A stretch of DNA of 64,000 nucleotides from Leptotrichia sp. OH3620_COT-345 (GTDB lineage: Bacteria > Fusobacteriota > Fusobacteriia > Fusobacteriales > Leptotrichiaceae). The notes under the pieces are model-generated. The model searched no databases. It saw only the letters and a program-made list of their open reading frames with translations, and was not told the DNA's origin. The DNA lies in assembly GCF_003932895.1 (NCBI RefSeq), contig NZ_RQYW01000001.1:62001-126000 (forward strand), in the 5' to 3' direction. Both the position numbers and the translations under genes were made by a program. Positions 1 through 64,000 of the stretch are shown here, in pieces (position 1 is the first letter of the stretch; each line of letters starts with the position of its first letter).

Positions 1-1124
1 TATTCAACCGATGGTGCTGTAGATATTAAATCAATGTTAAATTCTCGTCTAAGTCTTTCAACTATAATTTCCATATGCAGCAGACCTAAAAAACCGCATC
101 TGAAACCGAATCCCAGAGCAAGGGATGTCTCGGGAGTATAAGTCAATGAAGCATCATTCAGTTGAAGTTTCTCCAAAGCTTCTCTTAAATCTTCATAGTC
201 ATCGGTAGAAATAGGATAAACTCCCGCAAAGACCATACTCAGTGCCGGTCTGTATCCCGCTAAAGGTAGTTCTGTAGGTTTTTTAACATGCGTTATTGTA
301 TCTCCTACCTGAGTATCTTTTATTGATTTTATTCCTGTAATTATATATCCTACGGAACCTACAGTCAGTTCTTTCACTTCTTTCATTTTAGGAGAAAAAA
401 TTCCCACCTCAAGAATATCAAATTCTTTTCCTGTAGACATGATTTTAATTTTGTCTCCTTTGGAAAGTTTTCCTTCTACTATTCTTATATATGTAATTAC
501 TCCTCTAAAATCATCATAATGCGAATCAAATATTAAAGCTTTCAAAGGAGCATCAATATTTCCCGCAGGAGCAGGAATATATTCTATTATCGATTCCAGA
601 AGATTTTCTATTCCAAGTCCTGTTTTTCCTGATACTAATACAGCATTATCAGATGGAAGACCTATAACATCTTCTATTTCCATCTTTACTTTATCAGGAT
701 CTGCCGATGGCAAATCTACTTTATTTATGACAGGCAATATTTCCAAATCATTTTCCAGAGCGAGATATACATTTGCCAATGTCTGTGCTTCTATTCCCTG
801 AGCTGCATCTACTACAAGAAGAGCTCCGTCACATGCAGCTAAAGATCTTGATACTTCATAAATAAAATCAACATGACCCGGTGTATCTATAAGATTAAAC
901 TCATAAATTTCCCCATTTTTAGATTTATAGTTCAAAGTTACTGCCTGAGCTTTTATAGTTATCCCTTTTTCACGTTCCAAATCCATACTGTCAAGCAGCT
1001 GGTCTTTCATTTCCCTTTCAGTAACTGTTCCTGTTACTTCAAGAAGTCTGTCGGCAATTGTGGATTTTCCGTGATCAATATGAGCTATTATAGAAAAATT
1101 ACGTTTGTTTTTTTGATTCAGCAT
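1..1124 (-). CDS. lepA: Elongation factor 4 (LepA), partial
   Basis: Translational GTPase that acts on the ribosome and remodels stalled or mistranslocated elongation complexes. Reading from the ATG at 1122-1124 gives about 374 codons before the window edge; the family has about 600, so the C-terminal third lies outside. Visible are the P-loop HIDHGKST (residues 15-22), the G3 motif DTPGH (80-84), the G4 motif NKVD (134-137) and, near the edge, the family stretch [21 protein letters not shown] ribosome site precedes the ATG. It diverges from mscL. Identification is secure; only the 3' end is missing. Confidence 0.97.
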
Positions 1125-1165
1125 TTAAAATACTCCTCCGATTATAGCTATTTACTTTACTAAAT

Positions 1166-1194
1166 ATTATATAATATGTAGCAATTTATTTCAA
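1166..1194 (-). promoter_or_regulatory. lepA promoter
   Basis: On the minus strand TTGAAA (-35, 1189-1194) and TATAAT (-10, 1166-1171) are separated by exactly 17 bp, about 40 bp upstream of the lepA ATG. The match is strong for a sigma-70-type promoter, although the region is AT-rich. Confidence 0.65.
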
Positions 1195-1195
1195 G

Positions 1196-1224
1196 TTGCT
1201 TTTTTTTTAAATATATTTTATAAT
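1196..1224 (+). promoter_or_regulatory. mscL promoter
   Basis: TTGCTT (1196-1201) and TATAAT (1219-1224) lie 17 bp apart, 32 bp before the mscL ATG. Its -35 box is one base away from the -35 box of the divergent lepA promoter. Confidence 0.55.
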
Positions 1225-1255
1225 ATACGATATTTATGAGAGGAGATAAAATTGA

Positions 1256-1654
1256 ATGTTTAAGGAATTTAAAGAATTTATTTCAAAAGGAAATGTCATG
1301 GATTTGGCAATTGGGGTTATTATAGGTGGAGCTTTCGGTAAAATAGTAACTTCATTGGTTGACGATATGATTATGCCTATTTTGGGTATCATTCTCGGAA
1401 AAATTAATTTTACGGCTCTTAAACTCGTTATTACACCTGCTGAAGGGGATAATCCGGAAGTAGCTGTATTATACGGTAATTTTATACAGAATATAGTTAA
1501 TTTTCTAATAATGGCTTTTGTTATTTTTCTAATGGTAAAAGCGATCAATAAATTAAGAAAACCTGCTGAAGTTGTAGAGGAAAAAATTGAGGAAATCCCA
1601 ACAAAAGAGCAAGTACTATTGGCTGAAATAAGAGATATACTGAAAAATAAGTAA
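1256..1654 (+). CDS. mscL: Large-conductance mechanosensitive channel MscL
   Basis: Forms a homopentameric inner-membrane channel that opens under membrane tension and releases solutes during hypo-osmotic shock. The 132 residues match the family length. The N-terminal amphipathic segment and first membrane helix carry the family pattern GNVMDLAIGVIIGGAFGKIV, followed by a periplasmic loop, a second helix (about 70-100) and a charged cytoplasmic C-terminal helix. A GAGAGGAG ribosome site precedes the ATG. It stands alone, with its own promoter and terminator. Confidence 0.97.
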   Translation: MFKEFKEFISKGNVMDLAIGVIIGGAFGKIVTSLVDDMIMPILGIILGKINFTALKLVITPAEGDNPEVAVLYGNFIQNIVNFLIMAFVIFLMVKAINKLRKPAEVVEEKIEEIPTKEQVLLAEIRDILKNK

Positions 1655-1665
1655 ATTTATAAATT

Positions 1666-1690
1666 AGAGGAGGAGAATCTCCTCTTTTTT
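1666..1690 (+). terminator. mscL terminator
   Basis: AGAGGAG (1666-1672) pairs with CTCCTCT (1679-1685), followed directly by a run of T. It is a classical Rho-independent terminator 12 bp after the mscL stop. Confidence 0.85.
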
Positions 1691-1720
1691 ACTGTATAAT
1701 TTAAGTATTTAAGAAAAAAT

Positions 1721-1868
1721 AATAAAAGCTCCGACATTCAATTTTTTTAAAAATACGAATTATACTTGAAAAAGCAAAAATTTAATATGTTACAGCATAA
1801 TTCATATTTTTGAAAGTTAAAAAATTTAATAGTTAATTAAAATGTGAGGTTAATAATAATCCCTCACT
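1721..1868 (+). repeat. Dispersed intergenic repeat, copy A
   Basis: This is a degenerate copy of an intergenic repeat family also seen near 24.1, 37.1 and 59.3 kb. It carries the starting motif CCGACATTCAA, an ATATTTTTGAAAG block that matches the 37.1 kb copy, and a closing GTGAGG/CCTCAC hairpin that matches the hairpin ending the 59.3 kb copy. No protein is encoded. It lies between the converging 3' ends of mscL and queH. Confidence 0.45.
1844..1867 (-). terminator. Probable queH terminator
   Basis: GTGAGG (1844-1849) and CCTCAC (1862-1867) form a 6-bp stem with a 12-nt loop just after the queH stop. The minus-strand tail is T-rich (ATTTTAATT) but not a pure T run. Confidence 0.5.
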
Positions 1869-1874
1869 AAAAAA

Positions 1875-2576
1875 TTATTTATATAAATTCAAGTCAATAC
1901 CCTGATTCATCGCAGCAAACACGCATCCACAATAGCACTGTCTGTATACGTCATATTCCTTACACATTTCAACTGAACGACTGTAACCGTTATTTTTTTT
2001 AAAATCTGATGGCAAATATTTAACATCAAATATTTCCTGTACTTCAAGTCCTATATTATTTATAAGTTCACTATTTTTCTTGGGGCTTAAGGTTAGTGCA
2101 CTTCCAAAATAATCATAGCCCAATTCTTGTGCTCTTTGGGCTACAATATCAAGCCTCATCTGAAAGCAGGAAGTACATCTTACTCCTCCCTCTTTTTCAC
2201 TTTCAAGTCCTTTTACTTTTCTGAAAAAATCTGCAGGTTTATATTCATCTTCAATAAATCCTACATTATTTCCTGTTTTTTTATTAAATTTTTCAATAAA
2301 CTCTTTTTGAACAAGAGCTCTTTTTCTATATTCGGCTTCAGGATGAATATTGGAATTTGCAAACAATATTGAAACATCGGCATATTCCGTAAGAAATTCC
2401 AGTGTATATGTACTACATGGAGCACAACAGCTGTGTAGCAGTATTTTCGGTCTCAATTCTCTACTTTTCCAATCAGAAATAAGTTTCGTCAGTATAGTGT
2501 GGTAGTTTATTTTTTGATTTAAATTCATTCTGCTTAATATATCTTTAGCATCTTTTATTTCATTATTTTTTGACAA
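1875..2576 (-). CDS. queH: Epoxyqueuosine reductase QueH
   Basis: Catalyses the last step of queuosine formation, reducing epoxyqueuosine to queuosine in the tRNA wobble position; QueH is the non-orthologous replacement of QueG. At 233 residues it has family length. The cysteine clusters expected to hold the Fe-S and metal centres are visible: CCAPC at 50-54, RCTSC in the middle, and CYCGC near the C-terminus. The start is a TTG with a perfectly placed AAGGAG six bases upstream; no ATG fits as well. It is the last gene of a leftward run. Confidence 0.93.
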   Translation of the reverse strand: MSKNNEIKDAKDILSRMNLNQKINYHTILTKLISDWKSRELRPKILLHSCCAPCSTYTLEFLTEYADVSILFANSNIHPEAEYRKRALVQKEFIEKFNKKTGNNVGFIEDEYKPADFFRKVKGLESEKEGGVRCTSCFQMRLDIVAQRAQELGYDYFGSALTLSPKKNSELINNIGLEVQEIFDVKYLPSDFKKNNGYSRSVEMCKEYDVYRQCYCGCVFAAMNQGIDLNLYK

Positions 2577-2606
2577 TTATAACTCCTTAAAGTTTGTTTT
2601 TATATG

Positions 2607-3848
2607 TTATTTAGCTCTGTTATATTCTTCCAAAGCTTTTTTCAACACTTTCATTCCATTTTCTATCTCAGTCAGATTATGAGTACAGAAAGAAAATCTC
2701 GCTTCTTTTTTTCCATTTCCTTCCTTTGAATAAAATCCGGGACCAGTTGCAAAAGATAAAGTTTGATTTTTATATCTGAACTCTTTTAATAACCATATTA
2801 TAAACTTTTCAATATCGTCAACAGGAAGTTCCGCAAATATATAAAATGCACTGTCAGGTCTAAAAGAAATAACCCCCGGCATTTCTTTCAAATGATTATA
2901 CATCATATCTCTTCTTACTTTATATTCCAATCTTACATTGTCTATGTATGTATCCAGTGTATTAATTAGATTGGCACTGGCTATCTGCTCTATTGTAGAT
3001 ACTGATAGTCTAGCCTGACATAATTTCAGTGCTTGGGCAATAAATTGCTTATTTTTTGAAGCCAATACTCCTATTCTTGCACCACAGGCACTATAATGCT
3101 TGGATATACTGTCGATTAATACAGTTCTGTCACTAATTTCAGAAATAGTCATAAAAGACTGGTATTCCAAATCATCATCATATATAAACTGTCTATATAC
3201 TTCGTCTGCAATAATGTATAAATCATATTTTAGAGCAATTTCCTTAATAATTTCCATTTCTTTCGGAGTAAGAACTATCCCTGTAGGATTACTTGGATTT
3301 GAAAACATAATTGCTTTCGTTTTAGGTGTTATAAGTTTTTCAATTTCTTCTTTTACAGGCAAATGATAATGATTATCAATAACAGTTTCAATAGGAATTA
3401 AAACCGCTTCGGCAGTTTTCAAGAAACTGTCATAATTTGTATAATAAGGTTCCGGTATTAAAACTTCATCACCGGGATTACAAATAGTTTGCAATGTTAT
3501 CTGTATTGCCTCACTTCCTCCGTGGGTAATAAGCATATCATCAGGTGAAATATCTATTCCTGATTTCTTATATGATTTTGAAAAAGATTCTCTCAATTCC
3601 ATTATTCCTGCAGAGTTTGCATATTTTACTATATTTTCTTTAAAATTGTTCAACCCCTCAAAAAACGTATCGGGAGTTTTTACATCAGGTTGTCCTATAT
3701 GCAGTTCATAAACTGTTACTCCTTCTTTTTTTGCCTTGTCTATAAGAGGAACTAATTTTCTTATAGGTGAATATTGCATACTCAAAATTCTTCTTGAAAA
3801 TTCCATAATATCTATATTTAAAGAAACCGCCCATCCAAAAATGCTCAA
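2607..3848 (-). CDS. Class I/II PLP-dependent aminotransferase
   Basis: Fold-type I aminotransferase of the aspartate/aromatic group; the amino acid substrate cannot be read from sequence. The family pattern NPSNPTG is near the middle, a conserved Asp-Glu-Val-Tyr follows, and the PLP lysine is in DSISKHYSACGARIG. The start is uncertain. A TTG at 3846-3848 has GGGAG upstream, while the ATG at 3804-3806 (MEFSRRILSMQYSPIRKL) matches the usual family N-terminus but lacks a ribosome site. It lies between the amidase and queH, with short gaps that suggest co-transcription. Confidence 0.88.
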   Translation of the reverse strand: MSIFGWAVSLNIDIMEFSRRILSMQYSPIRKLVPLIDKAKKEGVTVYELHIGQPDVKTPDTFFEGLNNFKENIVKYANSAGIMELRESFSKSYKKSGIDISPDDMLITHGGSEAIQITLQTICNPGDEVLIPEPYYTNYDSFLKTAEAVLIPIETVIDNHYHLPVKEEIEKLITPKTKAIMFSNPSNPTGIVLTPKEMEIIKEIALKYDLYIIADEVYRQFIYDDDLEYQSFMTISEISDRTVLIDSISKHYSACGARIGVLASKNKQFIAQALKLCQARLSVSTIEQIASANLINTLDTYIDNVRLEYKVRRDMMYNHLKEMPGVISFRPDSAFYIFAELPVDDIEKFIIWLLKEFRYKNQTLSFATGPGFYSKEGNGKKEARFSFCTHNLTEIENGMKVLKKALEEYNRAK

Positions 3849-3879
3849 AGCAGCTTCTGCTCCCTTCTTTCATTTATAT

Positions 3880-4728
3880 TTATTTATATTTTTCATTTAA
3901 TGCTTTTAATATTGAAAAAGTTTCCAAATCCATTTTCCCATCAAATATTTCAGGTCTGAAATGATATTGAAATGCTTTTATTACATTTTGTGTCTGTTTA
4001 TCCCATTGATTTGTAACATCAATGGCATATCCGAATTTTTTCAGTTCTTTTTGAATATCTGAAACGGATAATGTCGGAAAAATTGAACTGTACTCATTCT
4101 TAAACATTTCTTTTGTATTATCATCATACCACATTCCTATATTATACTTTGTATAAAGCTCTTTCCACGGCATTAAAGGACCCGGATCCTGCTTTCTTTG
4201 AGGAGCAATGTCGGAATGTCCCAAAATATTTGTCGGATGTATTTCGTACTTTTCAGATAAATATTTCAGTAATACTGCCAATTTTTCAATCTGAAATTCT
4301 TTATACGGTATAAATTCTCCTTGAGTTATATATCCCGGATTTACTATTTCTATTCCTATTGAGCTATCATTCAAATTTTTGCTTGTTTTCCATTCACTTA
4401 CTCCCGCATGCCAAGCCCGTCGACTCTCATCAACTAAAGCATAGACAGGATCACTTTCCACATCGGATATTAGAAAGTGTGAACTGACTTCTTGAGTTGT
4501 CAGTACTTCTAATGAACGATTCTTATCTAAAGCTGTATAATGTATTATTATAAATCTTTCTCTGAAATTCTGCCCTTTTGAATTATATGAATTATCAAGA
4601 ATGATACTTCCTGCAGTATTTTTTATAACTTTTAAAGGTTTCTTTATATTTTTTGAAACATCCTTTCCTGACGGATATATTATTCCCGATATACATAATA
4701 TCAAAAACAGAAACAATATTTTTTTCAT
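3880..4728 (-). CDS. Secreted N-acetylmuramoyl-L-alanine amidase with peptidoglycan-binding domain
   Basis: A type 2 amidase (AmiD/AmpD-like) cleaves the bond between N-acetylmuramic acid and L-alanine in peptidoglycan. The 282 residues comprise a signal peptide (1-20, no clear lipobox), an Amidase_2 domain (about 55-195) with zinc-ligand regions HYTAL and GHSDIAPQRKQDPGP, and a C-terminal PG_binding_1 domain (about 220-280, SVSDIQKELKKFGY). It should act in the periplasm on wall turnover or recycling. A GAGGAGG site precedes the ATG. It follows the unknown envelope genes at 4730-8229 with almost no gap. Confidence 0.93.
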   Translation of the reverse strand: MKKILFLFLILCISGIIYPSGKDVSKNIKKPLKVIKNTAGSIILDNSYNSKGQNFRERFIIIHYTALDKNRSLEVLTTQEVSSHFLISDVESDPVYALVDESRRAWHAGVSEWKTSKNLNDSSIGIEIVNPGYITQGEFIPYKEFQIEKLAVLLKYLSEKYEIHPTNILGHSDIAPQRKQDPGPLMPWKELYTKYNIGMWYDDNTKEMFKNEYSSIFPTLSVSDIQKELKKFGYAIDVTNQWDKQTQNVIKAFQYHFRPEIFDGKMDLETFSILKALNEKYK

Positions 4729-4729
4729 A

Positions 4730-5284
4730 TTATACCTCCTCAGAATTTTTATTTTTAACTGATATTATATATATTATCGCCAATATTCCCGTTAATATTC
4801 TTATACCTGCATTTATACCGGTATCAAAATCAAGCCATATTAATATGGATGATATAATATTAAAAATAGATATTGCAACTAAAAATATATTTTTTGTATC
4901 AATCAAGTAAAATATATTCATAATAGAAGAAAACATAAATACAAGTCTTATAACTCCTATTATATATGCTGTAACTATACTGCTGTTCAGTAAGTCATTT
5001 ATATATGGAGAGCTTGTCAAAAAAATACGACTCAAACTATATCCGATTAATCCTATCATAAAAAACATTTCAATATGATAGTTTCTTTCAGAGAGCCTTT
5101 TATCACCTATTGATTTGAATAATACACTCCAAAACGAAACTTCAGATATAAACAGTATGCTTGTTATAAATAAAAGAACAAAATTTGGATAATCTTTATA
5201 CCCTGTTCTGTAAAATAGTAAATTGGATAAAATATAAAACAAAAATAGAAATAATATCATTGTTTTTTTTACTGTAATATTCAT
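4730..5284 (-). CDS. Hypothetical membrane protein, about six helices
   Basis: No family is recognised. The 184 residues are almost wholly hydrophobic, with about six predicted membrane helices (roughly 8-25, 33-55, 72-90, 100-124, 131-150, 156-175) and a short charged tail KNKNSEEV. The start has a GAGGTG site. The stop is one base from the amidase start at 4728 and the gene lies 30 bp after the TPR gene, so the three are probably one transcript. Confidence 0.75.
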   Translation of the reverse strand: MNITVKKTMILFLFLFYILSNLLFYRTGYKDYPNFVLLFITSILFISEVSFWSVLFKSIGDKRLSERNYHIEMFFMIGLIGYSLSRIFLTSSPYINDLLNSSIVTAYIIGVIRLVFMFSSIMNIFYLIDTKNIFLVAISIFNIISSILIWLDFDTGINAGIRILTGILAIIYIISVKNKNSEEV

Positions 5285-5314
5285 AAATCACCTCTTTACT
5301 ATTTTTTTATTTTT

Positions 5315-7243
5315 TCAATCCACATAATCCAAAAATTTATTTATCCAGTCTATGTATAACGGATTATCTTCATTTAAAGTTTCCATGTAAGCATCATAAT
5401 TCACTTCGTCATTATATACGTTAAAAATAATAGGCACAAGAAGTTTTGATACTTTTGAAGAAAATACACCTCTCGAAATCATATTATATATAGCCGGTTT
5501 TTCACATTTCAAAAGCTGACTGTTTGTTTTTCCTATTTCATATAAAAGTGCCGTTAAACTTACTTTTTTTAATTCGTTTTCCTTATCGTCCAGAACAATT
5601 TTTATCTGTTCGGAAAGAAGCTTCTTATATTTCCATGCTTTATTTGGCTTATAATCAGGATTTTCAATTAATAATTTCATTTTTGGAAAATAAAGCATTA
5701 AATTTTCCGAATTGGACTCTGTCACTTCATAATTTTTATCTATACATTCAAAAAAGTTGTTGAACTTACTTATAACATCTTTCTGTACTTTATACAATTC
5801 TTCTTTTTTATAATCAGTATCTATAAGTTTTATTTTCATTTCATTTGGACAGTTATAAAGATATATTTCCACTTTAAATATTTCTTCATTATTTTCATCA
5901 AAAGCTCTCTCCACATTTCCTGAAAGTACATAATTCAAATTGGAATTTTGGCTTTTAATCAACTTCATATAATCTGTACTGTACCTTTTATTTGCTACTT
6001 TTAGTTTATATCCTTCATAAGCAACCGCCAACTGATAATTTAAATTTGTTTTATAGTGTAAAACTTCATTTATAAATAAAGGAATGGAAACAGCAAGATT
6101 TCTTGATGTTTCATTATATTCCCCTATTGAAGTGAAAGACAGAATAAGTAGGTTTGGAGCCACTCTTTTATTTTTATTTAAAATCCATGTAGGATTATTA
6201 AAACCATAGTACCAAAGCGGTACGTTAGTGGAAAAAAAACTGTCGTGTGAGTATTCTTCAAAAAACTCATCTTCACTGTTTTTCTTATCATATCTTATTT
6301 TCATATTTAAAAATATTTCTTCATAATTTATAAAAGTATCTGAAAATTCAATCCATGGAAATTTTGAAGCAAACTTACATAATTCCAGTCCTTTTTCAAA
6401 GTCTTCAGCTCTTTTATAATATTCAAGTATATTTATTGCCGTATATGCTCCATGTTGCTCAGGATTGAAATACGGTAAAATTTCATTTTCAAATTCGTCA
6501 AACAGACTGTTCATTCCATACATTCCGGAAGCTATAGACATAACTTCCGGATCATATTCTGACTCTTTTAGAGCAAGATTCAGTAATTCTTTCCCCTTTT
6601 CAATATCCCCGCTTTTAAAACACTTCACTGCAAAAGTCAGTTTTGCTCTCCATGTATCTTCCAAATGAGCAAACTCTTGTAATTTCGTATTATATTCAGC
6701 AATATTCCTTTTTTTGATTATATTGAAATACTTTTTAAATGCATTTGCAGAATTGGGATTTAAATTTAACGCTTTTAAATAAAGTTTTTCAGCTTCTTCA
6801 AAATTCCCTGTTTTTTCAAGAACTTTTGCATAATTGGAATAAATAGTTTCAGACGGTTTTTCATAAAATGTATATTTTTTATATAAGTCTATCGCCTGAT
6901 CGTATTCTTTGTTTTTTATATAATATATTCCTAAAATATTGGTTTTCCTTTCTTTATTGTTATCAAGAGAATATATTCTAAGACAGGCATCTTTCGCTTC
7001 GTAATAAACATTTTTTGAAAAGGCGTCCAATACAACGGAATATAATTCTTCAACATTATCCCAGTTTTTTTCTATAGAAGGCTTTAAAATCCGATTTATC
7101 CATTCTATTTTTGATATTTTTTTTTCTTTTCCAAATTCATCTAAATATGAAATTTCCTCATTTTCTGTCAGTATATTTTCAAAAATCTCCGGTTTCTGAT
7201 CTTCTTTTTCTGGAGAACGTTTAAATAAATTGAAGATTTTCAT
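5315..7243 (-). CDS. Large TPR-repeat protein, unknown function
   Basis: At 642 residues, this has no signal peptide and is probably cytoplasmic or peripherally bound. Tetratricopeptide repeats occupy roughly residues 100-260 (for example GNFEEAEKLYLKALNLNPNS), which points to a scaffold for protein contacts. The C-terminal 350 residues belong to no family I know. A GGAGG site lies six bases before the ATG. It sits between two membrane-protein genes on the same strand, so a role in an envelope-associated complex is a reasonable but unproven guess. Confidence 0.8.
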   Translation of the reverse strand: MKIFNLFKRSPEKEDQKPEIFENILTENEEISYLDEFGKEKKISKIEWINRILKPSIEKNWDNVEELYSVVLDAFSKNVYYEAKDACLRIYSLDNNKERKTNILGIYYIKNKEYDQAIDLYKKYTFYEKPSETIYSNYAKVLEKTGNFEEAEKLYLKALNLNPNSANAFKKYFNIIKKRNIAEYNTKLQEFAHLEDTWRAKLTFAVKCFKSGDIEKGKELLNLALKESEYDPEVMSIASGMYGMNSLFDEFENEILPYFNPEQHGAYTAINILEYYKRAEDFEKGLELCKFASKFPWIEFSDTFINYEEIFLNMKIRYDKKNSEDEFFEEYSHDSFFSTNVPLWYYGFNNPTWILNKNKRVAPNLLILSFTSIGEYNETSRNLAVSIPLFINEVLHYKTNLNYQLAVAYEGYKLKVANKRYSTDYMKLIKSQNSNLNYVLSGNVERAFDENNEEIFKVEIYLYNCPNEMKIKLIDTDYKKEELYKVQKDVISKFNNFFECIDKNYEVTESNSENLMLYFPKMKLLIENPDYKPNKAWKYKKLLSEQIKIVLDDKENELKKVSLTALLYEIGKTNSQLLKCEKPAIYNMISRGVFSSKVSKLLVPIIFNVYNDEVNYDAYMETLNEDNPLYIDWINKFLDYVD

Positions 7244-7296
7244 TTTTCCTCCTAAAAATTAATTATATATAACTTTTTTTATTCTTTATCAGTATT

Positions 7297-8229
7297 TTAC
7301 CAATTTTCCTCATTATTTTCAAACAAATTATTTTCATCTGTACTTTTTACCGTTTTACTTTTTTTCAAATCCATATATTCCACATTCAGATATATAACCA
7401 CTCCCAATATAACGGACATTATCGATATCAGCATATTGATTCCTACATTTACTACAAAAAATATTATAGCAATGATATTTGAAAAAGGACTGCCTAAAAT
7501 ATAATTCATTACAGTAAACGGAATGGATAAAAGACTGCTCAAGATAAATAAAAGCAGATGAGGAATAATTATTCTCAACCTGTTTCCCTTACATAAATGG
7601 AAGTTATAAAACATAGCTTCTTTAAATTTAAGATTTCTTAAAATATACAGCGGTTTGAAATATAAAAATTTAATCCAATATATAAAAGAAACTGCTACAG
7701 CATAAATAACACCGATACTACCGAAAACTATAAGTAAAAATATTATTTCACTGTCCTTTGCCCCTGAACTTATCATACCCCTAGCAAATACCGCCCCCAT
7801 AAATAAAATTAAACAAAAAATAATAACTAAAATTCCGAATACAATAATTTCAAATATGAACACTGTAAAATATCTTTTTAATATTTCCAATAAACTGAAA
7901 GTATTTTTATTTTCTATTTTAGAAGCTACATTTTTCATAATAATTATAAATAAAATACCTAATAAAACACCTAATAAAGTAGAAGATGTGCTTTCAAAAC
8001 TTTCTGAAACTGCCCTGATAAAACCTTCAATATCTCCATTCTTTACTAAATTCGCATATTTTTCCGCCGCTTTTGCTCCCATCACATTTAAAACTAATAG
8101 CAGTATAAAGATTACTGTAACTAAAAATTTATTTTCAAAAATTATTTTTTTAAACACTTCATATGATATATTAAAGTAAGCTTCCGTTTTCAAATATTTT
8201 TCAGCCAATTTCTCTTTTATTTCCTCCAT
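7297..8229 (-). CDS. Hypothetical multi-pass membrane protein
   Basis: The 310 residues have about six membrane helices (near 33-52, 78-102, 118-150, 160-190, 220-245 and 248-290), a cytoplasmic N-terminal stretch and an acidic tail (ENNLFENNEENW). The topology resembles the broad group of small integral membrane proteins sometimes annotated as glycerophosphoryl diester phosphodiesterase-membrane-domain-like, but I cannot assign a family. An AAGGAG site precedes the ATG. It is the first gene of the leftward run that leads to the amidase. Confidence 0.75.
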   Translation of the reverse strand: MEEIKEKLAEKYLKTEAYFNISYEVFKKIIFENKFLVTVIFILLLVLNVMGAKAAEKYANLVKNGDIEGFIRAVSESFESTSSTLLGVLLGILFIIIMKNVASKIENKNTFSLLEILKRYFTVFIFEIIVFGILVIIFCLILFMGAVFARGMISSGAKDSEIIFLLIVFGSIGVIYAVAVSFIYWIKFLYFKPLYILRNLKFKEAMFYNFHLCKGNRLRIIIPHLLLFILSSLLSIPFTVMNYILGSPFSNIIAIIFFVVNVGINMLISIMSVILGVVIYLNVEYMDLKKSKTVKSTDENNLFENNEENW

Positions 8230-8359
8230 AATTGTAATTCTCCTTAATTATTTGTAATTTATAAAATTATATCATATTTTTGCCTGACATTAAATACTCA
8301 AATGAAATTTTAATTTTTATTTTTTATAAAAAGTGCTATAATAATTTTGGAGGTTAAAA

Positions 8360-9271
8360 ATGAAAAAAATATTAAGTAAACCGTTAATTATTCTATTTTC
8401 ATGTTTTATGTCAGGGTTTTATATTTTTTCCGCAAATTTTAATATGGATCCTAAAAGAGCCAATGAATATCTCTATTTATATGCGAAGGTGCTGAATTCT
8501 CCTTATTTAACTCTCGAAGCAATTTCTATTTCGGACTCTTTTGCTGTTCTGAAAGAAGACGGTTCACCTTTCACAGGAACATTAGTCGAGTTTAATAGTA
8601 ACTCGGAAATCAAATCTGTGAAAAATTTCAAAAATGGATTGTATGACGGTAAAATGTACTTTTATTATAATAATGGAAATATTTTAAAAATAATGGAGTA
8701 TAGTCAAGGAAAACAAATCGGTGAGGAAATAGAATTTTATGCTGACGGAATTTCAAAATCAATAAAAAATTATAAAAACGGTCTGTTAAATGGTTCTTCA
8801 TATGAATTTGATCTTATAGGTGTTTTGACATCAGTCACAAATTATACAAATAATAGAAAAAATGGAAAAGAATTTATTGTTTCCAATGGAGTCATTACTT
8901 TGGAAAATAATTATGAAAACGGTATTTTAAGCGGGTTATCCACATCTTATTATTTAGATGGAACTTTAAGGTCTACAGGAATGTATGTAAATAACTTGAG
9001 AAATGGAGAATGGATATGGAAATATCCTAACGGTACTGTAAAACTTGTTGAAAATTATAAAAACGGAAAAATCTCAGGAAATATTACAGGATATTTTCCT
9101 AATGGAAATAAAGAACGTGTATTTCAAATAACAAACGGAACCGGAAGCTTTACCCAGTACTATGATAACGGCAAATTAAAAGCCAAAGGGTCCTATGTAA
9201 ACTATACTTCTGCAGGAGATTGGACTTTCTATGATAAAGATGGAAATATTATACTTGGAAATCCATATTAA
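8360..9271 (+). CDS. Secreted MORN-repeat protein
   Basis: The 303 residues begin with a signal peptide (about 1-25), so the protein is exported. The rest is a chain of MORN/YwqK-type repeats of the form YxNG-x-xGxxxxYYxNGxL, about eight from residue 80 to the end (for example YKNGLLNGSSYEF, YENGILSGLSTSYYLDG). Such repeats form beta-hairpin ladders and are plentiful in Fusobacteriota; some databases label them antitoxin YwqK, but nothing here supports a toxin-antitoxin role. GGAGG precedes the ATG. It is monocistronic, ending in a strong terminator. Confidence 0.85.
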   Translation: MKKILSKPLIILFSCFMSGFYIFSANFNMDPKRANEYLYLYAKVLNSPYLTLEAISISDSFAVLKEDGSPFTGTLVEFNSNSEIKSVKNFKNGLYDGKMYFYYNNGNILKIMEYSQGKQIGEEIEFYADGISKSIKNYKNGLLNGSSYEFDLIGVLTSVTNYTNNRKNGKEFIVSNGVITLENNYENGILSGLSTSYYLDGTLRSTGMYVNNLRNGEWIWKYPNGTVKLVENYKNGKISGNITGYFPNGNKERVFQITNGTGSFTQYYDNGKLKAKGSYVNYTSAGDWTFYDKDGNIILGNPY

Positions 9272-9302
9272 TCATTAAAACTTAAAATATTACAGTAAAA
9301 AA

Positions 9303-9336
9303 ACTGCCTTAATTCCAAAGATTAAAGCAGTTTTTT
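9303..9336. terminator. Bidirectional terminator between converging genes
   Basis: ACTGC-C-TTAAT pairs with ATTAA-A-GCAGT around a 7-nt loop, with one C/A mismatch. A T run follows on the plus strand and an A run precedes it, so it can end transcription of both the MORN gene and the converging gene at 9370. Confidence 0.85.
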
Positions 9337-9369
9337 ATTAAAACAAAAATTTTTCTGAATGTAACTAAA

Positions 9370-9774
9370 CTACAATTTAAAATTTCCGGTTTCTCCTGCA
9401 TTTGCCTTATTAATAAGAAATTGCACAAGTTCCTTAAATTCAGATAATGCAGTTCCGTCTTTAACTCCTCTTACAGAACTCAAATTTTGAGAACTGACCA
9501 GATTTCTTGTCATTGAAAAACTCGCATCTCTGAATGTTTCTCCAAATTTTGCTTTATATTTCTCATTTTCTTTCTGATCAATTGACAATAATTCCCCTGC
9601 ATTATTTTTTCTGTCATACTGAACACCGATAATTTTATCACTTTTTATAGTCAATTTTACAAAAGCTTTCCAGTTTCCGCCACTATTTTTTTCAGCATAG
9701 TATATACCGTCTTTCATTGCTGAAAATCCGAGAAAAGCCATTAAAAACATTAATATAGTTACTATTTTTTTCAT
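9370..9774 (-). CDS. Small secreted protein resembling FMN-binding domain proteins
   Basis: The 134 residues start with a signal peptide ending at about FSA (residue 19). The mature part (DGIYYAEK, VKLTIKSDKIIGVQYD) resembles the extracellular FMN-binding/major membrane immunogen group found in Firmicutes and Fusobacteriota. I cannot see the flavinylation motif of true FMN-binding domains, so cofactor binding is doubtful. A TAGGAGG site precedes the ATG. It is flanked by a terminator on one side and a 116-bp gap on the other, so it is monocistronic. Confidence 0.65.
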   Translation of the reverse strand: MKKIVTILMFLMAFLGFSAMKDGIYYAEKNSGGNWKAFVKLTIKSDKIIGVQYDRKNNAGELLSIDQKENEKYKAKFGETFRDASFSMTRNLVSSQNLSSVRGVKDGTALSEFKELVQFLINKANAGETGNFKL

Positions 9775-9890
9775 AATTCCCGCCTCCTACATAAAGACAA
9801 TTTCAAATATGTCTCTACAACATATTGTACCTTAAACTGATAAAAAATACAAGTAATATTTTCATGATACATTTCTTTGTATTTTTGTAT

Positions 9891-10766
9891 CTATTTATTG
9901 ATCTTTTCGAGTAATACCGATTTTGTCAATTTATAAAGAAAAATTAAAAGCAGCAATGGCATTATTATATAAGACATTAGTGTTATTCCTATTATTACGG
10001 GAGTATAGTCTGCTAAATCCTTTGAAACATTAGCAATTTCGTGACTAAGGTTGGAAAACTTATTTTTTGTACTTTCTATTTGGCCGGGAATGTTAAATAT
10101 ACCTTTAGATTGTTCCAATATGAATAAATCATCTTTTACTTTATTCAGGTTATCAAGACTTTGATTTAGCCTCATCACAGCAGGATTTTTATATTCCCTC
10201 TCAAAATAATCCGATATTACTGAGCTTACAAATATAGTTCCCGGCAACAATATATATATAAATATAAATGTCAATAAGATATATTTTGAAATTTTTTTCA
10301 ATATTTCGGTAACTGTATTTTTAAAAAAAGTATATGGGAAATAACTTATTAAAGATACAAATACAAGTATTGATGCAAGTTTCACTTTAAATATTTCATA
10401 ATACACCGTTTCCAATTTTAAGACTACCACACTGGCTAAAGATATTTTCCAAAGTACATCTACTATATCATATATAGGTTGAACCATATCTCCTATCTGT
10501 ATGTTCATTCCCAATATAACATTTACATTTACTGTACTTCCTTCTATTACATCCGTTGTTCCTTTTAACAGTGACAATGTTATAAATAATTTTTTTGATT
10601 CTTCATAAGCCTTTTCAAGATATGGTTTTGTCAGGTTTTTAAAAAAATCCTGTACCGTAAATTTCAATATTATATCCATCAGTCCTAATACACATAATAA
10701 TATCCCTATAATTAAGGCTATTTTCACTATTTTATTTTTATTTGAAATTTTTAACATTTTTCTCAC
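9891..10766 (-). CDS. Hypothetical membrane protein with a periplasmic coiled-coil segment
   Basis: No family recognised. The 291 residues have a first helix at about 13-37, further helices near 125-150 and 160-185, a long polar stretch with coiled-coil character (about 190-250, including LNQSLDNLNKVKDDL) and a last helix at about 255-282. The AGGAAGGTGAG ribosome site overlaps the stop codon of tcdA upstream, so the two are translationally close and probably co-transcribed, although no functional link is evident. Confidence 0.72.
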   Translation of the reverse strand: MRKMLKISNKNKIVKIALIIGILLCVLGLMDIILKFTVQDFFKNLTKPYLEKAYEESKKLFITLSLLKGTTDVIEGSTVNVNVILGMNIQIGDMVQPIYDIVDVLWKISLASVVVLKLETVYYEIFKVKLASILVFVSLISYFPYTFFKNTVTEILKKISKYILLTFIFIYILLPGTIFVSSVISDYFEREYKNPAVMRLNQSLDNLNKVKDDLFILEQSKGIFNIPGQIESTKNKFSNLSHEIANVSKDLADYTPVIIGITLMSYIIMPLLLLIFLYKLTKSVLLEKINK

Positions 10767-10770
10767 CTTC

Positions 10771-11526
10771 CTATTTTATTTCCAACAAATTTCTTATTAC
10801 ATAAGATGCTATTATAAGTCCGGCTGTTCCGGGTACAAAAGCATTACTTCCCGGAATAATTTTTCTCGGCATTCCGTTATTCTGTTTAAATTTTGTCGGG
10901 GCTTCATGAGCAAAAGTTTCAGATTTATCAGGTTTTAGTACTTCTTCTCTGGAAAAAACAACAGGTATATTTTTTATACATTTCTTTTTTAATATACTTC
11001 TAATCCTTCTTGCCATAGGGCAGGATATTGTGTTTTCAATTGTAGATATTTCAATCATTTCAGGATGCATTTTATTTCCGAATCCCATAGATGAGATGAT
11101 ATTTATATTATTATTATAGCAATATTCTATAATATTAATTTTTGAATCAATGACATCTATGGCATCCACTGCAAAGTCATATTTTTGATTATTATTTTCA
11201 AAAAAAATTTCTACATTTTTAAGGACTATCTCTTTTTTTAAAGTGACATTACAATCAGGATTAATATTCAAAATCCTTTTTTTCATAACTTCTATTTTAG
11301 ACATTCCCACTGTACTGTCTAAAGCGTGAAGCTGTCTATTTATATTTGATTCTGAAATTTCATCATAATCAACCATTGTTATATTTCCTATACCTGATCT
11401 TACAAGGGATTCTACAGTATAAGATCCTACGCCCCCTACACCGAAAACAATTACATTGGATTTATTCAGTTTTTCTATGGCTTCTTCACCGACCAACATT
11501 GAAAATCTTGAAAATCTTTGCTTCAT
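10771..11526 (-). CDS. tcdA: tRNA threonylcarbamoyladenosine dehydratase TcdA
   Basis: An E1-like (ThiF/MoeB/HesA) enzyme that uses ATP to cyclise t6A37 of tRNA to ct6A. The sequence opens with RFSRFSMLVGEEAIEKL, typical of TcdA, followed by the nucleotide-binding loop GVGGVGSYTVESLVRSG and the acidic VDYDEISESNINRQL, and ends with the family's PGSNAFVPGTAGLIIA. I prefer the ATG at 11524-11526 (251 residues) over an upstream TTG at 11557-11559 that lacks a ribosome site. The next gene follows within 5 bp. Confidence 0.9.
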   Translation of the reverse strand: MKQRFSRFSMLVGEEAIEKLNKSNVIVFGVGGVGSYTVESLVRSGIGNITMVDYDEISESNINRQLHALDSTVGMSKIEVMKKRILNINPDCNVTLKKEIVLKNVEIFFENNNQKYDFAVDAIDVIDSKINIIEYCYNNNINIISSMGFGNKMHPEMIEISTIENTISCPMARRIRSILKKKCIKNIPVVFSREEVLKPDKSETFAHEAPTKFKQNNGMPRKIIPGSNAFVPGTAGLIIASYVIRNLLEIK

Positions 11527-11859
11527 ATTAGTGTACTTTTCCTTTCTTTCTATTCTCAAAACTTAATATCTCATTACTCTTTCTGAATAAGACAGGACTT
11601 ATTATATCATATTTTTTTAAAAAAAGAGACTGTTTTACAAGTTAAAAACAAATCTCTAATTATAAATAATATTCACTTAAATAAATTTCTACTTAATATT
11701 CAAGCTTCATAATAAAAACCATGGTAATAAATATTCTTAAAAATATTTTTTCTATTCCATATTAATTAAAATATTTTTATCTTTTAATATTTAAAATTTA
11801 AATTGTACCGTTTTAACAGGTTTTTCAGAAATTTAAAAACTTTTTACAAAACAAGTACA
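11527..11859. other. Intergenic stretch with a terminator and a faint repeat
   Basis: No gene was seen here. It holds the terminator at 11625-11657. From about 11622 the sequence (GACTGTTTTACAAG, then ATAAATAATATTCACTT) resembles the left part of the MITE-like element at 14866, and a weak inverted counterpart (GTTTTAACAGG) occurs near 11810-11822. This could be a decayed relative, but the similarity is partial. Confidence 0.35.
11625..11657 (-). terminator. Terminator for the gene at 11860
   Basis: AGAGA-C-TGTTTT pairs with AAAACA-AA-TCTCT. On the minus strand the stem is followed by a T run (complement of 11613-11625), placing it downstream of the secreted protein gene. Confidence 0.7.
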
Positions 11860-12417
11860 TTATTCGACAGTTTCTACTGTTACCCCTGTCGCTCCTTGTG
11901 CCTGCTCAAAATTATTCCTGTATTCTGTAAGTTTCTGGATTACTGCTCCCAATCTTTCATTAAATACTCTTCCTGCAGCTGATTTTATAGTTTGTTTATC
12001 AATAGTATAAAGAGTTACGGTTTCATTTTTACTTGTTTTCCATGAGCCTCTTCTTTGAGCGCTTGCCGAAACTTCTTTAGCTATTTCATTTGCAAATTCT
12101 CTCATTTTTGAAGAATTAAAACCGGGTCCGCTTACAAGTGCTCCGCTAAGATAGTTATTCAAAACTTCATAGGCATAGTCTCTTGCTCCTGTCTGAACAC
12201 CCGCTTTGGCATCTGATTCAGCTTTAGTAGTTGCTTCTTCTCCTGTCCCTTTTATCTTTGAAACGGAAGCTATCTCCACATCAAGATTATATTGTCCGAA
12301 AATAAGATTTTTAATTTCTTTATTTGTCAAAAAAGAAGTAATTTTATTATTTAGAACTTGTGCCGAAAAACTATTTATTGTTATTACCGTCATCAATAAA
12401 GTTATAATTTTTTTCAT
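11860..12417 (-). CDS. Hypothetical secreted protein
   Basis: The 185 residues begin with a signal peptide (MKKIITLLMTVITINSFSA). The mature part is rich in Ala, Glu and Lys with a glycine-rich turn (SGALVSGPGFNSSKM) and no cysteine. No family is recognised. The AGGAGGA site is well placed. It follows the oxidoreductase gene by about 75 bp and ends at a terminator. Confidence 0.7.
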   Translation of the reverse strand: MKKIITLLMTVITINSFSAQVLNNKITSFLTNKEIKNLIFGQYNLDVEIASVSKIKGTGEEATTKAESDAKAGVQTGARDYAYEVLNNYLSGALVSGPGFNSSKMREFANEIAKEVSASAQRRGSWKTSKNETVTLYTIDKQTIKSAAGRVFNERLGAVIQKLTEYRNNFEQAQGATGVTVETVE

Positions 12418-12491
12418 TTTTCCTCCTGTTATCTGATTATTAATTTTTTAAATTATACTATTCTTATCTTTAAATATCATTTGATTTTTTA

Positions 12492-13490
12492 TTATTTTAC
12501 TTTATCTGCAGGAAATATTATTCCTATTTTTTTTCTTGCTTCATCCATTATTTTCATAACTTTTTTCATTAAATGAAAGTTATTTATCGGCGATTCTGTT
12601 TTTCCTTCATTATATAAATCTATAAAATGTTTTAGTTCATAATACATGCTGTTTTCTTGTCCCGGTAATGTCAGTTCAGTTTTTTTATTATTATTTTTTC
12701 TATCTATAAAATATAATTCCGACATTTCTGATGGATGCTCTATTAAAAGTGAACCGTCCTCTCCCATAATTTCAGTAGGAACATATGAATTTGTAATTTT
12801 TGAAAATAAAACCGTAATATCCATATCAATGTAAGACATATTAATAATTCCCTGTGCATCTATTCCTTTTCCATTTTCAAGTATTAATCCATCTGCATAC
12901 AGCTTTTCAGGACTTCCGAAAAGAGATACTGCAAGAAATAACGGATATATACCTATATCCATTAATGCTCCGTTAGAAAATTCAGGTTTAAAAGCATTTT
13001 TCACATCTCCTTTTTTATAATCTTCATATCTTGAAGAATGTTGACAATATCCTGTTACCATTTTTCTTATTTTTCCTACTTTATGAAGATTTTCTTTTAA
13101 CACGTTGTATGTAGGAATAAAAGGTATTTTCATAGCCTCCATATATAATGTATTATTTTCTTCGGCTGTTTTTATAACTTCTTCCAACTCCTTTAAATTT
13201 GAAGTTGCAGGCTTTTCACATAAAACTGCTTTTCTATTTTTCAAAAAAAGGATACTCTGACTACTGTGGAAAGAATTGGGAGAAGCGATATACACTCCAT
13301 CGATTTTATCACTTTCAGCCATTTTATCTAAATTTGTAAATATTGTATCTACTCCATATTTTTGAGCAAATTTTTTTGCTGTTTCCTCTGTTCTTGAATA
13401 AACGGCTGTAAGTTTAAAGTCTTTTATTTCCTTTCCTGCATCAATGAGTTTATCAGTTATCCAGTTTGTTCCTATTATTCCAAATCTCAT
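12492..13490 (-). CDS. Gfo/Idh/MocA family NAD(P)-dependent oxidoreductase
   Basis: The 332-residue protein has an N-terminal Rossmann fold beginning GIIGTNWITDKLIDAG, the family CEKP motif (about residue 95) that positions catalysis and cofactor, and the usual C-terminal alpha/beta substrate domain. Members oxidise or reduce sugars and inositols; the substrate here cannot be told from sequence, and no sugar pathway genes adjoin. GGGAG precedes the ATG. It diverges from the MFS gene at 13636. Confidence 0.9.
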   Translation of the reverse strand: MRFGIIGTNWITDKLIDAGKEIKDFKLTAVYSRTEETAKKFAQKYGVDTIFTNLDKMAESDKIDGVYIASPNSFHSSQSILFLKNRKAVLCEKPATSNLKELEEVIKTAEENNTLYMEAMKIPFIPTYNVLKENLHKVGKIRKMVTGYCQHSSRYEDYKKGDVKNAFKPEFSNGALMDIGIYPLFLAVSLFGSPEKLYADGLILENGKGIDAQGIINMSYIDMDITVLFSKITNSYVPTEIMGEDGSLLIEHPSEMSELYFIDRKNNNKKTELTLPGQENSMYYELKHFIDLYNEGKTESPINNFHLMKKVMKIMDEARKKIGIIFPADKVK

Positions 13491-13635
13491 ATTTTTTCAA
13501 CTCCCATAATTATCTAAATATATATAATTGTAACATATATTTTACTAAATGTCTTTAATTTATATTACGCTTTATGATATAATAAAATTAAAAATTTTTG
13601 GAAGAAAAATATGAAATATCTTCGGAGGTAATCCT

Positions 13636-14865
13636 ATGTTAATAGAAAGTAAAGAAAATAAATGGAAAAATAAAATTTCTTTGTTTTTATTTAGTCAGAC
13701 AGTGTCTACTTTAGGTTCGTCCGTTGTCAGTTTTTCTATTTTATGGTATATAACTTTAAAGTATTCTTCCGGAACATTTATTACAATACTTGTTCTCTGC
13801 ACTTTTGTGCCTCAGATAATAATTTCTCTTTTTGCAGGAGTATGGGCTGATAAATATAGTAAAAAACTGATTATAATACTGTCCGATACTTTTATTGCAC
13901 TGGCGACATTTACTGTCACCCTCTTTTTTCTTCTAGGAAACCGGTCACTTTATGTAATTTATGCCGCATCAATTATCCGTTCTATAGGAAGCGGCATACA
14001 GGCTCCCGCCATATCTGCAGTTATTCCTGAAATTGTTCCTGAAAAAAGCCTGATGAAAATAAACGGAATAAACAGTACCGTCTATTCAGCAGTTTCTCTT
14101 CTTTCTCCTGTAATAGGCGGGATTATTCTCGGTTCATTGGGAATAGTTTATTCTCTTATGTTTGATGTAGTTACAGCTATAATCGGAATAGGAATAATAA
14201 GTTTTCTGAAATTTACTGAAAATACAGATAAATCTTCTGTTCGGGAAACAGGGTTTTCACAATTAAAAGCAGGTTTGAAATATGCGAAAAATAACATTGT
14301 AATAAATAAAATGCTAAAACTCTTTATATTAATTTATATTATAATTACTCCTGTTGCCTTTCTATATCCTCTTATGATTAAACGTATTTTTGGAAATGAT
14401 CTCTGGAAAATAACACTAAGTGAAATAGTCTGGTCTTTAGGAATGATTATAGGAGGTTTTATAGTTTCATGTATGAAAAATGTAAAAAATAAAATTAAAC
14501 TTTTTCTAGCTATTTATTTTATTTTAGGAATTGATTTTTTTTTCTTAAGTACAACAACCGAATTTAATGTACTTCTAATTATTTTATTTTTAGGAGGAAT
14601 TTTTATAATAATAGGAGATACTATTGAAACTACATTTATTCAGGAAAATACTGATTCGGAAATGATGGGACGTGTATTTTCAATGATACATTTTATAAGA
14701 GTTTTTGTATATCCTTTTTCAATTTTATTTTTTGGACCTCTTTCAGATAAAGTAAAAATAGAACATCTAATTTGTGGAACTTCTATTTTATTAATGATTC
14801 TTCCTGTAATAAAATTTTTCGATAAATCATTTATGGGAATGGAAAAAAAATCGGAAAATTTATGA
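13636..14865 (+). CDS. MFS transporter, drug/macrolide efflux type
   Basis: The 409 residues have twelve predicted membrane helices. The MFS motif A-like loop GVWADKYSKKLIIILSD lies between helices 2 and 3, and the profile matches the MFS_3 group (MefA-like and enterobactin-exporter-like permeases). It probably exports small molecules by proton antiport; the substrate is unknown. CGGAGGT precedes the ATG. Its stop codon at 14863-14865 touches the left end of a MITE-like element. Confidence 0.88.
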   Translation: MLIESKENKWKNKISLFLFSQTVSTLGSSVVSFSILWYITLKYSSGTFITILVLCTFVPQIIISLFAGVWADKYSKKLIIILSDTFIALATFTVTLFFLLGNRSLYVIYAASIIRSIGSGIQAPAISAVIPEIVPEKSLMKINGINSTVYSAVSLLSPVIGGIILGSLGIVYSLMFDVVTAIIGIGIISFLKFTENTDKSSVRETGFSQLKAGLKYAKNNIVINKMLKLFILIYIIITPVAFLYPLMIKRIFGNDLWKITLSEIVWSLGMIIGGFIVSCMKNVKNKIKLFLAIYFILGIDFFFLSTTTEFNVLLIILFLGGIFIIIGDTIETTFIQENTDSEMMGRVFSMIHFIRVFVYPFSILFFGPLSDKVKIEHLICGTSILLMILPVIKFFDKSFMGMEKKSENL

Positions 14866-15018
14866 GAAGGCTGTTTCAAAAGTCAAAAATAACTTTATAA
14901 ACATAAATAATATATACTTTAAAAAATCAAAATTACTGTTTTTACTGAATTTTATAAATATTAAGTATATTCAAAATTTATAATTAAATATATTTTATTA
15001 TCTTATGAAACAGCTTTC
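14866..15018. mobile_element. MITE-like element with 17-bp terminal inverted repeats
   Basis: Left end GAAGGCTGTTTCAAAAG (14866-14882) and right end CTTATGAAACAGCTTTC (15002-15018) are inverted copies with two mismatches. The 119-bp interior is AT-rich, without an ORF. The size and structure fit a miniature inverted-repeat element or a long stem acting as a terminator for the MFS gene. No target-site duplication is clear. Confidence 0.5.
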
Positions 15019-15039
15019 TTACATTTTATTTTCATTCTT

Positions 15040-15160
15040 TTTCCATATCTTCTAAAAAAGACAACTTAAGTTATCTCATATTTAAAAATATGATATTCCA
15101 AAAAAACTCATTTCGATTTGTTTTTCCCTCTGTGAGAATATCCTGCTATCCTCATAAAAA
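15040..15160. repeat. Partial relatives of the dispersed intergenic repeat
   Basis: TATGATATTCCAAAAAAACT (15089-15108) matches the 37.1 kb copy, and CTGTGAGA...GCTATCCTCAT (about 15131-15156) is the inverse of its 3' end. The pieces look rearranged. The segment lies between the MITE-like element and the end of ybaK and encodes nothing. Confidence 0.35.
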
Positions 15161-15163
15161 CAT

Positions 15164-15652
15164 TTATAAATCTGCCACTTTATATTCAAATCCTACTGAA
15201 TTTATAAATTTCAAAATGTCTTTTGTAAGTAAAAATAAAGTTTTTGTATTATCATTAGGATGAAAACTCATTCTGTTTTCTTTTAAAATTCCGGCTTCAA
15301 AATATATATTTATATCTTTTTCAGAATTATTTATAATTCCAAAAATTGAAACAGTCCCGGGGTGAAGTTCCATTTTCTGAAAAAGACTTTCAGGAGAAGC
15401 CAATTTTAAACGTTTCTCTCCTGTTATCTCACTAAATTTCCCCATATCCAAACGATTTTTATCATCCATAATTAGAAGATAATAAGCTGTTTTTTTACTG
15501 TTCGTAAGAAACAGAGATTTTGTAAGTACACCTTCTATCCCTTCAACATATTTGTCAGCTTCTTCTGTAGTCATCGCAGCAGGATGTTCAATAATTTCAA
15601 AAGGAATATTCAACTTATTAAGCTCTGCATATACCTTTTCATATTCTTTCAT
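15164..15652 (-). CDS. YbaK/ProX-type aminoacyl-tRNA deacylase
   Basis: The 162 residues fit the stand-alone YbaK/EbsC/ProXp family, which hydrolyses mischarged tRNA such as Ala- or Cys-tRNAPro. Visible features are the N-terminal IPFEIIEHPAAMTTEEAD, the conserved lysine in VLTKSLFLTNSKK, and the GTVSIFGIIN turn typical of the ProX/PrdX subgroup. AAGGAG precedes the ATG. It is the last gene after pepD, 24 bp downstream. The exact tRNA substrate is not decidable here. Confidence 0.85.
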   Translation of the reverse strand: MKEYEKVYAELNKLNIPFEIIEHPAAMTTEEADKYVEGIEGVLTKSLFLTNSKKTAYYLLIMDDKNRLDMGKFSEITGEKRLKLASPESLFQKMELHPGTVSIFGIINNSEKDINIYFEAGILKENRMSFHPNDNTKTLFLLTKDILKFINSVGFEYKVADL

Positions 15653-15676
15653 TTTTTTCTCCTTGATTTTATCTGA

Positions 15677-17113
15677 TTATTTTAATTCTTCAAGTAATTT
15701 CAGAACATAATCATAAATTTTTCCTGTAGAAGCAATATCCAATTTTTCATCAGGTGTATGAACATCCCACATATCCGGTCCTATACTTATAAAATCTATA
15801 TCCGGATAGTTCTGATAAATTGCTCCGCATTCAAGCCCTGCATGTATTATTTCCACTTCCATATCATTTCCTGTTAATTTTTTCCATATTTCTACGGCTT
15901 TTTCTCTAAAAGGTGAATCTGAGCGGTATCTCCATTCAGGATATTTTGATGAAAATTCATAATTTCCTTCATATTTTTCAGCAATTAAAACTATGGAATT
16001 TTTTAGTTTGTCAAGTATTTCAGGTTCTGAACTTCTCATAGATATTGCCAATCTTATATTTTCCTCTTCAGTAGTTACTATTGCCAAATTATCCGAAGCT
16101 TCCACTATCTCAGGATATTCTTTCATCCAACTATAAACTCCTGTAGGAATTTCTTCAATAAGACCGATATACTTATCTAAAACTTTTTTTTCAATTACTC
16201 TATTTACAGTAGATATTTCTTCCACTGAAATTTCAACTTGAGGCTCGGATTTTATATACAATTCTTTTACTTCTTCCATTACTTTTTCAATTGACTCCTT
16301 TATATCTTCAATTGACGTAATAATTGCTTCGGCAACTCTCGGAATAGCATTATCTTTACTTCCTCCTGAAATTGAAACCATGTATATATTTGCTTTTTCA
16401 TTCAATAATTTTAAAATTTTATTCATTGCTTTATTGGCGTTTTCTTTATTTTTATGAATTTCCGCTCCTGAATGTCCTCCTGCAAATCCCTGTAACTTTA
16501 TTTTATACGTAAATCTTCCCATTATATCTATTTTTTTATAAGGAATAAGAATGTCAATATTTTCTCCTCCTGCTGAACCTGCTGTTAATTTTCCTTCTTC
16601 TTCAGAATCAAGATTAATAAGTATTTTTCCTTTTAATATTCCCGGTTTAAGAGCTAATGCACCTCCTAAATCAATCTCCTCCGATGTAGTAATTAAAAAT
16701 TCCAATGGTCCATGTTTTAAATCTTTGTTTTCAGCAATAGCCATCATCATTGCGACCGCAATTCCATTATCGGCTCCAAGTGTAGTCCTATCTGCTCTTA
16801 AAATATTTCCTTCAACTATTAAATTAATAGGATCCTTTTTAAAATCATGATTACTATCTTCGGTTTTTTCACAAACCATATCCATATGTCCCTGTAAAAT
16901 AACTCCCGGAACATTTTCATAGCCTTCACTTGCTTTTTTACGTAAAACGACGTTATTAACTTCATCCTGATAGCATTCAAGATTATGCTCTTTTCCGAAA
17001 TTTATGAGATAATCACTGATTTCTTTTTCTTCATAGGAATTTCTGGGTATTTTTGAAATTTCTTCAAAATAATAAAATACTCTTTCCGGTTTTATATTTT
17101 CTAATTTTCTCAT
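15677..17113 (-). CDS. pepD: Aminoacyl-histidine dipeptidase PepD (M20 family)
   Basis: A cytoplasmic di-zinc dipeptidase that cleaves Xaa-His and other dipeptides. At 478 residues it has family length. Metal-site motifs are visible: LQGHMDMVCE (about 80), TTLGADNGIAVAM (bridging Asp, about 115), TTSEEIDLGGA (catalytic Glu, about 145) and HAGLECGAIY near the end. AGGAGG precedes the ATG. Downstream of a YfcC-type carrier and upstream of ybaK, it suggests a peptide/amino acid use operon. Confidence 0.95.
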   Translation of the reverse strand: MRKLENIKPERVFYYFEEISKIPRNSYEEKEISDYLINFGKEHNLECYQDEVNNVVLRKKASEGYENVPGVILQGHMDMVCEKTEDSNHDFKKDPINLIVEGNILRADRTTLGADNGIAVAMMMAIAENKDLKHGPLEFLITTSEEIDLGGALALKPGILKGKILINLDSEEEGKLTAGSAGGENIDILIPYKKIDIMGRFTYKIKLQGFAGGHSGAEIHKNKENANKAMNKILKLLNEKANIYMVSISGGSKDNAIPRVAEAIITSIEDIKESIEKVMEEVKELYIKSEPQVEISVEEISTVNRVIEKKVLDKYIGLIEEIPTGVYSWMKEYPEIVEASDNLAIVTTEEENIRLAISMRSSEPEILDKLKNSIVLIAEKYEGNYEFSSKYPEWRYRSDSPFREKAVEIWKKLTGNDMEVEIIHAGLECGAIYQNYPDIDFISIGPDMWDVHTPDEKLDIASTGKIYDYVLKLLEELK

Positions 17114-17137
17114 CAGTTTAATCCTCCTATATTTATT

Positions 17138-18646
17138 TTAAATTAATGTATTAATTATAAGCATAACAGCTGAAAAAGCAGCCATAATTCCAAACAACGG
17201 CATAACAAATTTCAACCATTTATCAAAAGTAACTCCTACCATTTCCAAAAACACAAGAACCAATCCTGTGGGTGCAATAAAAGACATTAATCCCTGTCCC
17301 CAGTTATAAGCATTTATTATAATTTCTCTTGATACTCCTGCCGTATCCGCCAATGGTGCCATGATAGGCATTGATAATACTGCAAGTCCTGAAGAAGACT
17401 GTATAAAAAATCCTAGAACGGAAAAAATTCCTAATTGTACTAAAGCAAAAGCACTGCTATTTATATTTGCAACTAATTGACTCGAATAATATAATAACGT
17501 ATCTGAGATAAGACCGTTATCCATAATAATATTTATTGAACGCGCAAGTCCCACTGTTAATGCAACTCCTGTAAGTTCCTTTGCTCCTCCTATAAAAGAA
17601 GAGACAGCTTCTTTTTCCGACAATCCGGATAGAAACATAATAATTATTGCTACTGAAAGAAATAATGCCGACATTTCTCCAAACCACCATTGTAATACGG
17701 AAACACCATAAATCATAATAGGAAAAGCAAGAGTAAAAGCCACAAGACATAATTTTTTTCTTGTAGTAAATTCAACTTTAGAGCTTTTGTCAAAATTACT
17801 TAAAAATTTATTCCTAATTTCTTTTTCTTGATCATGTATTAAAGATTTTGCAGGATCTTTCCTAATTTTTTTAATATATTGATAAATATACAGTATAGTA
17901 ATAACGGAAGCTAAAAGTAAAGTAATTATACGAAATTGAATACCCTCCGTAAATGAAATCCCTGCCGCATTGGAAGCAATAACCACGGAAAACGGATTAA
18001 CTGTCGAAAACATAGTTCCAATAGTTGAACCTAAGGAAATAGCTGCAACACAAGTCATAGCATCAAATCCGTTTACTAAAAATATAGGCATTAAAATGGG
18101 ATAAAACGCTATCGTTTCTTCAGACATTCCAAATGTTGTTCCGCCAATTGCTATTAAAATAAAAACAAAAAGTATAAGCAGAAACTCTCTTCCTTCAGTT
18201 TTTTTCGAAAGTGCATTTATTCCGGCATCAAAAGCTCCTATTTTATTGATCACTCCTATTATCCCGCCTATAATCAAGACAAATATTATAATGTCAACGG
18301 ATTCCATAATTCCTAAAATAGGTGCCTTAACAATATTCAATATTCCTTGAGGATGTTGTTTTATTTTTGTATAACTTCCCGGAATCGCCATAGGTTTTTT
18401 TATAGTTCCTTTTGTAAACTTTTCAAGAGGTAAGTTTATGTTGTATTTCCTAAGAACTTCTTCTGTAGGTGGTTCGGAAATTGTTTCATCATTATGATCG
18501 GTTATTATAAATTCATTTGTTGCCGTATCATAAGACAATTTTGAGAATTTTCCCGCCGGTATCATATAAGTTAATCCTGCAACTATAATAAGGATTACAA
18601 ATAGTACTGTAAATGCGCTCGGAAATTCAAATGTTTTCTTTTTCAT
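17138..18646 (-). CDS. YfcC family (DcuC-type) membrane carrier
   Basis: Member of the C4-dicarboxylate anaerobic carrier superfamily, which includes arginine/ornithine antiporters and peptide or amino acid carriers. The 502 residues have about twelve helices, an extracytoplasmic loop after helix 1, and the conserved GGTTFGMSEETIAFYP and QSSSGLAVLSMPIMAPLAD segments. I start at the ATG at 18644-18646, with GGAG eight bases upstream; an in-frame GTG at 18655 overlaps the upstream stop. It is related to the arcD-like gene at 49274 but sits with pepD, so its substrate may be a peptide or amino acid. Confidence 0.88.
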   Translation of the reverse strand: MKKKTFEFPSAFTVLFVILIIVAGLTYMIPAGKFSKLSYDTATNEFIITDHNDETISEPPTEEVLRKYNINLPLEKFTKGTIKKPMAIPGSYTKIKQHPQGILNIVKAPILGIMESVDIIIFVLIIGGIIGVINKIGAFDAGINALSKKTEGREFLLILFVFILIAIGGTTFGMSEETIAFYPILMPIFLVNGFDAMTCVAAISLGSTIGTMFSTVNPFSVVIASNAAGISFTEGIQFRIITLLLASVITILYIYQYIKKIRKDPAKSLIHDQEKEIRNKFLSNFDKSSKVEFTTRKKLCLVAFTLAFPIMIYGVSVLQWWFGEMSALFLSVAIIIMFLSGLSEKEAVSSFIGGAKELTGVALTVGLARSINIIMDNGLISDTLLYYSSQLVANINSSAFALVQLGIFSVLGFFIQSSSGLAVLSMPIMAPLADTAGVSREIIINAYNWGQGLMSFIAPTGLVLVFLEMVGVTFDKWLKFVMPLFGIMAAFSAVMLIINTLI

Positions 18647-18651
18647 ATAAA

Positions 18652-20421
18652 TCACTCCTCAAAATTTTTATTTTTATCTCTTATAAATTTTATAACTTTT
18701 TCCAAAATATCTCTTTGTAATTTATACGTTATCAACTTCATAGCTTCATTATATTTACACCATTTAAAATCTTCGATTTCATTCTTATCTATTTTTATAT
18801 CCTCATTTTCAGTAAGACCTATAAAAAATACAACTTCCTTTAAAGTTTTTTCATTAGGTACATATTTTATACTTTCTTTAAAATCTTCCATTATTTTTAT
18901 TTCCGTTCCGGTTTCCTCTTTTACTTCCCTAATTGCAGTTTCCTTTTCAGTTTCGTTTTTCTCCATATGCCCTTTGGCAAATCCCCAGTTTCCATTGTAC
19001 ATCTTTACAATTAGAAGTTTTTTACTATTACTGTTCAGAATTACTGCACCACATGATTTTTCATGCTTTATTTTTTCAGGAATACCGTATTTTTCACTTA
19101 AATACTTTATTATTTCTTCTTTTTCATTTTTCAGTTTATCTTCCAAAATATTTTCATATATCTCATTTTTTATTTCCCTTATATTTTTAGCATCAAATTT
19201 CAGATTTATCAAATCTACTCCTGTTATGTCCAAATCTCTTATTTCGAGTATTTTTCCCATTTCAAGTATATTTTCTATTCTTTTCTTAAAATTTTCAAGT
19301 GATAATTTGTTTTCATGACTTTTAAGTGGTTCTTTTGACAAAATATCCGATGAAAATAAATTAATAAGTCTTTCTAGGTTTTTTTCTCCTAAATCAATAA
19401 TCAACTTTTTCAATGTTTTATCACTGGGAGAGTTATATACCAGCATATGGTTACTTATTATTTTCTTTACTGAAAAAATCATATCATTGGGGGCCCTCAG
19501 TTCTTTTAACCTACTTTCAGCTATAATTGAACTTTCTTTTTCATGACCGTAATAATGAAATATTCCCTCTTTATCAATAATTTTCACATTTATTTTACCT
19601 AAATCATGAAATAGTGCGGAAAATCTTGTAATTAAATCAAATTCACATAAATCCACTGTTTTTAATATATGTTTAAATAAATTATCCCTATGATACGGAT
19701 TATTTTGATTAAAATCATATGTATATTTAAATTCAGGAATAATCATTTCAAGAACTCCCAATCTTTTCATCTCATTTAATGCTTTTTCCATATGTTGACC
19801 CAAAAGAATTCGGCTTAATTCGTCAAAAATCCGTTCCTTTGAAATTTTATTTAAAAATTTTCTTTTTATGAATATAGCTTCAGCAGTTTTTTTTTCAATC
19901 CTGAAACCCAATTTTGATATAAATCTGAATGCTCTCATTATCCTAAGAGCATCTTCTTCAATTCTTAATTTAGGGTTACCTACAAATTTTATAACTCCTT
20001 TTTCCAAATCTTTCTTTCCGTTGAATAAATCCACTAACCCCAACTGCTCATTGTAAGCCATGGCATTTATAGTAAAATCACGTCTTGCTAAATCTGTATC
20101 TATTGTTTTTACAAACTTAATTTTTTTAGGATGTCTACTGTTAAAAATTCCTGTTTCTTTTCTAAATCTTGCTATTTCATAATTTACATTGTTCACTTTT
20201 ATCATCAATATCCCGAAATGTGATCCGACTTCTTTAGGATTAAATTCTGAAAATATTCTTTTTAATTCTCTATATTCAATATCAGTGGCAAAATCATAAT
20301 CCTCGGGATTTTTTCCCATTATCAAATCTCTGACGGCCCCTCCTACAAGAAATCCTGTTCCGTTCTCATTTAATTTACTTAATATGAATTTTACATTGTC
20401 GTTGTTTAAATGAAATTGCAT
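18652..20421 (-). CDS. cca: CCA-adding tRNA nucleotidyltransferase with C-terminal Nudix domain
   Basis: The 589 residues combine two enzymes. Residues 1-430 are a class II CCA-adding enzyme: GGAVRDLIMGKNPEDYDF with the catalytic DxD, RRDFTINAMAYN, the RNA-binding head RIMRAFRF, and an HD-type region with LFHDLGKI. From about residue 455 a Nudix hydrolase follows (SCGAVILN...), with a complete Nudix box GHMEKNETEKETAIREV continuing KEETGT. The Nudix part resembles diadenosine tetraphosphate hydrolases. The fusion is read through without interruption. It ends 6 bp before the YfcC carrier. Confidence 0.93.
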   Translation of the reverse strand: MQFHLNNDNVKFILSKLNENGTGFLVGGAVRDLIMGKNPEDYDFATDIEYRELKRIFSEFNPKEVGSHFGILMIKVNNVNYEIARFRKETGIFNSRHPKKIKFVKTIDTDLARRDFTINAMAYNEQLGLVDLFNGKKDLEKGVIKFVGNPKLRIEEDALRIMRAFRFISKLGFRIEKKTAEAIFIKRKFLNKISKERIFDELSRILLGQHMEKALNEMKRLGVLEMIIPEFKYTYDFNQNNPYHRDNLFKHILKTVDLCEFDLITRFSALFHDLGKINVKIIDKEGIFHYYGHEKESSIIAESRLKELRAPNDMIFSVKKIISNHMLVYNSPSDKTLKKLIIDLGEKNLERLINLFSSDILSKEPLKSHENKLSLENFKKRIENILEMGKILEIRDLDITGVDLINLKFDAKNIREIKNEIYENILEDKLKNEKEEIIKYLSEKYGIPEKIKHEKSCGAVILNSNSKKLLIVKMYNGNWGFAKGHMEKNETEKETAIREVKEETGTEIKIMEDFKESIKYVPNEKTLKEVVFFIGLTENEDIKIDKNEIEDFKWCKYNEAMKLITYKLQRDILEKVIKFIRDKNKNFEE

Positions 20422-20517
20422 ACCGATATTTTTCCTTTCTTTAAGTTAATATGTAGTTTTTCAAAAGAAATTTTCCATTTTATTCAAAGGTATATAATTA
20501 CTTATTTGAAGATCAGA

Positions 20518-21903
20518 TTACTTCTTTTTCAGTTTTGCTATATAAAATCCGTCCATATATTTATTTTTATGAGTAATATACACTCCTCCGCATTCATCTT
20601 TTCCTATATCCACATTTTCAGGAATACTTACTTCTTCAGTAATCAAATCATTATATTTTTCAAGAAAAGATTTTATGTTATTAGTATTTTCATTAATTAA
20701 AAATGTACATGTACTGTACAGTATAACTCCATTTTTATTTAAAACTTTGTAAGCACTGTCAAATATTTTTTTTTGAAGCTTTTTAAGACTTTTTATCTGC
20801 TCTAAAGTCAAACTGTATATTTTTTCAGGTTTTTTTCTTAACACCCCCAGTCCGCTACACGGAACATCAAGAAGTATTTTATCAAATTTCATATTCAAAT
20901 TTTCTATTTTGCTTGCATCATTAATATAAATCTCAAAATTTGAAAATTTATATTTTTCTTTTATATCTTTAAGAAGCTTTACTTTATGCTCGTAAATATC
21001 TGTAGCAACTAACAGTTTTGGAGAAAAATTCTGCAATATTGCCAATGTTTTTCCTCCGGGAGCACTACATGCATCTAAAACTGTGTCATTTTCTTTTATT
21101 TCCATATTTTTTACTGCCAGATAAGAAGAAGCATCCTGTATTATTATATTTCCTTTTTTATATTCTTCAGTTTCAAATATATTTGAATTTGAAAGATAGT
21201 AAACTTCTTCCGTTGAAAATAATATCTCCGAATCAATGTCCGATAATATTTTTTTAAATTTTTCTTCTGTCAAATTTTTTTTGTCATATCGTACAGATAA
21301 GTAACTTCTCGTTTTATATGATTTCATTATATCCGTATATTCTTCAGGATAATCTGTTTTCAACTTATTTACAAACCACTGGGGATAAGAAAAAATAATA
21401 CTTTCTCTTTTATCTTTAGGAATATTTCGAATTATTTCATCTTTATCCTTTAAAACCCCTTGTAATACTGCGTTTACAAAGCCGGACTGATGGTTGTTAA
21501 GTATTTTTGCAGTTTCTACTCCTTCATGTATAACACCTGCATTATCCGTATTCATAAATAATATCTGAGCTACGGATATTCTCAATAACTGTTTTATTTT
21601 CCTTTTCTGGACTGTTTTTACAATTTTACTCAGTATATAATCTATATATATTAAATTTTTCAATGTTATATTTATAATATTGGTTATGAACAATTTTTCC
21701 TTTTTAAGATAATTTTTTGTCCTAAAATAATAATTCAACTGAATATTACTGTATTTACCGTTCATAATATCATCAAATAAATTTATAATATCGATTTTTA
21801 TATTATTTTTTTCTTTATTTACTGCTTTTTCTGAATTTTTTCCGTTTATTCCGTTTTTTGAATTTTTCTTATTTTCCATATTTTCTATTATTTCCATTCC
21901 CAT
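20518..21903 (-). CDS. rsmB: 16S rRNA m5C967 methyltransferase RsmB
   Basis: SAM-dependent methyltransferase for C967 of 16S rRNA. It has an N-terminal NusB-like RNA-binding domain (about 45-175), then the methyltransferase domain with motif I DACSAPGGKTLA, the motif IV catalytic stretch DVPCSGLGVL and the second cysteine in YSTCTF. At 461 residues it is slightly long because of an Asn/Lys-rich N-terminus (KNSKNGINGKNSEKAVNKEK), so an internal ATG may be the true start. It overlaps the end of the sucrose hydrolase gene by 16 bp. Confidence 0.93.
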   Translation of the reverse strand: MGMEIIENMENKKNSKNGINGKNSEKAVNKEKNNIKIDIINLFDDIMNGKYSNIQLNYYFRTKNYLKKEKLFITNIINITLKNLIYIDYILSKIVKTVQKRKIKQLLRISVAQILFMNTDNAGVIHEGVETAKILNNHQSGFVNAVLQGVLKDKDEIIRNIPKDKRESIIFSYPQWFVNKLKTDYPEEYTDIMKSYKTRSYLSVRYDKKNLTEEKFKKILSDIDSEILFSTEEVYYLSNSNIFETEEYKKGNIIIQDASSYLAVKNMEIKENDTVLDACSAPGGKTLAILQNFSPKLLVATDIYEHKVKLLKDIKEKYKFSNFEIYINDASKIENLNMKFDKILLDVPCSGLGVLRKKPEKIYSLTLEQIKSLKKLQKKIFDSAYKVLNKNGVILYSTCTFLINENTNNIKSFLEKYNDLITEEVSIPENVDIGKDECGGVYITHKNKYMDGFYIAKLKKK

Positions 21904-23348
21904 TTTTCTATTTTAGCATTTATACTGTTTTCGGAAAAAACTGTTATCCCGTTTCCATCCTTATCAGGAAAAATTCTTGATGAAAACACTTCTTTTCCGT
22001 TATTTATAAATATTTCAATTGATGAATTATCTACAAATACAGTTAATTCAAGCTTATCTATATCTCCTAAATACACTTTTCTCAGACTTTTGTCGGACTG
22101 TCTGTTATGGCTTCTGTCCAATGTGAATTTTTTTTCATTATAGTCAAATCTTAAAACCGTTTCACAGTTTTTCCCTACTCTTAATTTTAATCCGAAGTTA
22201 GAACCGATATTTGTAAATTCAGCTTTTAATTCATATATCAATCCTTTTCCGACTTCTCTTTCTCCTTTGACCTCCGATAAAAATTCCGTTTTTTCTCCTC
22301 TGATTGTATTCATTTCTTCAATAGGAAGCTGATAAAGCTTTCCGTCCATAAATTTCAGTTGTCTAGGTAAAGTTAGACAATGAAGCCATTCATTTTCAAT
22401 TGTAGGATAGTCTTCTTCTTCAGGTACTCCCATCCAACCAATTATAAGTCTTCTCCCTTTGTTATCTACCATTGTCTGAGGAGCATAAAAATCATGCCCC
22501 CTGTCAATTTCAATAAAATCAGATTCAATAATAAACTCAGGTTTCTCATAATTTAATTTTCCTAAAAAATAACCACTCTGATATTTGTTGTTGTACAAAT
22601 CTCCTTCTGGTTTAAGTCCTTGAGGAGAAAATAGAAGTATGTCAGTCATTTTATCCGTTTTTTCATCTTTCAGCTGAAAGTAATCAGGACATTCCCACAT
22701 AAATCCGAATTCTTTCAATTTTCCTTTATATGCACCTGCTATTTCTCCTTCAAATTTCCAGTCATATATATTTTCAGAACTATAAAGAACTGTCTTTCCT
22801 TTTAAATCACTACTTTGAATACCTAATACCATATAATAAGTTCCATCTTTTTCCCATACTTTAGGATCTCTTATATGCCTTGTATAACCGTCAGGTTGAT
22901 TTATTATTACAGGTTCAATTCTTTTAAAATTTTTTCCATCTTGAGATATCGCTATACATTGATAAGAACTTCTATTACCCTCATCATCTTTTACATTGCC
23001 GGTATAAAATAAATAAAGTTTTTCATCTATTATTAAAGCACTTCCTGAATAAACTCCATTTTTAGTATATTCGGTTTCAGGTCTTAAAGCTGTTTTTTCC
23101 CTTTTCCAGTGAAGCAAATCCACACTTGTACTGTGTGCCCAATATTTAGCTGTGTGATCTGTTTTCAGTGGATTCCATTGATAAAACATATGGTATTTTT
23201 CGTTAAATTGGGAAAATCCGTTAGGATCATTTATAAGTCCCACTATTCCCTGTATATGATATTTCTGTCTCCAGAAATCGCTATCAACTTTTTTCTGTTT
23301 TTCCAAAATTGATTTTTCTTCGTTTTCCCTTACATACTTAAAATCCAT
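21888..23348 (-). CDS. scrB: Sucrose-6-phosphate hydrolase / beta-fructosidase (GH32)
   Basis: Glycoside hydrolase family 32 enzyme splitting sucrose or sucrose-6-phosphate. The 486 residues show the nucleophile motif INDPNGF (about 38-44), the RDPKVW stabiliser (about 160) and the ECPDYF acid/base motif (about 215), then the beta-sandwich C-terminal domain. There is no signal peptide, so it is cytoplasmic. No PTS transporter, fructokinase or LacI regulator adjoins; its partners must be elsewhere. A GGGGTG site precedes the ATG. Confidence 0.93.
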   Translation of the reverse strand: MDFKYVRENEEKSILEKQKKVDSDFWRQKYHIQGIVGLINDPNGFSQFNEKYHMFYQWNPLKTDHTAKYWAHSTSVDLLHWKREKTALRPETEYTKNGVYSGSALIIDEKLYLFYTGNVKDDEGNRSSYQCIAISQDGKNFKRIEPVIINQPDGYTRHIRDPKVWEKDGTYYMVLGIQSSDLKGKTVLYSSENIYDWKFEGEIAGAYKGKLKEFGFMWECPDYFQLKDEKTDKMTDILLFSPQGLKPEGDLYNNKYQSGYFLGKLNYEKPEFIIESDFIEIDRGHDFYAPQTMVDNKGRRLIIGWMGVPEEEDYPTIENEWLHCLTLPRQLKFMDGKLYQLPIEEMNTIRGEKTEFLSEVKGEREVGKGLIYELKAEFTNIGSNFGLKLRVGKNCETVLRFDYNEKKFTLDRSHNRQSDKSLRKVYLGDIDKLELTVFVDNSSIEIFINNGKEVFSSRIFPDKDGNGITVFSENSINAKIEKWEWK

Positions 23349-23669
23349 ATTTTCACCCCATAGCTATTTTTTATTTTACATATATAATATACCACATTTT
23401 AAAATAAAAATTACTAAAATTTGAAAAAATTACTCAAATATATGATAAATTCTTAATACATAATATAAAATATATTTATAGTTACTATTATGATAAATAT
23501 AGTTGTTAACATAATAAATTGAGAAACTTCAAAAAACATTAATATATAAATTTTAATTAAGTATAATGATGATTTTCTTTGCTATTTTATAAATAATAAT
23601 AATTATTAATAGACTATAAATGGGAAATATGATAAAATATTTAAAAAATATATGACTTAGGAGATAAAT
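23349..23669. other. Divergent intergenic region
   Basis: 321 bp between scrB and the small membrane-protein gene. It must hold both promoters, but the sequence is so AT-rich that no -35/-10 pair stands out. No operator palindrome, riboswitch or repeat was seen. Confidence 0.5.
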
Positions 23670-24068
23670 GTGATAATAATATTTTCTTTTTTATCAATTT
23701 TAATGATTTTTGTAAGATTTTACTCCATAATTTCAAATTTTTCTTTTAATAAGGAAAATCATAAATTTTCTGAAAGAATTACTGTTTTTATTCTTATATT
23801 TGAAATATTTATTATTTTGTTATTTATATTTTTCTCTTCTTTCGGATACTTACTGCCTCCTGCCCTTTTATTTCTAAATAGTCGGCAATTTCAATATTTT
23901 GTATTTGAAAATCTAAGTATATCGCTAGTCATTTATATTATTATAAATCTCTTTTTATTATCTACATATTATCCTTTAAATAAGGCTCTGAAATTTTTGA
24001 ACAGATCTTTACTGATGTTGATTTTTCTAATTAATATAATATTAGGATCTTTGATATTTTCATTATAA
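23670..24068 (+). CDS. Small hypothetical membrane protein
   Basis: The 132 residues are almost entirely hydrophobic, with about four helices (near 3-20, 33-55, 75-98, 108-130). The start is a GTG with TAGGAG six bases upstream; the ATG one base earlier in another frame runs into a stop. No family is recognised. It is isolated, convergent with the Sel1 gene, and followed by a copy of the dispersed repeat. Confidence 0.6.
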   Translation: MIIIFSFLSILMIFVRFYSIISNFSFNKENHKFSERITVFILIFEIFIILLFIFFSSFGYLLPPALLFLNSRQFQYFVFENLSISLVIYIIINLFLLSTYYPLNKALKFLNRSLLMLIFLINIILGSLIFSL

Positions 24069-24112
24069 ATTGCTTTAAGTAATAATGTAGTTAAATTCTA
24101 GTTATATAAAAT

Positions 24113-24260
24113 TAAAATAAAAGCAAAAATCCGATATTCAAGTTATTTCAACGAAAAAAATACGGGAATAAACATTAAAAAAACTATGCTTGAACAAAGA
24201 AGATTTTTTATTTTTCAGTAAATGGAATATTTTTAAGTATAAAATAATATGATTTAATAA
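24113..24260 (+). repeat. Dispersed intergenic repeat, copy B
   Basis: Starts with AAAATCCGATATTCAAG and continues with CATTAAAAAAACTATGCTTG and GGAATATTTTTAAG, matching the order of motifs in the copies near 37.1 and 59.3 kb. No ORF. It lies between converging genes. Confidence 0.5.
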
Positions 24261-24265
24261 ATAAA

Positions 24266-24297
24266 AATAAATAAGGAGTATATACTCCTTATTTATT
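24266..24297 (-). terminator. Perfect palindromic terminator
   Basis: A 32-bp perfect palindrome whose core is AAGGAG TATA CTCCTT with AT arms. On the minus strand it follows the Sel1 gene stop and runs into a T-rich tail. It may also stop plus-strand transcripts. Confidence 0.75.
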
Positions 24298-24298
24298 T

Positions 24299-25510
24299 TT
24301 ATTTATTAAATTCTTTCACTCTACTGTTCGTAATTTCTTCAATTTCAATATTATAATTCTGTTTTTCTCTTGCTGTACTTTGCTTCGCATTTTTATTTAC
24401 CGTTGAAGTAGCACTTAAATTCTTGCTATTACTTTCCAATGATTTTTTTACACTTGGAATATTTTCAGATTTTTTTGTTTGTGATAAAGTATTATCTATA
24501 AAATTCGAATTCTGCTTTCCGGAATTTAAAAACTGATTTACTCCGGATTTTCCACTTGCACTTTTATTTCCTTCAATTTCAGCTATTGCCTGTTTTGCAT
24601 CACTATTACCATTTTTAGCTGCTATCTTATACCATTTTAAAGCTTCATTTATATTATTTTCCTTATGATATGAAATAGCTATAGGCATAGCAAGAGCTTT
24701 ATTCCCTGAATTATAGGCCTTTGTAAGATACGGTCTTGCTTCAACTTGCCGTCCCGTATCAAATAATATAGCCCCTATTTCAAAATTTGCTTCCTTTATT
24801 CCACGATTAGCTGCCAGTTTAAACCATTTCACAGCTTCAGAATAATTTCTTGTCTGTTTGTTTAAAAGAGCAATCTGAATGTCGGCTTCTTTTATACCTT
24901 GTCTATATGCAGATTCAAACTGTGCCTTTGCTTCTTTGTAATTTTTTGATTTAATAAATCCGATTCCTTTATTATAAGCTTGTGCCCCCGGAGGTAGCTG
25001 ACCGTTTTCGACATTTTTAGGCAAACGTGCCATAAGTTTTTCCGCTTCTACTGTTTTTCCTTCTTCTTTTAATATCATAGCCATATTATATATAGCTTCA
25101 GGATAATTTTTATCTACACCCATTTGTAAATATTTCTTTACTTTAGTACTGTCATTTAATCCGTAATAAAGATGAGCTAATGAAAGAATAGCTTCCTTAC
25201 TTCCACTTTCAGCATCTTTTATGGCTTGAGAAACTTTTGCAGGATCTATTTTATTATCAATCAGATTTTTCTGTTCTTCGGGAGTTAAATTTTTTATATT
25301 CTCTTGTCCTTTATTTTCCTGCTTTTCATTATTATTTTTTCCTAAATTAAAAATATCTCCGCTTACTGAAGAAGTGATATTTCCATTTATTGGAGATTGA
25401 CTTCCTGTTTCTTTATTTTCCTTAGGTTTTTCTTCTTTTTTACCTTTAAAACAAGATACGGAAAGCATCCCTGCAACAACCAATAATAGAAAAAATACCT
25501 TTTTTTTCAC
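24299..25510 (-). CDS. Sel1/TPR-repeat lipoprotein
   Basis: The protein (403 residues from the preferred GTG at 25508-25510, which has AAGGTG six bases upstream) has a lipoprotein signal peptide ending MLSVSC, a charged linker, Sel1-like/TPR repeats from about 90 to 320 (for example AVKWFKLAANRGIKEANFEI), and a polar Ser/Lys-rich tail. Sel1 proteins act as adaptors in envelope complexes; no partner is known here. The repeats are clear and the function unknown. It follows the phospholipase-like gene in one operon. Confidence 0.82.
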   Translation of the reverse strand: MKKKVFFLLLVVAGMLSVSCFKGKKEEKPKENKETGSQSPINGNITSSVSGDIFNLGKNNNEKQENKGQENIKNLTPEEQKNLIDNKIDPAKVSQAIKDAESGSKEAILSLAHLYYGLNDSTKVKKYLQMGVDKNYPEAIYNMAMILKEEGKTVEAEKLMARLPKNVENGQLPPGAQAYNKGIGFIKSKNYKEAKAQFESAYRQGIKEADIQIALLNKQTRNYSEAVKWFKLAANRGIKEANFEIGAILFDTGRQVEARPYLTKAYNSGNKALAMPIAISYHKENNINEALKWYKIAAKNGNSDAKQAIAEIEGNKSASGKSGVNQFLNSGKQNSNFIDNTLSQTKKSENIPSVKKSLESNSKNLSATSTVNKNAKQSTAREKQNYNIEIEEITNSRVKEFNK

Positions 25511-25536
25511 TCTTATCACCTTATTTGTAATTTGTT

Positions 25537-27084
25537 TTAAAATGAACCTAATTGAGTTGCATCCAAAATTTTATACATAAAATCTGAAAATCCGCTTGTT
25601 GTAGGCTCATCTTCAAAATTTATTGTAAATATTCCATCTTTGTTTTCCCACAATCTATCAAAATATGAATATATATCTTTTGTCAATTTTGAATTTTTAT
25701 CTGTTAATATTCTGAAATTGGCATCCATTATATAACCTCTTACATTTTTCTTTATTAGATTGGCTGAACCTGCTGATATTATAACACTTCCGTCTGTTTT
25801 TTTCATTAGAGTAATCTTAGTGTGATATTGTTCATTATTAGTAAAATACCACTTTATTTCAATTTTTCCTTTTGATTTTTTTTTCAGTTTTTTGGATACA
25901 GGTTTATTAGGAAGACCGTTAGTACTCATTCCAAAAGCATCCCTACTTCTGTCCAGTATAAGTCTTATTTTGACTCCTCTGTTTGAAGCATTTATTAATT
26001 TATTTATTATATTTTTATCAGCAAGAAAATACATCCCCATTATAAGTTCATCTCCTGACTGTAGACTGTCAATGTCCCTATCCATATATTTCCCAATAAT
26101 TCCTTCGGAAATATACTGTATTTTATATTCACCTCCTTCAATATCAGTTATTTTATCATTTTTTATATCGTTTTCCTTTATTTCTTCCGAATTTTCTATT
26201 TTTTCAAGCTTAACTGAAGAAGATTCATCTTTTTCCATATTGCTTTCTTCACTATTTTTTCTTATATTTATTTCCGAGTTTGAAAATTCTGCAACAAGTT
26301 CTAAATTATGAAGTACATCTCCTGTTATGTCTCCATCTGCATAAACAGCTATATTTTCATGAAAATAGCTCGGATCATGTATATTTGCACTGGAAACAAC
26401 AACTTCTCTTTCATTCAGAAATACTTTTTTATGATCAGCTTTTACATTCAATGCTCTGAATAAATTTCTCAATGTCAATTTCGGCCACATAGGACCGTAA
26501 AAATTAGTTATCCATCCTTTATTTTGTGGATTTCCAAAAGGCTTTATAGATCTTCTCCAGATGGGTGAATACCAAGGAAATGTATCTTTCAGCTTAAATA
26601 TATCCACTATTATGATATTTATCCCGTTTTTCTTTAATTCCGTCAAAAAAGGATGTTCAAATGCACCGTATAAATTATTATTTTCATCTGTCAATATATA
26701 TACCTTCAATTCAGGATTTTCCGTTTTTTTCTTTATAAGTCTTTTAACATATTCTTTAGCAAATTCAGGAAACTTTTCCTTATTTTTATTATAAATATCA
26801 TTGAACAGAAACATTTCTATAATCAGATAATCTTTTGCATTGTCAATTATTTTATAGGTTGATTCCCATAAATTCCTGTCATATTTTATATTTCCGTCTT
26901 TATCCAAATAAGTCAAATCATAATGAAAATCTACATTTTTACTTTTTCTTAAAGGACTTTCATAATTTACTCCCAAAGGCGGCTCTTTTATTGTGGAACA
27001 TGATAACACCAGAAAAAAAAGTAGTGGCAATAAATATTTTTTTATATTTTCGGATTTTTTTAAAGTATTTTTAAATTTCATCAT
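25537..27084 (-). CDS. Phospholipase D superfamily lipoprotein
   Basis: The 515 residues have a lipobox (FLVLSC) and two PLD catalytic sites. The first contains DHKKVFLNE (about 215), the second YHTKITLMKK (about 430), each with the HxK pair followed by downstream Gly/Ser and Asn residues (SSANIHD, SAGSANL). Cardiolipin synthases and secreted phospholipases share this architecture; membrane anchoring outside the cytoplasmic membrane makes a standard cardiolipin synthase less likely. An acidic insertion (about 280-315) separates the halves. Start ATG-ATG, the second better spaced from GGGAG. Confidence 0.88.
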   Translation of the reverse strand: MMKFKNTLKKSENIKKYLLPLLFFLVLSCSTIKEPPLGVNYESPLRKSKNVDFHYDLTYLDKDGNIKYDRNLWESTYKIIDNAKDYLIIEMFLFNDIYNKNKEKFPEFAKEYVKRLIKKKTENPELKVYILTDENNNLYGAFEHPFLTELKKNGINIIIVDIFKLKDTFPWYSPIWRRSIKPFGNPQNKGWITNFYGPMWPKLTLRNLFRALNVKADHKKVFLNEREVVVSSANIHDPSYFHENIAVYADGDITGDVLHNLELVAEFSNSEINIRKNSEESNMEKDESSSVKLEKIENSEEIKENDIKNDKITDIEGGEYKIQYISEGIIGKYMDRDIDSLQSGDELIMGMYFLADKNIINKLINASNRGVKIRLILDRSRDAFGMSTNGLPNKPVSKKLKKKSKGKIEIKWYFTNNEQYHTKITLMKKTDGSVIISAGSANLIKKNVRGYIMDANFRILTDKNSKLTKDIYSYFDRLWENKDGIFTINFEDEPTTSGFSDFMYKILDATQLGSF

Positions 27085-27096
27085 TTTCTCCCTAAG

Positions 27097-28467
27097 CTAA
27101 TGATTTCTTACAAGATTGTTTATCCATTTTTTACTTTTCAGCCTTTTTAGACATGGATATACTTTAAGCATTTCATCACTTCCTGAAAATAAATATACTA
27201 GTGCTACAGGAAGCCCTATTTTTATTCCGGCTATATATGTCAACGGAATGGCAAACAGCCATAACGGAAGTAAATCGGCAAACATCGTCCACAATGTATC
27301 TCCTCCCGATCTGAGTATCCCTACAATTAAAAGAGTTCCCGCCGTCTTAGTTATTATTAAAATAGCCTCGGAAAATATAATCTGCCGAGTTAACGGATAC
27401 AATTGCTTATCTACACCCATTAATTTCAGGACTAAAGGACTTGTCACGTAAACAAACAGTGCAATTATCACTCCAAGCATCATGGCAGCTTTCAACAATT
27501 CTACCGCATATTTATAAGCATCTTCCTCATTTCCTGCCCCTATTTCATGACCGATTATAGCTGAAGTTCCGCTTGAAAGACCAAATATCAATGTAAACAC
27601 CAAATTACTTATTGATTTTACAATCTGTATAGATGCTGCAGATTCGGTTCCCATTCTTCCGTATATTACCACATACATACTTACTCCTAAAACCCACATT
27701 ATTTCATGCCCAAATACAGGAAGTGAAATTTTCATCACTTTCTTTACAAATTCCAATGAAAATCCGAACAATTCAGAAAAAGTTCCTGCTATTGGAAGTT
27801 TTAGTTTATATATCATAAATATTACATATAATGTACTTACAATTCTTGAAAATACAGTAGCGATAGCCGCTCCTTCCACTCCCATTGCAGGAAATCCGAA
27901 ATTTCCGAAAATAAGAGTATAATTTGTAATCCCGTTGATAAACAATCCTAATATACTTGAATAAAGGGAATGTTTTGTCGCTCCTATGGCACGTAACTGC
28001 ATATTAAAAGCAAATCCTATTCCTATTAAAGGATACGTCCATGCTACAATTCTCAAATATTTTCCTCCAAGAAATATTGCTTTCTTGTCATTCGTAAAAA
28101 TGCCTATTATAATTTCAGGTATTTTAAGACCTAAAGACAAAAATAATAACGAAAATAAGAACCCTACAACAATGGTAATTCCCAGACATTTTTTCAGATT
28201 TTTATAATCCCTGCTTCCAAAATATTGTGCTGCCAGTATTCCCCCGCCACTATTCATACCGAATAAAGAAACAATGAAAATCATAAATACTTGATTGGCA
28301 AATCCCAATCCTGCCACAGCAGCAGTTCCAAGTCCGAGTACAGGATTTTTCACTCCAACCATAAATACGTCAATAAAGTTCATCAGACTGTATATCATAT
28401 TTTCAAATGAAACAGGTAATCCTATTGTAAACACTTTTTTATATATTGCTTTTATTTTATTATCCAT
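27097..28467 (-). CDS. MATE family multidrug/Na+ antiporter
   Basis: The 456 residues have twelve predicted helices in two six-helix halves. The family context is clear from FTIGLPVSFENMIYSLMNF at the start and GIGFAFNMQLRAIGATK at the end of the first half. It exports cationic drugs or metabolites by Na+ or H+ antiport; the substrate is unknown. The ATG at 28465-28467 has AAGGAG close upstream and is preferred over an ATG nine codons earlier inside the preceding gene. Confidence 0.92.
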   Translation of the reverse strand: MDNKIKAIYKKVFTIGLPVSFENMIYSLMNFIDVFMVGVKNPVLGLGTAAVAGLGFANQVFMIFIVSLFGMNSGGGILAAQYFGSRDYKNLKKCLGITIVVGFLFSLLFLSLGLKIPEIIIGIFTNDKKAIFLGGKYLRIVAWTYPLIGIGFAFNMQLRAIGATKHSLYSSILGLFINGITNYTLIFGNFGFPAMGVEGAAIATVFSRIVSTLYVIFMIYKLKLPIAGTFSELFGFSLEFVKKVMKISLPVFGHEIMWVLGVSMYVVIYGRMGTESAASIQIVKSISNLVFTLIFGLSSGTSAIIGHEIGAGNEEDAYKYAVELLKAAMMLGVIIALFVYVTSPLVLKLMGVDKQLYPLTRQIIFSEAILIITKTAGTLLIVGILRSGGDTLWTMFADLLPLWLFAIPLTYIAGIKIGLPVALVYLFSGSDEMLKVYPCLKRLKSKKWINNLVRNH

Positions 28468-28480
28468 AACTCTCCTTTTT

Positions 28481-29386
28481 TTAATCCAAATCATTTTCAG
28501 TTGAATATTCTGAAAATATTAACAAATGATCTGAAATATATTTCTTAATTTCACCGTTATTATTTCGTAAAAAATTATACACTCCGTATCTTCCCGTGTA
28601 TTCTTTCGTTTTTTCTTTATTTATAAAAAAATTGTCATATGAATTTACTAATTTTTTATCTGAAAGAGTGGTTAAATCACTTTCAGGATTTAAAATATAA
28701 GACATATTATTTTTTGAAATTAAATTTTTAAATGCGGTACTGTTAGCAGGTACATTAAAGTCACCTGCCATTATTATATCATTTTCTTCCGTTATATTCA
28801 AAAAATATTCATATACATCTGAATAATTCCCCGCTTCGATCAATCTCTGTTTTTCATTGTCACCGAAAATGGAATGGCAAATTACATATATAAAATCAAA
28901 ATTTCCAAATTTGAAATATACTCCATAAGGTTCCCTTATAAAATCATTTTTATTTTTCTCTTTATAAAATCCTATTTTTTTTACTTCCTGAACTTTCTCA
29001 CTTTTGTATATATATCCGTAATACTCTTTGTAATTTTCACTTCCTACACTGCTTTCAGATATTATATATTCCCACTTTTCCCCTGTAAGTTTTATCAGAT
29101 GAGCTTTGAGTCTTTTCAGACCGTTTTCATTCATAACTTCTTCTATTCCCGTCAAATCAAAATTTGATATTATTTTTGCCATTACTTCATAATTTTTTTC
29201 CTTTTCTCCTAATCTCATAGCATTGAAAGAAGCTATGCTTATCAGATTTTCGCTTTTATTTTCAGATTTTACATTTTTTTCAAAAATATTTTTTCTATTT
29301 TTATCTTCTGTATCTGTTTTTTTATAACAACTAAAAATGCAATAAAAAAACAGTAACATAAAAATTCCCTTTTTTATATTTTTCAT
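28481..29386 (-). CDS. Endonuclease/exonuclease/phosphatase family lipoprotein
   Basis: The 301 residues begin with a lipoprotein signal (FYCIFSC). The EEP (DNase I-like) fold is seen in SIASFNAMRLGEKEKNYEVM, the metal-binding Glu in IEEVMN, AGDFNVPAN and the final SDHLLIF with the catalytic His. It is probably a surface or periplasmic nuclease, or a phosphodiesterase. Operon partners are a MATE exporter, a PLD lipoprotein and a Sel1 lipoprotein, so two exported phosphodiesterase-type enzymes occur together. Confidence 0.88.
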   Translation of the reverse strand: MKNIKKGIFMLLFFYCIFSCYKKTDTEDKNRKNIFEKNVKSENKSENLISIASFNAMRLGEKEKNYEVMAKIISNFDLTGIEEVMNENGLKRLKAHLIKLTGEKWEYIISESSVGSENYKEYYGYIYKSEKVQEVKKIGFYKEKNKNDFIREPYGVYFKFGNFDFIYVICHSIFGDNEKQRLIEAGNYSDVYEYFLNITEENDIIMAGDFNVPANSTAFKNLISKNNMSYILNPESDLTTLSDKKLVNSYDNFFINKEKTKEYTGRYGVYNFLRNNNGEIKKYISDHLLIFSEYSTENDLD

Positions 29387-29586
29387 AAAACCCCCGCCTT
29401 TTTTCTGAAATATCTGTAAAAAATATATTTATTTTTATATTCTACTATTTTTTAAAATATTTATCAATTTACAATTTCAATTTTTTTAAATTTTTTATTT
29501 TCAATCTAAATATATAATAATTTCTATATTCTAAAAAGTATTCCCATATGTTATAATAAAAAACAATTCAAATAACGGAGGAAAAT

Positions 29587-30969
29587 ATGAAAAAACTATG
29601 GGAAGGGCGTTTTGCCAAAGCTACTGATAAACTGCTTGAAAAATTTAATGCTTCTATAACTTTTGATAAAAGACTTTATAAAGAAGATATAAAAGGAAGT
29701 ATTGCTCATAGTAAAATGCTTTCAAAACAGGGAATTATCATGGAAAAGGAACAAAAAAATATTGAAAAAGGGCTTTTACAGATAAAAGAAGAAATAGAAA
29801 AAGGAATTTTTGAATTCAAAATTGAAGATGAAGATATACATATGGCAATCGAAAAAAGACTTACTGAAATAATAGGAGAAACAGCGGGAAAACTTCATAC
29901 TGCCAGAAGCAGAAATGATCAGGTCGCTCTTGATATAAGAATGTATGCTATGGAAGAAGCTAGAGAAATAAAAAAATTACTGATTAATATGGAAAAAACT
30001 ATTATAGATATGTCTGAGAAATATAAATCCGTAATTATTCCGGGATATACACATCTTCAAAGAGCACAACCCATACTATTTTCTCATTACCTTATGGCTT
30101 ATTTCCAGATGTTTAAGAGAGATATCTCAAGAATTGAAGATTTTCTTGGAAGAACGGATGAAATGCCTTTGGGTGCCGGAGCGCTTGCAGGAACTACTTT
30201 TAATATTGATCGGCATTTTACCGCTTCTGAACTGGCATTTTCAAAACCCACTGAAAACAGTCTTGATTCTGTAAGTGATCGTGATTTTATCATTGAACTT
30301 TGTTTCATTATTTCAATGATATCAATGCATCTTTCAAGATTTTCCGAAGAAATTATTATTTGGTGCTCATCAGAATTTTCTTTTTTGACTCCTGATGATG
30401 CTTTTTCCACCGGTTCATCTATTATGCCTCAGAAAAAAAATCCTGATATTCCGGAGCTTATAAGGGGAAAAACAGGAAGAATATATGGAAATCTTATAAG
30501 TTTATTAACTACAATGAAAGCACTTCCATTAGCTTACAATAAAGATATGCAAGAGGATAAGGAAAGTATATTTGATTCTATTGATACTATCAAAATTTCA
30601 ATTGAGATTTTTTATAAAATGCTTAGTACTTTAAAAGTTAATAAAGAAAAAATCTTAACTTCTATGAAAAAAGGATTTTTAAATGCAACAGATGTAGCTG
30701 ATTACCTTGCAAAGAAAAATATTCCTTTTAGAAAGGCACATAAAATTTCAGGCAAAATAGTTTCATACTGTGAAGATAAAAATATTGATATTGAAGAAAT
30801 GACACTTGAAGAATTTAAAAACTTTTCAGATATGTTTGAAAATGATATTTTTAATGAAATTACTTTAAAAAATTGTGTCAATAAAAGAAATTCCTATGGA
30901 GGAACTTCTTATGAAAATATCAAAATGCAAATAAAAAAAGGAAAAAAATATATTGAAAATATTGAGTAG
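29587..30969 (+). CDS. argH: Argininosuccinate lyase
   Basis: Splits argininosuccinate to arginine and fumarate, the last step of arginine synthesis. The 460 residues have family length. Signature GSSIMPQKKNPD (about 278-289) includes the catalytic Ser loop, HTARSRNDQ holds the early conserved region, and GYTHLQRAQP the catalytic His. CGGAGG precedes the ATG. It is monocistronic and faces argG tail to tail rather than forming an argGH operon. Confidence 0.96.
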   Translation: MKKLWEGRFAKATDKLLEKFNASITFDKRLYKEDIKGSIAHSKMLSKQGIIMEKEQKNIEKGLLQIKEEIEKGIFEFKIEDEDIHMAIEKRLTEIIGETAGKLHTARSRNDQVALDIRMYAMEEAREIKKLLINMEKTIIDMSEKYKSVIIPGYTHLQRAQPILFSHYLMAYFQMFKRDISRIEDFLGRTDEMPLGAGALAGTTFNIDRHFTASELAFSKPTENSLDSVSDRDFIIELCFIISMISMHLSRFSEEIIIWCSSEFSFLTPDDAFSTGSSIMPQKKNPDIPELIRGKTGRIYGNLISLLTTMKALPLAYNKDMQEDKESIFDSIDTIKISIEIFYKMLSTLKVNKEKILTSMKKGFLNATDVADYLAKKNIPFRKAHKISGKIVSYCEDKNIDIEEMTLEEFKNFSDMFENDIFNEITLKNCVNKRNSYGGTSYENIKMQIKKGKKYIENIE

Positions 30970-30984
30970 TAAAATATCAATAAA

Positions 30985-31016
30985 AATATGAGAGCAAATC
31001 AAGCTCTCATATTTTT
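30985..31016 (+). terminator. argH terminator
   Basis: ATATGAGAGC and GCTCTCATAT enclose a 7-nt loop and are followed by TTTTATTATT, beginning about 15 bp after the argH stop. Strong Rho-independent terminator. Confidence 0.9.
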
Positions 31017-31558
31017 ATTATTCTTTTATTTATTTTTAAAATTTTAATAGTTTTTTATGAATTAAAAAATATTTCTATATCTACAAACAATACATATCTT
31101 AAAAATTAAAATTATGATTTTAAGTAAAAATCCATACAATTAATATATACAAAAGTCTATAAATCAATATATTTTTGCACTTTATGGAAATGTTCCCCAC
31201 AAAAAAGTGTACCAATTCAAATATTCTTATATTCCGAAACTGCTTTATTTATTTGAATTTACTTTTATTCAGAGAATGATTCATTTCTTCATTTCTTGTT
31301 GATATCATTTAAATATTAAAATTTTTAACTTAAATTTCAACTTTAAAACTTATCACTTCAATTTCATTTTATCCATATTTATTTATAAATATTTTCTATT
31401 CTTATCACCTAATATCTTTAATATTCAAATTTTCAAATATAAAGAATACTAAAAATATCCTTTTTGTTTTATAACGAATGAAATACTTTTAAATATTTTT
31501 AAAATTTTGAATTGAATATTTTTTGATCAAAAGCTCTTTTTATAAAATCCTATTAATT
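31017..31558. other. Long AT-rich gap between argH and argG
   Basis: About 540 bp with no ORF of note. Near 31190-31215 a G+C-richer patch (GGAAATGTTCCCCAC, then AAAAAAGTGTACC) breaks the AT background and might be a remnant end of an insertion sequence. No mate was found. No terminator for argG stands out. Confidence 0.4.
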
Positions 31559-32761
31559 TTATTTACTTAATTTTTTATATGCCCTTATTTTATTAGGCAG
31601 TGAAAATAATTTTATAAATCCTTCTGCATCTTTATGATTGTACAGTTCACTTGCACCGAAAGAAGATATTGTTTCATCATAAAGTGCATTTTCAGTTATT
31701 CTTGAAGCAATTTTTATATTCCCTTTATATAATTTAAGCTTTACTGTCCCTGAAACATTTTTTTCTACTGAATCTACAAAAGCATCCATAGCTTCTCTTA
31801 AAGGAGTAAACCACTGTCCTGAGTATGTAATATCTGCATATTTTCGACCAATTATCTTTTTCATTTCATAAGTATCCTTATCAAATACTACACTTTCCAG
31901 ATCACTTAATGCTTCTATAAGCAAAGTACCTCCCGGCGTTTCATATATCCCTCTTGATTTCATTCCTACAAGTCTGTTTTCAACTATATCTATAACTCCT
32001 ACACCGTTTTCTCCTGCTATTTTATTAAGCTTTTTTAATAACTCCACAGAAGAAAGACTTTCTCCGTTGACTTTCACGGGCCATCCTTCTTCAAAAGTAA
32101 TGGTTACATAAGTAGGCTCATCTTTTGCTTTTTCAGGAGGTGTCACCATCATATAAACAATTTCTTCATTATGCTCATTTTCAAGTTGCTCTATATCTCC
32201 GCCTTCGTGAGAAATATGCCATAAATTCTGGTCTCTTGAATATATTTTTTCTTTCGTTACTGTTAACTTTATGTCAAATCTCTGTGCATAATCTATGGCA
32301 CTTTCTCTTGAAGAAATATCCCACATTCTCCATGGTGCTATTATTTCTATTGTAGGATCCAATGAAAAGACTCCGGTTTCAAACCTTACTTGATCATTTC
32401 CTTTTCCTGTACAGCCATGACATATATATTTTGCATTTTCCTTATGGGCAATATCTACAAGTACTTCTGCTATCAACGGTCTTGCAAATGATGTACCCAA
32501 TAAATATTTATCTTCATATACCGCTCCGGCTCTTAATGCCCTGAACGCATAGTTCCTTACAAATTCTTCCTTCTTATCTTCAATATAAATTTTTGAAGCT
32601 CCGGATTCAATAGCTTTTTTTCTTATTTCTTCCATATTCTCATCCTGCCCTACATCAACACAACATGCAATCACTTCAAAATCATAGTTCTCTTTTAACC
32701 ATGGAATTATTATGGAAGTGTCCAGTCCACCTGAATAAGCCAAAATAACCTTGTCTTTCAT
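31559..32761 (-). CDS. argG: Argininosuccinate synthase
   Basis: Joins citrulline and aspartate with ATP to give argininosuccinate. The 400 residues carry the PP-loop [10 protein letters not shown] (8-17), the conserved [13 protein letters not shown] and TPGGTLL regions, and the family end. GGAGGAG precedes the ATG. It converges on argH, so the two steps are transcribed apart. With arcB/argF in the window, citrulline can be recycled to arginine. Confidence 0.96.
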
Positions 32762-32793
32762 TTTCTCCTCCTTTGTTTTTTGATTATTTTTTT

Positions 32794-32822
32794 AATTTAT
32801 CACACTTAAATGATAAAGTCAA
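32794..32822 (-). promoter_or_regulatory. argG promoter with an embedded palindrome
   Basis: On the minus strand TTGACT (32817-32822) and TAAATT (32794-32799) are separated by 17 bp. TTTATCA (32796-32802) and TGATAAA (32811-32817) form a perfect 7-bp inverted repeat with an 8-bp spacer filling the promoter, a likely repressor site. It starts 32 bp upstream of the argG ATG. Confidence 0.6.
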
Positions 32823-33243
32823 TATATGATTTGATATTTTAACTTTCATTTTATATATAATTGAAATATATATAAAAAATTATACTGTACAAATATAATC
32901 TTCAAAAACTGAAATACAATAAAACGAAAGTAAATAATAAAGTTGATTTTTTTTATTTAATACACTGTTTTTTCCTATTTTCTGTATTTTAGATTTTTTA
33001 CTATTTTTTTTATTACTTATAATATTTAGATTTTAAATAAAAGTATAAAATTCATTTTTAACGATATAATTATTTTTAATAAATTAGATGTATATGCTGA
33101 TTTATTAAGCTTGATATTATTTGATTATTAAAAAACATTAGAAAATAATATTATAATTTTAAAATTTATTGTTTTCATTTTTTAACAGTTCATTATTATT
33201 TTCTATTTTTTAAAAAAATAACACTTTACTTTCTCTACAATTA
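32823..33243. other. AT-rich gap between argG promoter and efp
   Basis: About 420 bp of low-complexity A/T sequence with no credible ORF, repeat copy or RNA structure seen. Possible upstream regulatory sequence for argG. Confidence 0.4.
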
Positions 33244-33277
33244 AAAAACAGGAACTTAACATAAAATTCCCGTTTTT
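33244..33277 (-). terminator. efp terminator
   Basis: AAAAACGGGAA and TTCCTGTTTTT (minus strand) form a stem with one mismatch around a 12-nt loop, 9 bp after the efp stop. Confidence 0.7.
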
Positions 33278-33285
33278 AAATATTT

Positions 33286-33861
33286 TTATCCATTTGCTCT
33301 TTCCATATATTCACCTGTTCTAGTATCAATTTTAATTTTATCTCCTATAACAACAAACAAAGGTACTTGTAGAGTATATCCCGTAGAAATGGTAGCAGGC
33401 TTGGTTGCTCTTCCTATAGTATCTCCTTTTAATCCCGGCTCTGTATAAGTAACTTCCCTTATTACAGTATTTGGAAGTTCCACTCCTACCGGAGTTCCTT
33501 CATACATTAATACCTGTATTACCATTTCTTCAATAAGAAAATTTACTGCATCTCCTAAGTCTTCTTTTGTTAAGGCTATTTGTTCAAAAGATTCCTGATC
33601 CATAAAGAAATATTCTTCTTCCGATTCATATAAAAATTGCATCTGATTTCTGTCCAATATAATATCATCCATCATTTCAGTGGATAAAACTGTTATTTCC
33701 TGTACCTTTCCTGAAATCAGATCTTTTATTTTAAATTTCATCTCAGCCGCTCTTGCCTTTTTACCCGATGTGGACTGATGTCTGTCAGCTCTCAATATTA
33801 AATAGGGAACTCCATCCTTTCTGTATGTGCTTCCCTGTCTTAAATCCATTGCCGCTTTCAT
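33286..33861 (-). CDS. efp: Elongation factor P
   Basis: Binds between the ribosomal P and E sites and relieves stalling at polyproline stretches. The 191 residues have three beta-barrel domains and the family end (TEPGLKGDTIGRATKPATISTG, read as two adjoining pieces, and VDTRTGEY-like DTRTGEYMER). The tip loop that is post-translationally modified in other bacteria reads STSGKKARAAEMK rather than KPGKGQAFARVK, so a Lys is kept but the flanking Pro and Gly are changed. AGGAGG precedes the ATG. It follows the SIMPL gene by 30 bp. Confidence 0.95.
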   Translation of the reverse strand: MKAAMDLRQGSTYRKDGVPYLILRADRHQSTSGKKARAAEMKFKIKDLISGKVQEITVLSTEMMDDIILDRNQMQFLYESEEEYFFMDQESFEQIALTKEDLGDAVNFLIEEMVIQVLMYEGTPVGVELPNTVIREVTYTEPGLKGDTIGRATKPATISTGYTLQVPLFVVIGDKIKIDTRTGEYMERANG

Positions 33862-33891
33862 TGATTATTTCCTCCTAAATTTTCTTTAATT

Positions 33892-34611
33892 TTATTTATT
33901 TGTATCAATCGAGTATGTTGCTGTTACGACTGATCTTAATTTCTTATACATCTGATTTTCCACAGGCTCGTCCGATCGTTTTACATCTTCTTTATCTTCA
34001 AGAATTTCAAACTGTCCCTGTGTTAATTTTTTTAGCTCTGCTATCCTTCCGTTATTTACTTTCAACATTTCAAATGCTCTCATTTCAGCATTTTTAGAAG
34101 CATCTATAAGTAAATCTTTTTTATATTTTTCAATTCCCGTTATATAGAATTTCGGTTTAATTACTTCCAAATTGTTAAATTTCAAAGTTAATTCAAATAA
34201 TTTTTCATAAATTTCATCAATTTTATCTATTTCTTTCATATTTATCGAGATTGTTTGTAATATTTGATAATCGGATATTTTATTACTTTCTCCAATATAT
34301 GTAGGTTTTATTTTCAAATTTTGGACATTATAATTTTCTTTTTCGACTTTTATCAAATCTAAGAGCTCTATTACTGCCGTTTCTTTTTCTGAAATAGCTT
34401 TTTTTGCTTCTTCAATGTCTTTATTTTTAGCACTTAATATTACATTTACAATTGCCCTGTCGGCTTTTATTCTTCTTTCAGCAACACCCTTTACAGTTAT
34501 TCTGTTTTCACTTTTATTTATTTTGTCCAATGCGTTTGATATTAATGCTCCTGACACTATCAGTCCAAATGCCAGTATTGTCGAAATTATTATAAACTGT
34601 ACTTTTTTCAT
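33892..34611 (-). CDS. SIMPL-domain (DUF541) membrane-anchored protein
   Basis: The 239 residues have an N-terminal membrane anchor or uncleaved signal (about 5-28), then a SIMPL/BP26-like domain opening with ITVKGVAERRIKADRAIVNV. Members form channel-like oligomers in the periplasm or outer membrane; the physiological role is unsettled. No good ribosome site is visible. It lies directly upstream of efp, a conserved-looking but unexplained pairing. Confidence 0.82.
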   Translation of the reverse strand: MKKVQFIIISTILAFGLIVSGALISNALDKINKSENRITVKGVAERRIKADRAIVNVILSAKNKDIEEAKKAISEKETAVIELLDLIKVEKENYNVQNLKIKPTYIGESNKISDYQILQTISINMKEIDKIDEIYEKLFELTLKFNNLEVIKPKFYITGIEKYKKDLLIDASKNAEMRAFEMLKVNNGRIAELKKLTQGQFEILEDKEDVKRSDEPVENQMYKKLRSVVTATYSIDTNK

Positions 34612-34737
34612 AATCAGATCACGTACTTTCTCATTTGTTATTTCAATTTATAAATTTATATTTCTTTTTCTTTGCCATTGAATTATAGTTTATTTTATTA
34701 AAAAAGTCAATTATGTTATTATTTTTATAATATTTCT

Positions 34738-35299
34738 TTATTTTACTTCATCCAATATTTCTATCACTTCTCTTTTCAAAACAAAAGTAAGGTTTTCGGT
34801 AGCTATTCCGTTTAAAATATTTTCCGCCCATTTTCTTGCATTTGACTTATCATTCTTATCATAATATATCCACATAAGGTTGTGGTGCATTGCTTCCCCG
34901 TCTTCAGAAGATTTAGTATACCATTCTTTAGCTTCCACCATATCATTCTTTTTATATGCTATATATCCCAACATTTTTGCTGCATCTCTGATTTTATACC
35001 GTTCATAAACTTCTTTAAACTTTTTTATCCCTTTTTCCTTGTTTATATTGTAATAATACATTAATGCTATTTCGTAATACGTATCTGTATCGTATTTTTG
35101 CAGCTTTTTTATAATAACTTTCAGCTTTTTCAAATTCTCCATTTTTTTCATATTCCAAAGCTTTATCTGTTAATCTTGAATATTTTTCGTTATCTTGAAT
35201 ACCTTCTGAAAAAAGACTGCATTACTTGATAAATATAGTAAAAAAAATAAAAATCAGTATTTTTTTCCTAAATATGAGTTTTTCCCCGTTCATATACAT
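34738..35299 (-). pseudogene. Broken TPR-repeat lipoprotein gene
   Basis: Reading from ATG 35297-35299 gives MYMNGEKLIF and a hydrophobic signal segment, then an in-frame TAA (35222-35224), then a cysteine and a TPR-like stretch (EYEKNGEFEKAESYYKKAAK). The frame must shift by one base near 35095-35105 to continue into the intact 3' part (KYDTDTYYEIALMYYYNINK). The remaining open frame at 34738-35151 (137 codons) lacks a proper start. The two lesions in one gene indicate decay, though sequencing error could explain one of them. Confidence 0.7.
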
Positions 35300-35411
35300 T
35301 TTTTTATTTATATAAATTTTATTATAACTTTCTTAAATTTTTTCAATTATATTTTACTCTTATTTCCAATAATTTACAAGAAAAAATATTTCATATAATT
35401 TCTGTTTTTTA

Positions 35412-35440
35412 TTGTATATATACTAATTTTGTGTTATTAT
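35412..35440 (+). promoter_or_regulatory. thrC promoter
   Basis: TTGTAT (35412-35417) and TATTAT (35435-35440) are 17 bp apart, about 50 bp before the thrC ATG. No attenuator or T-box was seen between them. Confidence 0.45.
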
Positions 35441-35490
35441 TTGTAATAAATTAATGAAATATATTATTAAAAATTGAAAGAGGTGTACAT

Positions 35491-36981
35491 ATGAATTATA
35501 AAAGTACAAGGGGCAATAAATTAAAATCTTCGACATTTGCCGCCTTGCATGGGCTTGCAGAAGACGGAGGATTATATATTCCTGAAAAACTTCCTGATAT
35601 AAAATTATCTTATGATGAGATTAAAAATATGTCTTATCAGGACTTGGCATGTAAAATTATCGGATTATTTTTTACAAAATTTTCTCAGGAAGAAATTAAA
35701 AATGCAGTTAATAATGCTTACAACAATACTACATTTACAAATAAAAATATTGTCCCTTTACATAAATTAAATGAAAAAGTGAGCTTTGCCGAACTATTCC
35801 ACGGAAGAACATTGGCATTCAAAGACTTGGCACTTTCTATTTTTCCGTATCTGCTTCTTTTAAGTAAGAAAAAGCAAAATGAAAATAAAAAAATATTAAT
35901 ATTGGCTGCTACTTCGGGAGATACGGGAAAAGCGGCTTTGGAAGGCTTCAAAAATATTGATGGAATAAATATTATTGTTTTTTATCCTAAAAACGGTGTC
36001 AGTCCTATGCAGGAAGAACAGATGAGAAAACAATTAGGAAAAAATGTCGAAATTGTCGCTATAAACGGAAACTTTGACGATGCTCAAAGTGCTATTAAAA
36101 ATATATTCTCATCAGATGAATTTAAAAAATATGCAGAAAATCATGGAATAATGTTTTCCAGTGCCAACTCCATAAATATAGGAAGACTGTTTCCTCAAGT
36201 GATTTACTATGTTTCTTCATATATAAATTTAGTCAGAAACGGAACATTAAAAAACGGAGAAAAGTTCAATGTTGTAGTTCCTACAGGAAATTTCGGTAAT
36301 ATACTTGCAGGGTATATTTCAAAAAAATTAGGAATACCTATAAAAAATTTTGTTTCCGCTTCAAATAAAAATAAAGTCCTTGCAGACTTTTTCAAAACGG
36401 GAACTTATAATAAAAACAGAAAATTCTTTACTACAAATTCTCCATCAATGGATATTCTTCTTTCTTCAAATTTTGAACGATATTTATATTACAGCACAGG
36501 AGAAAATTCTGAAAGAGTGAAAGAACTTATAAATTCTCTTTTTTCTATAGGAAAGTTATCAGTTTCTAACGAAGAAATTGAAAATATAAGAAAAGAATTT
36601 TACGGAGAATTTGCTGATGATGAAGATACCATAAAATCAATAAAAAGTGTATATGAAAAATACAAATATTTAATGGATCCGCACACTGCCGTTGCTTATT
36701 CAGTTTATGAAAAAGAAAATAACGGACTTGATAAAAACTTTCATACCGTTATTATGTCTACTGCTCATCCTTTCAAATTCCCTTTACCTATTGCAAAAGC
36801 ATTAGGAATAGATGAGAATAAAGATCCTTATGAAATTCTTGATGAAATCTCATCTCTTACAGGTATTGAATTTCCTGAAAAACTTGAAGAAATTAGAAAT
36901 TCAGAAATAAGATTTTCAAAAATAATTGACAAAACCGAAATTCAGAACTTTGTAAAAAATTATATAAATAATTTAAAATAA
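35491..36981 (+). CDS. thrC: Threonine synthase
   Basis: PLP enzyme that converts O-phosphohomoserine to threonine. The 496 residues are of the long bacterial type. The PLP lysine is in GRTLAFKDLALSIF (about 112), the phosphate-binding loop in ATSGDTGKAALEGF, and VVPTGNFGNILAGY follows. AGAGGTG precedes the ATG. It stands alone with its own promoter and terminator; no homoserine dehydrogenase or kinase gene is adjacent. Confidence 0.96.
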   Translation: MNYKSTRGNKLKSSTFAALHGLAEDGGLYIPEKLPDIKLSYDEIKNMSYQDLACKIIGLFFTKFSQEEIKNAVNNAYNNTTFTNKNIVPLHKLNEKVSFAELFHGRTLAFKDLALSIFPYLLLLSKKKQNENKKILILAATSGDTGKAALEGFKNIDGINIIVFYPKNGVSPMQEEQMRKQLGKNVEIVAINGNFDDAQSAIKNIFSSDEFKKYAENHGIMFSSANSINIGRLFPQVIYYVSSYINLVRNGTLKNGEKFNVVVPTGNFGNILAGYISKKLGIPIKNFVSASNKNKVLADFFKTGTYNKNRKFFTTNSPSMDILLSSNFERYLYYSTGENSERVKELINSLFSIGKLSVSNEEIENIRKEFYGEFADDEDTIKSIKSVYEKYKYLMDPHTAVAYSVYEKENNGLDKNFHTVIMSTAHPFKFPLPIAKALGIDENKDPYEILDEISSLTGIEFPEKLEEIRNSEIRFSKIIDKTEIQNFVKNYINNLK

Positions 36982-36989
36982 GCATTTTT

Positions 36990-37014
36990 AGAGGGTTTAA
37001 TACCCTCTTTTTTA
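36990..37014 (+). terminator. thrC terminator
   Basis: AGAGGGT (36990-36996) and ACCCTCT (37002-37008) enclose a 5-nt loop, followed by TTTTTT. Strong terminator 9 bp after the stop. Confidence 0.9.
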
Positions 37015-37040
37015 TTATTTTAAAACTTCCCGACATGCCA

Positions 37041-37218
37041 AAAACTATCCGACGTTCAGAATTTTTCTGAGAAAATATAAAATTATGATATTCAAAAAAA
37101 CTGCTGTTTAAACGAAGTAAATTTGCCAGTTTTTTAAACATAATAAATATTTTTGAGAGCTAAAAATTTTACAGTCGACAACAAACATAAGGATAGCAAT
37201 TAACTCTCACAGAAAAAA
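37041..37218 (+). repeat. Dispersed intergenic repeat, copy C
   Basis: Order of motifs: ATCCGACGTTCAG, GAAAATATAAAA, ATATTCAAAAAAACTGCTG, ACGAAGTAAATTTG, ATATTTTTGAGAGC and an ending AAGGATAGCAATTAACTCTC. It shares these blocks with copies near 24.1 and 59.3 kb. It lies between converging thrC and the OsmC gene and is noncoding; an antisense ORF of 82 codons inside it is likely chance. Confidence 0.55.
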
Positions 37219-37220
37219 CA

Positions 37221-37613
37221 TTATTCAACATCATAAATAAAAGTATAATTTTGAGTTATATCAGAAGACAAGCTTCTCCCTACCACACACATTTCTTTTA
37301 CCGCTGTCTCGGCTTTTTTTCTAATTTCTTCACTGTATTCTTTTCTAAGATGAAATACCAGCTTTATTTCAGTTATACGGTACACTGTCAGATCTGTCTG
37401 TTTCTCTACTTCTACATAACTGTCTTCAAAATTCATATTTTCATTTTCTATGACTATGGATAATACCGTCATTGCACATGAAGTAACTGCTGCTGCTGTC
37501 AGCTCTGATGGAGAAAGAATCTCTCCTTTTCTGTCCGTTAAAATTTTCTGTTTCCCTGCTTTTATTTCTGTCTGAAAATTTCCTTTGTAGCTTACTGTTA
37601 TTACTTTCGACAT
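37221..37613 (-). CDS. OsmC family peroxiredoxin-like protein
   Basis: OsmC/Ohr proteins reduce organic hydroperoxides with two cysteines. The 130 residues show the first cysteine in AAVTSCAMTVLSI (about 47) and the second in MCVVGRSL (about 110). AGGAGG precedes the ATG. It lies next to an NADH oxidase, consistent with coping with oxygen in an anaerobe, but a terminator separates them. Which OsmC subgroup it belongs to cannot be decided. Confidence 0.88.
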   Translation of the reverse strand: MSKVITVSYKGNFQTEIKAGKQKILTDRKGEILSPSELTAAAVTSCAMTVLSIVIENENMNFEDSYVEVEKQTDLTVYRITEIKLVFHLRKEYSEEIRKKAETAVKEMCVVGRSLSSDITQNYTFIYDVE

Positions 37614-37646
37614 TATTGTTCCTCCTATATTTATTTTTAATTAAAT

Positions 37647-37687
37647 AAAAACGATAACTTGCGGAACTTATTTCCGGTTATCGTTTT
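37647..37687 (-). terminator. NADH oxidase terminator
   Basis: AAAACGATAAC (37647-37657) pairs with GTTATCGTTTT (37677-37687), with an inner CGGAA/TTCCG stem. On the minus strand it is followed by a T-rich tail. One of the strongest hairpins in the window. Confidence 0.85.
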
Positions 37688-37701
37688 ATTTTATGTTTCA
37701 A

Positions 37702-39033
37702 TTATTTCAATGCATTCAATCCTGCAAGATTTATAAAGTTCCAAGGTTTATTATAATGTGGCTGGAAGAAGAAATCAATAAATGCCAGTTCATCAACAGT
37801 CATATTATTTTGTATACATACTGACAGAGTATTTATTGATTGAGTCAAATCAGCCTTTGAAGTTAATTGGGCTCCTAAAATTTTTCTTGTATTTTTTTCA
37901 AATACCACTTTTAATGTGACTTTTTCATATGTAGGCATAAATTCAGGTCTGTAATTATCTACAGCATAAACATAATCAGCATCTATTCCTTCTTTTTCAG
38001 CTGTTTCCTGAGTTATCCCCGTTGACGCCATATTATTTTCATATATTTTAATACCTGATGTTCCCTGTGTTCCCGGGTGTTTTATTTTATTTTCTATTAA
38101 ATTAAGTCCTGCCAGAGTTCCCATTCTTACTGCATTTGTAGCAAGAGGAATGTACATAGGGGAACCTAACGGATTAAAGAATACTGAACAGCAATCTCCT
38201 GCCGCCATTACATCCTTATCACTTGTTCTCATATATTCATCAACTTTTATCGCCCCGTTCGGTAACATTTCCAGCTGACCTTTAAATATTCCCGTATTAG
38301 GCATAAATCCTACACACATTATTACCATATCAGCTTCATGCTCATTTTTATCAGTAATAACTTTAGTTACATTTCCGTCTTTTCCTTCAAATTTTACGAC
38401 TTTTTCTCCTGTTGCAATGACTATCCCGTGATTTTTAAATGATTCTTCGGCAATATCAGTATAATCCTTATCAAAATATTTACTTAATATTCTTTCTTCC
38501 GCATCGACTAAAACAACTTCTTTTCCGTTATCTCTAAATGCTTCCACAAGTTCCACACCGATATATCCTGCACCTACTACAACTATTTTTTTTGCATTTT
38601 TCCCTCTTTCAATTATTTCATTTGAATGATTGAAATTTTTTGAAAGCAGGATATTATTTAAGTCTATTCCTTCAATCGGAGGAATAATAGGCCATGAACC
38701 TGATGTAATAATAAGTTTATCAAAAGTTTCATCAAATTCAATTCCTGTTTCCAGATTTACTACGTGCACTTTTTTACCTTTTATATCAACGCTTTTTACA
38801 TCATGTTTCATTCTTGTATCAACGTTCAGTTCTTTCAGTTTTTCAGGCGAACAGTAAAACAATCCCTGAGGGTCCTTTACTACTCCGCCCACATACAGTG
38901 CAATTCCACATGACAGAAAAGAAATATTATCATTTCTTTCAAATACAGTTACATCTATATCAGGGTTTAATCTCTTTAAATTCAATACCGCTGCTGTCCC
39001 GGCATGTGTACATCCTATTACGACTACTTTCAT
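37702..39033 (-). CDS. nox: NADH oxidase / CoA-disulfide reductase family flavoprotein
   Basis: The 443 residues have the FAD motif VVVIGCTHAGTAA at the N-terminus, the redox-active cysteine in SFLSCGIALYVGG (about 42), a second dinucleotide fold VVVGAGYIGVELVEAF, and the FAD-binding AAGDCCSVF segment. These match water-forming NADH oxidases, which remove oxygen and regenerate NAD+ in fermentative bacteria; the CoA-disulfide reductase relatives cannot be excluded. AAGGAG precedes the ATG. Monocistronic with a terminator. Confidence 0.92.
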   Translation of the reverse strand: MKVVVIGCTHAGTAAVLNLKRLNPDIDVTVFERNDNISFLSCGIALYVGGVVKDPQGLFYCSPEKLKELNVDTRMKHDVKSVDIKGKKVHVVNLETGIEFDETFDKLIITSGSWPIIPPIEGIDLNNILLSKNFNHSNEIIERGKNAKKIVVVGAGYIGVELVEAFRDNGKEVVLVDAEERILSKYFDKDYTDIAEESFKNHGIVIATGEKVVKFEGKDGNVTKVITDKNEHEADMVIMCVGFMPNTGIFKGQLEMLPNGAIKVDEYMRTSDKDVMAAGDCCSVFFNPLGSPMYIPLATNAVRMGTLAGLNLIENKIKHPGTQGTSGIKIYENNMASTGITQETAEKEGIDADYVYAVDNYRPEFMPTYEKVTLKVVFEKNTRKILGAQLTSKADLTQSINTLSVCIQNNMTVDELAFIDFFFQPHYNKPWNFINLAGLNALK

Positions 39034-39131
39034 TTTAACACTCCTTGTAAATTACTTTTTTCTCTTTTGTACCTACACGTATTATACTATAAAAGTTTAA
39101 AAATGTAAAATATAAAATTAAAATCTTTTGT

Positions 39132-39887
39132 TTATTTATTTTTCATTTTGGAACGGAATGAATTTTTACTGTCAAATCCTTTACTTAAAATTTTTTCTTC
39201 ATTGGACATTTCAGGTGATACTTCTTTTTCACTTTTAAGCATTGACAAAAATTCAGTAAGGCTTTGCCATATCCAATCTGCATCAATATATACTCCTATT
39301 TTATCCAGAGAAGGATTAATGAATACTCTTTTTCTTATTCCCTTTGAATTAGTTCTCCTATGTTTTACTACACTTTCGTCAATAAACTTCTGTACAAGTA
39401 ATACAGGTACTTGATTCAGTTCACTCCACTCATTTATTTGAGGAGGCTCCTTACTATATCCGTGAATGTAGTCAAATCCCTCCATATCGAGAGAATCATT
39501 TTTTCTGCCTGTTTTCAGTAAATCTGAAAAAGTACTGTCGTAATGTACAAATTCGGATATTATCCTTATTTTTTTACTGTCATTAAAAGTAAAATAAATT
39601 TTATCAAAGTAAGAAAAATAAGCAGTATCCAGTTCTTTATAATTTTCCATATCAAAGTGAGTATAAACTTTATTTTTAGTAGCAAAAACGTGAACCATGT
39701 TATTTCCTATATAAATTACTGAATGAAGTGCGTCACTATCACCAATATGTTTATATACACTTTCAGGTATCAGAGTTTTTTCATCTACAACCACAGGTTC
39801 ACGACGGTCAAAAATCAATTTTTCATCTATTCCGTACTTTCCTACTTTGTAGTCATAAAAATCTTTAAATTTACTGATAATTTTCAT
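39132..39887 (-). CDS. Hypothetical protein downstream of dusA
   Basis: The 251 residues have no signal peptide or membrane helix. Features are a conserved-looking N-terminus (KIISKFKDFYDYKVGKYGID), an acidic/aromatic middle and a Lys/Ser-rich tail (KNSFRSKMKNK). I know similar sequences only as uncharacterised proteins. AGGAAAAAG precedes the ATG, which lies inside the 3' end of dusA (17-bp overlap), so expression is coupled to dusA. Confidence 0.7.
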   Translation of the reverse strand: MKIISKFKDFYDYKVGKYGIDEKLIFDRREPVVVDEKTLIPESVYKHIGDSDALHSVIYIGNNMVHVFATKNKVYTHFDMENYKELDTAYFSYFDKIYFTFNDSKKIRIISEFVHYDSTFSDLLKTGRKNDSLDMEGFDYIHGYSKEPPQINEWSELNQVPVLLVQKFIDESVVKHRRTNSKGIRKRVFINPSLDKIGVYIDADWIWQSLTEFLSMLKSEKEVSPEMSNEEKILSKGFDSKNSFRSKMKNK

Positions 39888-40887
39888 TTTTCTTTTTCCT
39901 TCCGATTTCTTTCAGTAATCTTTTCAAAGTTTCTGAATCGGCTTTTGGAGTATTTATTTCCCTCTTCCAATATTTACTTCCATTTATACTATGAAAAAGT
40001 CCATGTGTATGCATTAAAAAACGATGAGGTCTTATTCCTTTTTTTTCTATATTTTCCACATACAGTATCATTTTTTCAATTATTTCTTCTCTTGTAATAT
40101 TTATAGTTTTTCCGTAATATTTACCGAATTTTTCCAAAATCATAGGATTGTCGTATATTTCCCGTCCCAGCATAACTGAATCTAAATATTTCAAATGCTC
40201 ATCTATCTGCTCAACAGTTTTTATCCCTCCATTTATTTCAATATGTAAATAAGGCTTCTCTTTTTTCAATTTATACACCTCTTCATATCTTAAAGGGGGA
40301 ATTTCTCTATTCTGTTTCGGATCAAGTCCTGCTAAAATCGCTATTCTGCCATGAACAATATATTTTTTTACTCCCGCTTTTTCTGTAATATTAATAAAAT
40401 TAAGCATATCTTCATATTTATCAAATAATGTTCTTTCAAAGGAAGAGGGTAGTACATTTTTTCCGTCTATTCCGATTCTATGTTTTATAGAAACAGGCTT
40501 ATCAGTAGCTTTCTTCATTTCTGAAACTATTTCAGCCACACCTTCAGGAAAAGCCATTAAATAAGCTCCCATCATATTTCCCGATACTTTGTCCGAAGGA
40601 CATCCTACGTTAAGATTTATTTCGTCATAATTATATTTTTCAGCAATTTTTACGGCTTTATAAGCTTCTTCTTTATTAGTAGCTGCAAGCTGTAATACGA
40701 TAGGATGTTCTACTTCATCAAAGTCCAGAATATAATCAAGATCACCGTTTATAATTGCCTGTGCGGTTATCATTTCTGTATATAGCAGAACATCTTTATT
40801 TATCATTCTTACAAAATTTCTAAAATGTCTGTCTGTTTTGTCAACCATAGGGGCAACACTAATTATATCTTTTATATCTTTTTTCAT
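39871..40887 (-). CDS. dusA: tRNA-dihydrouridine synthase (DusA type)
   Basis: FMN enzyme that reduces uridine to dihydrouridine in tRNA D-loops. The 338 residues begin VAPMVDKTDRHFRNF, show the catalytic cysteine in NLNVGCPSDKV (about 93), the KHRIGID and HGR segments, and the FMN-phosphate site EINGGIKT...GREIYDNPM. These fit the DusA branch better than DusB. It lies 15 bp after the M48 lipoprotein gene and overlaps the next gene, forming a three-gene operon. Confidence 0.93.
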   Translation of the reverse strand: MKKDIKDIISVAPMVDKTDRHFRNFVRMINKDVLLYTEMITAQAIINGDLDYILDFDEVEHPIVLQLAATNKEEAYKAVKIAEKYNYDEINLNVGCPSDKVSGNMMGAYLMAFPEGVAEIVSEMKKATDKPVSIKHRIGIDGKNVLPSSFERTLFDKYEDMLNFINITEKAGVKKYIVHGRIAILAGLDPKQNREIPPLRYEEVYKLKKEKPYLHIEINGGIKTVEQIDEHLKYLDSVMLGREIYDNPMILEKFGKYYGKTINITREEIIEKMILYVENIEKKGIRPHRFLMHTHGLFHSINGSKYWKREINTPKADSETLKRLLKEIGRKKKNENYQ

Positions 40888-40902
40888 TTAACTTCCTGCT
40901 TA

Positions 40903-41712
40903 TTATTTTTTATAGTATTTCATTGCTTCAGGTAAAAACTTTCTCAATGCCTCTATTCTATTCTGAGTAGAAGGATGTGTGGAAAGTATTTCGACATTCA
41001 CACTTTTTTCCATTTCCATCAATCTTTCTTGTGCCTTAATTGCTTCTTGAGGATTATACCCCGCCATCGCCATAAATATCATTCCGTATTTGTCAGCTTC
41101 GTATTCCTGAGTTCTACTGAATTTAAGAAGACCTATAGACAACCCTTGTTCCATAAGGTCATTATCTATAATTGAAGTAGCTCCTCCTGTGAGAGCATCT
41201 GCAAGTGCTTTTCCAAGCATTACCACTGATGCTGCCGTTTTCCCACTCTGACTTTCAGCATGATGTCCGCCTATTACATGTCCTATTTCATGTCCCATTA
41301 CAAATGCTATTGCTGCATCTGTTTTCAATATAGGCATTATCCCCGTATAAAAGACTATCTTTCCTCCAGGAAGCGCAAAAGCATTTATTTCGTTGCTTTT
41401 TATAAGATTAAATTCCCAATTCAAATTTTTTACTTTATTTCCCATACCGTTTTCATTCATGAATTTTTCTACAGCTACAGATACTCTGTTCCCTATTCCC
41501 GACAGTCTTTTCCCATCAACCGTATTATTTGCAAGCAGATTTTTTACTTGTAATTCTTTTATAAATTTAGTATATTCTCCTGAATACTGCGATACAATAC
41601 TTTCATCACTTACCAATTTCAGTTGTGATCTTCCTGTTAACGGTGCAGTAGCACAACCTGTAAATAGTAAAGTTCCTGTTAAAATCATTATAACTTTTAA
41701 AATTCTTTTCAT
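40903..41712 (-). CDS. M48 family metalloprotease lipoprotein
   Basis: The 269 residues begin with a signal peptide and lipobox (LFTGC). The zinc motif HEIGH is in VMGHEIGHVIGGHHAE, with the third ligand in the EYEADKYG stretch. It resembles the periplasmic LoiP/YcaL-type proteases that degrade damaged outer-membrane proteins. A GGGAGG site precedes the ATG. It diverges from htpX, a membrane protease of the same M48 clan, so two M48 proteases share one intergenic region. Confidence 0.92.
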   Translation of the reverse strand: MKRILKVIMILTGTLLFTGCATAPLTGRSQLKLVSDESIVSQYSGEYTKFIKELQVKNLLANNTVDGKRLSGIGNRVSVAVEKFMNENGMGNKVKNLNWEFNLIKSNEINAFALPGGKIVFYTGIMPILKTDAAIAFVMGHEIGHVIGGHHAESQSGKTAASVVMLGKALADALTGGATSIIDNDLMEQGLSIGLLKFSRTQEYEADKYGMIFMAMAGYNPQEAIKAQERLMEMEKSVNVEILSTHPSTQNRIEALRKFLPEAMKYYKK

Positions 41713-41836
41713 ACTTTGTATATCCTCCCTTAAATTTGTTCAAAATTGTCTATTGTTATTCTTAATTTATATTTTACATTGTTTTTCTTCTTTTTTCAAC
41801 ATATATAATTCTATACTTTATTTAAAATAATATTCG
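41713..41836. other. Divergent region between the two M48 protease genes
   Basis: Together with 41866-42033 this makes a 321-bp gap. The htpX promoter at 41837-41865 is the only element clearly visible; the leftward promoter for the lipoprotein gene is not evident. No known heat-shock operator (CIRCE) was seen. Confidence 0.4.
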
Positions 41837-41865
41837 TTGAAAAATTAGATTTTATATATTATAAT
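41837..41865 (+). promoter_or_regulatory. htpX promoter
   Basis: TTGAAA (41837-41842) and TATAAT (41860-41865) with a 17-bp spacer. It would give a leader of about 160 nt before the htpX ATG. Confidence 0.55.
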
Positions 41866-42033
41866 AAACATGATGGAAAATATTAAATGTTACAGTTAAA
41901 TTGACTAGATTTCGGTATAAAAGTTAATTAGATTGATAAAAATAATAAATTTATAATGAGGTTTATTTTTATCTCAATTTCTGTAATATTAATTGAAATT
42001 AAAAATAATTTGACACATAAAAAGGAGGAATAT

Positions 42034-42891
42034 ATGTTTGAAAACAGTTTAAAAACAGGACTTCTTATGACAGGACTTGTAGCTCTATTCATTGCCATAG
42101 GAGGATTGTTCGGACAGGAAGGGGCGTTAATGGGACTTATACTTGCCGGAGGAATGAGTTTTTTCAGTTACTGGTTCAGTGATAAAATGGTTTTAAGTGC
42201 TTATAAAGGACGTGAAGTTACTGAAAATAATGATCCGAGATTATACAGAATGGTACGTAACTTAGCACAAAATGCAGGACTTCCCATGCCAAAGGTGTAT
42301 ATAATACCCGAGCAACAACCGAATGCCTTTGCTACAGGAAGAAATCCTCAACATGCAGCAGTCGCATGTACTGAAGGGCTTCTCCAAATAATGAATGATC
42401 AGGAGTTGGCAGGAGTAATAGCTCATGAGCTCGGACATATAAAGCATAGAGATATATTGATAAGTACTATTGCCGCTACTTTTGCAGGAGCAATTTCAAA
42501 TATAGCAAGATTTTTACCATACAGTGTAGGGAGAAGCCGTCGACGTAATGACAATGGAGGTACTGCCGCATTGGCAATGCTCCTTTCTATTTTAGCACCT
42601 ATAGGAGCATTAATCATTCAAATGTCGATTTCACGTAAAAGAGAATTTATGGCTGACAGAGCAGGTGCCGAATTTTCAGGAAATCCTTTATATCTAAGAA
42701 ATGCCCTTGAAAAACTTGAAACATACAGCAGAGGAATTCATATGCGCAATCAAAATCCGGCTTATTCTCATATGTTTATTGTGAATCCTCTGGCAGGACT
42801 GGGAGGACTTGCAAATCTTTTCCGAACTCACCCTTCAACTGAAGAAAGAATAAGAGAATTGGAAAAACTTGCAAAAAATAAAGGATATTAA
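42034..42891 (+). CDS. htpX: Membrane zinc metalloprotease HtpX
   Basis: M48B protease of the cytoplasmic membrane that degrades misfolded membrane proteins. From the ATG at 42034 (AAAGGAGG upstream) there are 286 residues; an extended in-frame reading to 41956 has no ribosome site. Two N-terminal helices (about 7-50) precede the zinc motif HELGH (in VIAHELGHIKHRD), two further helices follow, then EFMADRAGAEFSG with the third ligand. The ElaA gene follows 26 bp downstream. Confidence 0.95.
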   Translation: MFENSLKTGLLMTGLVALFIAIGGLFGQEGALMGLILAGGMSFFSYWFSDKMVLSAYKGREVTENNDPRLYRMVRNLAQNAGLPMPKVYIIPEQQPNAFATGRNPQHAAVACTEGLLQIMNDQELAGVIAHELGHIKHRDILISTIAATFAGAISNIARFLPYSVGRSRRRNDNGGTAALAMLLSILAPIGALIIQMSISRKREFMADRAGAEFSGNPLYLRNALEKLETYSRGIHMRNQNPAYSHMFIVNPLAGLGGLANLFRTHPSTEERIRELEKLAKNKGY

Positions 42892-42917
42892 TCTCAAGAA
42901 TATGAAAGGATAGAAAA

Positions 42918-43349
42918 ATGAACTGGATTTGCAAACAATTTAACGAATTGACTTCAAACGAACTTTTTCTTATTTTTAAAGAAAGAGTTACAGTGTTTGT
43001 TGTAGAACAGAATTGTCCTTATCAGGAAATAGATGACAATGATTTAATTGCTACACACATATATAAAATAAATGATGGAAAGATTGTTGCATACTGTCGT
43101 ATAATTCCCATGAAAGACGGAATTCACTTGGGAAGGGTTCTTGTAAGAGAGAGTTCAAGAAAATCAGGAATAGGACGTGAACTTGTTTCTGAAGCGTTAA
43201 AAATTATAAAGAAAAAATGGGGAAATAAACCTGTGTATGCTCAAGCTCAAGCATATCTTGAAAAATTTTATAGCTCTTTCGGATTTAAGGCTGTTTCTGA
43301 TGTGTATCTTGAAGACAATATTCCTCATTTAGATATGATTTTATCATAA
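42918..43349 (+). CDS. ElaA-type GNAT acetyltransferase
   Basis: The 143 residues match the small ElaA family of acetyl-CoA-dependent N-acetyltransferases. The N-terminal FNELTSNELFLIFKERVTVF and VVEQNCPYQEIDDND are typical of ElaA, and the CoA loop is in VRESSRKSGIGRELV. The substrate is unknown. AAAGGA precedes the ATG. It shares a transcript with htpX and ends at a terminator. Confidence 0.88.
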   Translation: MNWICKQFNELTSNELFLIFKERVTVFVVEQNCPYQEIDDNDLIATHIYKINDGKIVAYCRIIPMKDGIHLGRVLVRESSRKSGIGRELVSEALKIIKKKWGNKPVYAQAQAYLEKFYSSFGFKAVSDVYLEDNIPHLDMILS

Positions 43350-43369
43350 TTGGGCTGCTGATAAATTTA

Positions 43370-43398
43370 TGAGGGCTAATCTTGCCCTCATTTTTTTA
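43370..43398 (+). terminator. Terminator of the htpX-elaA unit
   Basis: TGAGGGC (43370-43376) and GCCCTCA (43384-43390) enclose a 7-nt loop and are followed by TTTTTTT. Confidence 0.9.
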
Positions 43399-43844
43399 TA
43401 ATATCATCTAAAAATTATTTTATTTTTTCTAATTGTCATTACACAAAAGAGAGATTTATTTTAATTGTAGTTCATTTCACCAACACTGAAAAGTTACGTT
43501 TCTTCTTCCTTTTTTATTTTTATATTCTCCTTTATAGTAAAAAGGCAGGATAAATATTCAAAATAATGCAAAAGAAAAAAAGATAATTCTTTATACTCTA
43601 ATTTCCTAATAATAATTTTACTTTCTGTAAATAACAAATATAATAAAAATATTATCATAGTAGTTAACTGATATAAAATTATCTCTTTATAACTAATCTG
43701 TCATAAAATATTAAAAATTGTAAATAATTTAAAAATATAACAAACAAATATTTAAAATCCTCCTTTACCAAACATTTGTCCTCTTAATAAATAAAAAATA
43801 TCAATTTTGTAAAAAAAATTCTTAAAAATAGAATATTTACTTTC
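43399..43844. other. AT-rich gap with no gene
   Basis: About 450 bp. The stretch near 43465-43505 (TTTCACCAACACTGAAAAG) is less AT-rich than its surroundings and could be an old insertion-sequence end, but I found no partner. Otherwise nothing recognisable. Confidence 0.4.
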
Positions 43845-44297
43845 TTAGCGGCTATGTCCATTGTTCTGACTTTGTTTGCTATTACTGAAGGGACGTGTGT
43901 TTTTTGTAAAAGGTTCTAAATAATAGTTTGTTCTTGCTATTTGATTTACATTTATATAGTTATCCATAAAATTAAGATATCTGCTTAATCTTTCTTTGGC
44001 AATTTTTATATCACCACTCGGATATTTCTTTTTGAACCTTTCCTCATCTATACATATATTGTTATTTTTACACATATTTCTAATATCTTTAGGTAATATC
44101 ATACTTAAATTTTTAGTTGCAATAGGTCTTAAAAATTCTTCATCTTTATCGGCAAGTTTTGCAGCTTCATGATATCTTTCTTTTTCTCTCACTGCCACAG
44201 CTATATACATTCGTTCTTTATTAATTTCATTTATTTCCCGATATTGTACTTTTTTTAATTCCGCAGGAGATAACTTTATAAGATCAACTTCGTCCAA
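43845..44297 (-). CDS. Hypothetical protein, second half of an overlapping pair
   Basis: This 150-codon frame starts at a TTG inside the end of the upstream ORF and has no ribosome site. The product is charged and mostly helical (SPAELKKVQYREINEINKER), with a basic, Ser/Asn-rich end. No family is recognised. The frame relation to 44284-44682 is +1, right after a run of six A (plus strand T), so the two could be one gene of about 280 residues broken by a frameshift. Confidence 0.55.
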   Translation of the reverse strand: MDEVDLIKLSPAELKKVQYREINEINKERMYIAVAVREKERYHEAAKLADKDEEFLRPIATKNLSMILPKDIRNMCKNNNICIDEERFKKKYPSGDIKIAKERLSRYLNFMDNYINVNQIARTNYYLEPFTKNTRPFSNSKQSQNNGHSR

Positions 44298-44682
44298 TCA
44301 TTTTTTCTTCCGTTATACTCGTGTTTTTAATGCCTTGATTTATAAATATTTTAGAAATAATAATCATTGCTTGTTCAGCACTAATTTCGATACCTTTTTC
44401 AGCTAATTTTTTAGAAACAAGCTCTCCTATACTTGATAAGGAAAGTTCAAAATTTGTGGCTGGAATCAGCAATATACCTAATTCAATTGCAAAATTTACA
44501 TTTTTTGTATCTTTAAGGTATTTTGCTACATATTTATCTATTTCCTTTTCAGAAAATTTATAAGCTCTTTGCAATTCTTCATAAGAATTATCTTTAAAGG
44601 GCTTTCTTACTTCGTAAAGTATAGGTGTATAAAAATCAACTACTGTTTTACTTATAGTATTATCTGATAATTTTTTTGTCAT
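44284..44682 (-). CDS. Hypothetical protein, first half of an overlapping pair
   Basis: The ATG at 44680-44682 is preferred (132 residues); the ATG four codons earlier directly abuts the AAGGAG site. The product is helical and mostly cytoplasmic in character, with a hydrophobic patch (FAIELGILLIPATNF). No family is recognised. Its last 14 bases overlap the next ORF. The pair is isolated between large gaps, suggesting an acquired or decaying locus. Confidence 0.55.
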   Translation of the reverse strand: MTKKLSDNTISKTVVDFYTPILYEVRKPFKDNSYEELQRAYKFSEKEIDKYVAKYLKDTKNVNFAIELGILLIPATNFELSLSSIGELVSKKLAEKGIEISAEQAMIIISKIFINQGIKNTSITEEKMIGRS

Positions 44683-44694
44683 AGACCTCTTCAT

Positions 44695-45011
44695 CTCCTT
44701 TATATTATATTTTCATATTTTTTTATAATTTATAATACAAATTTTCACTTAGATATTACAACAAAAAAATATTATTGTCAAATTTCAGAAAATTTCTTTC
44801 TATTCCTTTATTTATATAATCTGACGGTTATTTTTTTCAAAAAAATTATCAATAATAAGATAATATCAAATTATTTCAATAAAAATATACAAATAAATAC
44901 TAAAAATGATTATTTAAGAAATTTAAACTTATAATTTTCAATATATAAAATATTTTAAGCTTGGAATAATTGTTTTTTATCATTTTTTTTAGAAGTTATA
45001 AAATATCAGTT
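44695..45011. other. AT-rich gap with no gene
   Basis: 317 bp between the aminotransferase stop and the hypothetical pair. Low-complexity A/T; no terminator, promoter pair or repeat copy could be supported. Confidence 0.4.
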
Positions 45012-46133
45012 TTATTTATCAAATTCTCTCAAATATTCTGAAAGTTTTTCCAATCCTTTTTTTAATGTTTCTGTATAGGTACAATATCCCAGACGTGCAT
45101 AACCCGGCATATCAAAACGATTTCCCGGAACTAAAAGAACCCCTTTTTCTTTTAACAAATTGATACAAAATTTCTCTGTTTCCATCGGAATATCCAGTTT
45201 AATAAAGGAAGTAGATACATTTCTCGGAAAAATTACCGATACTCTCGGTTCTTTTTTTATCCATTCCTTTAAAATTTGCAGATTTTCAGATACTATTTTC
45301 TGATTACGTTTCAAAACGGCATTTTTATTTTTCAATACATATGTTGCCAGATAATCATCAAATACCCCTGCACAAATCATTGTATAATCACGATATTTAC
45401 GAAAAAGGTCAGTTATTTCAAGATTTGCTGCAGTCCAACCTACTCTTATCCCCGGAACCGAATAAGTTTTTGATAGACTGTTAATTGAAATTCCTTTATT
45501 ATATAAATCTACAATAGCAGGAATTTCAAGTCCATTTTCAAGAGGTTTATAAACTTCATCAGAAAGAATGTATATTTCATATTTTTCAGCTATTTTTACC
45601 AATTCTTCCAGAAATTCACGGTTCATTATAGCACCCGTAGGATTGTTTGCGTTGTTAATACATATCATCTTAGTATTCGAACGAATTAAGCTGTTTAATT
45701 CGTTTAAGTCAGGCAACCATTCATTTTCTTCTTTGATTCTCCATAAATCAACTTCTGCTCCTAAAGAACGCGGTATATCATATAGCTGTTGATAAGTAGG
45801 GTATAATGAAATTATATGGTCATCAGGTTCGACTAAAGCATATAAAGCCATAAAATTCGCCCCTGTAGCTCCATTAGTCTGTAAAATCTGTTCAGAAGAA
45901 ACATTTTTATAAAGCATACTTACCTGTTTTTTAAATTCAGGCGATCCTTCAATCCATCCGTAATTCATTTTCTTTATTATTAGTTCTTGAAAAAATTCTT
46001 CTTTTGTCTTATTTCCTATTGCTATAATTTCTTCCAAAGTAAATGAAGCAATAGAGCTTCCCGCAATATCATAAACTGCTTCATTTTCCCACACATTCAG
46101 CCACTCTTCCACTCCAAAATTAGCTATTTTCAT
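45012..46133 (-). CDS. PLP aminotransferase at the end of the arginine island
   Basis: The 373 residues form a fold-type I aminotransferase: NNANNPTGAIMN near residue 165, SDEVYKPL, and the PLP lysine in SINSLSKTYSVPGIRVGW (about 220). Its compact form resembles the transaminase genes (arcT) found in arginine deiminase operons of lactobacilli, though function there is also unproven. AGGAAGTG precedes the ATG. It follows argS by 64 bp. The substrate might be ornithine, arginine or a by-product; this is inference from context. Confidence 0.85.
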   Translation of the reverse strand: MKIANFGVEEWLNVWENEAVYDIAGSSIASFTLEEIIAIGNKTKEEFFQELIIKKMNYGWIEGSPEFKKQVSMLYKNVSSEQILQTNGATGANFMALYALVEPDDHIISLYPTYQQLYDIPRSLGAEVDLWRIKEENEWLPDLNELNSLIRSNTKMICINNANNPTGAIMNREFLEELVKIAEKYEIYILSDEVYKPLENGLEIPAIVDLYNKGISINSLSKTYSVPGIRVGWTAANLEITDLFRKYRDYTMICAGVFDDYLATYVLKNKNAVLKRNQKIVSENLQILKEWIKKEPRVSVIFPRNVSTSFIKLDIPMETEKFCINLLKEKGVLLVPGNRFDMPGYARLGYCTYTETLKKGLEKLSEYLREFDK

Positions 46134-46197
46134 ATATCACACTTCCTTTCTTACTTTTTCAAGTAGAAGTAGTATCATTTTATAAAAATTTAAAATT

Positions 46198-47922
46198 TTA
46201 CATTCTTTCAACTACATCTATTCCTAATAGTCCTAATCCTTCTTTTATTATATAAGCTGTTTTTTCAGCAAGTAACAGTTTTGTATTAAACCTACTTTTA
46301 TTTTCTTCTTTAGTTATTGAATCAGCAGCATAAAATGTATTAAATATTTTAGCCGTTTCAAAAAGATAATCTGCAATAATGTTAGGTTTGTAACTTTCAT
46401 ATGATTTTAAAACTGCATAAGGAAATTTTAATAAAGCTAAAGCTAACTCTCTTTCATTTTTATTAAATTCTTCAAATATCAAATTATCATTCTTAATATA
46501 ATTTCCATAATTTTTCCTTAATTTTCTGAATATGGACATTATCCTTGCATATGTATATTGCAAATAAGGAGATGTATTTTCTTCAAAATTCAGAACTTTA
46601 TCCCATGAAAATGAAATAGGTGTCATTCTATTTTGACTCAAATCAAAATATTTTATAGCTCCAATTCCGATTATTTCTGCTATTTCACTTTTTTCTTCTT
46701 CAGATAGTTCAGGATTTTTTATATTAATAATTTTCTTTGCCTTTTCTATAGCTTCATCTAATATATTAATGAGTCGTCCTTCATTTACGGATGAGAAAAC
46801 ATCATCTTCAAATCTCATAATCCCGAACCAGACATGGATTTTTTCGTAATCATACGGTTTTCCTATCATTTCAGATATTTTGAATACTTGCCTAAAATGC
46901 TCTTTCGGTCTTTCATCCATTACATAAATAGCACTGTCAATGTCAAGTATATCTTTCCTATATTTGAATGTGGCCAAATCCGTGGATGAATATAAATGAC
47001 TGTTTCCATCTTTTTTCCGTACTATACAGGGACTTAATTTTTCTTTTTCATTAAAAAATACCGTAAGCACTCCTTCATCATTTACGGCTATCTTCTTTTT
47101 CCTAAGTATTTCCAATATTTCAGGAATCATTTTAATATAAAATGATTCTCCGTAATACGTATCAAATTCTATATTTAATTTTTTATAAATTTTCTCAAAT
47201 TCTTTTAATGAATACTCGACAAAGCTTTTCCATAAGTCAACATTTTTTTTGTCACCTGATTGTAATTTTATCCATTCTTCTTTTGCGGATACTTCCAACT
47301 CAGGATTTAACTGTGCTTCTTCAGAAAACTTCAAATATATTCTTTCAAGTTCTCCTATGGGATTTTTTTCATATTCTTCCTTATCCACCCACTTATTATA
47401 ACCGACTATAAGTTTCCCAAAACGACTTCCCCAATCCCCTAAATGATTATCTCCTGATACTTTAAAACCTACATATTTTAATATACGCTTTAAAGAATCC
47501 CCGATTATTGTACTTCGTAAATGTCCTATGTGCATTCTTTTTGCTATATTCGGAGAAGAATAATCTATAATTGTATTTTTTGATGTATCAATTGGAAAAT
47601 TATATTTTTCAGAACCTATTTTTTTTATTTCATTAATAACTACAGAATTTTTTATAAATATATTTAAAAATCCTGGACCGGCAATTTCAAATTTATCTAT
47701 AATATCATAATTTCTAAATTTTTTTATGATTTCTTCTGCAATTTTTTCCGGATTTTTACCTATTTTTTTTGAATTTACAAGAGCAAAATTTGTCTGAAAA
47801 TCGGCAATTTCCTTTTTAGAAGTATATCGAACTTCTACACTGATATTTTTGAACGCTTTTCCAAATATTTGTTCAATGTTTTCTTTCAGTTCTTCTTGAA
47901 CTTTAATAATTACCGGTTTCAT
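46198..47922 (-). CDS. argS: Arginyl-tRNA synthetase
   Basis: Class I synthetase that charges tRNAArg. The 574 residues show the HIGH signature in MHIGHLRSTIIGDSLKRIL (about 131), the N-terminal Add1 domain (1-110), and the C-terminal anticodon-binding DALR domain (about 455-574). The KMSKS loop is not obvious, as in many arginyl enzymes. TGGAGG precedes the ATG. Its place among arginine-use genes suggests common control with arginine supply. Confidence 0.96.
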   Translation of the reverse strand: MKPVIIKVQEELKENIEQIFGKAFKNISVEVRYTSKKEIADFQTNFALVNSKKIGKNPEKIAEEIIKKFRNYDIIDKFEIAGPGFLNIFIKNSVVINEIKKIGSEKYNFPIDTSKNTIIDYSSPNIAKRMHIGHLRSTIIGDSLKRILKYVGFKVSGDNHLGDWGSRFGKLIVGYNKWVDKEEYEKNPIGELERIYLKFSEEAQLNPELEVSAKEEWIKLQSGDKKNVDLWKSFVEYSLKEFEKIYKKLNIEFDTYYGESFYIKMIPEILEILRKKKIAVNDEGVLTVFFNEKEKLSPCIVRKKDGNSHLYSSTDLATFKYRKDILDIDSAIYVMDERPKEHFRQVFKISEMIGKPYDYEKIHVWFGIMRFEDDVFSSVNEGRLINILDEAIEKAKKIINIKNPELSEEEKSEIAEIIGIGAIKYFDLSQNRMTPISFSWDKVLNFEENTSPYLQYTYARIMSIFRKLRKNYGNYIKNDNLIFEEFNKNERELALALLKFPYAVLKSYESYKPNIIADYLFETAKIFNTFYAADSITKEENKSRFNTKLLLAEKTAYIIKEGLGLLGIDVVERM

Positions 47923-47957
47923 TTTTCCTCCATTTCCGTCAAATATAAATTTATAAT

Positions 47958-49223
47958 TTAAACACCTATTTTCACATTTTTCCTTAAATCCGTAGGTGTT
48001 ATATTTTTTAACTTAAAAAAATTATTATTAAATGTTTTAACGGTATTATATCCTAATTCAAAAGAAATATCAATTATGCTTTTATCAGTTGTTAGAAGTA
48101 GTTCACAAGCCTTATCTATTCTTAAAGTATTTAAAAATTCAATAAATCTTTTTCCTGAATATGACATTAAAATTTTATTTAATTTAGTATCGGTAATATT
48201 GAATTTATCTGTCAAATCACTAATAGTCAGTTCCTTTGTATAATTTTTATAAATATAATTTACTATACTGTAAACAAGTTCCTGTTCTTTTTCATTAAAT
48301 ATTTGATATATATTTTTATAATGTTCTCTATAGGCATTCGGATTCATTTTTAAGTATTTATTACATAGCTTTGATATGTGAGCACCATCTACAAAACCTA
48401 CTAAATATGCTATTTCTTCAATATTCAAATCAGTATACACAATCAAATCCAGTGCTTTTGAAATTCTCATATGCCTTAACAATTCATTAAAAGTAAATCC
48501 TGTTACTCCTTCCAAATATCTTGTAATAGACGACTCACTCATAAAAAACATTACTGACAGTTTGTTTAATGTAAGCTTTTCATTTAGGTGTGCATAAATA
48601 TATTTAATTATATTATTTGTTGTCACTTCTTTTTTTTTTAGCTCTTCCTTATTTTCAGAAACTGCTTTTTTGGCTATCATTATTATTAGTTCAGTTAGTT
48701 TATTCGTCACATAAACCGTACTTAAATCGAAGTCATTTTCTTCTTTCGATTTATCCCTTTCAGGAAATGTATCAAAATCCGAAAATGACTCCATTCCTAT
48801 TTCATCTTTTATCTGAAAAAATATGTTTTTTACTGTTTCAGATTCAGTTTCATTAAAATAAACAATCGGAACTTTTTTTATCAGTGAAAAAATATGAGTC
48901 CTATTTTTCTTATATTTATTCAATACATTTAATATTAAATTACTAAAAACAGAATTATATGATACCTTCATTATTCTCAGTATTTTCTTTATTTCAGTTA
49001 TTTCCATTATTTCCCACGGAAAAACTGCCAACAGTGTATTAGGAACAATATCATATTCCCTGTCATATATTTTCACTTTTCCAATACCATCACTGAAAAA
49101 CAGTAATTTTGATGCACTGTGTATCGTCGGTTTGACAGGAGTTTCAATATATTCAATATTAAAAGAATATAATTTATAATGTTTATAATTCTTCTGATAC
49201 TGTAAATCCAATTCGTTAATCAT
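47958..49223 (-). CDS. AraC-family regulator with two tandem DNA-binding modules
   Basis: The 421 residues have an N-terminal cupin-like sensing half (about 1-110, FSDGIGKVKIYDREYDIVPN), a linker, then two complete AraC/XylS HTH modules. The first (about 205-300) reads NKLSVMFFMSESSITRYLEG and ends FVDGAHISKLCNKYLKMNP; the second (about 310-418) reads ISDLTDKFNITDTKLNKIL and ends GYNTVKTFNNNFFKLKNITP. One module is usual. GTGAGG precedes the ATG. Directly downstream of arcD, it probably controls the arc genes; this is inference. Confidence 0.88.
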   Translation of the reverse strand: MINELDLQYQKNYKHYKLYSFNIEYIETPVKPTIHSASKLLFFSDGIGKVKIYDREYDIVPNTLLAVFPWEIMEITEIKKILRIMKVSYNSVFSNLILNVLNKYKKNRTHIFSLIKKVPIVYFNETESETVKNIFFQIKDEIGMESFSDFDTFPERDKSKEENDFDLSTVYVTNKLTELIIMIAKKAVSENKEELKKKEVTTNNIIKYIYAHLNEKLTLNKLSVMFFMSESSITRYLEGVTGFTFNELLRHMRISKALDLIVYTDLNIEEIAYLVGFVDGAHISKLCNKYLKMNPNAYREHYKNIYQIFNEKEQELVYSIVNYIYKNYTKELTISDLTDKFNITDTKLNKILMSYSGKRFIEFLNTLRIDKACELLLTTDKSIIDISFELGYNTVKTFNNNFFKLKNITPTDLRKNVKIGV

Positions 49224-49273
49224 GAAACTTCCTCACCTAATAATTTATTTTATTCTTTCTGTTTATTTTATAC

Positions 49274-50671
49274 CTATCTGATAATCATCATTGCAATAGT
49301 TAATATTACTATATCCATAACAAATATTATTGCTATAAGTTTTCCTACAAATTTTATCCAAGTTCCGTACTGCATCTTACCTATTGCAAGTCCTCCCATA
49401 ACGACTCCCGATGTAGGTGTGATTAAGTTAATAATTCCTGAAGCCGCGCTGAATATTAATACCATAACTTCAGCACTGTAACCTAAAGCTGATGTCAAAG
49501 GTCCTAATACAGGGAATGCTACTGAAGCCAGTCCCGATGTTGACGGTATCAGGAATGACAGCACTAAAAAGAGCAGATACGACATAGGAGCAAATATGAA
49601 AGCCGGTAATCCTTTTAAGGCTGCTGAAGCCGTATTAAGTATAAATGCATCAAATTTTGTTGCTGCCATTAACACTGAAGCCCCTCTTGCTACTGCAATT
49701 ATAAGCACTACACTCAGTATATCTTTTACTCCTTCCATAAAGGAGTCTATTATTTCCGTTTCTTTAAATCCATTAACTATCCCTATTATAACTGCGGATA
49801 GTAAAAACCACATAGACAACTCCGCAAAATACCATTCTCCCAAAGAAGTTCCTGTCAGGAAACTTGTCCATCCTTTAAATACGGTTATTCCAAAACTTTC
49901 CCATGGAATTAATGAAATAACCATTATAAGAAATGTCAAAGAAAACAATATTAATGTAACTCTTGTTTTTCCCGTAAATTCTATATTATCAAAATTTGCA
50001 TGTCCGAAACTTTCCTGCATATCTTTCTGTTCCTGTAATGATAAAATTGTTGACCCTTTTTCAGCTTTCACTTTTTTTGCATAACTTAAAACATAGAAAA
50101 TGGCGGCACCCAAAGCTGATAACCATAATACTGCTCCAAGCATTATTACTATACCGCTGTTATATTGTATTCCTTTTTCTTTCAGAGCATCAAGAGCAAC
50201 TCCTATTGCAAAAGGATTGACAGTTGAACCTAAAACTCCCACTCCTGCACCGAGCATTATTGTTGCAACTCCCACAGTACTATCAAATCCCGCTGCAACC
50301 ATTGTGGAACAAATTAATACATAAAATGCCACAGTTTCTTCTGCCATTCCATATGTAGTTCCTCCAATTGAGAATAAAATCATCAGTATGACAATCAGAA
50401 CAAGTTCATTTCCTTTAAGTTTTTTTACAAGTGCACCTATTCCTGCATCTAATGCTCCTGTTTTTGTGACCACTCCTAAAAATCCTCCGAGTAGCAATAT
50501 GAATATACATACGTCTATCGCTTCTTTAAATCCGTTAAATGGTGCCATTACTACTGTCGATAATGATGCATTTTCAACCTGAGGAAAAAACCAAGTTAAA
50601 ATTGCCAATCCGAATATTATTAGAAATAAAATTGAGAATGCGGACAATTGTATACCTTTTTTCTTAGCCAT
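49274..50671 (-). CDS. arcD: YfcC-family carrier, probable arginine/ornithine antiporter
   Basis: The 465 residues have about twelve helices and the DcuC/YfcC family segments GGTTYGMAEETVAFYV and STSGLASVAFPVLGPL. In many fusobacteria and streptococci, carriers of this family in arc operons exchange arginine for ornithine; placement 20 bp after arcC supports that role. It differs in family from the APC-type ArcD of Pseudomonas. GGGAG precedes the ATG. A paralogous carrier is at 17138. Confidence 0.85.
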   Translation of the reverse strand: MAKKKGIQLSAFSILFLIIFGLAILTWFFPQVENASLSTVVMAPFNGFKEAIDVCIFILLLGGFLGVVTKTGALDAGIGALVKKLKGNELVLIVILMILFSIGGTTYGMAEETVAFYVLICSTMVAAGFDSTVGVATIMLGAGVGVLGSTVNPFAIGVALDALKEKGIQYNSGIVIMLGAVLWLSALGAAIFYVLSYAKKVKAEKGSTILSLQEQKDMQESFGHANFDNIEFTGKTRVTLILFSLTFLIMVISLIPWESFGITVFKGWTSFLTGTSLGEWYFAELSMWFLLSAVIIGIVNGFKETEIIDSFMEGVKDILSVVLIIAVARGASVLMAATKFDAFILNTASAALKGLPAFIFAPMSYLLFLVLSFLIPSTSGLASVAFPVLGPLTSALGYSAEVMVLIFSAASGIINLITPTSGVVMGGLAIGKMQYGTWIKFVGKLIAIIFVMDIVILTIAMMIIR

Positions 50672-50690
50672 ATTATTCTCCCACTTTCAT

Positions 50691-51626
50691 TTAAAATTTA
50701 ATAACCGTCCCCGTATTTCCTACTAACGCTGAACCGGCATTCTGCAATGAAGTAATGATAGCCTGTCCTTCTCTATTGTTTTCCACATATTCCATGCAAG
50801 CTTCTATTTTAGGCAACATGCTTCCTTTAGCAAAATGACCTTCATCAATATACTTTTTAATTTCTTCGATATTTAAAACATCTAATTCTTTCTGATCAGG
50901 TTTATTATAGTTAATGTAAACTTTATCAACGGCAGTCAGTATAACAAGCATATCAGCTTTTAAATCTGCGGCAAGTTTGGAACTTGACTTATCCTTATCT
51001 ATAACTGCATCTACACCTCTATAATGTCCATTTTCCTCTACTACAGGTATTCCTCCTCCTCCTACAGTAATTACAACAGTTCCTTTATCTACAAGTGCTT
51101 CCACTTCTTCAATTTCAACTATTCTTTTAGGTGACGGTGAAGGGACAACTCTTCTATATCCTCTTCCTGCATCTTCTACAAATGTAAATCCTTTTTCTGA
51201 AGCTATTTTATCAGCTTCTTCCTTACTGTAAAACATTCCTATAGGTTTTGTAGGATTTGTAAATGCAGGATCTTTTTCATCTACAACTACCTGTGTCACA
51301 AGAGATACTACACCTTTTTTTATATTCTGGGCATTAAGTTCTTCTCTTATTGCCTGCTGAAGATGATATCCTATATATCCCTGACTCATTGCTCCGCACT
51401 CTGCAAAAGGCATATATGGAGTTTTTACTTCTCCGTTTGCAGCATAATCCATTGCCAAATTTATCATTCCCACTTGAGGACCGTTTCCATGACCTATTAC
51501 AACTTCAAATCCCTCTTTAATCATGTCAACTATTGATTTAGCCGTATTCTTTACAAGTTTCAGCTGTTCTTCAGGACTATTTCCTAAAGCATTCCCTCCA
51601 AGTGCAACTACTATTCTTTTCACCAT
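50691..51626 (-). CDS. arcC: Carbamate kinase
   Basis: Transfers phosphate from carbamoyl phosphate to ADP, giving ATP, CO2 and ammonia; the energy-yielding step of the arginine deiminase route. The 311 residues begin [10 protein letters not shown] and include [18 protein letters not shown] and the conserved [13 protein letters not shown]. Its start ATG overlaps the last base of the arcB stop, so translation is coupled; no separate ribosome site is needed. Confidence 0.97.
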
Positions 51627-52618
51627 TATTTCAACGTAGCATACATTACCGCTTTAATTGTATGCATCCTATTTTCAGCTTGGTCGAAAACTTTTGACTG
51701 AGGGCTTTCAAAAACTTCGTCTGTAACTTCCATTTCAGGTAAACCGAATTTATCATTTATTTCTTTTCCTATAGTTGTTTTTAAATCATGGAACGAAGGC
51801 AAGCAGTGGAGGAAAATAGCAGTATCCTTTGCATAGCTCATCGCTTCTTTATTTACCTGGAATTTTTTCAATTCCTTAATTCTCTGTTCCCATACCTCTT
51901 CAGGCTCTCCCATTGATACCCATATATCCGTATAAATAACATCGGCATTTGTACATGCTTCCTTTACATCTTCGGTAAATCTTATTATACTTCCGCTTGC
52001 CTTAGCAAGTTCTTCAGCTTTTTCAATTAATTCCTGAGCAGGTTTCAAATCTTTAGGACCACATGCAGTAAAATTCAATCCCATTTTTGCACATGCTATT
52101 AAAAGAGAGTTACCCATATTGTTTCTTGTATCTCCCATATATACAAAGTTGATTCCTTTTAAATATCCGAAATTTTCTTCGATTGTCAGTAAATCTGCAA
52201 GCATCTGAGTAGGATGAAACTCATTTGTAAGTCCATTCCATACAGGTACTCCTGCATTTGCTGCAAGTTCTTCAACTATAGTTTGGTCAAATCCTCTGTA
52301 TTCAATTCCGTCATACATTCTTCCCAAAACACGTGCTGTATCTTCAATACTTTCTTTTTTTCCCATCTGAGAACTTCCCGGATCAAGATAAGTAACTCCC
52401 ATTCCTAAGTCCATTCCTGCAACTTCAAAAGCACATCTTGTACGTGTAGATGTCTTTTCAAACAAAAGGACTATATTTTTTCCTTCTAAATATCTGTGAG
52501 GTGTCCCTGTCAACTTTAATTCTTTAAAGTTTTTTGACAAATCAAGCAGATATCTGATGTCGCAACTTGTAAAATCCAATAATTTCAAATAATTTCTTCC
52601 GCTTAAATTTTTTGGCAT
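51626..52618 (-). CDS. arcB: Ornithine carbamoyltransferase (catabolic arcB / argF)
   Basis: Converts citrulline and phosphate to ornithine and carbamoyl phosphate (or the reverse in synthesis). The 330 residues carry the carbamoyl-phosphate site STRTRCAFE, the HPTQ segment and the ornithine loop HCLPSFHD, where Ser replaces the more usual Ala. The ATG at 52616-52618 has AGGA eight bases upstream; the ATG three codons earlier directly follows AAAGG. It is the only carbamoyltransferase in the window, so it may serve both catabolism and synthesis with argG/argH. Confidence 0.95.
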
Positions 52619-52651
52619 TGAAACCATCCTTTCTATATTTTAAAGTATTTT

Positions 52652-52693
52652 CAGCTGGCAAAATCTGTTAAACTGTTGATTAACCAGTAGCTG
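52652..52693 (-). other. Hairpin between arcA and arcB
   Basis: CAGCTGG (52652-52658) can pair with CCAG-TAG-CTG (52684-52693) over 7 bp with a 3-nt bulge. It lies in the 119-bp arcA-arcB gap without a T run, so it is more likely an mRNA processing or stabilising element than a terminator. A TATAAT-like box just upstream (around 52703-52708) could be an internal promoter. Confidence 0.3.
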
Positions 52694-52737
52694 TCTTAAT
52701 ATATTATAACACATAATTCCTATTTTGGTACTAATTT

Positions 52738-53952
52738 TTAATCTTCTCTTACTAAAGGCATACTCATACATCTTGGTCCTCCACGTCCTCTTGACAGTTC
52801 CGCACTCGGCATTTCAAGAACTTTCAAGCCTGCCTGTCTAAGAAGTTCGTTCGTTACGTCATTTCTTTCATAAACAACTATAACTCCCGGAGCTATACAT
52901 AATGTATTTGAACCGTCATTCCACTGTTCTCTTTCAGCTGCAATTCTGTCTTCTCCGCCGCATTTTATCAACTTAACATCAGGAACTTCCAGATATTTTT
53001 CGAGTATTGACTTCAAAGTTCCTGTCAGAAGTTTTACCTCTATATTATCTCCGTTCTTTTTTATCTCATGGACTTCTAAAGGTCCCATAATATTTGGATG
53101 TATAGTAAACTTATCATAATCTATTTGTGTAAACACAGTGTCTAAATGCATAAACGCTCTTGTTTCAGGTATTTTGAATGCAAGTACGGTATTTATTGAA
53201 GAATCATTTGCCGCAAAAATGTTTTTTGCTATCTGATCTATTGCTGCAGCTTGAGTACGTTGAGAAATTCCAATTGCAAGTACCTTATCATTTAAATTAA
53301 GAATATCTCCACCTTCAATATGAAACTGATTATCCCTTTCATAAAAATAAGGAACTTTTCCCTTGTATTCAGGATGATGTTTGAAAATGTAATCTGCATA
53401 AATAGTTTCCCTGTTTCTTGTTATGGAATACATTCTATTTAGACTTACACCGTTTCCGATTGAAGCGAAAGGATCACGTGTGAAATAAAGATTTGGCATA
53501 GGATCCAAAATCAGTTCACTATCATCATTTAATCTTGAAATTAGCGAATCAGAAGTCAAATTAAGCTCTCCGTATTTTACTCCTTCCATAGTTTTCAATA
53601 TTAATTCCTTATTATCACTATATGAATCGAAAAGTTTCATTAAAGCTTCCCTATATTCAGGTACAAGTACCCCTCCTTCAGTAATAAACTGCTCGAGAAA
53701 TTGTTTCTTTAAATCAGGACATTGTCCTATTGTTTCTGCCGCTAAATCTTCAAGATAAACGACTTCAACTCCGTTTTCTTTAAGAATTTTTGCAAAAGTA
53801 TCGTGTTCAGCTTGTGCAACTTTTAGGAAAGGTATATCATCAAATAAAAGTCTTTCCAATGTGTCCGGAGTCAAATTCAACAATTCTTTTCCGGGTCTGT
53901 GTAATAAAACTTTTTTTAACGGTTTTATTTCACTTTTTACATTAATTGCCAT
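52738..53952 (-). CDS. arcA: Arginine deiminase
   Basis: Hydrolyses arginine to citrulline and ammonia. The 404 residues contain the substrate-site motifs NLYFTRDPFASIG (about 158-170), FHIEGGDILNLND (catalytic His/Glu region, about 210) and HLDTVFT (about 270), with the nucleophilic cysteine in RGGPRCMSMPL near the C-terminus. AGGAGG precedes the ATG. First gene of the arc cluster, with a palindrome 43-67 bp upstream. Confidence 0.97.
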   Translation of the reverse strand: MAINVKSEIKPLKKVLLHRPGKELLNLTPDTLERLLFDDIPFLKVAQAEHDTFAKILKENGVEVVYLEDLAAETIGQCPDLKKQFLEQFITEGGVLVPEYREALMKLFDSYSDNKELILKTMEGVKYGELNLTSDSLISRLNDDSELILDPMPNLYFTRDPFASIGNGVSLNRMYSITRNRETIYADYIFKHHPEYKGKVPYFYERDNQFHIEGGDILNLNDKVLAIGISQRTQAAAIDQIAKNIFAANDSSINTVLAFKIPETRAFMHLDTVFTQIDYDKFTIHPNIMGPLEVHEIKKNGDNIEVKLLTGTLKSILEKYLEVPDVKLIKCGGEDRIAAEREQWNDGSNTLCIAPGVIVVYERNDVTNELLRQAGLKVLEMPSAELSRGRGGPRCMSMPLVRED

Positions 53953-53994
53953 TTTGTCTACCTCCTGTAAAAATTTTAAATTTTAAATTTAACA

Positions 53995-54046
53995 AAAGAT
54001 AATATAATTTATTATCTTTGTAATTTACACTATAATTATATTTCAA
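53995..54046 (-). promoter_or_regulatory. arcA upstream palindrome and candidate -10
   Basis: AAAGATAATA (53995-54004) and TATTATCTTT (54010-54019) are a perfect 10-bp inverted repeat around a 5-bp centre, 43-67 bp before the arcA ATG. A TATAAT (minus strand, 54035-54040) lies just upstream, without a convincing -35 box. It may be an operator or a leader hairpin. Confidence 0.5.
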
Positions 54047-54372
54047 AAATAAAAATTATAGGGAAATTTTTCTTTTATTTTTTTGTATAATTAATATTTT
54101 TATTTTTTATGAATACTTATTATTATTTTAATATTATACTTATCTACTACAATTTTTAATTTTCAAAATATTAATTATACTTGAATTTACTCTTATCATA
54201 CAATTTTTTCCTAATCAGTATAATCAGCATTTTTCAGAAATTTTTGAATGTGTAAAAAATAATTTTATGTCAAAAAAATTTAAAATCCGTTTCTTAATGA
54301 AAAATAATTTTTAATTTTTCATTTTGAAACGGATTAAATGTTCAAAATATTAATATATTATAGTTTCTTAAC
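54020..54372. other. Gap between arcA and the metal transport operon
   Basis: About 350 bp without a gene. It holds the arcA upstream sequence, a fragment related to the dispersed repeat (around 54205-54250: TTTTTTCCTAATCAGTATAA) that matches the start of the 59.2 kb region, and the terminator at 54284-54335. Confidence 0.45.
54284..54335 (-). terminator. Terminator of the metal-uptake operon
   Basis: AATCCGTTTC and GAAACGGATT form a 10-bp perfect stem; inside it AATGAAAAAT and ATTTTTCATT form a second 10-bp stem. On the minus strand it is followed by TTTTAAATTTTTTT. It ends the transcript after the last permease gene. Confidence 0.85.
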
Positions 54373-55470
54373 TTATAGTTTTTGTTTTAAAAATTCTTTT
54401 CCCTTATCTGTTATTTTAAAAATTCTGTTATCTATATATATCAATTTTAATTCTTTAGCTTTTTCAAGAATTTTGTTATAAAACTTTTTTTCCCATCTTA
54501 AATGATACTCCATTGTGTCAAGTCCGCATTCATCTTTTTCTTCAGGTGTACCACTATGATTAAATATATGAATTAATAACATTTTTACTGAAAATTCTAT
54601 TTTTTGATTTTTCTTCCGATAAAATGTAAAAATCAATCCTTTTTTAGGAGAAACTGTCAGTACAATAATGAAAATCACTCCTATTACTACCGAAATCATC
54701 CCTGCTATTGAAACATCCCATTTTACAGCGAGAAAATATCCAATTACACTTGATACTGAGCCTAAAATTATGCTTAAAAACAGCATTATCTTAAGATTAC
54801 TTGTAATTAAATAAGCAGTTATCGGCGGTCCTATCATAAAAGCTACTACCAGTATGGATCCTACAGCTTCAAAAGATGCTACTGAAGTTACTGATACCAG
54901 TGACATAAGCATGTAGTGAATTAATACAGGTTTCATCCCTAGAGTTGCTGCAAGTGCCTTATCAAAAGTAGATATTTTTAACTCTTTGAAAAAAATTATT
55001 ACAAATAAGAAATTTACTACAAATACGGTAAAAGTTATAATTAAACCTTTAGCTATCGTAAAACCAAAAATTTCTACCGTATTAAATGGAGCAAAGGCAA
55101 GCTCTCCTAATAATACGGAATCTACATCGAGATGAATATTTGAAGCATATTTTGATATAAGTATCACAGCTATACTGAACAAAAGAGGAAATACTACTCC
55201 GATTGCGGAATCTTCTTTTACAAGTCTTGTAGAATGCAAAAGTTCCACTAAATATACTGTTAAAACCCCTACTATCCCTGCACCTAATATCAAGAAAGGT
55301 GAGCTTAAATCATGAACTATGAAAAATGCAATTACAATACCGAGTAAAATTGTATGAGTTATTGCATCAGAAACCATTGCCATATTTTTCAAAACCAGAA
55401 ATGCACCTAAAATAGAACACGAAGAAGCTACCATTATTGCAATTAGCTGTATTACCAATCCTGCACTCAT
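54373..55470 (-). CDS. Metal ABC transporter permease (TroD/MntB-like) with C-terminal extension
   Basis: ABC-3 family permease for Zn, Mn or Fe. The 365 residues have about eight helices over the first 290 residues, with the family motif region AFEAVGSILVVAFMIGPP. The last 75 residues form a soluble extension (DECGLDTMEYHLRWEKKF, then KITDKGKEFLKQKL) that looks like a small winged-helix domain; long TroD-type permeases have such tails. The start overlaps the upstream stop as ATGA. Confidence 0.88.
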   Translation of the reverse strand: MSAGLVIQLIAIMVASSCSILGAFLVLKNMAMVSDAITHTILLGIVIAFFIVHDLSSPFLILGAGIVGVLTVYLVELLHSTRLVKEDSAIGVVFPLLFSIAVILISKYASNIHLDVDSVLLGELAFAPFNTVEIFGFTIAKGLIITFTVFVVNFLFVIIFFKELKISTFDKALAATLGMKPVLIHYMLMSLVSVTSVASFEAVGSILVVAFMIGPPITAYLITSNLKIMLFLSIILGSVSSVIGYFLAVKWDVSIAGMISVVIGVIFIIVLTVSPKKGLIFTFYRKKNQKIEFSVKMLLIHIFNHSGTPEEKDECGLDTMEYHLRWEKKFYNKILEKAKELKLIYIDNRIFKITDKGKEFLKQKL

Positions 55471-56414
55471 AATTCCAGCCCCCTTTGCACATTGGTCTGT
55501 TTTATTTTCTTATTTTTAAGCTGTTCTTTAAATATTTTTTTTCTTCTCTTATTCATAACAATCCGGAATATAATTCCTCTTTTGGGAGAAAAAAGAATGC
55601 TTAATATTACTATTATACTTATAACTACTACTATAACGGGACCTGTTGGAAGATCAGACTGAGTCATACTTATAAGAGTTCCTGTCAATCCTGCCAATCC
55701 CCCAAATATCCCTGATAGAATAATCATTATTGATAATTTATCCGTCCATTGTCTTGCCGCCACTCCCGGAGAAATAATCATAGCACTTATCAGTATTACT
55801 CCTGCTGCCTGAATTCCTATTATTACCGTAACTACAAGTAAGACAGAAATAAAAATTTCAATTTTTCTACTTGGAAACCCTAACGTTTTTGCAAAATCAG
55901 GATCAAAAACCACTATTTTAAATTCTTTCCATAATAGAATAATTATAATTAAGAGTATCACTCCTGTATACAACATCAATTTTACATCACGTTCGACAAA
56001 TGTAGAAGCCTGTCCAAAAATAAACTTGTTTAATCCTGATTTATTAGCTCCCGGTAACTTGTTCAAATATGAAAGAAAAACAAGACCCAAACCGAAAAAT
56101 ACAGATAAAATAAAGGCTAATGCACTATCAAATTTTATTTTAGTATTATTCTGAATAATCTGTATAAGCCCGATACAGATCATACCTACTACTAAAGCTC
56201 CTAAAAGAAGAATTTCAGTATTCTTTACTTGAGTGATAATAAAGGCAATACAGACTCCGGGCAATGAAGCATGAGAAACTGCATCTCCTAACAGACTTTG
56301 TTTTCTCAAAACTGCAAAACAACCTAATATACCTGAAACAGAGCCTAAAAGCATACAGCCCATAGCAACCGTTCTGAATGTATGTTCACTTATAAGGAGA
56401 TGTATTATATTCAC
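55467..56414 (-). CDS. Metal ABC transporter permease (TroC-like)
   Basis: ABC-3 family permease of 315 residues with about eight helices and the motif IQAAGVILISAMIISPG. Its partner permease overlaps it by 4 bp, so the two form a heterodimer channel. The start is a GTG with GGAGG seven bases upstream. A basic tail (MNKRRKKIFKEQLKNKKIK) faces the cytoplasm. Confidence 0.9.
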   Translation of the reverse strand: MNIIHLLISEHTFRTVAMGCMLLGSVSGILGCFAVLRKQSLLGDAVSHASLPGVCIAFIITQVKNTEILLLGALVVGMICIGLIQIIQNNTKIKFDSALAFILSVFFGLGLVFLSYLNKLPGANKSGLNKFIFGQASTFVERDVKLMLYTGVILLIIIILLWKEFKIVVFDPDFAKTLGFPSRKIEIFISVLLVVTVIIGIQAAGVILISAMIISPGVAARQWTDKLSIMIILSGIFGGLAGLTGTLISMTQSDLPTGPVIVVVISIIVILSILFSPKRGIIFRIVMNKRRKKIFKEQLKNKKIKQTNVQRGLEL

Positions 56415-56416
56415 AT

Positions 56417-57166
56417 TTAAACCTCCTTTTCGGATAAAAACTTACTTTTATAAGTTTTCTCTATATTTTCAGAAGTAAAGACTTCATCTACATGACCTGA
56501 AGCTATAACGGAAACATTTATGAAAGTTACATAATCAAAGTAGTTTTTTACTGTCTGTAAATCATGATGTACTACTATTACAGTTTTTCCGTCATCTCTT
56601 AATTTTTTAAGTATACTCACTATTGACTTCTCAGTTTTACTGTCAACTCCTTGAAAAGGTTCATCCATAAAATATATATCCGCATCCTGAACTAACGCCC
56701 TTGCCAAAAATACTCTTTGCTGCTGGCCTCCTGATAATTGGCTTATCTGCCTGTTTTTATACTCCTCCATTTCAACTTTCAAAATCGCCTCTTCTGTTTT
56801 TTTTCTATCTATTTTACCTACTCTTTTCAGCCATCCAACTTTACCGTATCTTCCCATTTCCACCACATCAAAAACTGTTGTAGGAAAATCCCAATCGACA
56901 CTTCCTCTTTGAGGTACATAAGCAATTCTATTCCTTACTTTATTATATTTTTCTCCATAAAAGAATATTTCACCTGTTGCAGGTTTTATTAAATCAAGCA
57001 TTGCTTTTATTAAAGTAGATTTTCCCGCTCCGTTAGGTCCGACTATTGCCATTAGCACACCTTTTCTAACTTCCAGTTCAATATCCCATAAAACCGGTTT
57101 TTCTTCATATGCTACTGTCAAATCTTCCACTTTAATAACTGCTTCTTTTAAATTATTTTCAGACAT
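56417..57166 (-). CDS. Metal ABC transporter ATPase (TroB-like)
   Basis: ATP-binding subunit of a cluster-9-type metal importer. From the ATG at 57164-57166 (GGAGG upstream) there are 249 residues. Walker A GPNGAGKST, the signature LSGGQQQR and Walker B DIYFMDEP are all present. An in-frame ATG 14 codons earlier has no ribosome site. It lies between the binding-protein gene and the permeases. Confidence 0.94.
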   Translation of the reverse strand: MSENNLKEAVIKVEDLTVAYEEKPVLWDIELEVRKGVLMAIVGPNGAGKSTLIKAMLDLIKPATGEIFFYGEKYNKVRNRIAYVPQRGSVDWDFPTTVFDVVEMGRYGKVGWLKRVGKIDRKKTEEAILKVEMEEYKNRQISQLSGGQQQRVFLARALVQDADIYFMDEPFQGVDSKTEKSIVSILKKLRDDGKTVIVVHHDLQTVKNYFDYVTFINVSVIASGHVDEVFTSENIEKTYKSKFLSEKEV

Positions 57167-57328
57167 TTTTCCTCCTGTTCCAAACTTATGTAAAAATTGA
57201 GATTTCACGTCATATAAATTTACAACAAAACATTTAAAATTATTTAACTGCTTTGTAAAAACATTGATTTTCTTATTTTAAATTTTTTTTATTATATCTC
57301 ATCAATTTTTTGAATTTAAATTAAAATT

Positions 57329-58285
57329 TTATTTCAAGGCATTTGCTATTGTATCTGCGTTTGCTTTTACAGTTTTGATATATGTCTCAGTTCCATGAGC
57401 TTCATCTCCTAATGAATCTGAATACAACTCTCCTCCTATTTTTACTTCTTTTCCTTTAGATTTTACAGCTTCCTGTAAAGCTTCTATACTTTTCTTAGGT
57501 ACTGAAGATTCAATAAATATTGCTTTTATATTATTTTCAACTATAAAATTTGCTAAATCAGTAATATTTTTGCTTCCTGTTTCAGAATCTGTAGAAACAC
57601 CCTGTATAGCTCTAACTTCCAATCCGAACTGTCTTGCAAAATATCCGAATGCATCATGGGCAGTTACAAGAACCCTACTTTTTTCAGGAATTTCATTTAT
57701 TTTTTCTTTTACATAATTTGCCAATTCAACTAATTCCCCTTTATATTTCTCAAGATTTTCTTTATAATATGTACTATTTGACGGATCATTTTTACTTAAT
57801 TCAGCTTCAACAGCTTCAGCTTGTTTTGCCCATAATTCCGTATCAAACCATACATGAGGGTCAGCAGTATTTTCATCTTCAAGCATAATTTTATTTTTAT
57901 CTAAAGCATCTCCAACATTTAAAACTTTTTTATTCTGGGATGACAATTTTTCAAATATTTCAATCATTTTACCTTCCAAATGTAACCCCCCATATACTAC
58001 AATATCAGCATTTGAAAGCTTATCTATATCTCCTGCACTTGCAGCATATAAATGAGGATCTACTCCTTCTCCCATTAGCCCTGTGACTTCGACTTTATCT
58101 CCTCCTATAGTTTTTATAAGATCTACAAGCATTGTTGTTGTTGTTGTAACCTTTATTTTTTTATCCGTTGTAGCAGCACTCATATTTTCTTTAGCTTCTT
58201 CTTTTTTTCCGCATGAAAATACTGCAAGTACTGTTATTATTGATATAATTAAAAATTTGAAAATATTTTTTATATTTTTATTCAT
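57329..58285 (-). CDS. Metal-binding lipoprotein of a Zn/Mn ABC transporter (TroA-like)
   Basis: Cluster A-I (PF01297, ZinT/TroA) solute-binding protein anchored by a lipobox (VFSC). The 318 residues carry the metal-ligand segments GEGVDPHLYAAS, DPHVWFD, AHDAFGYFARQFGLE and YSDSLGDE near the end. No His-rich loop is seen, so a Mn or Fe role is as likely as Zn. CGGAGG precedes the ATG. It follows the regulator with a 1-bp gap. Confidence 0.93.
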   Translation of the reverse strand: MNKNIKNIFKFLIISIITVLAVFSCGKKEEAKENMSAATTDKKIKVTTTTTMLVDLIKTIGGDKVEVTGLMGEGVDPHLYAASAGDIDKLSNADIVVYGGLHLEGKMIEIFEKLSSQNKKVLNVGDALDKNKIMLEDENTADPHVWFDTELWAKQAEAVEAELSKNDPSNSTYYKENLEKYKGELVELANYVKEKINEIPEKSRVLVTAHDAFGYFARQFGLEVRAIQGVSTDSETGSKNITDLANFIVENNIKAIFIESSVPKKSIEALQEAVKSKGKEVKIGGELYSDSLGDEAHGTETYIKTVKANADTIANALK

Positions 58286-58286
58286 T

Positions 58287-58952
58287 CTACATATCCTCCG
58301 TATCTTTATTTTTTCTATAAACCTCTATCATGCCTGCCGCATTATAAGCCACCACTTTTATACTTTTTTCCTTACTGTTCAAGTATATCGGTCCTTTAAA
58401 AGGATCTTTTCTCTGAACTGTATAAGTTTCTTTAATTCCTATATTCAATTCTTTAAGATAATCATATAGCTCAATATTGTCTTCTACACTTAATATAATT
58501 ACTTCATCATCTTCTTCCGCTTCTGAAAGCTTAATTATATTTTCTTCATCAAATTTTTTAATACCATAGAAAATAGGACTCCCATGTGGACATTCTTTTG
58601 GATAAAAGAGAAATTTTTCAAGTTTTTTAAGAAGTCTTTCACTTGTTACATGTTCCAGAATTTCTGCTTCAGTATGTACTTCATCCTTACTATATCCCAG
58701 TTTTTCAAATAGAAAAACTTCCCATACTCTATGCTTTCTTATAATATTCAAAGCAAATTTGTTACCTTTCTCTGTCAACTTTATATTTTTCCCTGATACT
58801 GTCAAATATGCATCATTTGCCAGTTTTTTTATCATTTCGCTTACTGAAGCCGGAGAAATATTCAGGTATTCTGCAAGATTTTTGTTTGAATATTGTTTTT
58901 TCTTTTTCAGTGTATATATTCCTTTTAAATAGTCCTCTATACTTCTACTCAT
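58287..58952 (-). CDS. DtxR/TroR-family metal-dependent repressor
   Basis: The 221 residues consist of a winged-helix DNA-binding domain (1-65, YLNISPASVSEMIKKLA as recognition region), a metal-binding dimerisation domain (about 66-140, RHRVWEVFLFEKLGY, EAEILEHV and CPHGSPIF) and a C-terminal FeoA/SH3-like domain (about 150-215). The length matches DtxR/TroR rather than the short MntR of bacilli. AAGGAG precedes the ATG. First gene of the operon, probably repressing itself through the palindrome at 58985. Confidence 0.92.
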   Translation of the reverse strand: MSRSIEDYLKGIYTLKKKKQYSNKNLAEYLNISPASVSEMIKKLANDAYLTVSGKNIKLTEKGNKFALNIIRKHRVWEVFLFEKLGYSKDEVHTEAEILEHVTSERLLKKLEKFLFYPKECPHGSPIFYGIKKFDEENIIKLSEAEEDDEVIILSVEDNIELYDYLKELNIGIKETYTVQRKDPFKGPIYLNSKEKSIKVVAYNAAGMIEVYRKNKDTEDM

Positions 58953-58984
58953 TTCATCTCCTTTCTTAGTTTTTCCTAACCATA

Positions 58985-59004
58985 AAATTAGGCTAGCCTA
59001 ATTT
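58985..59004. promoter_or_regulatory. Operator of the DtxR-type repressor
   Basis: AAATTAGGCTAGCCTAATTT is a perfect 20-bp palindrome with the TTAGG-CTAG-CCTAA core of DtxR-type boxes. It lies just downstream of the predicted transcription start, 33-52 bp before the regulator ATG. Confidence 0.8.
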
Positions 59005-59013
59005 ATATTATAT

Positions 59014-59042
59014 AGAATATCACTATATTTTTTTATTGTCAA
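59014..59042 (-). promoter_or_regulatory. Promoter of the metal-uptake operon
   Basis: TTGACA (minus strand, 59037-59042) and TATTCT (59014-59019) with a 17-bp spacer. The expected start at about 59007 puts the palindrome at 58985-59004 over or next to +1. Confidence 0.75.
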
Positions 59043-59221
59043 GAGAAAAATGGAATTTTTAATATTTTTTTCATGAGGACTTGTTATTCCTTCATATTAC
59101 TATTATCAACTATAATTTTTTTAATTCTTAAAAATATCCATTACAGTTTAGAAATCTAAAAACTTATTTTTACTTAAAAAGATTTTTTCCTGATTGACAT
59201 AATGTATTTTTTGGAAAATTT

Positions 59222-59475
59222 TAAAAATCCGATACATAAAACTAAAAGTAAAGTCAAAATCTAACATTCAAATTATAAAGGAAAATATAAAAACAGGCAT
59301 TTAAAAAAATTACTGTTTAAGCAAAGTAAATTTGTGTTTCTTTATGAAGTAAAGTATTTTTGAGGCAAAATAATTTGAGTTGAAAAGTTTTTAAGTACAA
59401 CATTTTTTTGCAAAAATGCTTGTAGAAATTTACTTAGTTTAAAAAAAAATTATGAGGAATAACAATCCCTCATAA
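59222..59475 (+). repeat. Dispersed intergenic repeat, copy D
   Basis: The longest copy. It shows AAAATCCGATACATAAA, CTAACATTCAAATTAT, GAAAATATAAAA, CATTTAAAAAAATTACTG, GCAAAGTAAATTTG, GTATTTTTGAGGC and an ending TATGAGG/CCTCATA hairpin. The blocks occur in the same order in the copies near 24.1 and 37.1 kb. No ORF. Confidence 0.55.
59451..59474 (-). terminator. Terminator of the rnc-DUF1385 transcript
   Basis: TATGAGG (59451-59457) and CCTCATA (59468-59474) enclose a 10-nt loop. On the minus strand a run of T follows (complement of 59441-59449). It lies about 70 bp after the DUF1385 stop. Confidence 0.75.
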
Positions 59476-59542
59476 AAAAACAATTATGTAATTATTTTTT
59501 ATCAATTCTATTTTATAAAAAAAATTGATTTTTTCTTAGTTT

Positions 59543-60457
59543 TTATTCAAAAACTTCAGTAGCATTTGTTACTTCTTTTCCTAAAGCGACATTTAATGCT
59601 ACGATAGCAACTTCAAGTTGACTTTCATCAGGTTCACTTGTAGTAATTTTCTGAAGCCACATTCCGGGTATTGCAACTATTTTTGCAATCCCGTTATCTA
59701 AATGATAGCTTGTCCATCTTTGAAGTTCATATGAAATTCCTGCAACTACAGGAACAAAAAGAACTCTCGTCATCAACTTATAAATAAGAAAAACCAACAT
59801 TCCACTATTTTCTCTTGTTATTCCGAATATGAGATCCACTACTGAAAATACGAGTATACTTATAAACATTACAAGTAACAAAAAACTTGTTCCGCATCTC
59901 GGGTGAAATCTCGTACATGCCTTTGCATTTTTAGGTGTAAGTTCCTTACCTTCTTCATAATTTATTATACTTTTATGTTCTGCTCCGTGATATTCAAATA
60001 CTCTTTTTATATCTTTAAAAAAAGAAATCCCCCATATATATCCTAAAAACAGGATAAGTTTAACGGCAGCTTCAGTAAGATTTGCCAATATTGTCTTTTC
60101 TTTGAACAATAATCCCCCTATATACGAAGGCAAAACCATAAATATAGCGATTCCAAGCAATATTGAAGTTGCTACAGTAAAAGTTACCTGTTTATCTGTC
60201 ATCTGCTCTTCTTCCAATCCTGCCTGATTTGATGCAAATATAAGTTCCTTAGTTCCCACAACCATTGCATCAAACAATGCAAAAACTCCTCTTATAAAAG
60301 GAATTTTAAACCATTTCCCGTTTTTCTCGGTTAATTCAATTTTTTTGTAAACTATACTTCCGTCGTGTTTTCTTACTGCTGTTGCTATAGCTTTAGGACC
60401 TCTCATCATTACTCCTTCAACTACCGCTTGACCTCCGACTGTTATTTTTTCTTCCAT
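59543..60457 (-). CDS. DUF1385 membrane protein (YqhQ-like)
   Basis: The 304 residues open with the family motif GGQAVVEGVMMRGP, followed by membrane helices (about 95-130, 130-150, 190-235) and the HGAEHKSIINYE and CTRFHPRCGTSFLL segments with conserved His and Cys that look like a metal site. The function of the family is unknown; it is widespread in Firmicutes and allied anaerobes. GAAGGG precedes the ATG. It ends the operon that includes disA. Confidence 0.9.
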   Translation of the reverse strand: MEEKITVGGQAVVEGVMMRGPKAIATAVRKHDGSIVYKKIELTEKNGKWFKIPFIRGVFALFDAMVVGTKELIFASNQAGLEEEQMTDKQVTFTVATSILLGIAIFMVLPSYIGGLLFKEKTILANLTEAAVKLILFLGYIWGISFFKDIKRVFEYHGAEHKSIINYEEGKELTPKNAKACTRFHPRCGTSFLLLVMFISILVFSVVDLIFGITRENSGMLVFLIYKLMTRVLFVPVVAGISYELQRWTSYHLDNGIAKIVAIPGMWLQKITTSEPDESQLEVAIVALNVALGKEVTNATEVFE

Positions 60458-60485
60458 TTTATCTTCCCTTCTGTTTTAATATTGA

Positions 60486-61556
60486 TTAATATCTATCAAG
60501 CATCACTTTATTTTTTATTCTTGTAAGTGCTTTATTTATATGTTCAGCTTTTAATTTGCTTATTCCTTTTATTTGAGTCATTTCTTCGACAGTAGCTATT
60601 AAAATAGCCTGTATTTCTTCAAATTCTCCTACTAAAAGTTCTATATCTTTTTTTGTTACTTTATTTATTGTCCCAAGAATTCTGTATCCTCTTGATGTTA
60701 TTATTTCATCAAAACTTATATTTTTTAAGTTGAAACCAAGTATATTTGCTATGTTTTCATCTTCAAGTAATTCTTCTTTATTTAACATTCTGATATTTTC
60801 CACTACTTTTTCGACTTTTTCATCATTTTTTTTGTAATCTTTTATTAAATCATTGAATTCCTCATTTTGATTAAGCATTATTTCCTGATATTGTATTTTA
60901 ACAAGTCTACCTTCTGTCCCAAGTTCTGATATGTATTCCACAAGTTCATCGGACATTCTGAAAAGCAATCCATACATTCTTATCACTTCCACAATATCAT
61001 ATAAAGTCACCATATTGTCAAATTCAGATACCGTGAGATTTATAAGATTTCTACTTATTGCTACTGCATATTTTTCCAATGCCATTATAGCTTGAGAAGA
61101 CTTTACAAGTAAATCACCTATATCGTGTAATGTATATCTAAAATCTCCTTTATATATAGTAATTTTATTTCTTCTTTCTGAGACTGTAATGACCAGATTT
61201 CCTGTTTGTTTAGCTACTCTTTCGGCGGATTGGTGTCTTGTGCCGCTTTCATCGGTCTTTATATTTGAGTTAGGTTGAAGTTGAATATTTGCTCCATATA
61301 TTGTCTTTATATCTTCAGATAATATAATTCCACCGTCCATTTTTGACAATTCATATAATTTCTGGGGAGTGTAAGATGTATTCAGTTTAAATCCTCCTCT
61401 CATTATTCCTGCAAGATCAGCGGAGTCTCCCAGTACTACTATTGCACCTAAAGAAGCCTCCTGTATTCTGTCTATTGCAAGCCTTAACGGTGTTCCCGGT
61501 GCAAGTATTGAAAATACATATTCAAGTATTTTCTTTTTTGTTTCCTTTTTTTTCAT
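60486..61556 (-). CDS. disA: DNA integrity scanning protein DisA (diadenylate cyclase), altered motifs
   Basis: DisA makes c-di-AMP from two ATP and scans DNA for branched structures. The 356 residues have the DAC domain (1-145), a helical linker and a C-terminal HhH DNA-binding domain (about 290-350, MTQIKGISKLKAEHINKAL). The usual DGA and RHR signatures read DGG (74-76) and RHQ (107-109). The fold and length are normal, so activity may be kept, weakened or lost. GGTGAA precedes the ATG; the stop and radA adjoin within 2 bp. Confidence 0.92.
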   Translation of the reverse strand: MKKKETKKKILEYVFSILAPGTPLRLAIDRIQEASLGAIVVLGDSADLAGIMRGGFKLNTSYTPQKLYELSKMDGGIILSEDIKTIYGANIQLQPNSNIKTDESGTRHQSAERVAKQTGNLVITVSERRNKITIYKGDFRYTLHDIGDLLVKSSQAIMALEKYAVAISRNLINLTVSEFDNMVTLYDIVEVIRMYGLLFRMSDELVEYISELGTEGRLVKIQYQEIMLNQNEEFNDLIKDYKKNDEKVEKVVENIRMLNKEELLEDENIANILGFNLKNISFDEIITSRGYRILGTINKVTKKDIELLVGEFEEIQAILIATVEEMTQIKGISKLKAEHINKALTRIKNKVMLDRY

Positions 61557-61558
61557 AT

Positions 61559-62923
61559 TTATTTCACCCTTTCAACCAACTCATTAATATTACTGATATA
61601 ATTCAGTTTAATTTTTGTTTTTTCTTTTTCCATATCCGCTTTATTACTTTTAGGAAGATAAACTCCCGTAAAACCTAATTTTTCAAGTTCATTTATTCTA
61701 TTTTTTATAAATGATACTTTTCTTACTTCACCTCTTAGTCCTAATTCACCTATAGCAGCTATTTTCTGACTTACAGGTATTTTATTTATTGAAGACAGGA
61801 GAGAAAATACTACTGCCAAATCGGAACTTCTGTCTTTGAGTTCTATTCCTCCCGGAATATTAATGTAAATATCTCTGGAATTGACATCAATATTTAAAGC
61901 ACTTGACAATACCGCACTCAAAATTTCTACTCTATTTTTATCATAACCTTCCACCGTTCTCTTGGGCATTCCGAAGTTCGGTATACTCAAAAGTGACTGT
62001 ATTTCAAAAAGAAATACTCTGCTTCCCTCAAATATGGGTGCAATTATACTTCCTATATTTTTTTCTTCTCTATCACTTATAAAAAATTCCGAAGGATTTT
62101 TTACTTCACTTATTCCATTTTCTTTCATATCAAAAATTGATATTTCATTTGTCGAACCGTATCTATTTTTTATAGAACGTATTATTCTATAATAACTGCT
62201 TTCTTCCCCTTCAATCTGAAGTACAGCATCCACCATATGTTCAAGAAGTTTTGGACCTGCAAGCTTCCCATCTTTTGTTATATGACCTACTATATAAAAA
62301 GATATTTCATTTTTTTTAGCAATTTCTATTAGCTTTAATGTCGTTTCTCTAATTTGTGTAACGCTTCCCGGAATTGAATTTACATTTTCAGAATAAAGTG
62401 TCTGTATGGAATCTATTACTACTACTTTCGGTTTATTTTTCAGTATTTCATTTTCTATTTTTTCAATATTTGTATTATTCAAAATATATAAATTTCCACT
62501 GTTTACATTTATTCTTTCAGCTCTCTGTTTTATCTGTCTTGGCGATTCTTCACCTGAAACATAAAATACATTCCCTATTTTTGAATATTCTTCTGATAAC
62601 TGTAGCAAAAATGTAGACTTCCCTATTCCCGGACTTCCGGTTATAAGAACTACTTCGCCTTTTATAAGTCCTCCTCCCAGTACCCTGTCAAATTCTTCAT
62701 ACCGAGTTAGCATTCTAAATTCTTTTTCTATTTCTATTTCAGAAATTTTACTTATGGACACTTCAGCTGACTGAATATTTTTAAATGTCTTTTTTATATC
62801 TATTTCTTCTTCAAATGTCCCCCATGAATCACAATTTGGACATTTTCCAAGCCATTTTTGAGATGTGTAGCCACATTCTGAACATATATATTTAGTTTTT
62901 GTATTTGTTCTGGATATTGCCAT
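61559..62923 (-). CDS. radA: DNA repair protein RadA (Sms)
   Basis: A RecA-like ATPase helicase that drives branch migration in recombination. The 454 residues have a C4 zinc finger (C14, C17, C28, C31), Walker A GSPGIGKST (about 96-104), the RadA-specific KNRYGS motif (about 253) and a C-terminal Lon-protease-like domain (from about 330). GGGGGAAAA precedes the ATG. It is paired with disA as in Bacillus. Confidence 0.97.
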   Translation of the reverse strand: MAISRTNTKTKYICSECGYTSQKWLGKCPNCDSWGTFEEEIDIKKTFKNIQSAEVSISKISEIEIEKEFRMLTRYEEFDRVLGGGLIKGEVVLITGSPGIGKSTFLLQLSEEYSKIGNVFYVSGEESPRQIKQRAERINVNSGNLYILNNTNIEKIENEILKNKPKVVVIDSIQTLYSENVNSIPGSVTQIRETTLKLIEIAKKNEISFYIVGHITKDGKLAGPKLLEHMVDAVLQIEGEESSYYRIIRSIKNRYGSTNEISIFDMKENGISEVKNPSEFFISDREEKNIGSIIAPIFEGSRVFLFEIQSLLSIPNFGMPKRTVEGYDKNRVEILSAVLSSALNIDVNSRDIYINIPGGIELKDRSSDLAVVFSLLSSINKIPVSQKIAAIGELGLRGEVRKVSFIKNRINELEKLGFTGVYLPKSNKADMEKEKTKIKLNYISNINELVERVK

Positions 62924-62973
62924 GATTCAGATTTTCCCCCTTAATTTCTTTTTTGCTCCTAATTTATAATATA

Positions 62974-63513
62974 TTATATTTTATAATCTTTTAAATTTTC
63001 ATTAGATAGAACTTGTAACTCCATTTGTTTTACTTTTTCAATAAGTTTTTTTTCCACATTTTCAGGAACAAAAGTTTTTAAATCTCCATGATTTTGTGCA
63101 ATTTCTTTTACAAGACTGGAACTTAAATATAAATATCTTCTCGGAGCACTTAAAAATATTGTTTCAAATTCACTTTTAGCAAGAGTTTTATTTGTTAAGG
63201 TAAACTGCAGTTCATATTCATAGTCTGAAAGTGCTCTCAATCCTCTTACAAGTATATTAACTTTCTCTTCATATATAAAATCTACGAGCAAGCCGTTAAA
63301 TATTTTTATTTCCGCATCAATTTTTTCTTTTTTAAGAACTTCTTTTATCATTTCAACTTTTTCATCATCTGAAAACCATGCTTTTGTTTTAGAGGAATTT
63401 TTAAAAATTCCTATTATCAATCTGTCAAATAAATTCGATGAACGTTTTATTATATCCACATGTCCATTTGTTATAGGATCAAAGCTTCCGGGATATAGAG
63501 CCGTTTTAGTCAT
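62974..63513 (-). CDS. coaD: Phosphopantetheine adenylyltransferase
   Basis: Catalyses the fourth step of coenzyme A synthesis, making dephospho-CoA from ATP and 4'-phosphopantetheine. The 179 residues have the nucleotidyltransferase motif PGSFDPITNGHVDII (8-22), the conserved RGLRALSDYEYELQ (about 89-102) and the ISSSLVKEIA-type SSSLVKEIAQ. CAGGAG precedes the ATG. It lies 32 bp after rnc. Confidence 0.97.
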   Translation of the reverse strand: MTKTALYPGSFDPITNGHVDIIKRSSNLFDRLIIGIFKNSSKTKAWFSDDEKVEMIKEVLKKEKIDAEIKIFNGLLVDFIYEEKVNILVRGLRALSDYEYELQFTLTNKTLAKSEFETIFLSAPRRYLYLSSSLVKEIAQNHGDLKTFVPENVEKKLIEKVKQMELQVLSNENLKDYKI

Positions 63514-63545
63514 ATTTTATTATAATCTCCTGTTTTTATTATCTG

Positions 63546-64000
63546 TTATGTGATTTTTCCATTTTTTTCAATAAATTCCAATGCTTCCTTTGCTGCTTTC
63601 TTTTCAGCTTCTTTTTTGCTTTTCCCTTTTCCTATTCCTATTATTCTGCTGTTAAGTTTCACAGAAACTTCAAATAATTTATTATGGTCAGGTCCCTTTG
63701 TATTTACAAGTTCGTATTCGGGCATTTTTTTATATTTCCCTTGAAATATTTCTTGCAATACTGTTTTATAATCCTTTGTTTCTTCTATTTTTTCCAAATT
63801 ATTAATTTTATCCTGTAAAAATCCGAGAGCAATTTTTTTTGCAGTATAGTAGTCCGAATCGCGGAAAATAGCACCGACTAAAGCTTCAAAAGCATCTCCT
63901 AAAATAGATTTTCTGCTTCTTCCGCCTGAAGCGGCTTCTCCGTTACTCAAATATAAATAATCTCCCAAACCTATTTCTCCTGCAATAGCTGAAAATACAG
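63546..64000 (-). CDS. rnc: Ribonuclease III, partial
   Basis: Double-strand-specific endoribonuclease that processes rRNA and mRNA. Only the C-terminal part is in the window; the frame runs on past the right edge (VFSAIAGEIGLGDYLYLSNGE) without a start. The catalytic-domain end SILGDAFEALVGAIFRD carries the second acidic pair, and the double-stranded RNA-binding domain (about the last 70 residues, KSKKEAEKKAAKEALEFI) is complete. First visible gene of a leftward operon. Confidence 0.95.
   Translation of the reverse strand, partial: VFSAIAGEIGLGDYLYLSNGEAASGGRSRKSILGDAFEALVGAIFRDSDYYTAKKIALGFLQDKINNLEKIEETKDYKTVLQEIFQGKYKKMPEYELVNTKGPDHNKLFEVSVKLNSRIIGIGKGKSKKEAEKKAAKEALEFIEKNGKIT

Follow-up and report, generated by a model that had tools for sequence, protein, structure and literature searches.

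The gene at positions 47958-49223 (minus strand) of the window, by which we mean the whole 64,000-nucleotide stretch of Leptotrichia sp. OH3620_COT-345 DNA analysed here, encodes a 421-amino-acid AraC-type protein, starting with ATG, in which a cupin-fold sensor half is followed by two complete DNA-binding modules. Computation revealed these two modules, a linkage of the gene to arginine deiminase (ADI) genes, an operator at a constant distance from a -10-like hexamer and further ADI-type targets, and we infer that the tandem AraC protein binds that operator. Comparison of sequences makes it quite likely that this protein acts as local regulator for an ADI regulon, a single chain reading two unlike half-sites beside the -35 region, most likely as an activator. 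Since relatives in two phyla adjoin arc genes and a matching two-part site precedes those genes, the system appears to be an arginine-pathway switch of a class so far undescribed. With less assurance, we favour on balance the view that it defines a distinct AraC class, in which a duplicated module allows one chain to occupy two unlike half-sites 22 bp apart, instead of two chains occupying two repeats, and which governs the ADI regulon (arcA, arcB, arcC, transporter and C69 dipeptidase) in two phyla.

Domain structure of the regulator

The features of the protein are located as follows.
47958-49223, minus strand: tandem-module AraC-type regulator, 421 amino acids (open reading frame, HTH_18 matches, AlphaFold2)
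48849-49223, minus strand: cupin-fold sensor half, residues 1-125 (AlphaFold2 barrel and Foldseek; no Pfam hit)
48315-48617, minus strand: DNA-binding module 1, residues 203-303 (HTH_18, 64.2 bits)
47976-48293, minus strand: DNA-binding module 2, residues 311-416 (HTH_18, 65.4 bits)
48024-48026, minus strand: codon of Asn400 in the last recognition helix (residue tracking operator base 23 across the family, through one or two events)

A preliminary description of this DNA had proposed two full modules after a cupin-like half, to be checked by profile searches of each half and by structure prediction, and both lines of evidence bear it out. The 421-residue chain has two matches to Pfam HTH_18, together scoring 122.6 bits; used as separate queries, the C-terminal part and the part preceding it each lie well above the curated cut-off of 33.6 bits (65.4 and 64.2 bits, respectively), so that the second module is not an unrelated domain. 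In a search of the regulator's own genome both its HTH_18 matches lie in a single frame, and it is the only open reading frame there to contain two. The cupin half yielded no match in a Pfam search, so the term 'cupin-like' rests on fold. The AlphaFold2 model made with 32 relatives (mean pLDDT 80.9) opens with a beta-barrel spanning residues 19-122, continues through linker helices at 125-194 and ends in two AraC modules of seven helices each (approximately 205-301 and 311-416), with a short linker between them. Foldseek comparisons, for which an earlier 9-sequence AlphaFold2 model was employed as the query, matched the N-terminal part to the sensor domains of AraC and RhaR (2arc, TMt 0.62-0.64; 5u93, 0.67-0.69) and the modules to single AraC DNA-binding domains (3lsg, 0.86; 6swi, 0.78).

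Its HTH_18 domains thus place the regulator in the AraC/XylS family, whose members carry one DNA-binding domain per chain, about 100 residues long; having two, it is a variant within the family and not a non-member. The N-terminal cupin fold of the sensor-bearing regulators is likewise present, as a fold recognised by AlphaFold2 and Foldseek.

Genomic setting and distribution

The regulator gene is the fifth of a same-strand run, arcA-arcB-arcC-transporter-araC-argS-aminotransferase, whose other members are these.
52738-53952, minus strand: arcA, arginine deiminase (TIGR01078, 523 bits; cut-off 489.1)
51626-52627, minus strand: arcB/argF, ornithine carbamoyltransferase (TIGR00658, 420.4 bits; cut-off 280.85)
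50691-51626, minus strand: arcC, carbamate kinase (TIGR00746, 401.9 bits; cut-off 358.25)
49274-50671, minus strand: DcuC/YfcC-type transporter (PF03606, 291 bits; YfcC model below its cut-off)
46198-47922, minus strand: argS, arginine--tRNA ligase (TIGR00456, 468 bits; cut-off 261.65)
45012-46133, minus strand: PLP aminotransferase, PRK07324 (NF005593, 620 bits; cut-off 476)

The transporter is probably an arginine/ornithine exchanger of the ArcE kind rather than a true ArcD (for the distinction see PMC5300872). An Rfam scan of the window found no RNA elements, a promoter scan of the operon stayed at the level of shuffled sequence (55 vs 51.4) and a terminator scan rose little above it (6 vs 3.2). 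Positions 54373-58952, which lie upstream of arcA and share its strand, hold what appears by eye to be a metal-ion ABC uptake operon, with two permeases, an ATPase, a solute-binding protein and a DtxR/MntR-like regulator.

Relatives were found in about 67 genomes, 11 from Leptotrichiaceae and 56 of Clostridia type, the latter mostly from the Anaerosphaera/Peptoniphilus family. Conservation on this scale means that the tandem architecture is neither chance nor an assembly artefact. Among 98 Fusobacteriota genomes, proteins spanning the sensor and both modules were found in 11, all of them Leptotrichiaceae, including Streptobacillus notomytis. The Clostridia-type carriers are Anaerosphaera (Peptoniphilaceae), Peptoniphilus and Vallitaleaceae MAGs; the regulator is present in 7 of 391 genomes of a class-wide Clostridia sample and in 52 of 130 from the Anaerosphaera family, a few of these being partial or second copies.

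The regulator follows the pathway. Within Leptotrichiaceae it is found in 11 of 13 genomes with arcA and in none of 10 without (Fisher p = 7e-5), while in the Clostridia class sample arcA is present in 6 of the 7 carriers vs 66 of the 384 other genomes. Linkage to arc genes is seen in Leptotrichiaceae, Peptoniphilaceae-type and Vallitaleaceae genomes, and 43 of the 47 Anaerosphaera-family loci that were fetched contain arc genes, mostly adjoining the regulator or divergent from it, although in Streptobacillus and Sneathia-like genomes the regulator gene lies away from the arc operon, which counts against the proposed role. The early observation of tandem modules beside arginine deiminase genes is thus one that two phyla have kept.

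Several individual loci deserve mention. In two Sneathia-like genomes (L032, 8981-10486; L033, 8455-9951) the regulator adjoins a gene that by eye is cstA-like, and not arc genes. Two Leptotrichiaceae, G005 and G014 (L044 and L045), have arcA, argF, arcC and the transporter but neither the tandem AraC gene nor its operator, a further point against the regulator's proposed role. A homopolymer run also varies among relatives.
48630-48639, minus strand: ten consecutive A in the linker ahead of module 1, in frame both in this genome and in G001
The corresponding run of G002 (L039, around 8039-8043) has eleven A, which puts the gene out of frame; sequencing error, decay, and slippage or phase switching are all possible causes, and the intact arcA operator of that genome was weighed against decay.

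The operator and the predicted regulon

Carriers have in common an operator-like element before their arc genes, TACAA-N16-T(G/T)TCC, in which the key C bases of the two boxes are 22 bp apart and a -10-like hexamer follows after 22-23 bp. In the window it stands upstream of arcA.
54035-54087, minus strand: operator and -10 (TACAA box, 54083-54087; TTTCC box, 54062-54066; TATAAT, 54035-54040)

The motif was spotted by eye upstream of arcA/argF in the first carriers (approximately 20 promoters), and the pattern was fixed before being applied to loci fetched later. It was present in 29 of 43 new operon-head promoters, a test set partly related to the discovery set and containing some near copies, while dinucleotide shuffles gave a mean of 0.3 and a maximum of 3. 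None of 16 argF starts inside operons and none of 20 arcA promoters from non-carrier Clostridia had it. When the box distance was shifted by 1 to 6 bp only 0 to 2 matches were obtained, the signal thus being confined to a spacing of 22. Seven of the 14 misses (L125, L131, L132, L138, L143, L149 and L153) retain two boxes with unaltered spacing and deviate in a base or in the -10. At L155, L156 and L158 the site is located further upstream, before an AGCS symporter gene that precedes arcC and argF (read directly for L155). The 46 sites reduce to 38 distinct ones, and their logo consists of the two boxes and a weak -10 with little else. A relaxed form allowing one mismatch does not exceed chance in the window (18 found vs 12.4 expected), so that only the exact motif and its placement carry weight. 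An exact match to relaxed boxes at 38578-38603 falls inside a coding gene and was set aside as chance.

Genome-wide scans, which were pattern searches only, with low or zero counts for the reversed-pattern controls, extend the likely target set. For Leptotrichiaceae the pattern TACAAAAAAA-N12-TTCC was run in exact form over 15 whole genomes. It found the arcA promoter in 10 carriers and a C69 dipeptidase gene in four genomes; of the two remaining matches one, in G002, has no ORF behind it and one lies within a coding region of a non-carrier. The reversed pattern gave none in the same 15 genomes. The genome of the window has one site at arcA and another, elsewhere, at a C69 dipeptidase gene; no match to the strong pattern precedes argS. 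The dipeptidase genes of G000, G001, G002 and G009 are preceded by the operator with the same -10 spacing.
L177 (G000:C13:45492-45517), also L178, L166 and L175: C69-dipeptidase operator loci
In G008 the same kind of dipeptidase lies inside the arc cluster, between transporter and regulator. The scan of Clostridia returned argF or arcA promoters, unlinked arcC in two genomes and AGCS-type symporters in four (a label given by eye from sequence), together with some within-gene matches resembling chance. We regard it as the strongest sign of function that a motif learned at arcA/argF should find other ADI-type genes. With linkage and co-occurrence, the operator gives strong comparative-genomic support to the proposal, made when the gene was first described, that it controls the arc operon. 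A concrete regulator, an operator and a predicted regulon are hereby supplied for two lineages.

Some sites lie apart from the arc genes. Peptoniphilaceae-type operators stand before AGCS-type sodium/amino-acid symporters at L137, L155, L157, L212, L213, L222, L223 and L226, and at L155 and L157 the symporter so preceded is itself ahead of arcC and argF. Second tandem-AraC copies occur at loci without arc genes (L142, L150 and L137, from G499, G586 and G567, respectively); in G567 the operator is found at an AGCS-type symporter divergent from the second copy. Two further second copies have the operator before their own gene, which suggests self-control and a new target set. In G002 a perfect operator with its -10 (L179, position 1501; G002:C1:1741771) leads into no ORF; the short segment that follows ends with a terminator-like hairpin and is a candidate for a small RNA or a remnant.

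Mode of action and comparison with known systems

In the mechanism that we propose, the cupin half would sense a pathway metabolite, for which arginine, citrulline and ornithine are natural guesses, and both modules of one chain would lie side by side on one TACAA-N16-T(G/T)TCC operator. The C-terminal module is predicted to read the T(G/T)TCC box next to the -35 region, gripping it by the second of its helix-turn-helix motifs. If module 1 is oriented likewise, its own second helix would come to lie about two turns upstream, letting it read the TACAA box, two helix turns away. Thus placed, the protein could touch RNA polymerase in the manner of class II AraC-family activators.

Residue 400, in the last recognition helix, matches operator base 23 in all 49 cases (Arg with G, 34/34; Asn with T, 15/15), and no other of the 214 module columns pairs perfectly with that base. 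On the tree the pairing amounts to only one or two evolutionary events, and a sign test has too few independent pairs to carry meaning, so the match is suggestive and not significant. It concerns module 2 alone, as would be expected if only one module, probably the C-terminal one, read bases, the other serving for dimerisation or polymerase contact or being a partly worn duplicate, and two chains filled the two boxes just as ordinary AraC proteins put two chains on two repeats. We consider this arrangement unlikely, though worth keeping in mind, since conservation is no lower in module 1 than in module 2 (mean top-residue frequency 0.55 vs 0.53; recognition-helix regions conserved in both across 67 proteins), with Asp279 of its second helix-turn-helix invariant and His282 nearly so in a 32-row alignment, and since the two boxes differ in sequence, which is the prediction for two modules that have diverged.

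The position of the boxes bears on the sign of control. They abut the expected -35 region on its upstream side, where a bound protein could block polymerase, and an arc repressor released by arginine might be envisaged. This we judge improbable: a site next to -35 at a fixed distance from -10 is, as a sequence pattern, the class II activator layout; most sites are without a recognisable TTGACA at -35, as expected of activator-dependent promoters; and, of the known AraC-family proteins that have a sensor half, most are activators.

The association of protein and site is purely genomic, and any factor that these genomes share could in principle use the site, the tandem AraC gene being merely a neighbour or itself controlled through it. 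Such an explanation is very hard to reconcile with the absence of the site at arcA of the 20 non-carrier Clostridia, with none being seen at arcA of G005 and G014, with its retention where the regulator is far from the arc genes and with its presence beside second regulator copies in loci without them. Equally far-fetched is the preliminary suggestion of four half-sites or two bridged operators, in which one chain would loop the DNA: if chains with two modules each paired through their cupin halves, as many as four DNA-binding modules would be available, but the exact pattern matches each arcA promoter once and no second conserved element appears in the logo flanks examined (38 distinct sites), which indicates one two-box operator per promoter and no second.

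The protein and its predicted operator form a natural system for studying DNA reading by AraC proteins, with two modules per chain, two boxes at a fixed distance and one residue-base pair that can be swapped. The ADI pathway is a source of ATP and ammonia for oral and other anaerobes, and a paper that makes no mention of AraC associates dental health with ADI expression in oral Leptotrichia (PMC10986539). A literature search, with subscription papers mostly outside it, turned up nothing relevant on tandem AraC DNA-binding domains or on AraC control of arc in these groups.

Comparison with characterised regulators brings out what is particular here. Escherichia coli AraC, RhaS and RhaR likewise couple a cupin-fold sensor to an AraC-type module and bind beside -35 at a pair of boxes separated by about two helix turns, the I1 and I2 half-sites of AraC being some 21 bp apart; unlike them, with one module per chain, the present protein has two complete modules and its boxes differ. 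The large staphylococcal AraC-type proteins AryK and Rsp have the AraC-type module in common with it, but their NCBIfam models exceed 700 residues, compared with 421 here, and even the top match, AryK, reaches 111 bits, far under its cut-off of 850. The arc regulators of ArgR/AhrC, ArcR and Crp/Fnr type serve the same target pathway with unrelated folds, the regulator having no Pfam match to the ArgR fold or to Crp/Fnr-type domains; to our knowledge, TACAA-N16-T(G/T)TCC is not an ArgR-type site. The ArgR of Pseudomonas aeruginosa, which was not among the relatives found, has only one DNA-binding domain and an N-terminal half of another kind, a layout from which the two modules and AraC-like cupin half of our regulator depart. 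It is, however, an AraC/XylS-family protein that likewise acts on arginine deiminase (arc) genes (PMC4813224), so that the idea of a different control scheme was only partly right: AraC-type control of arc was already known, and it is the double-module architecture and the operator that are unusual.
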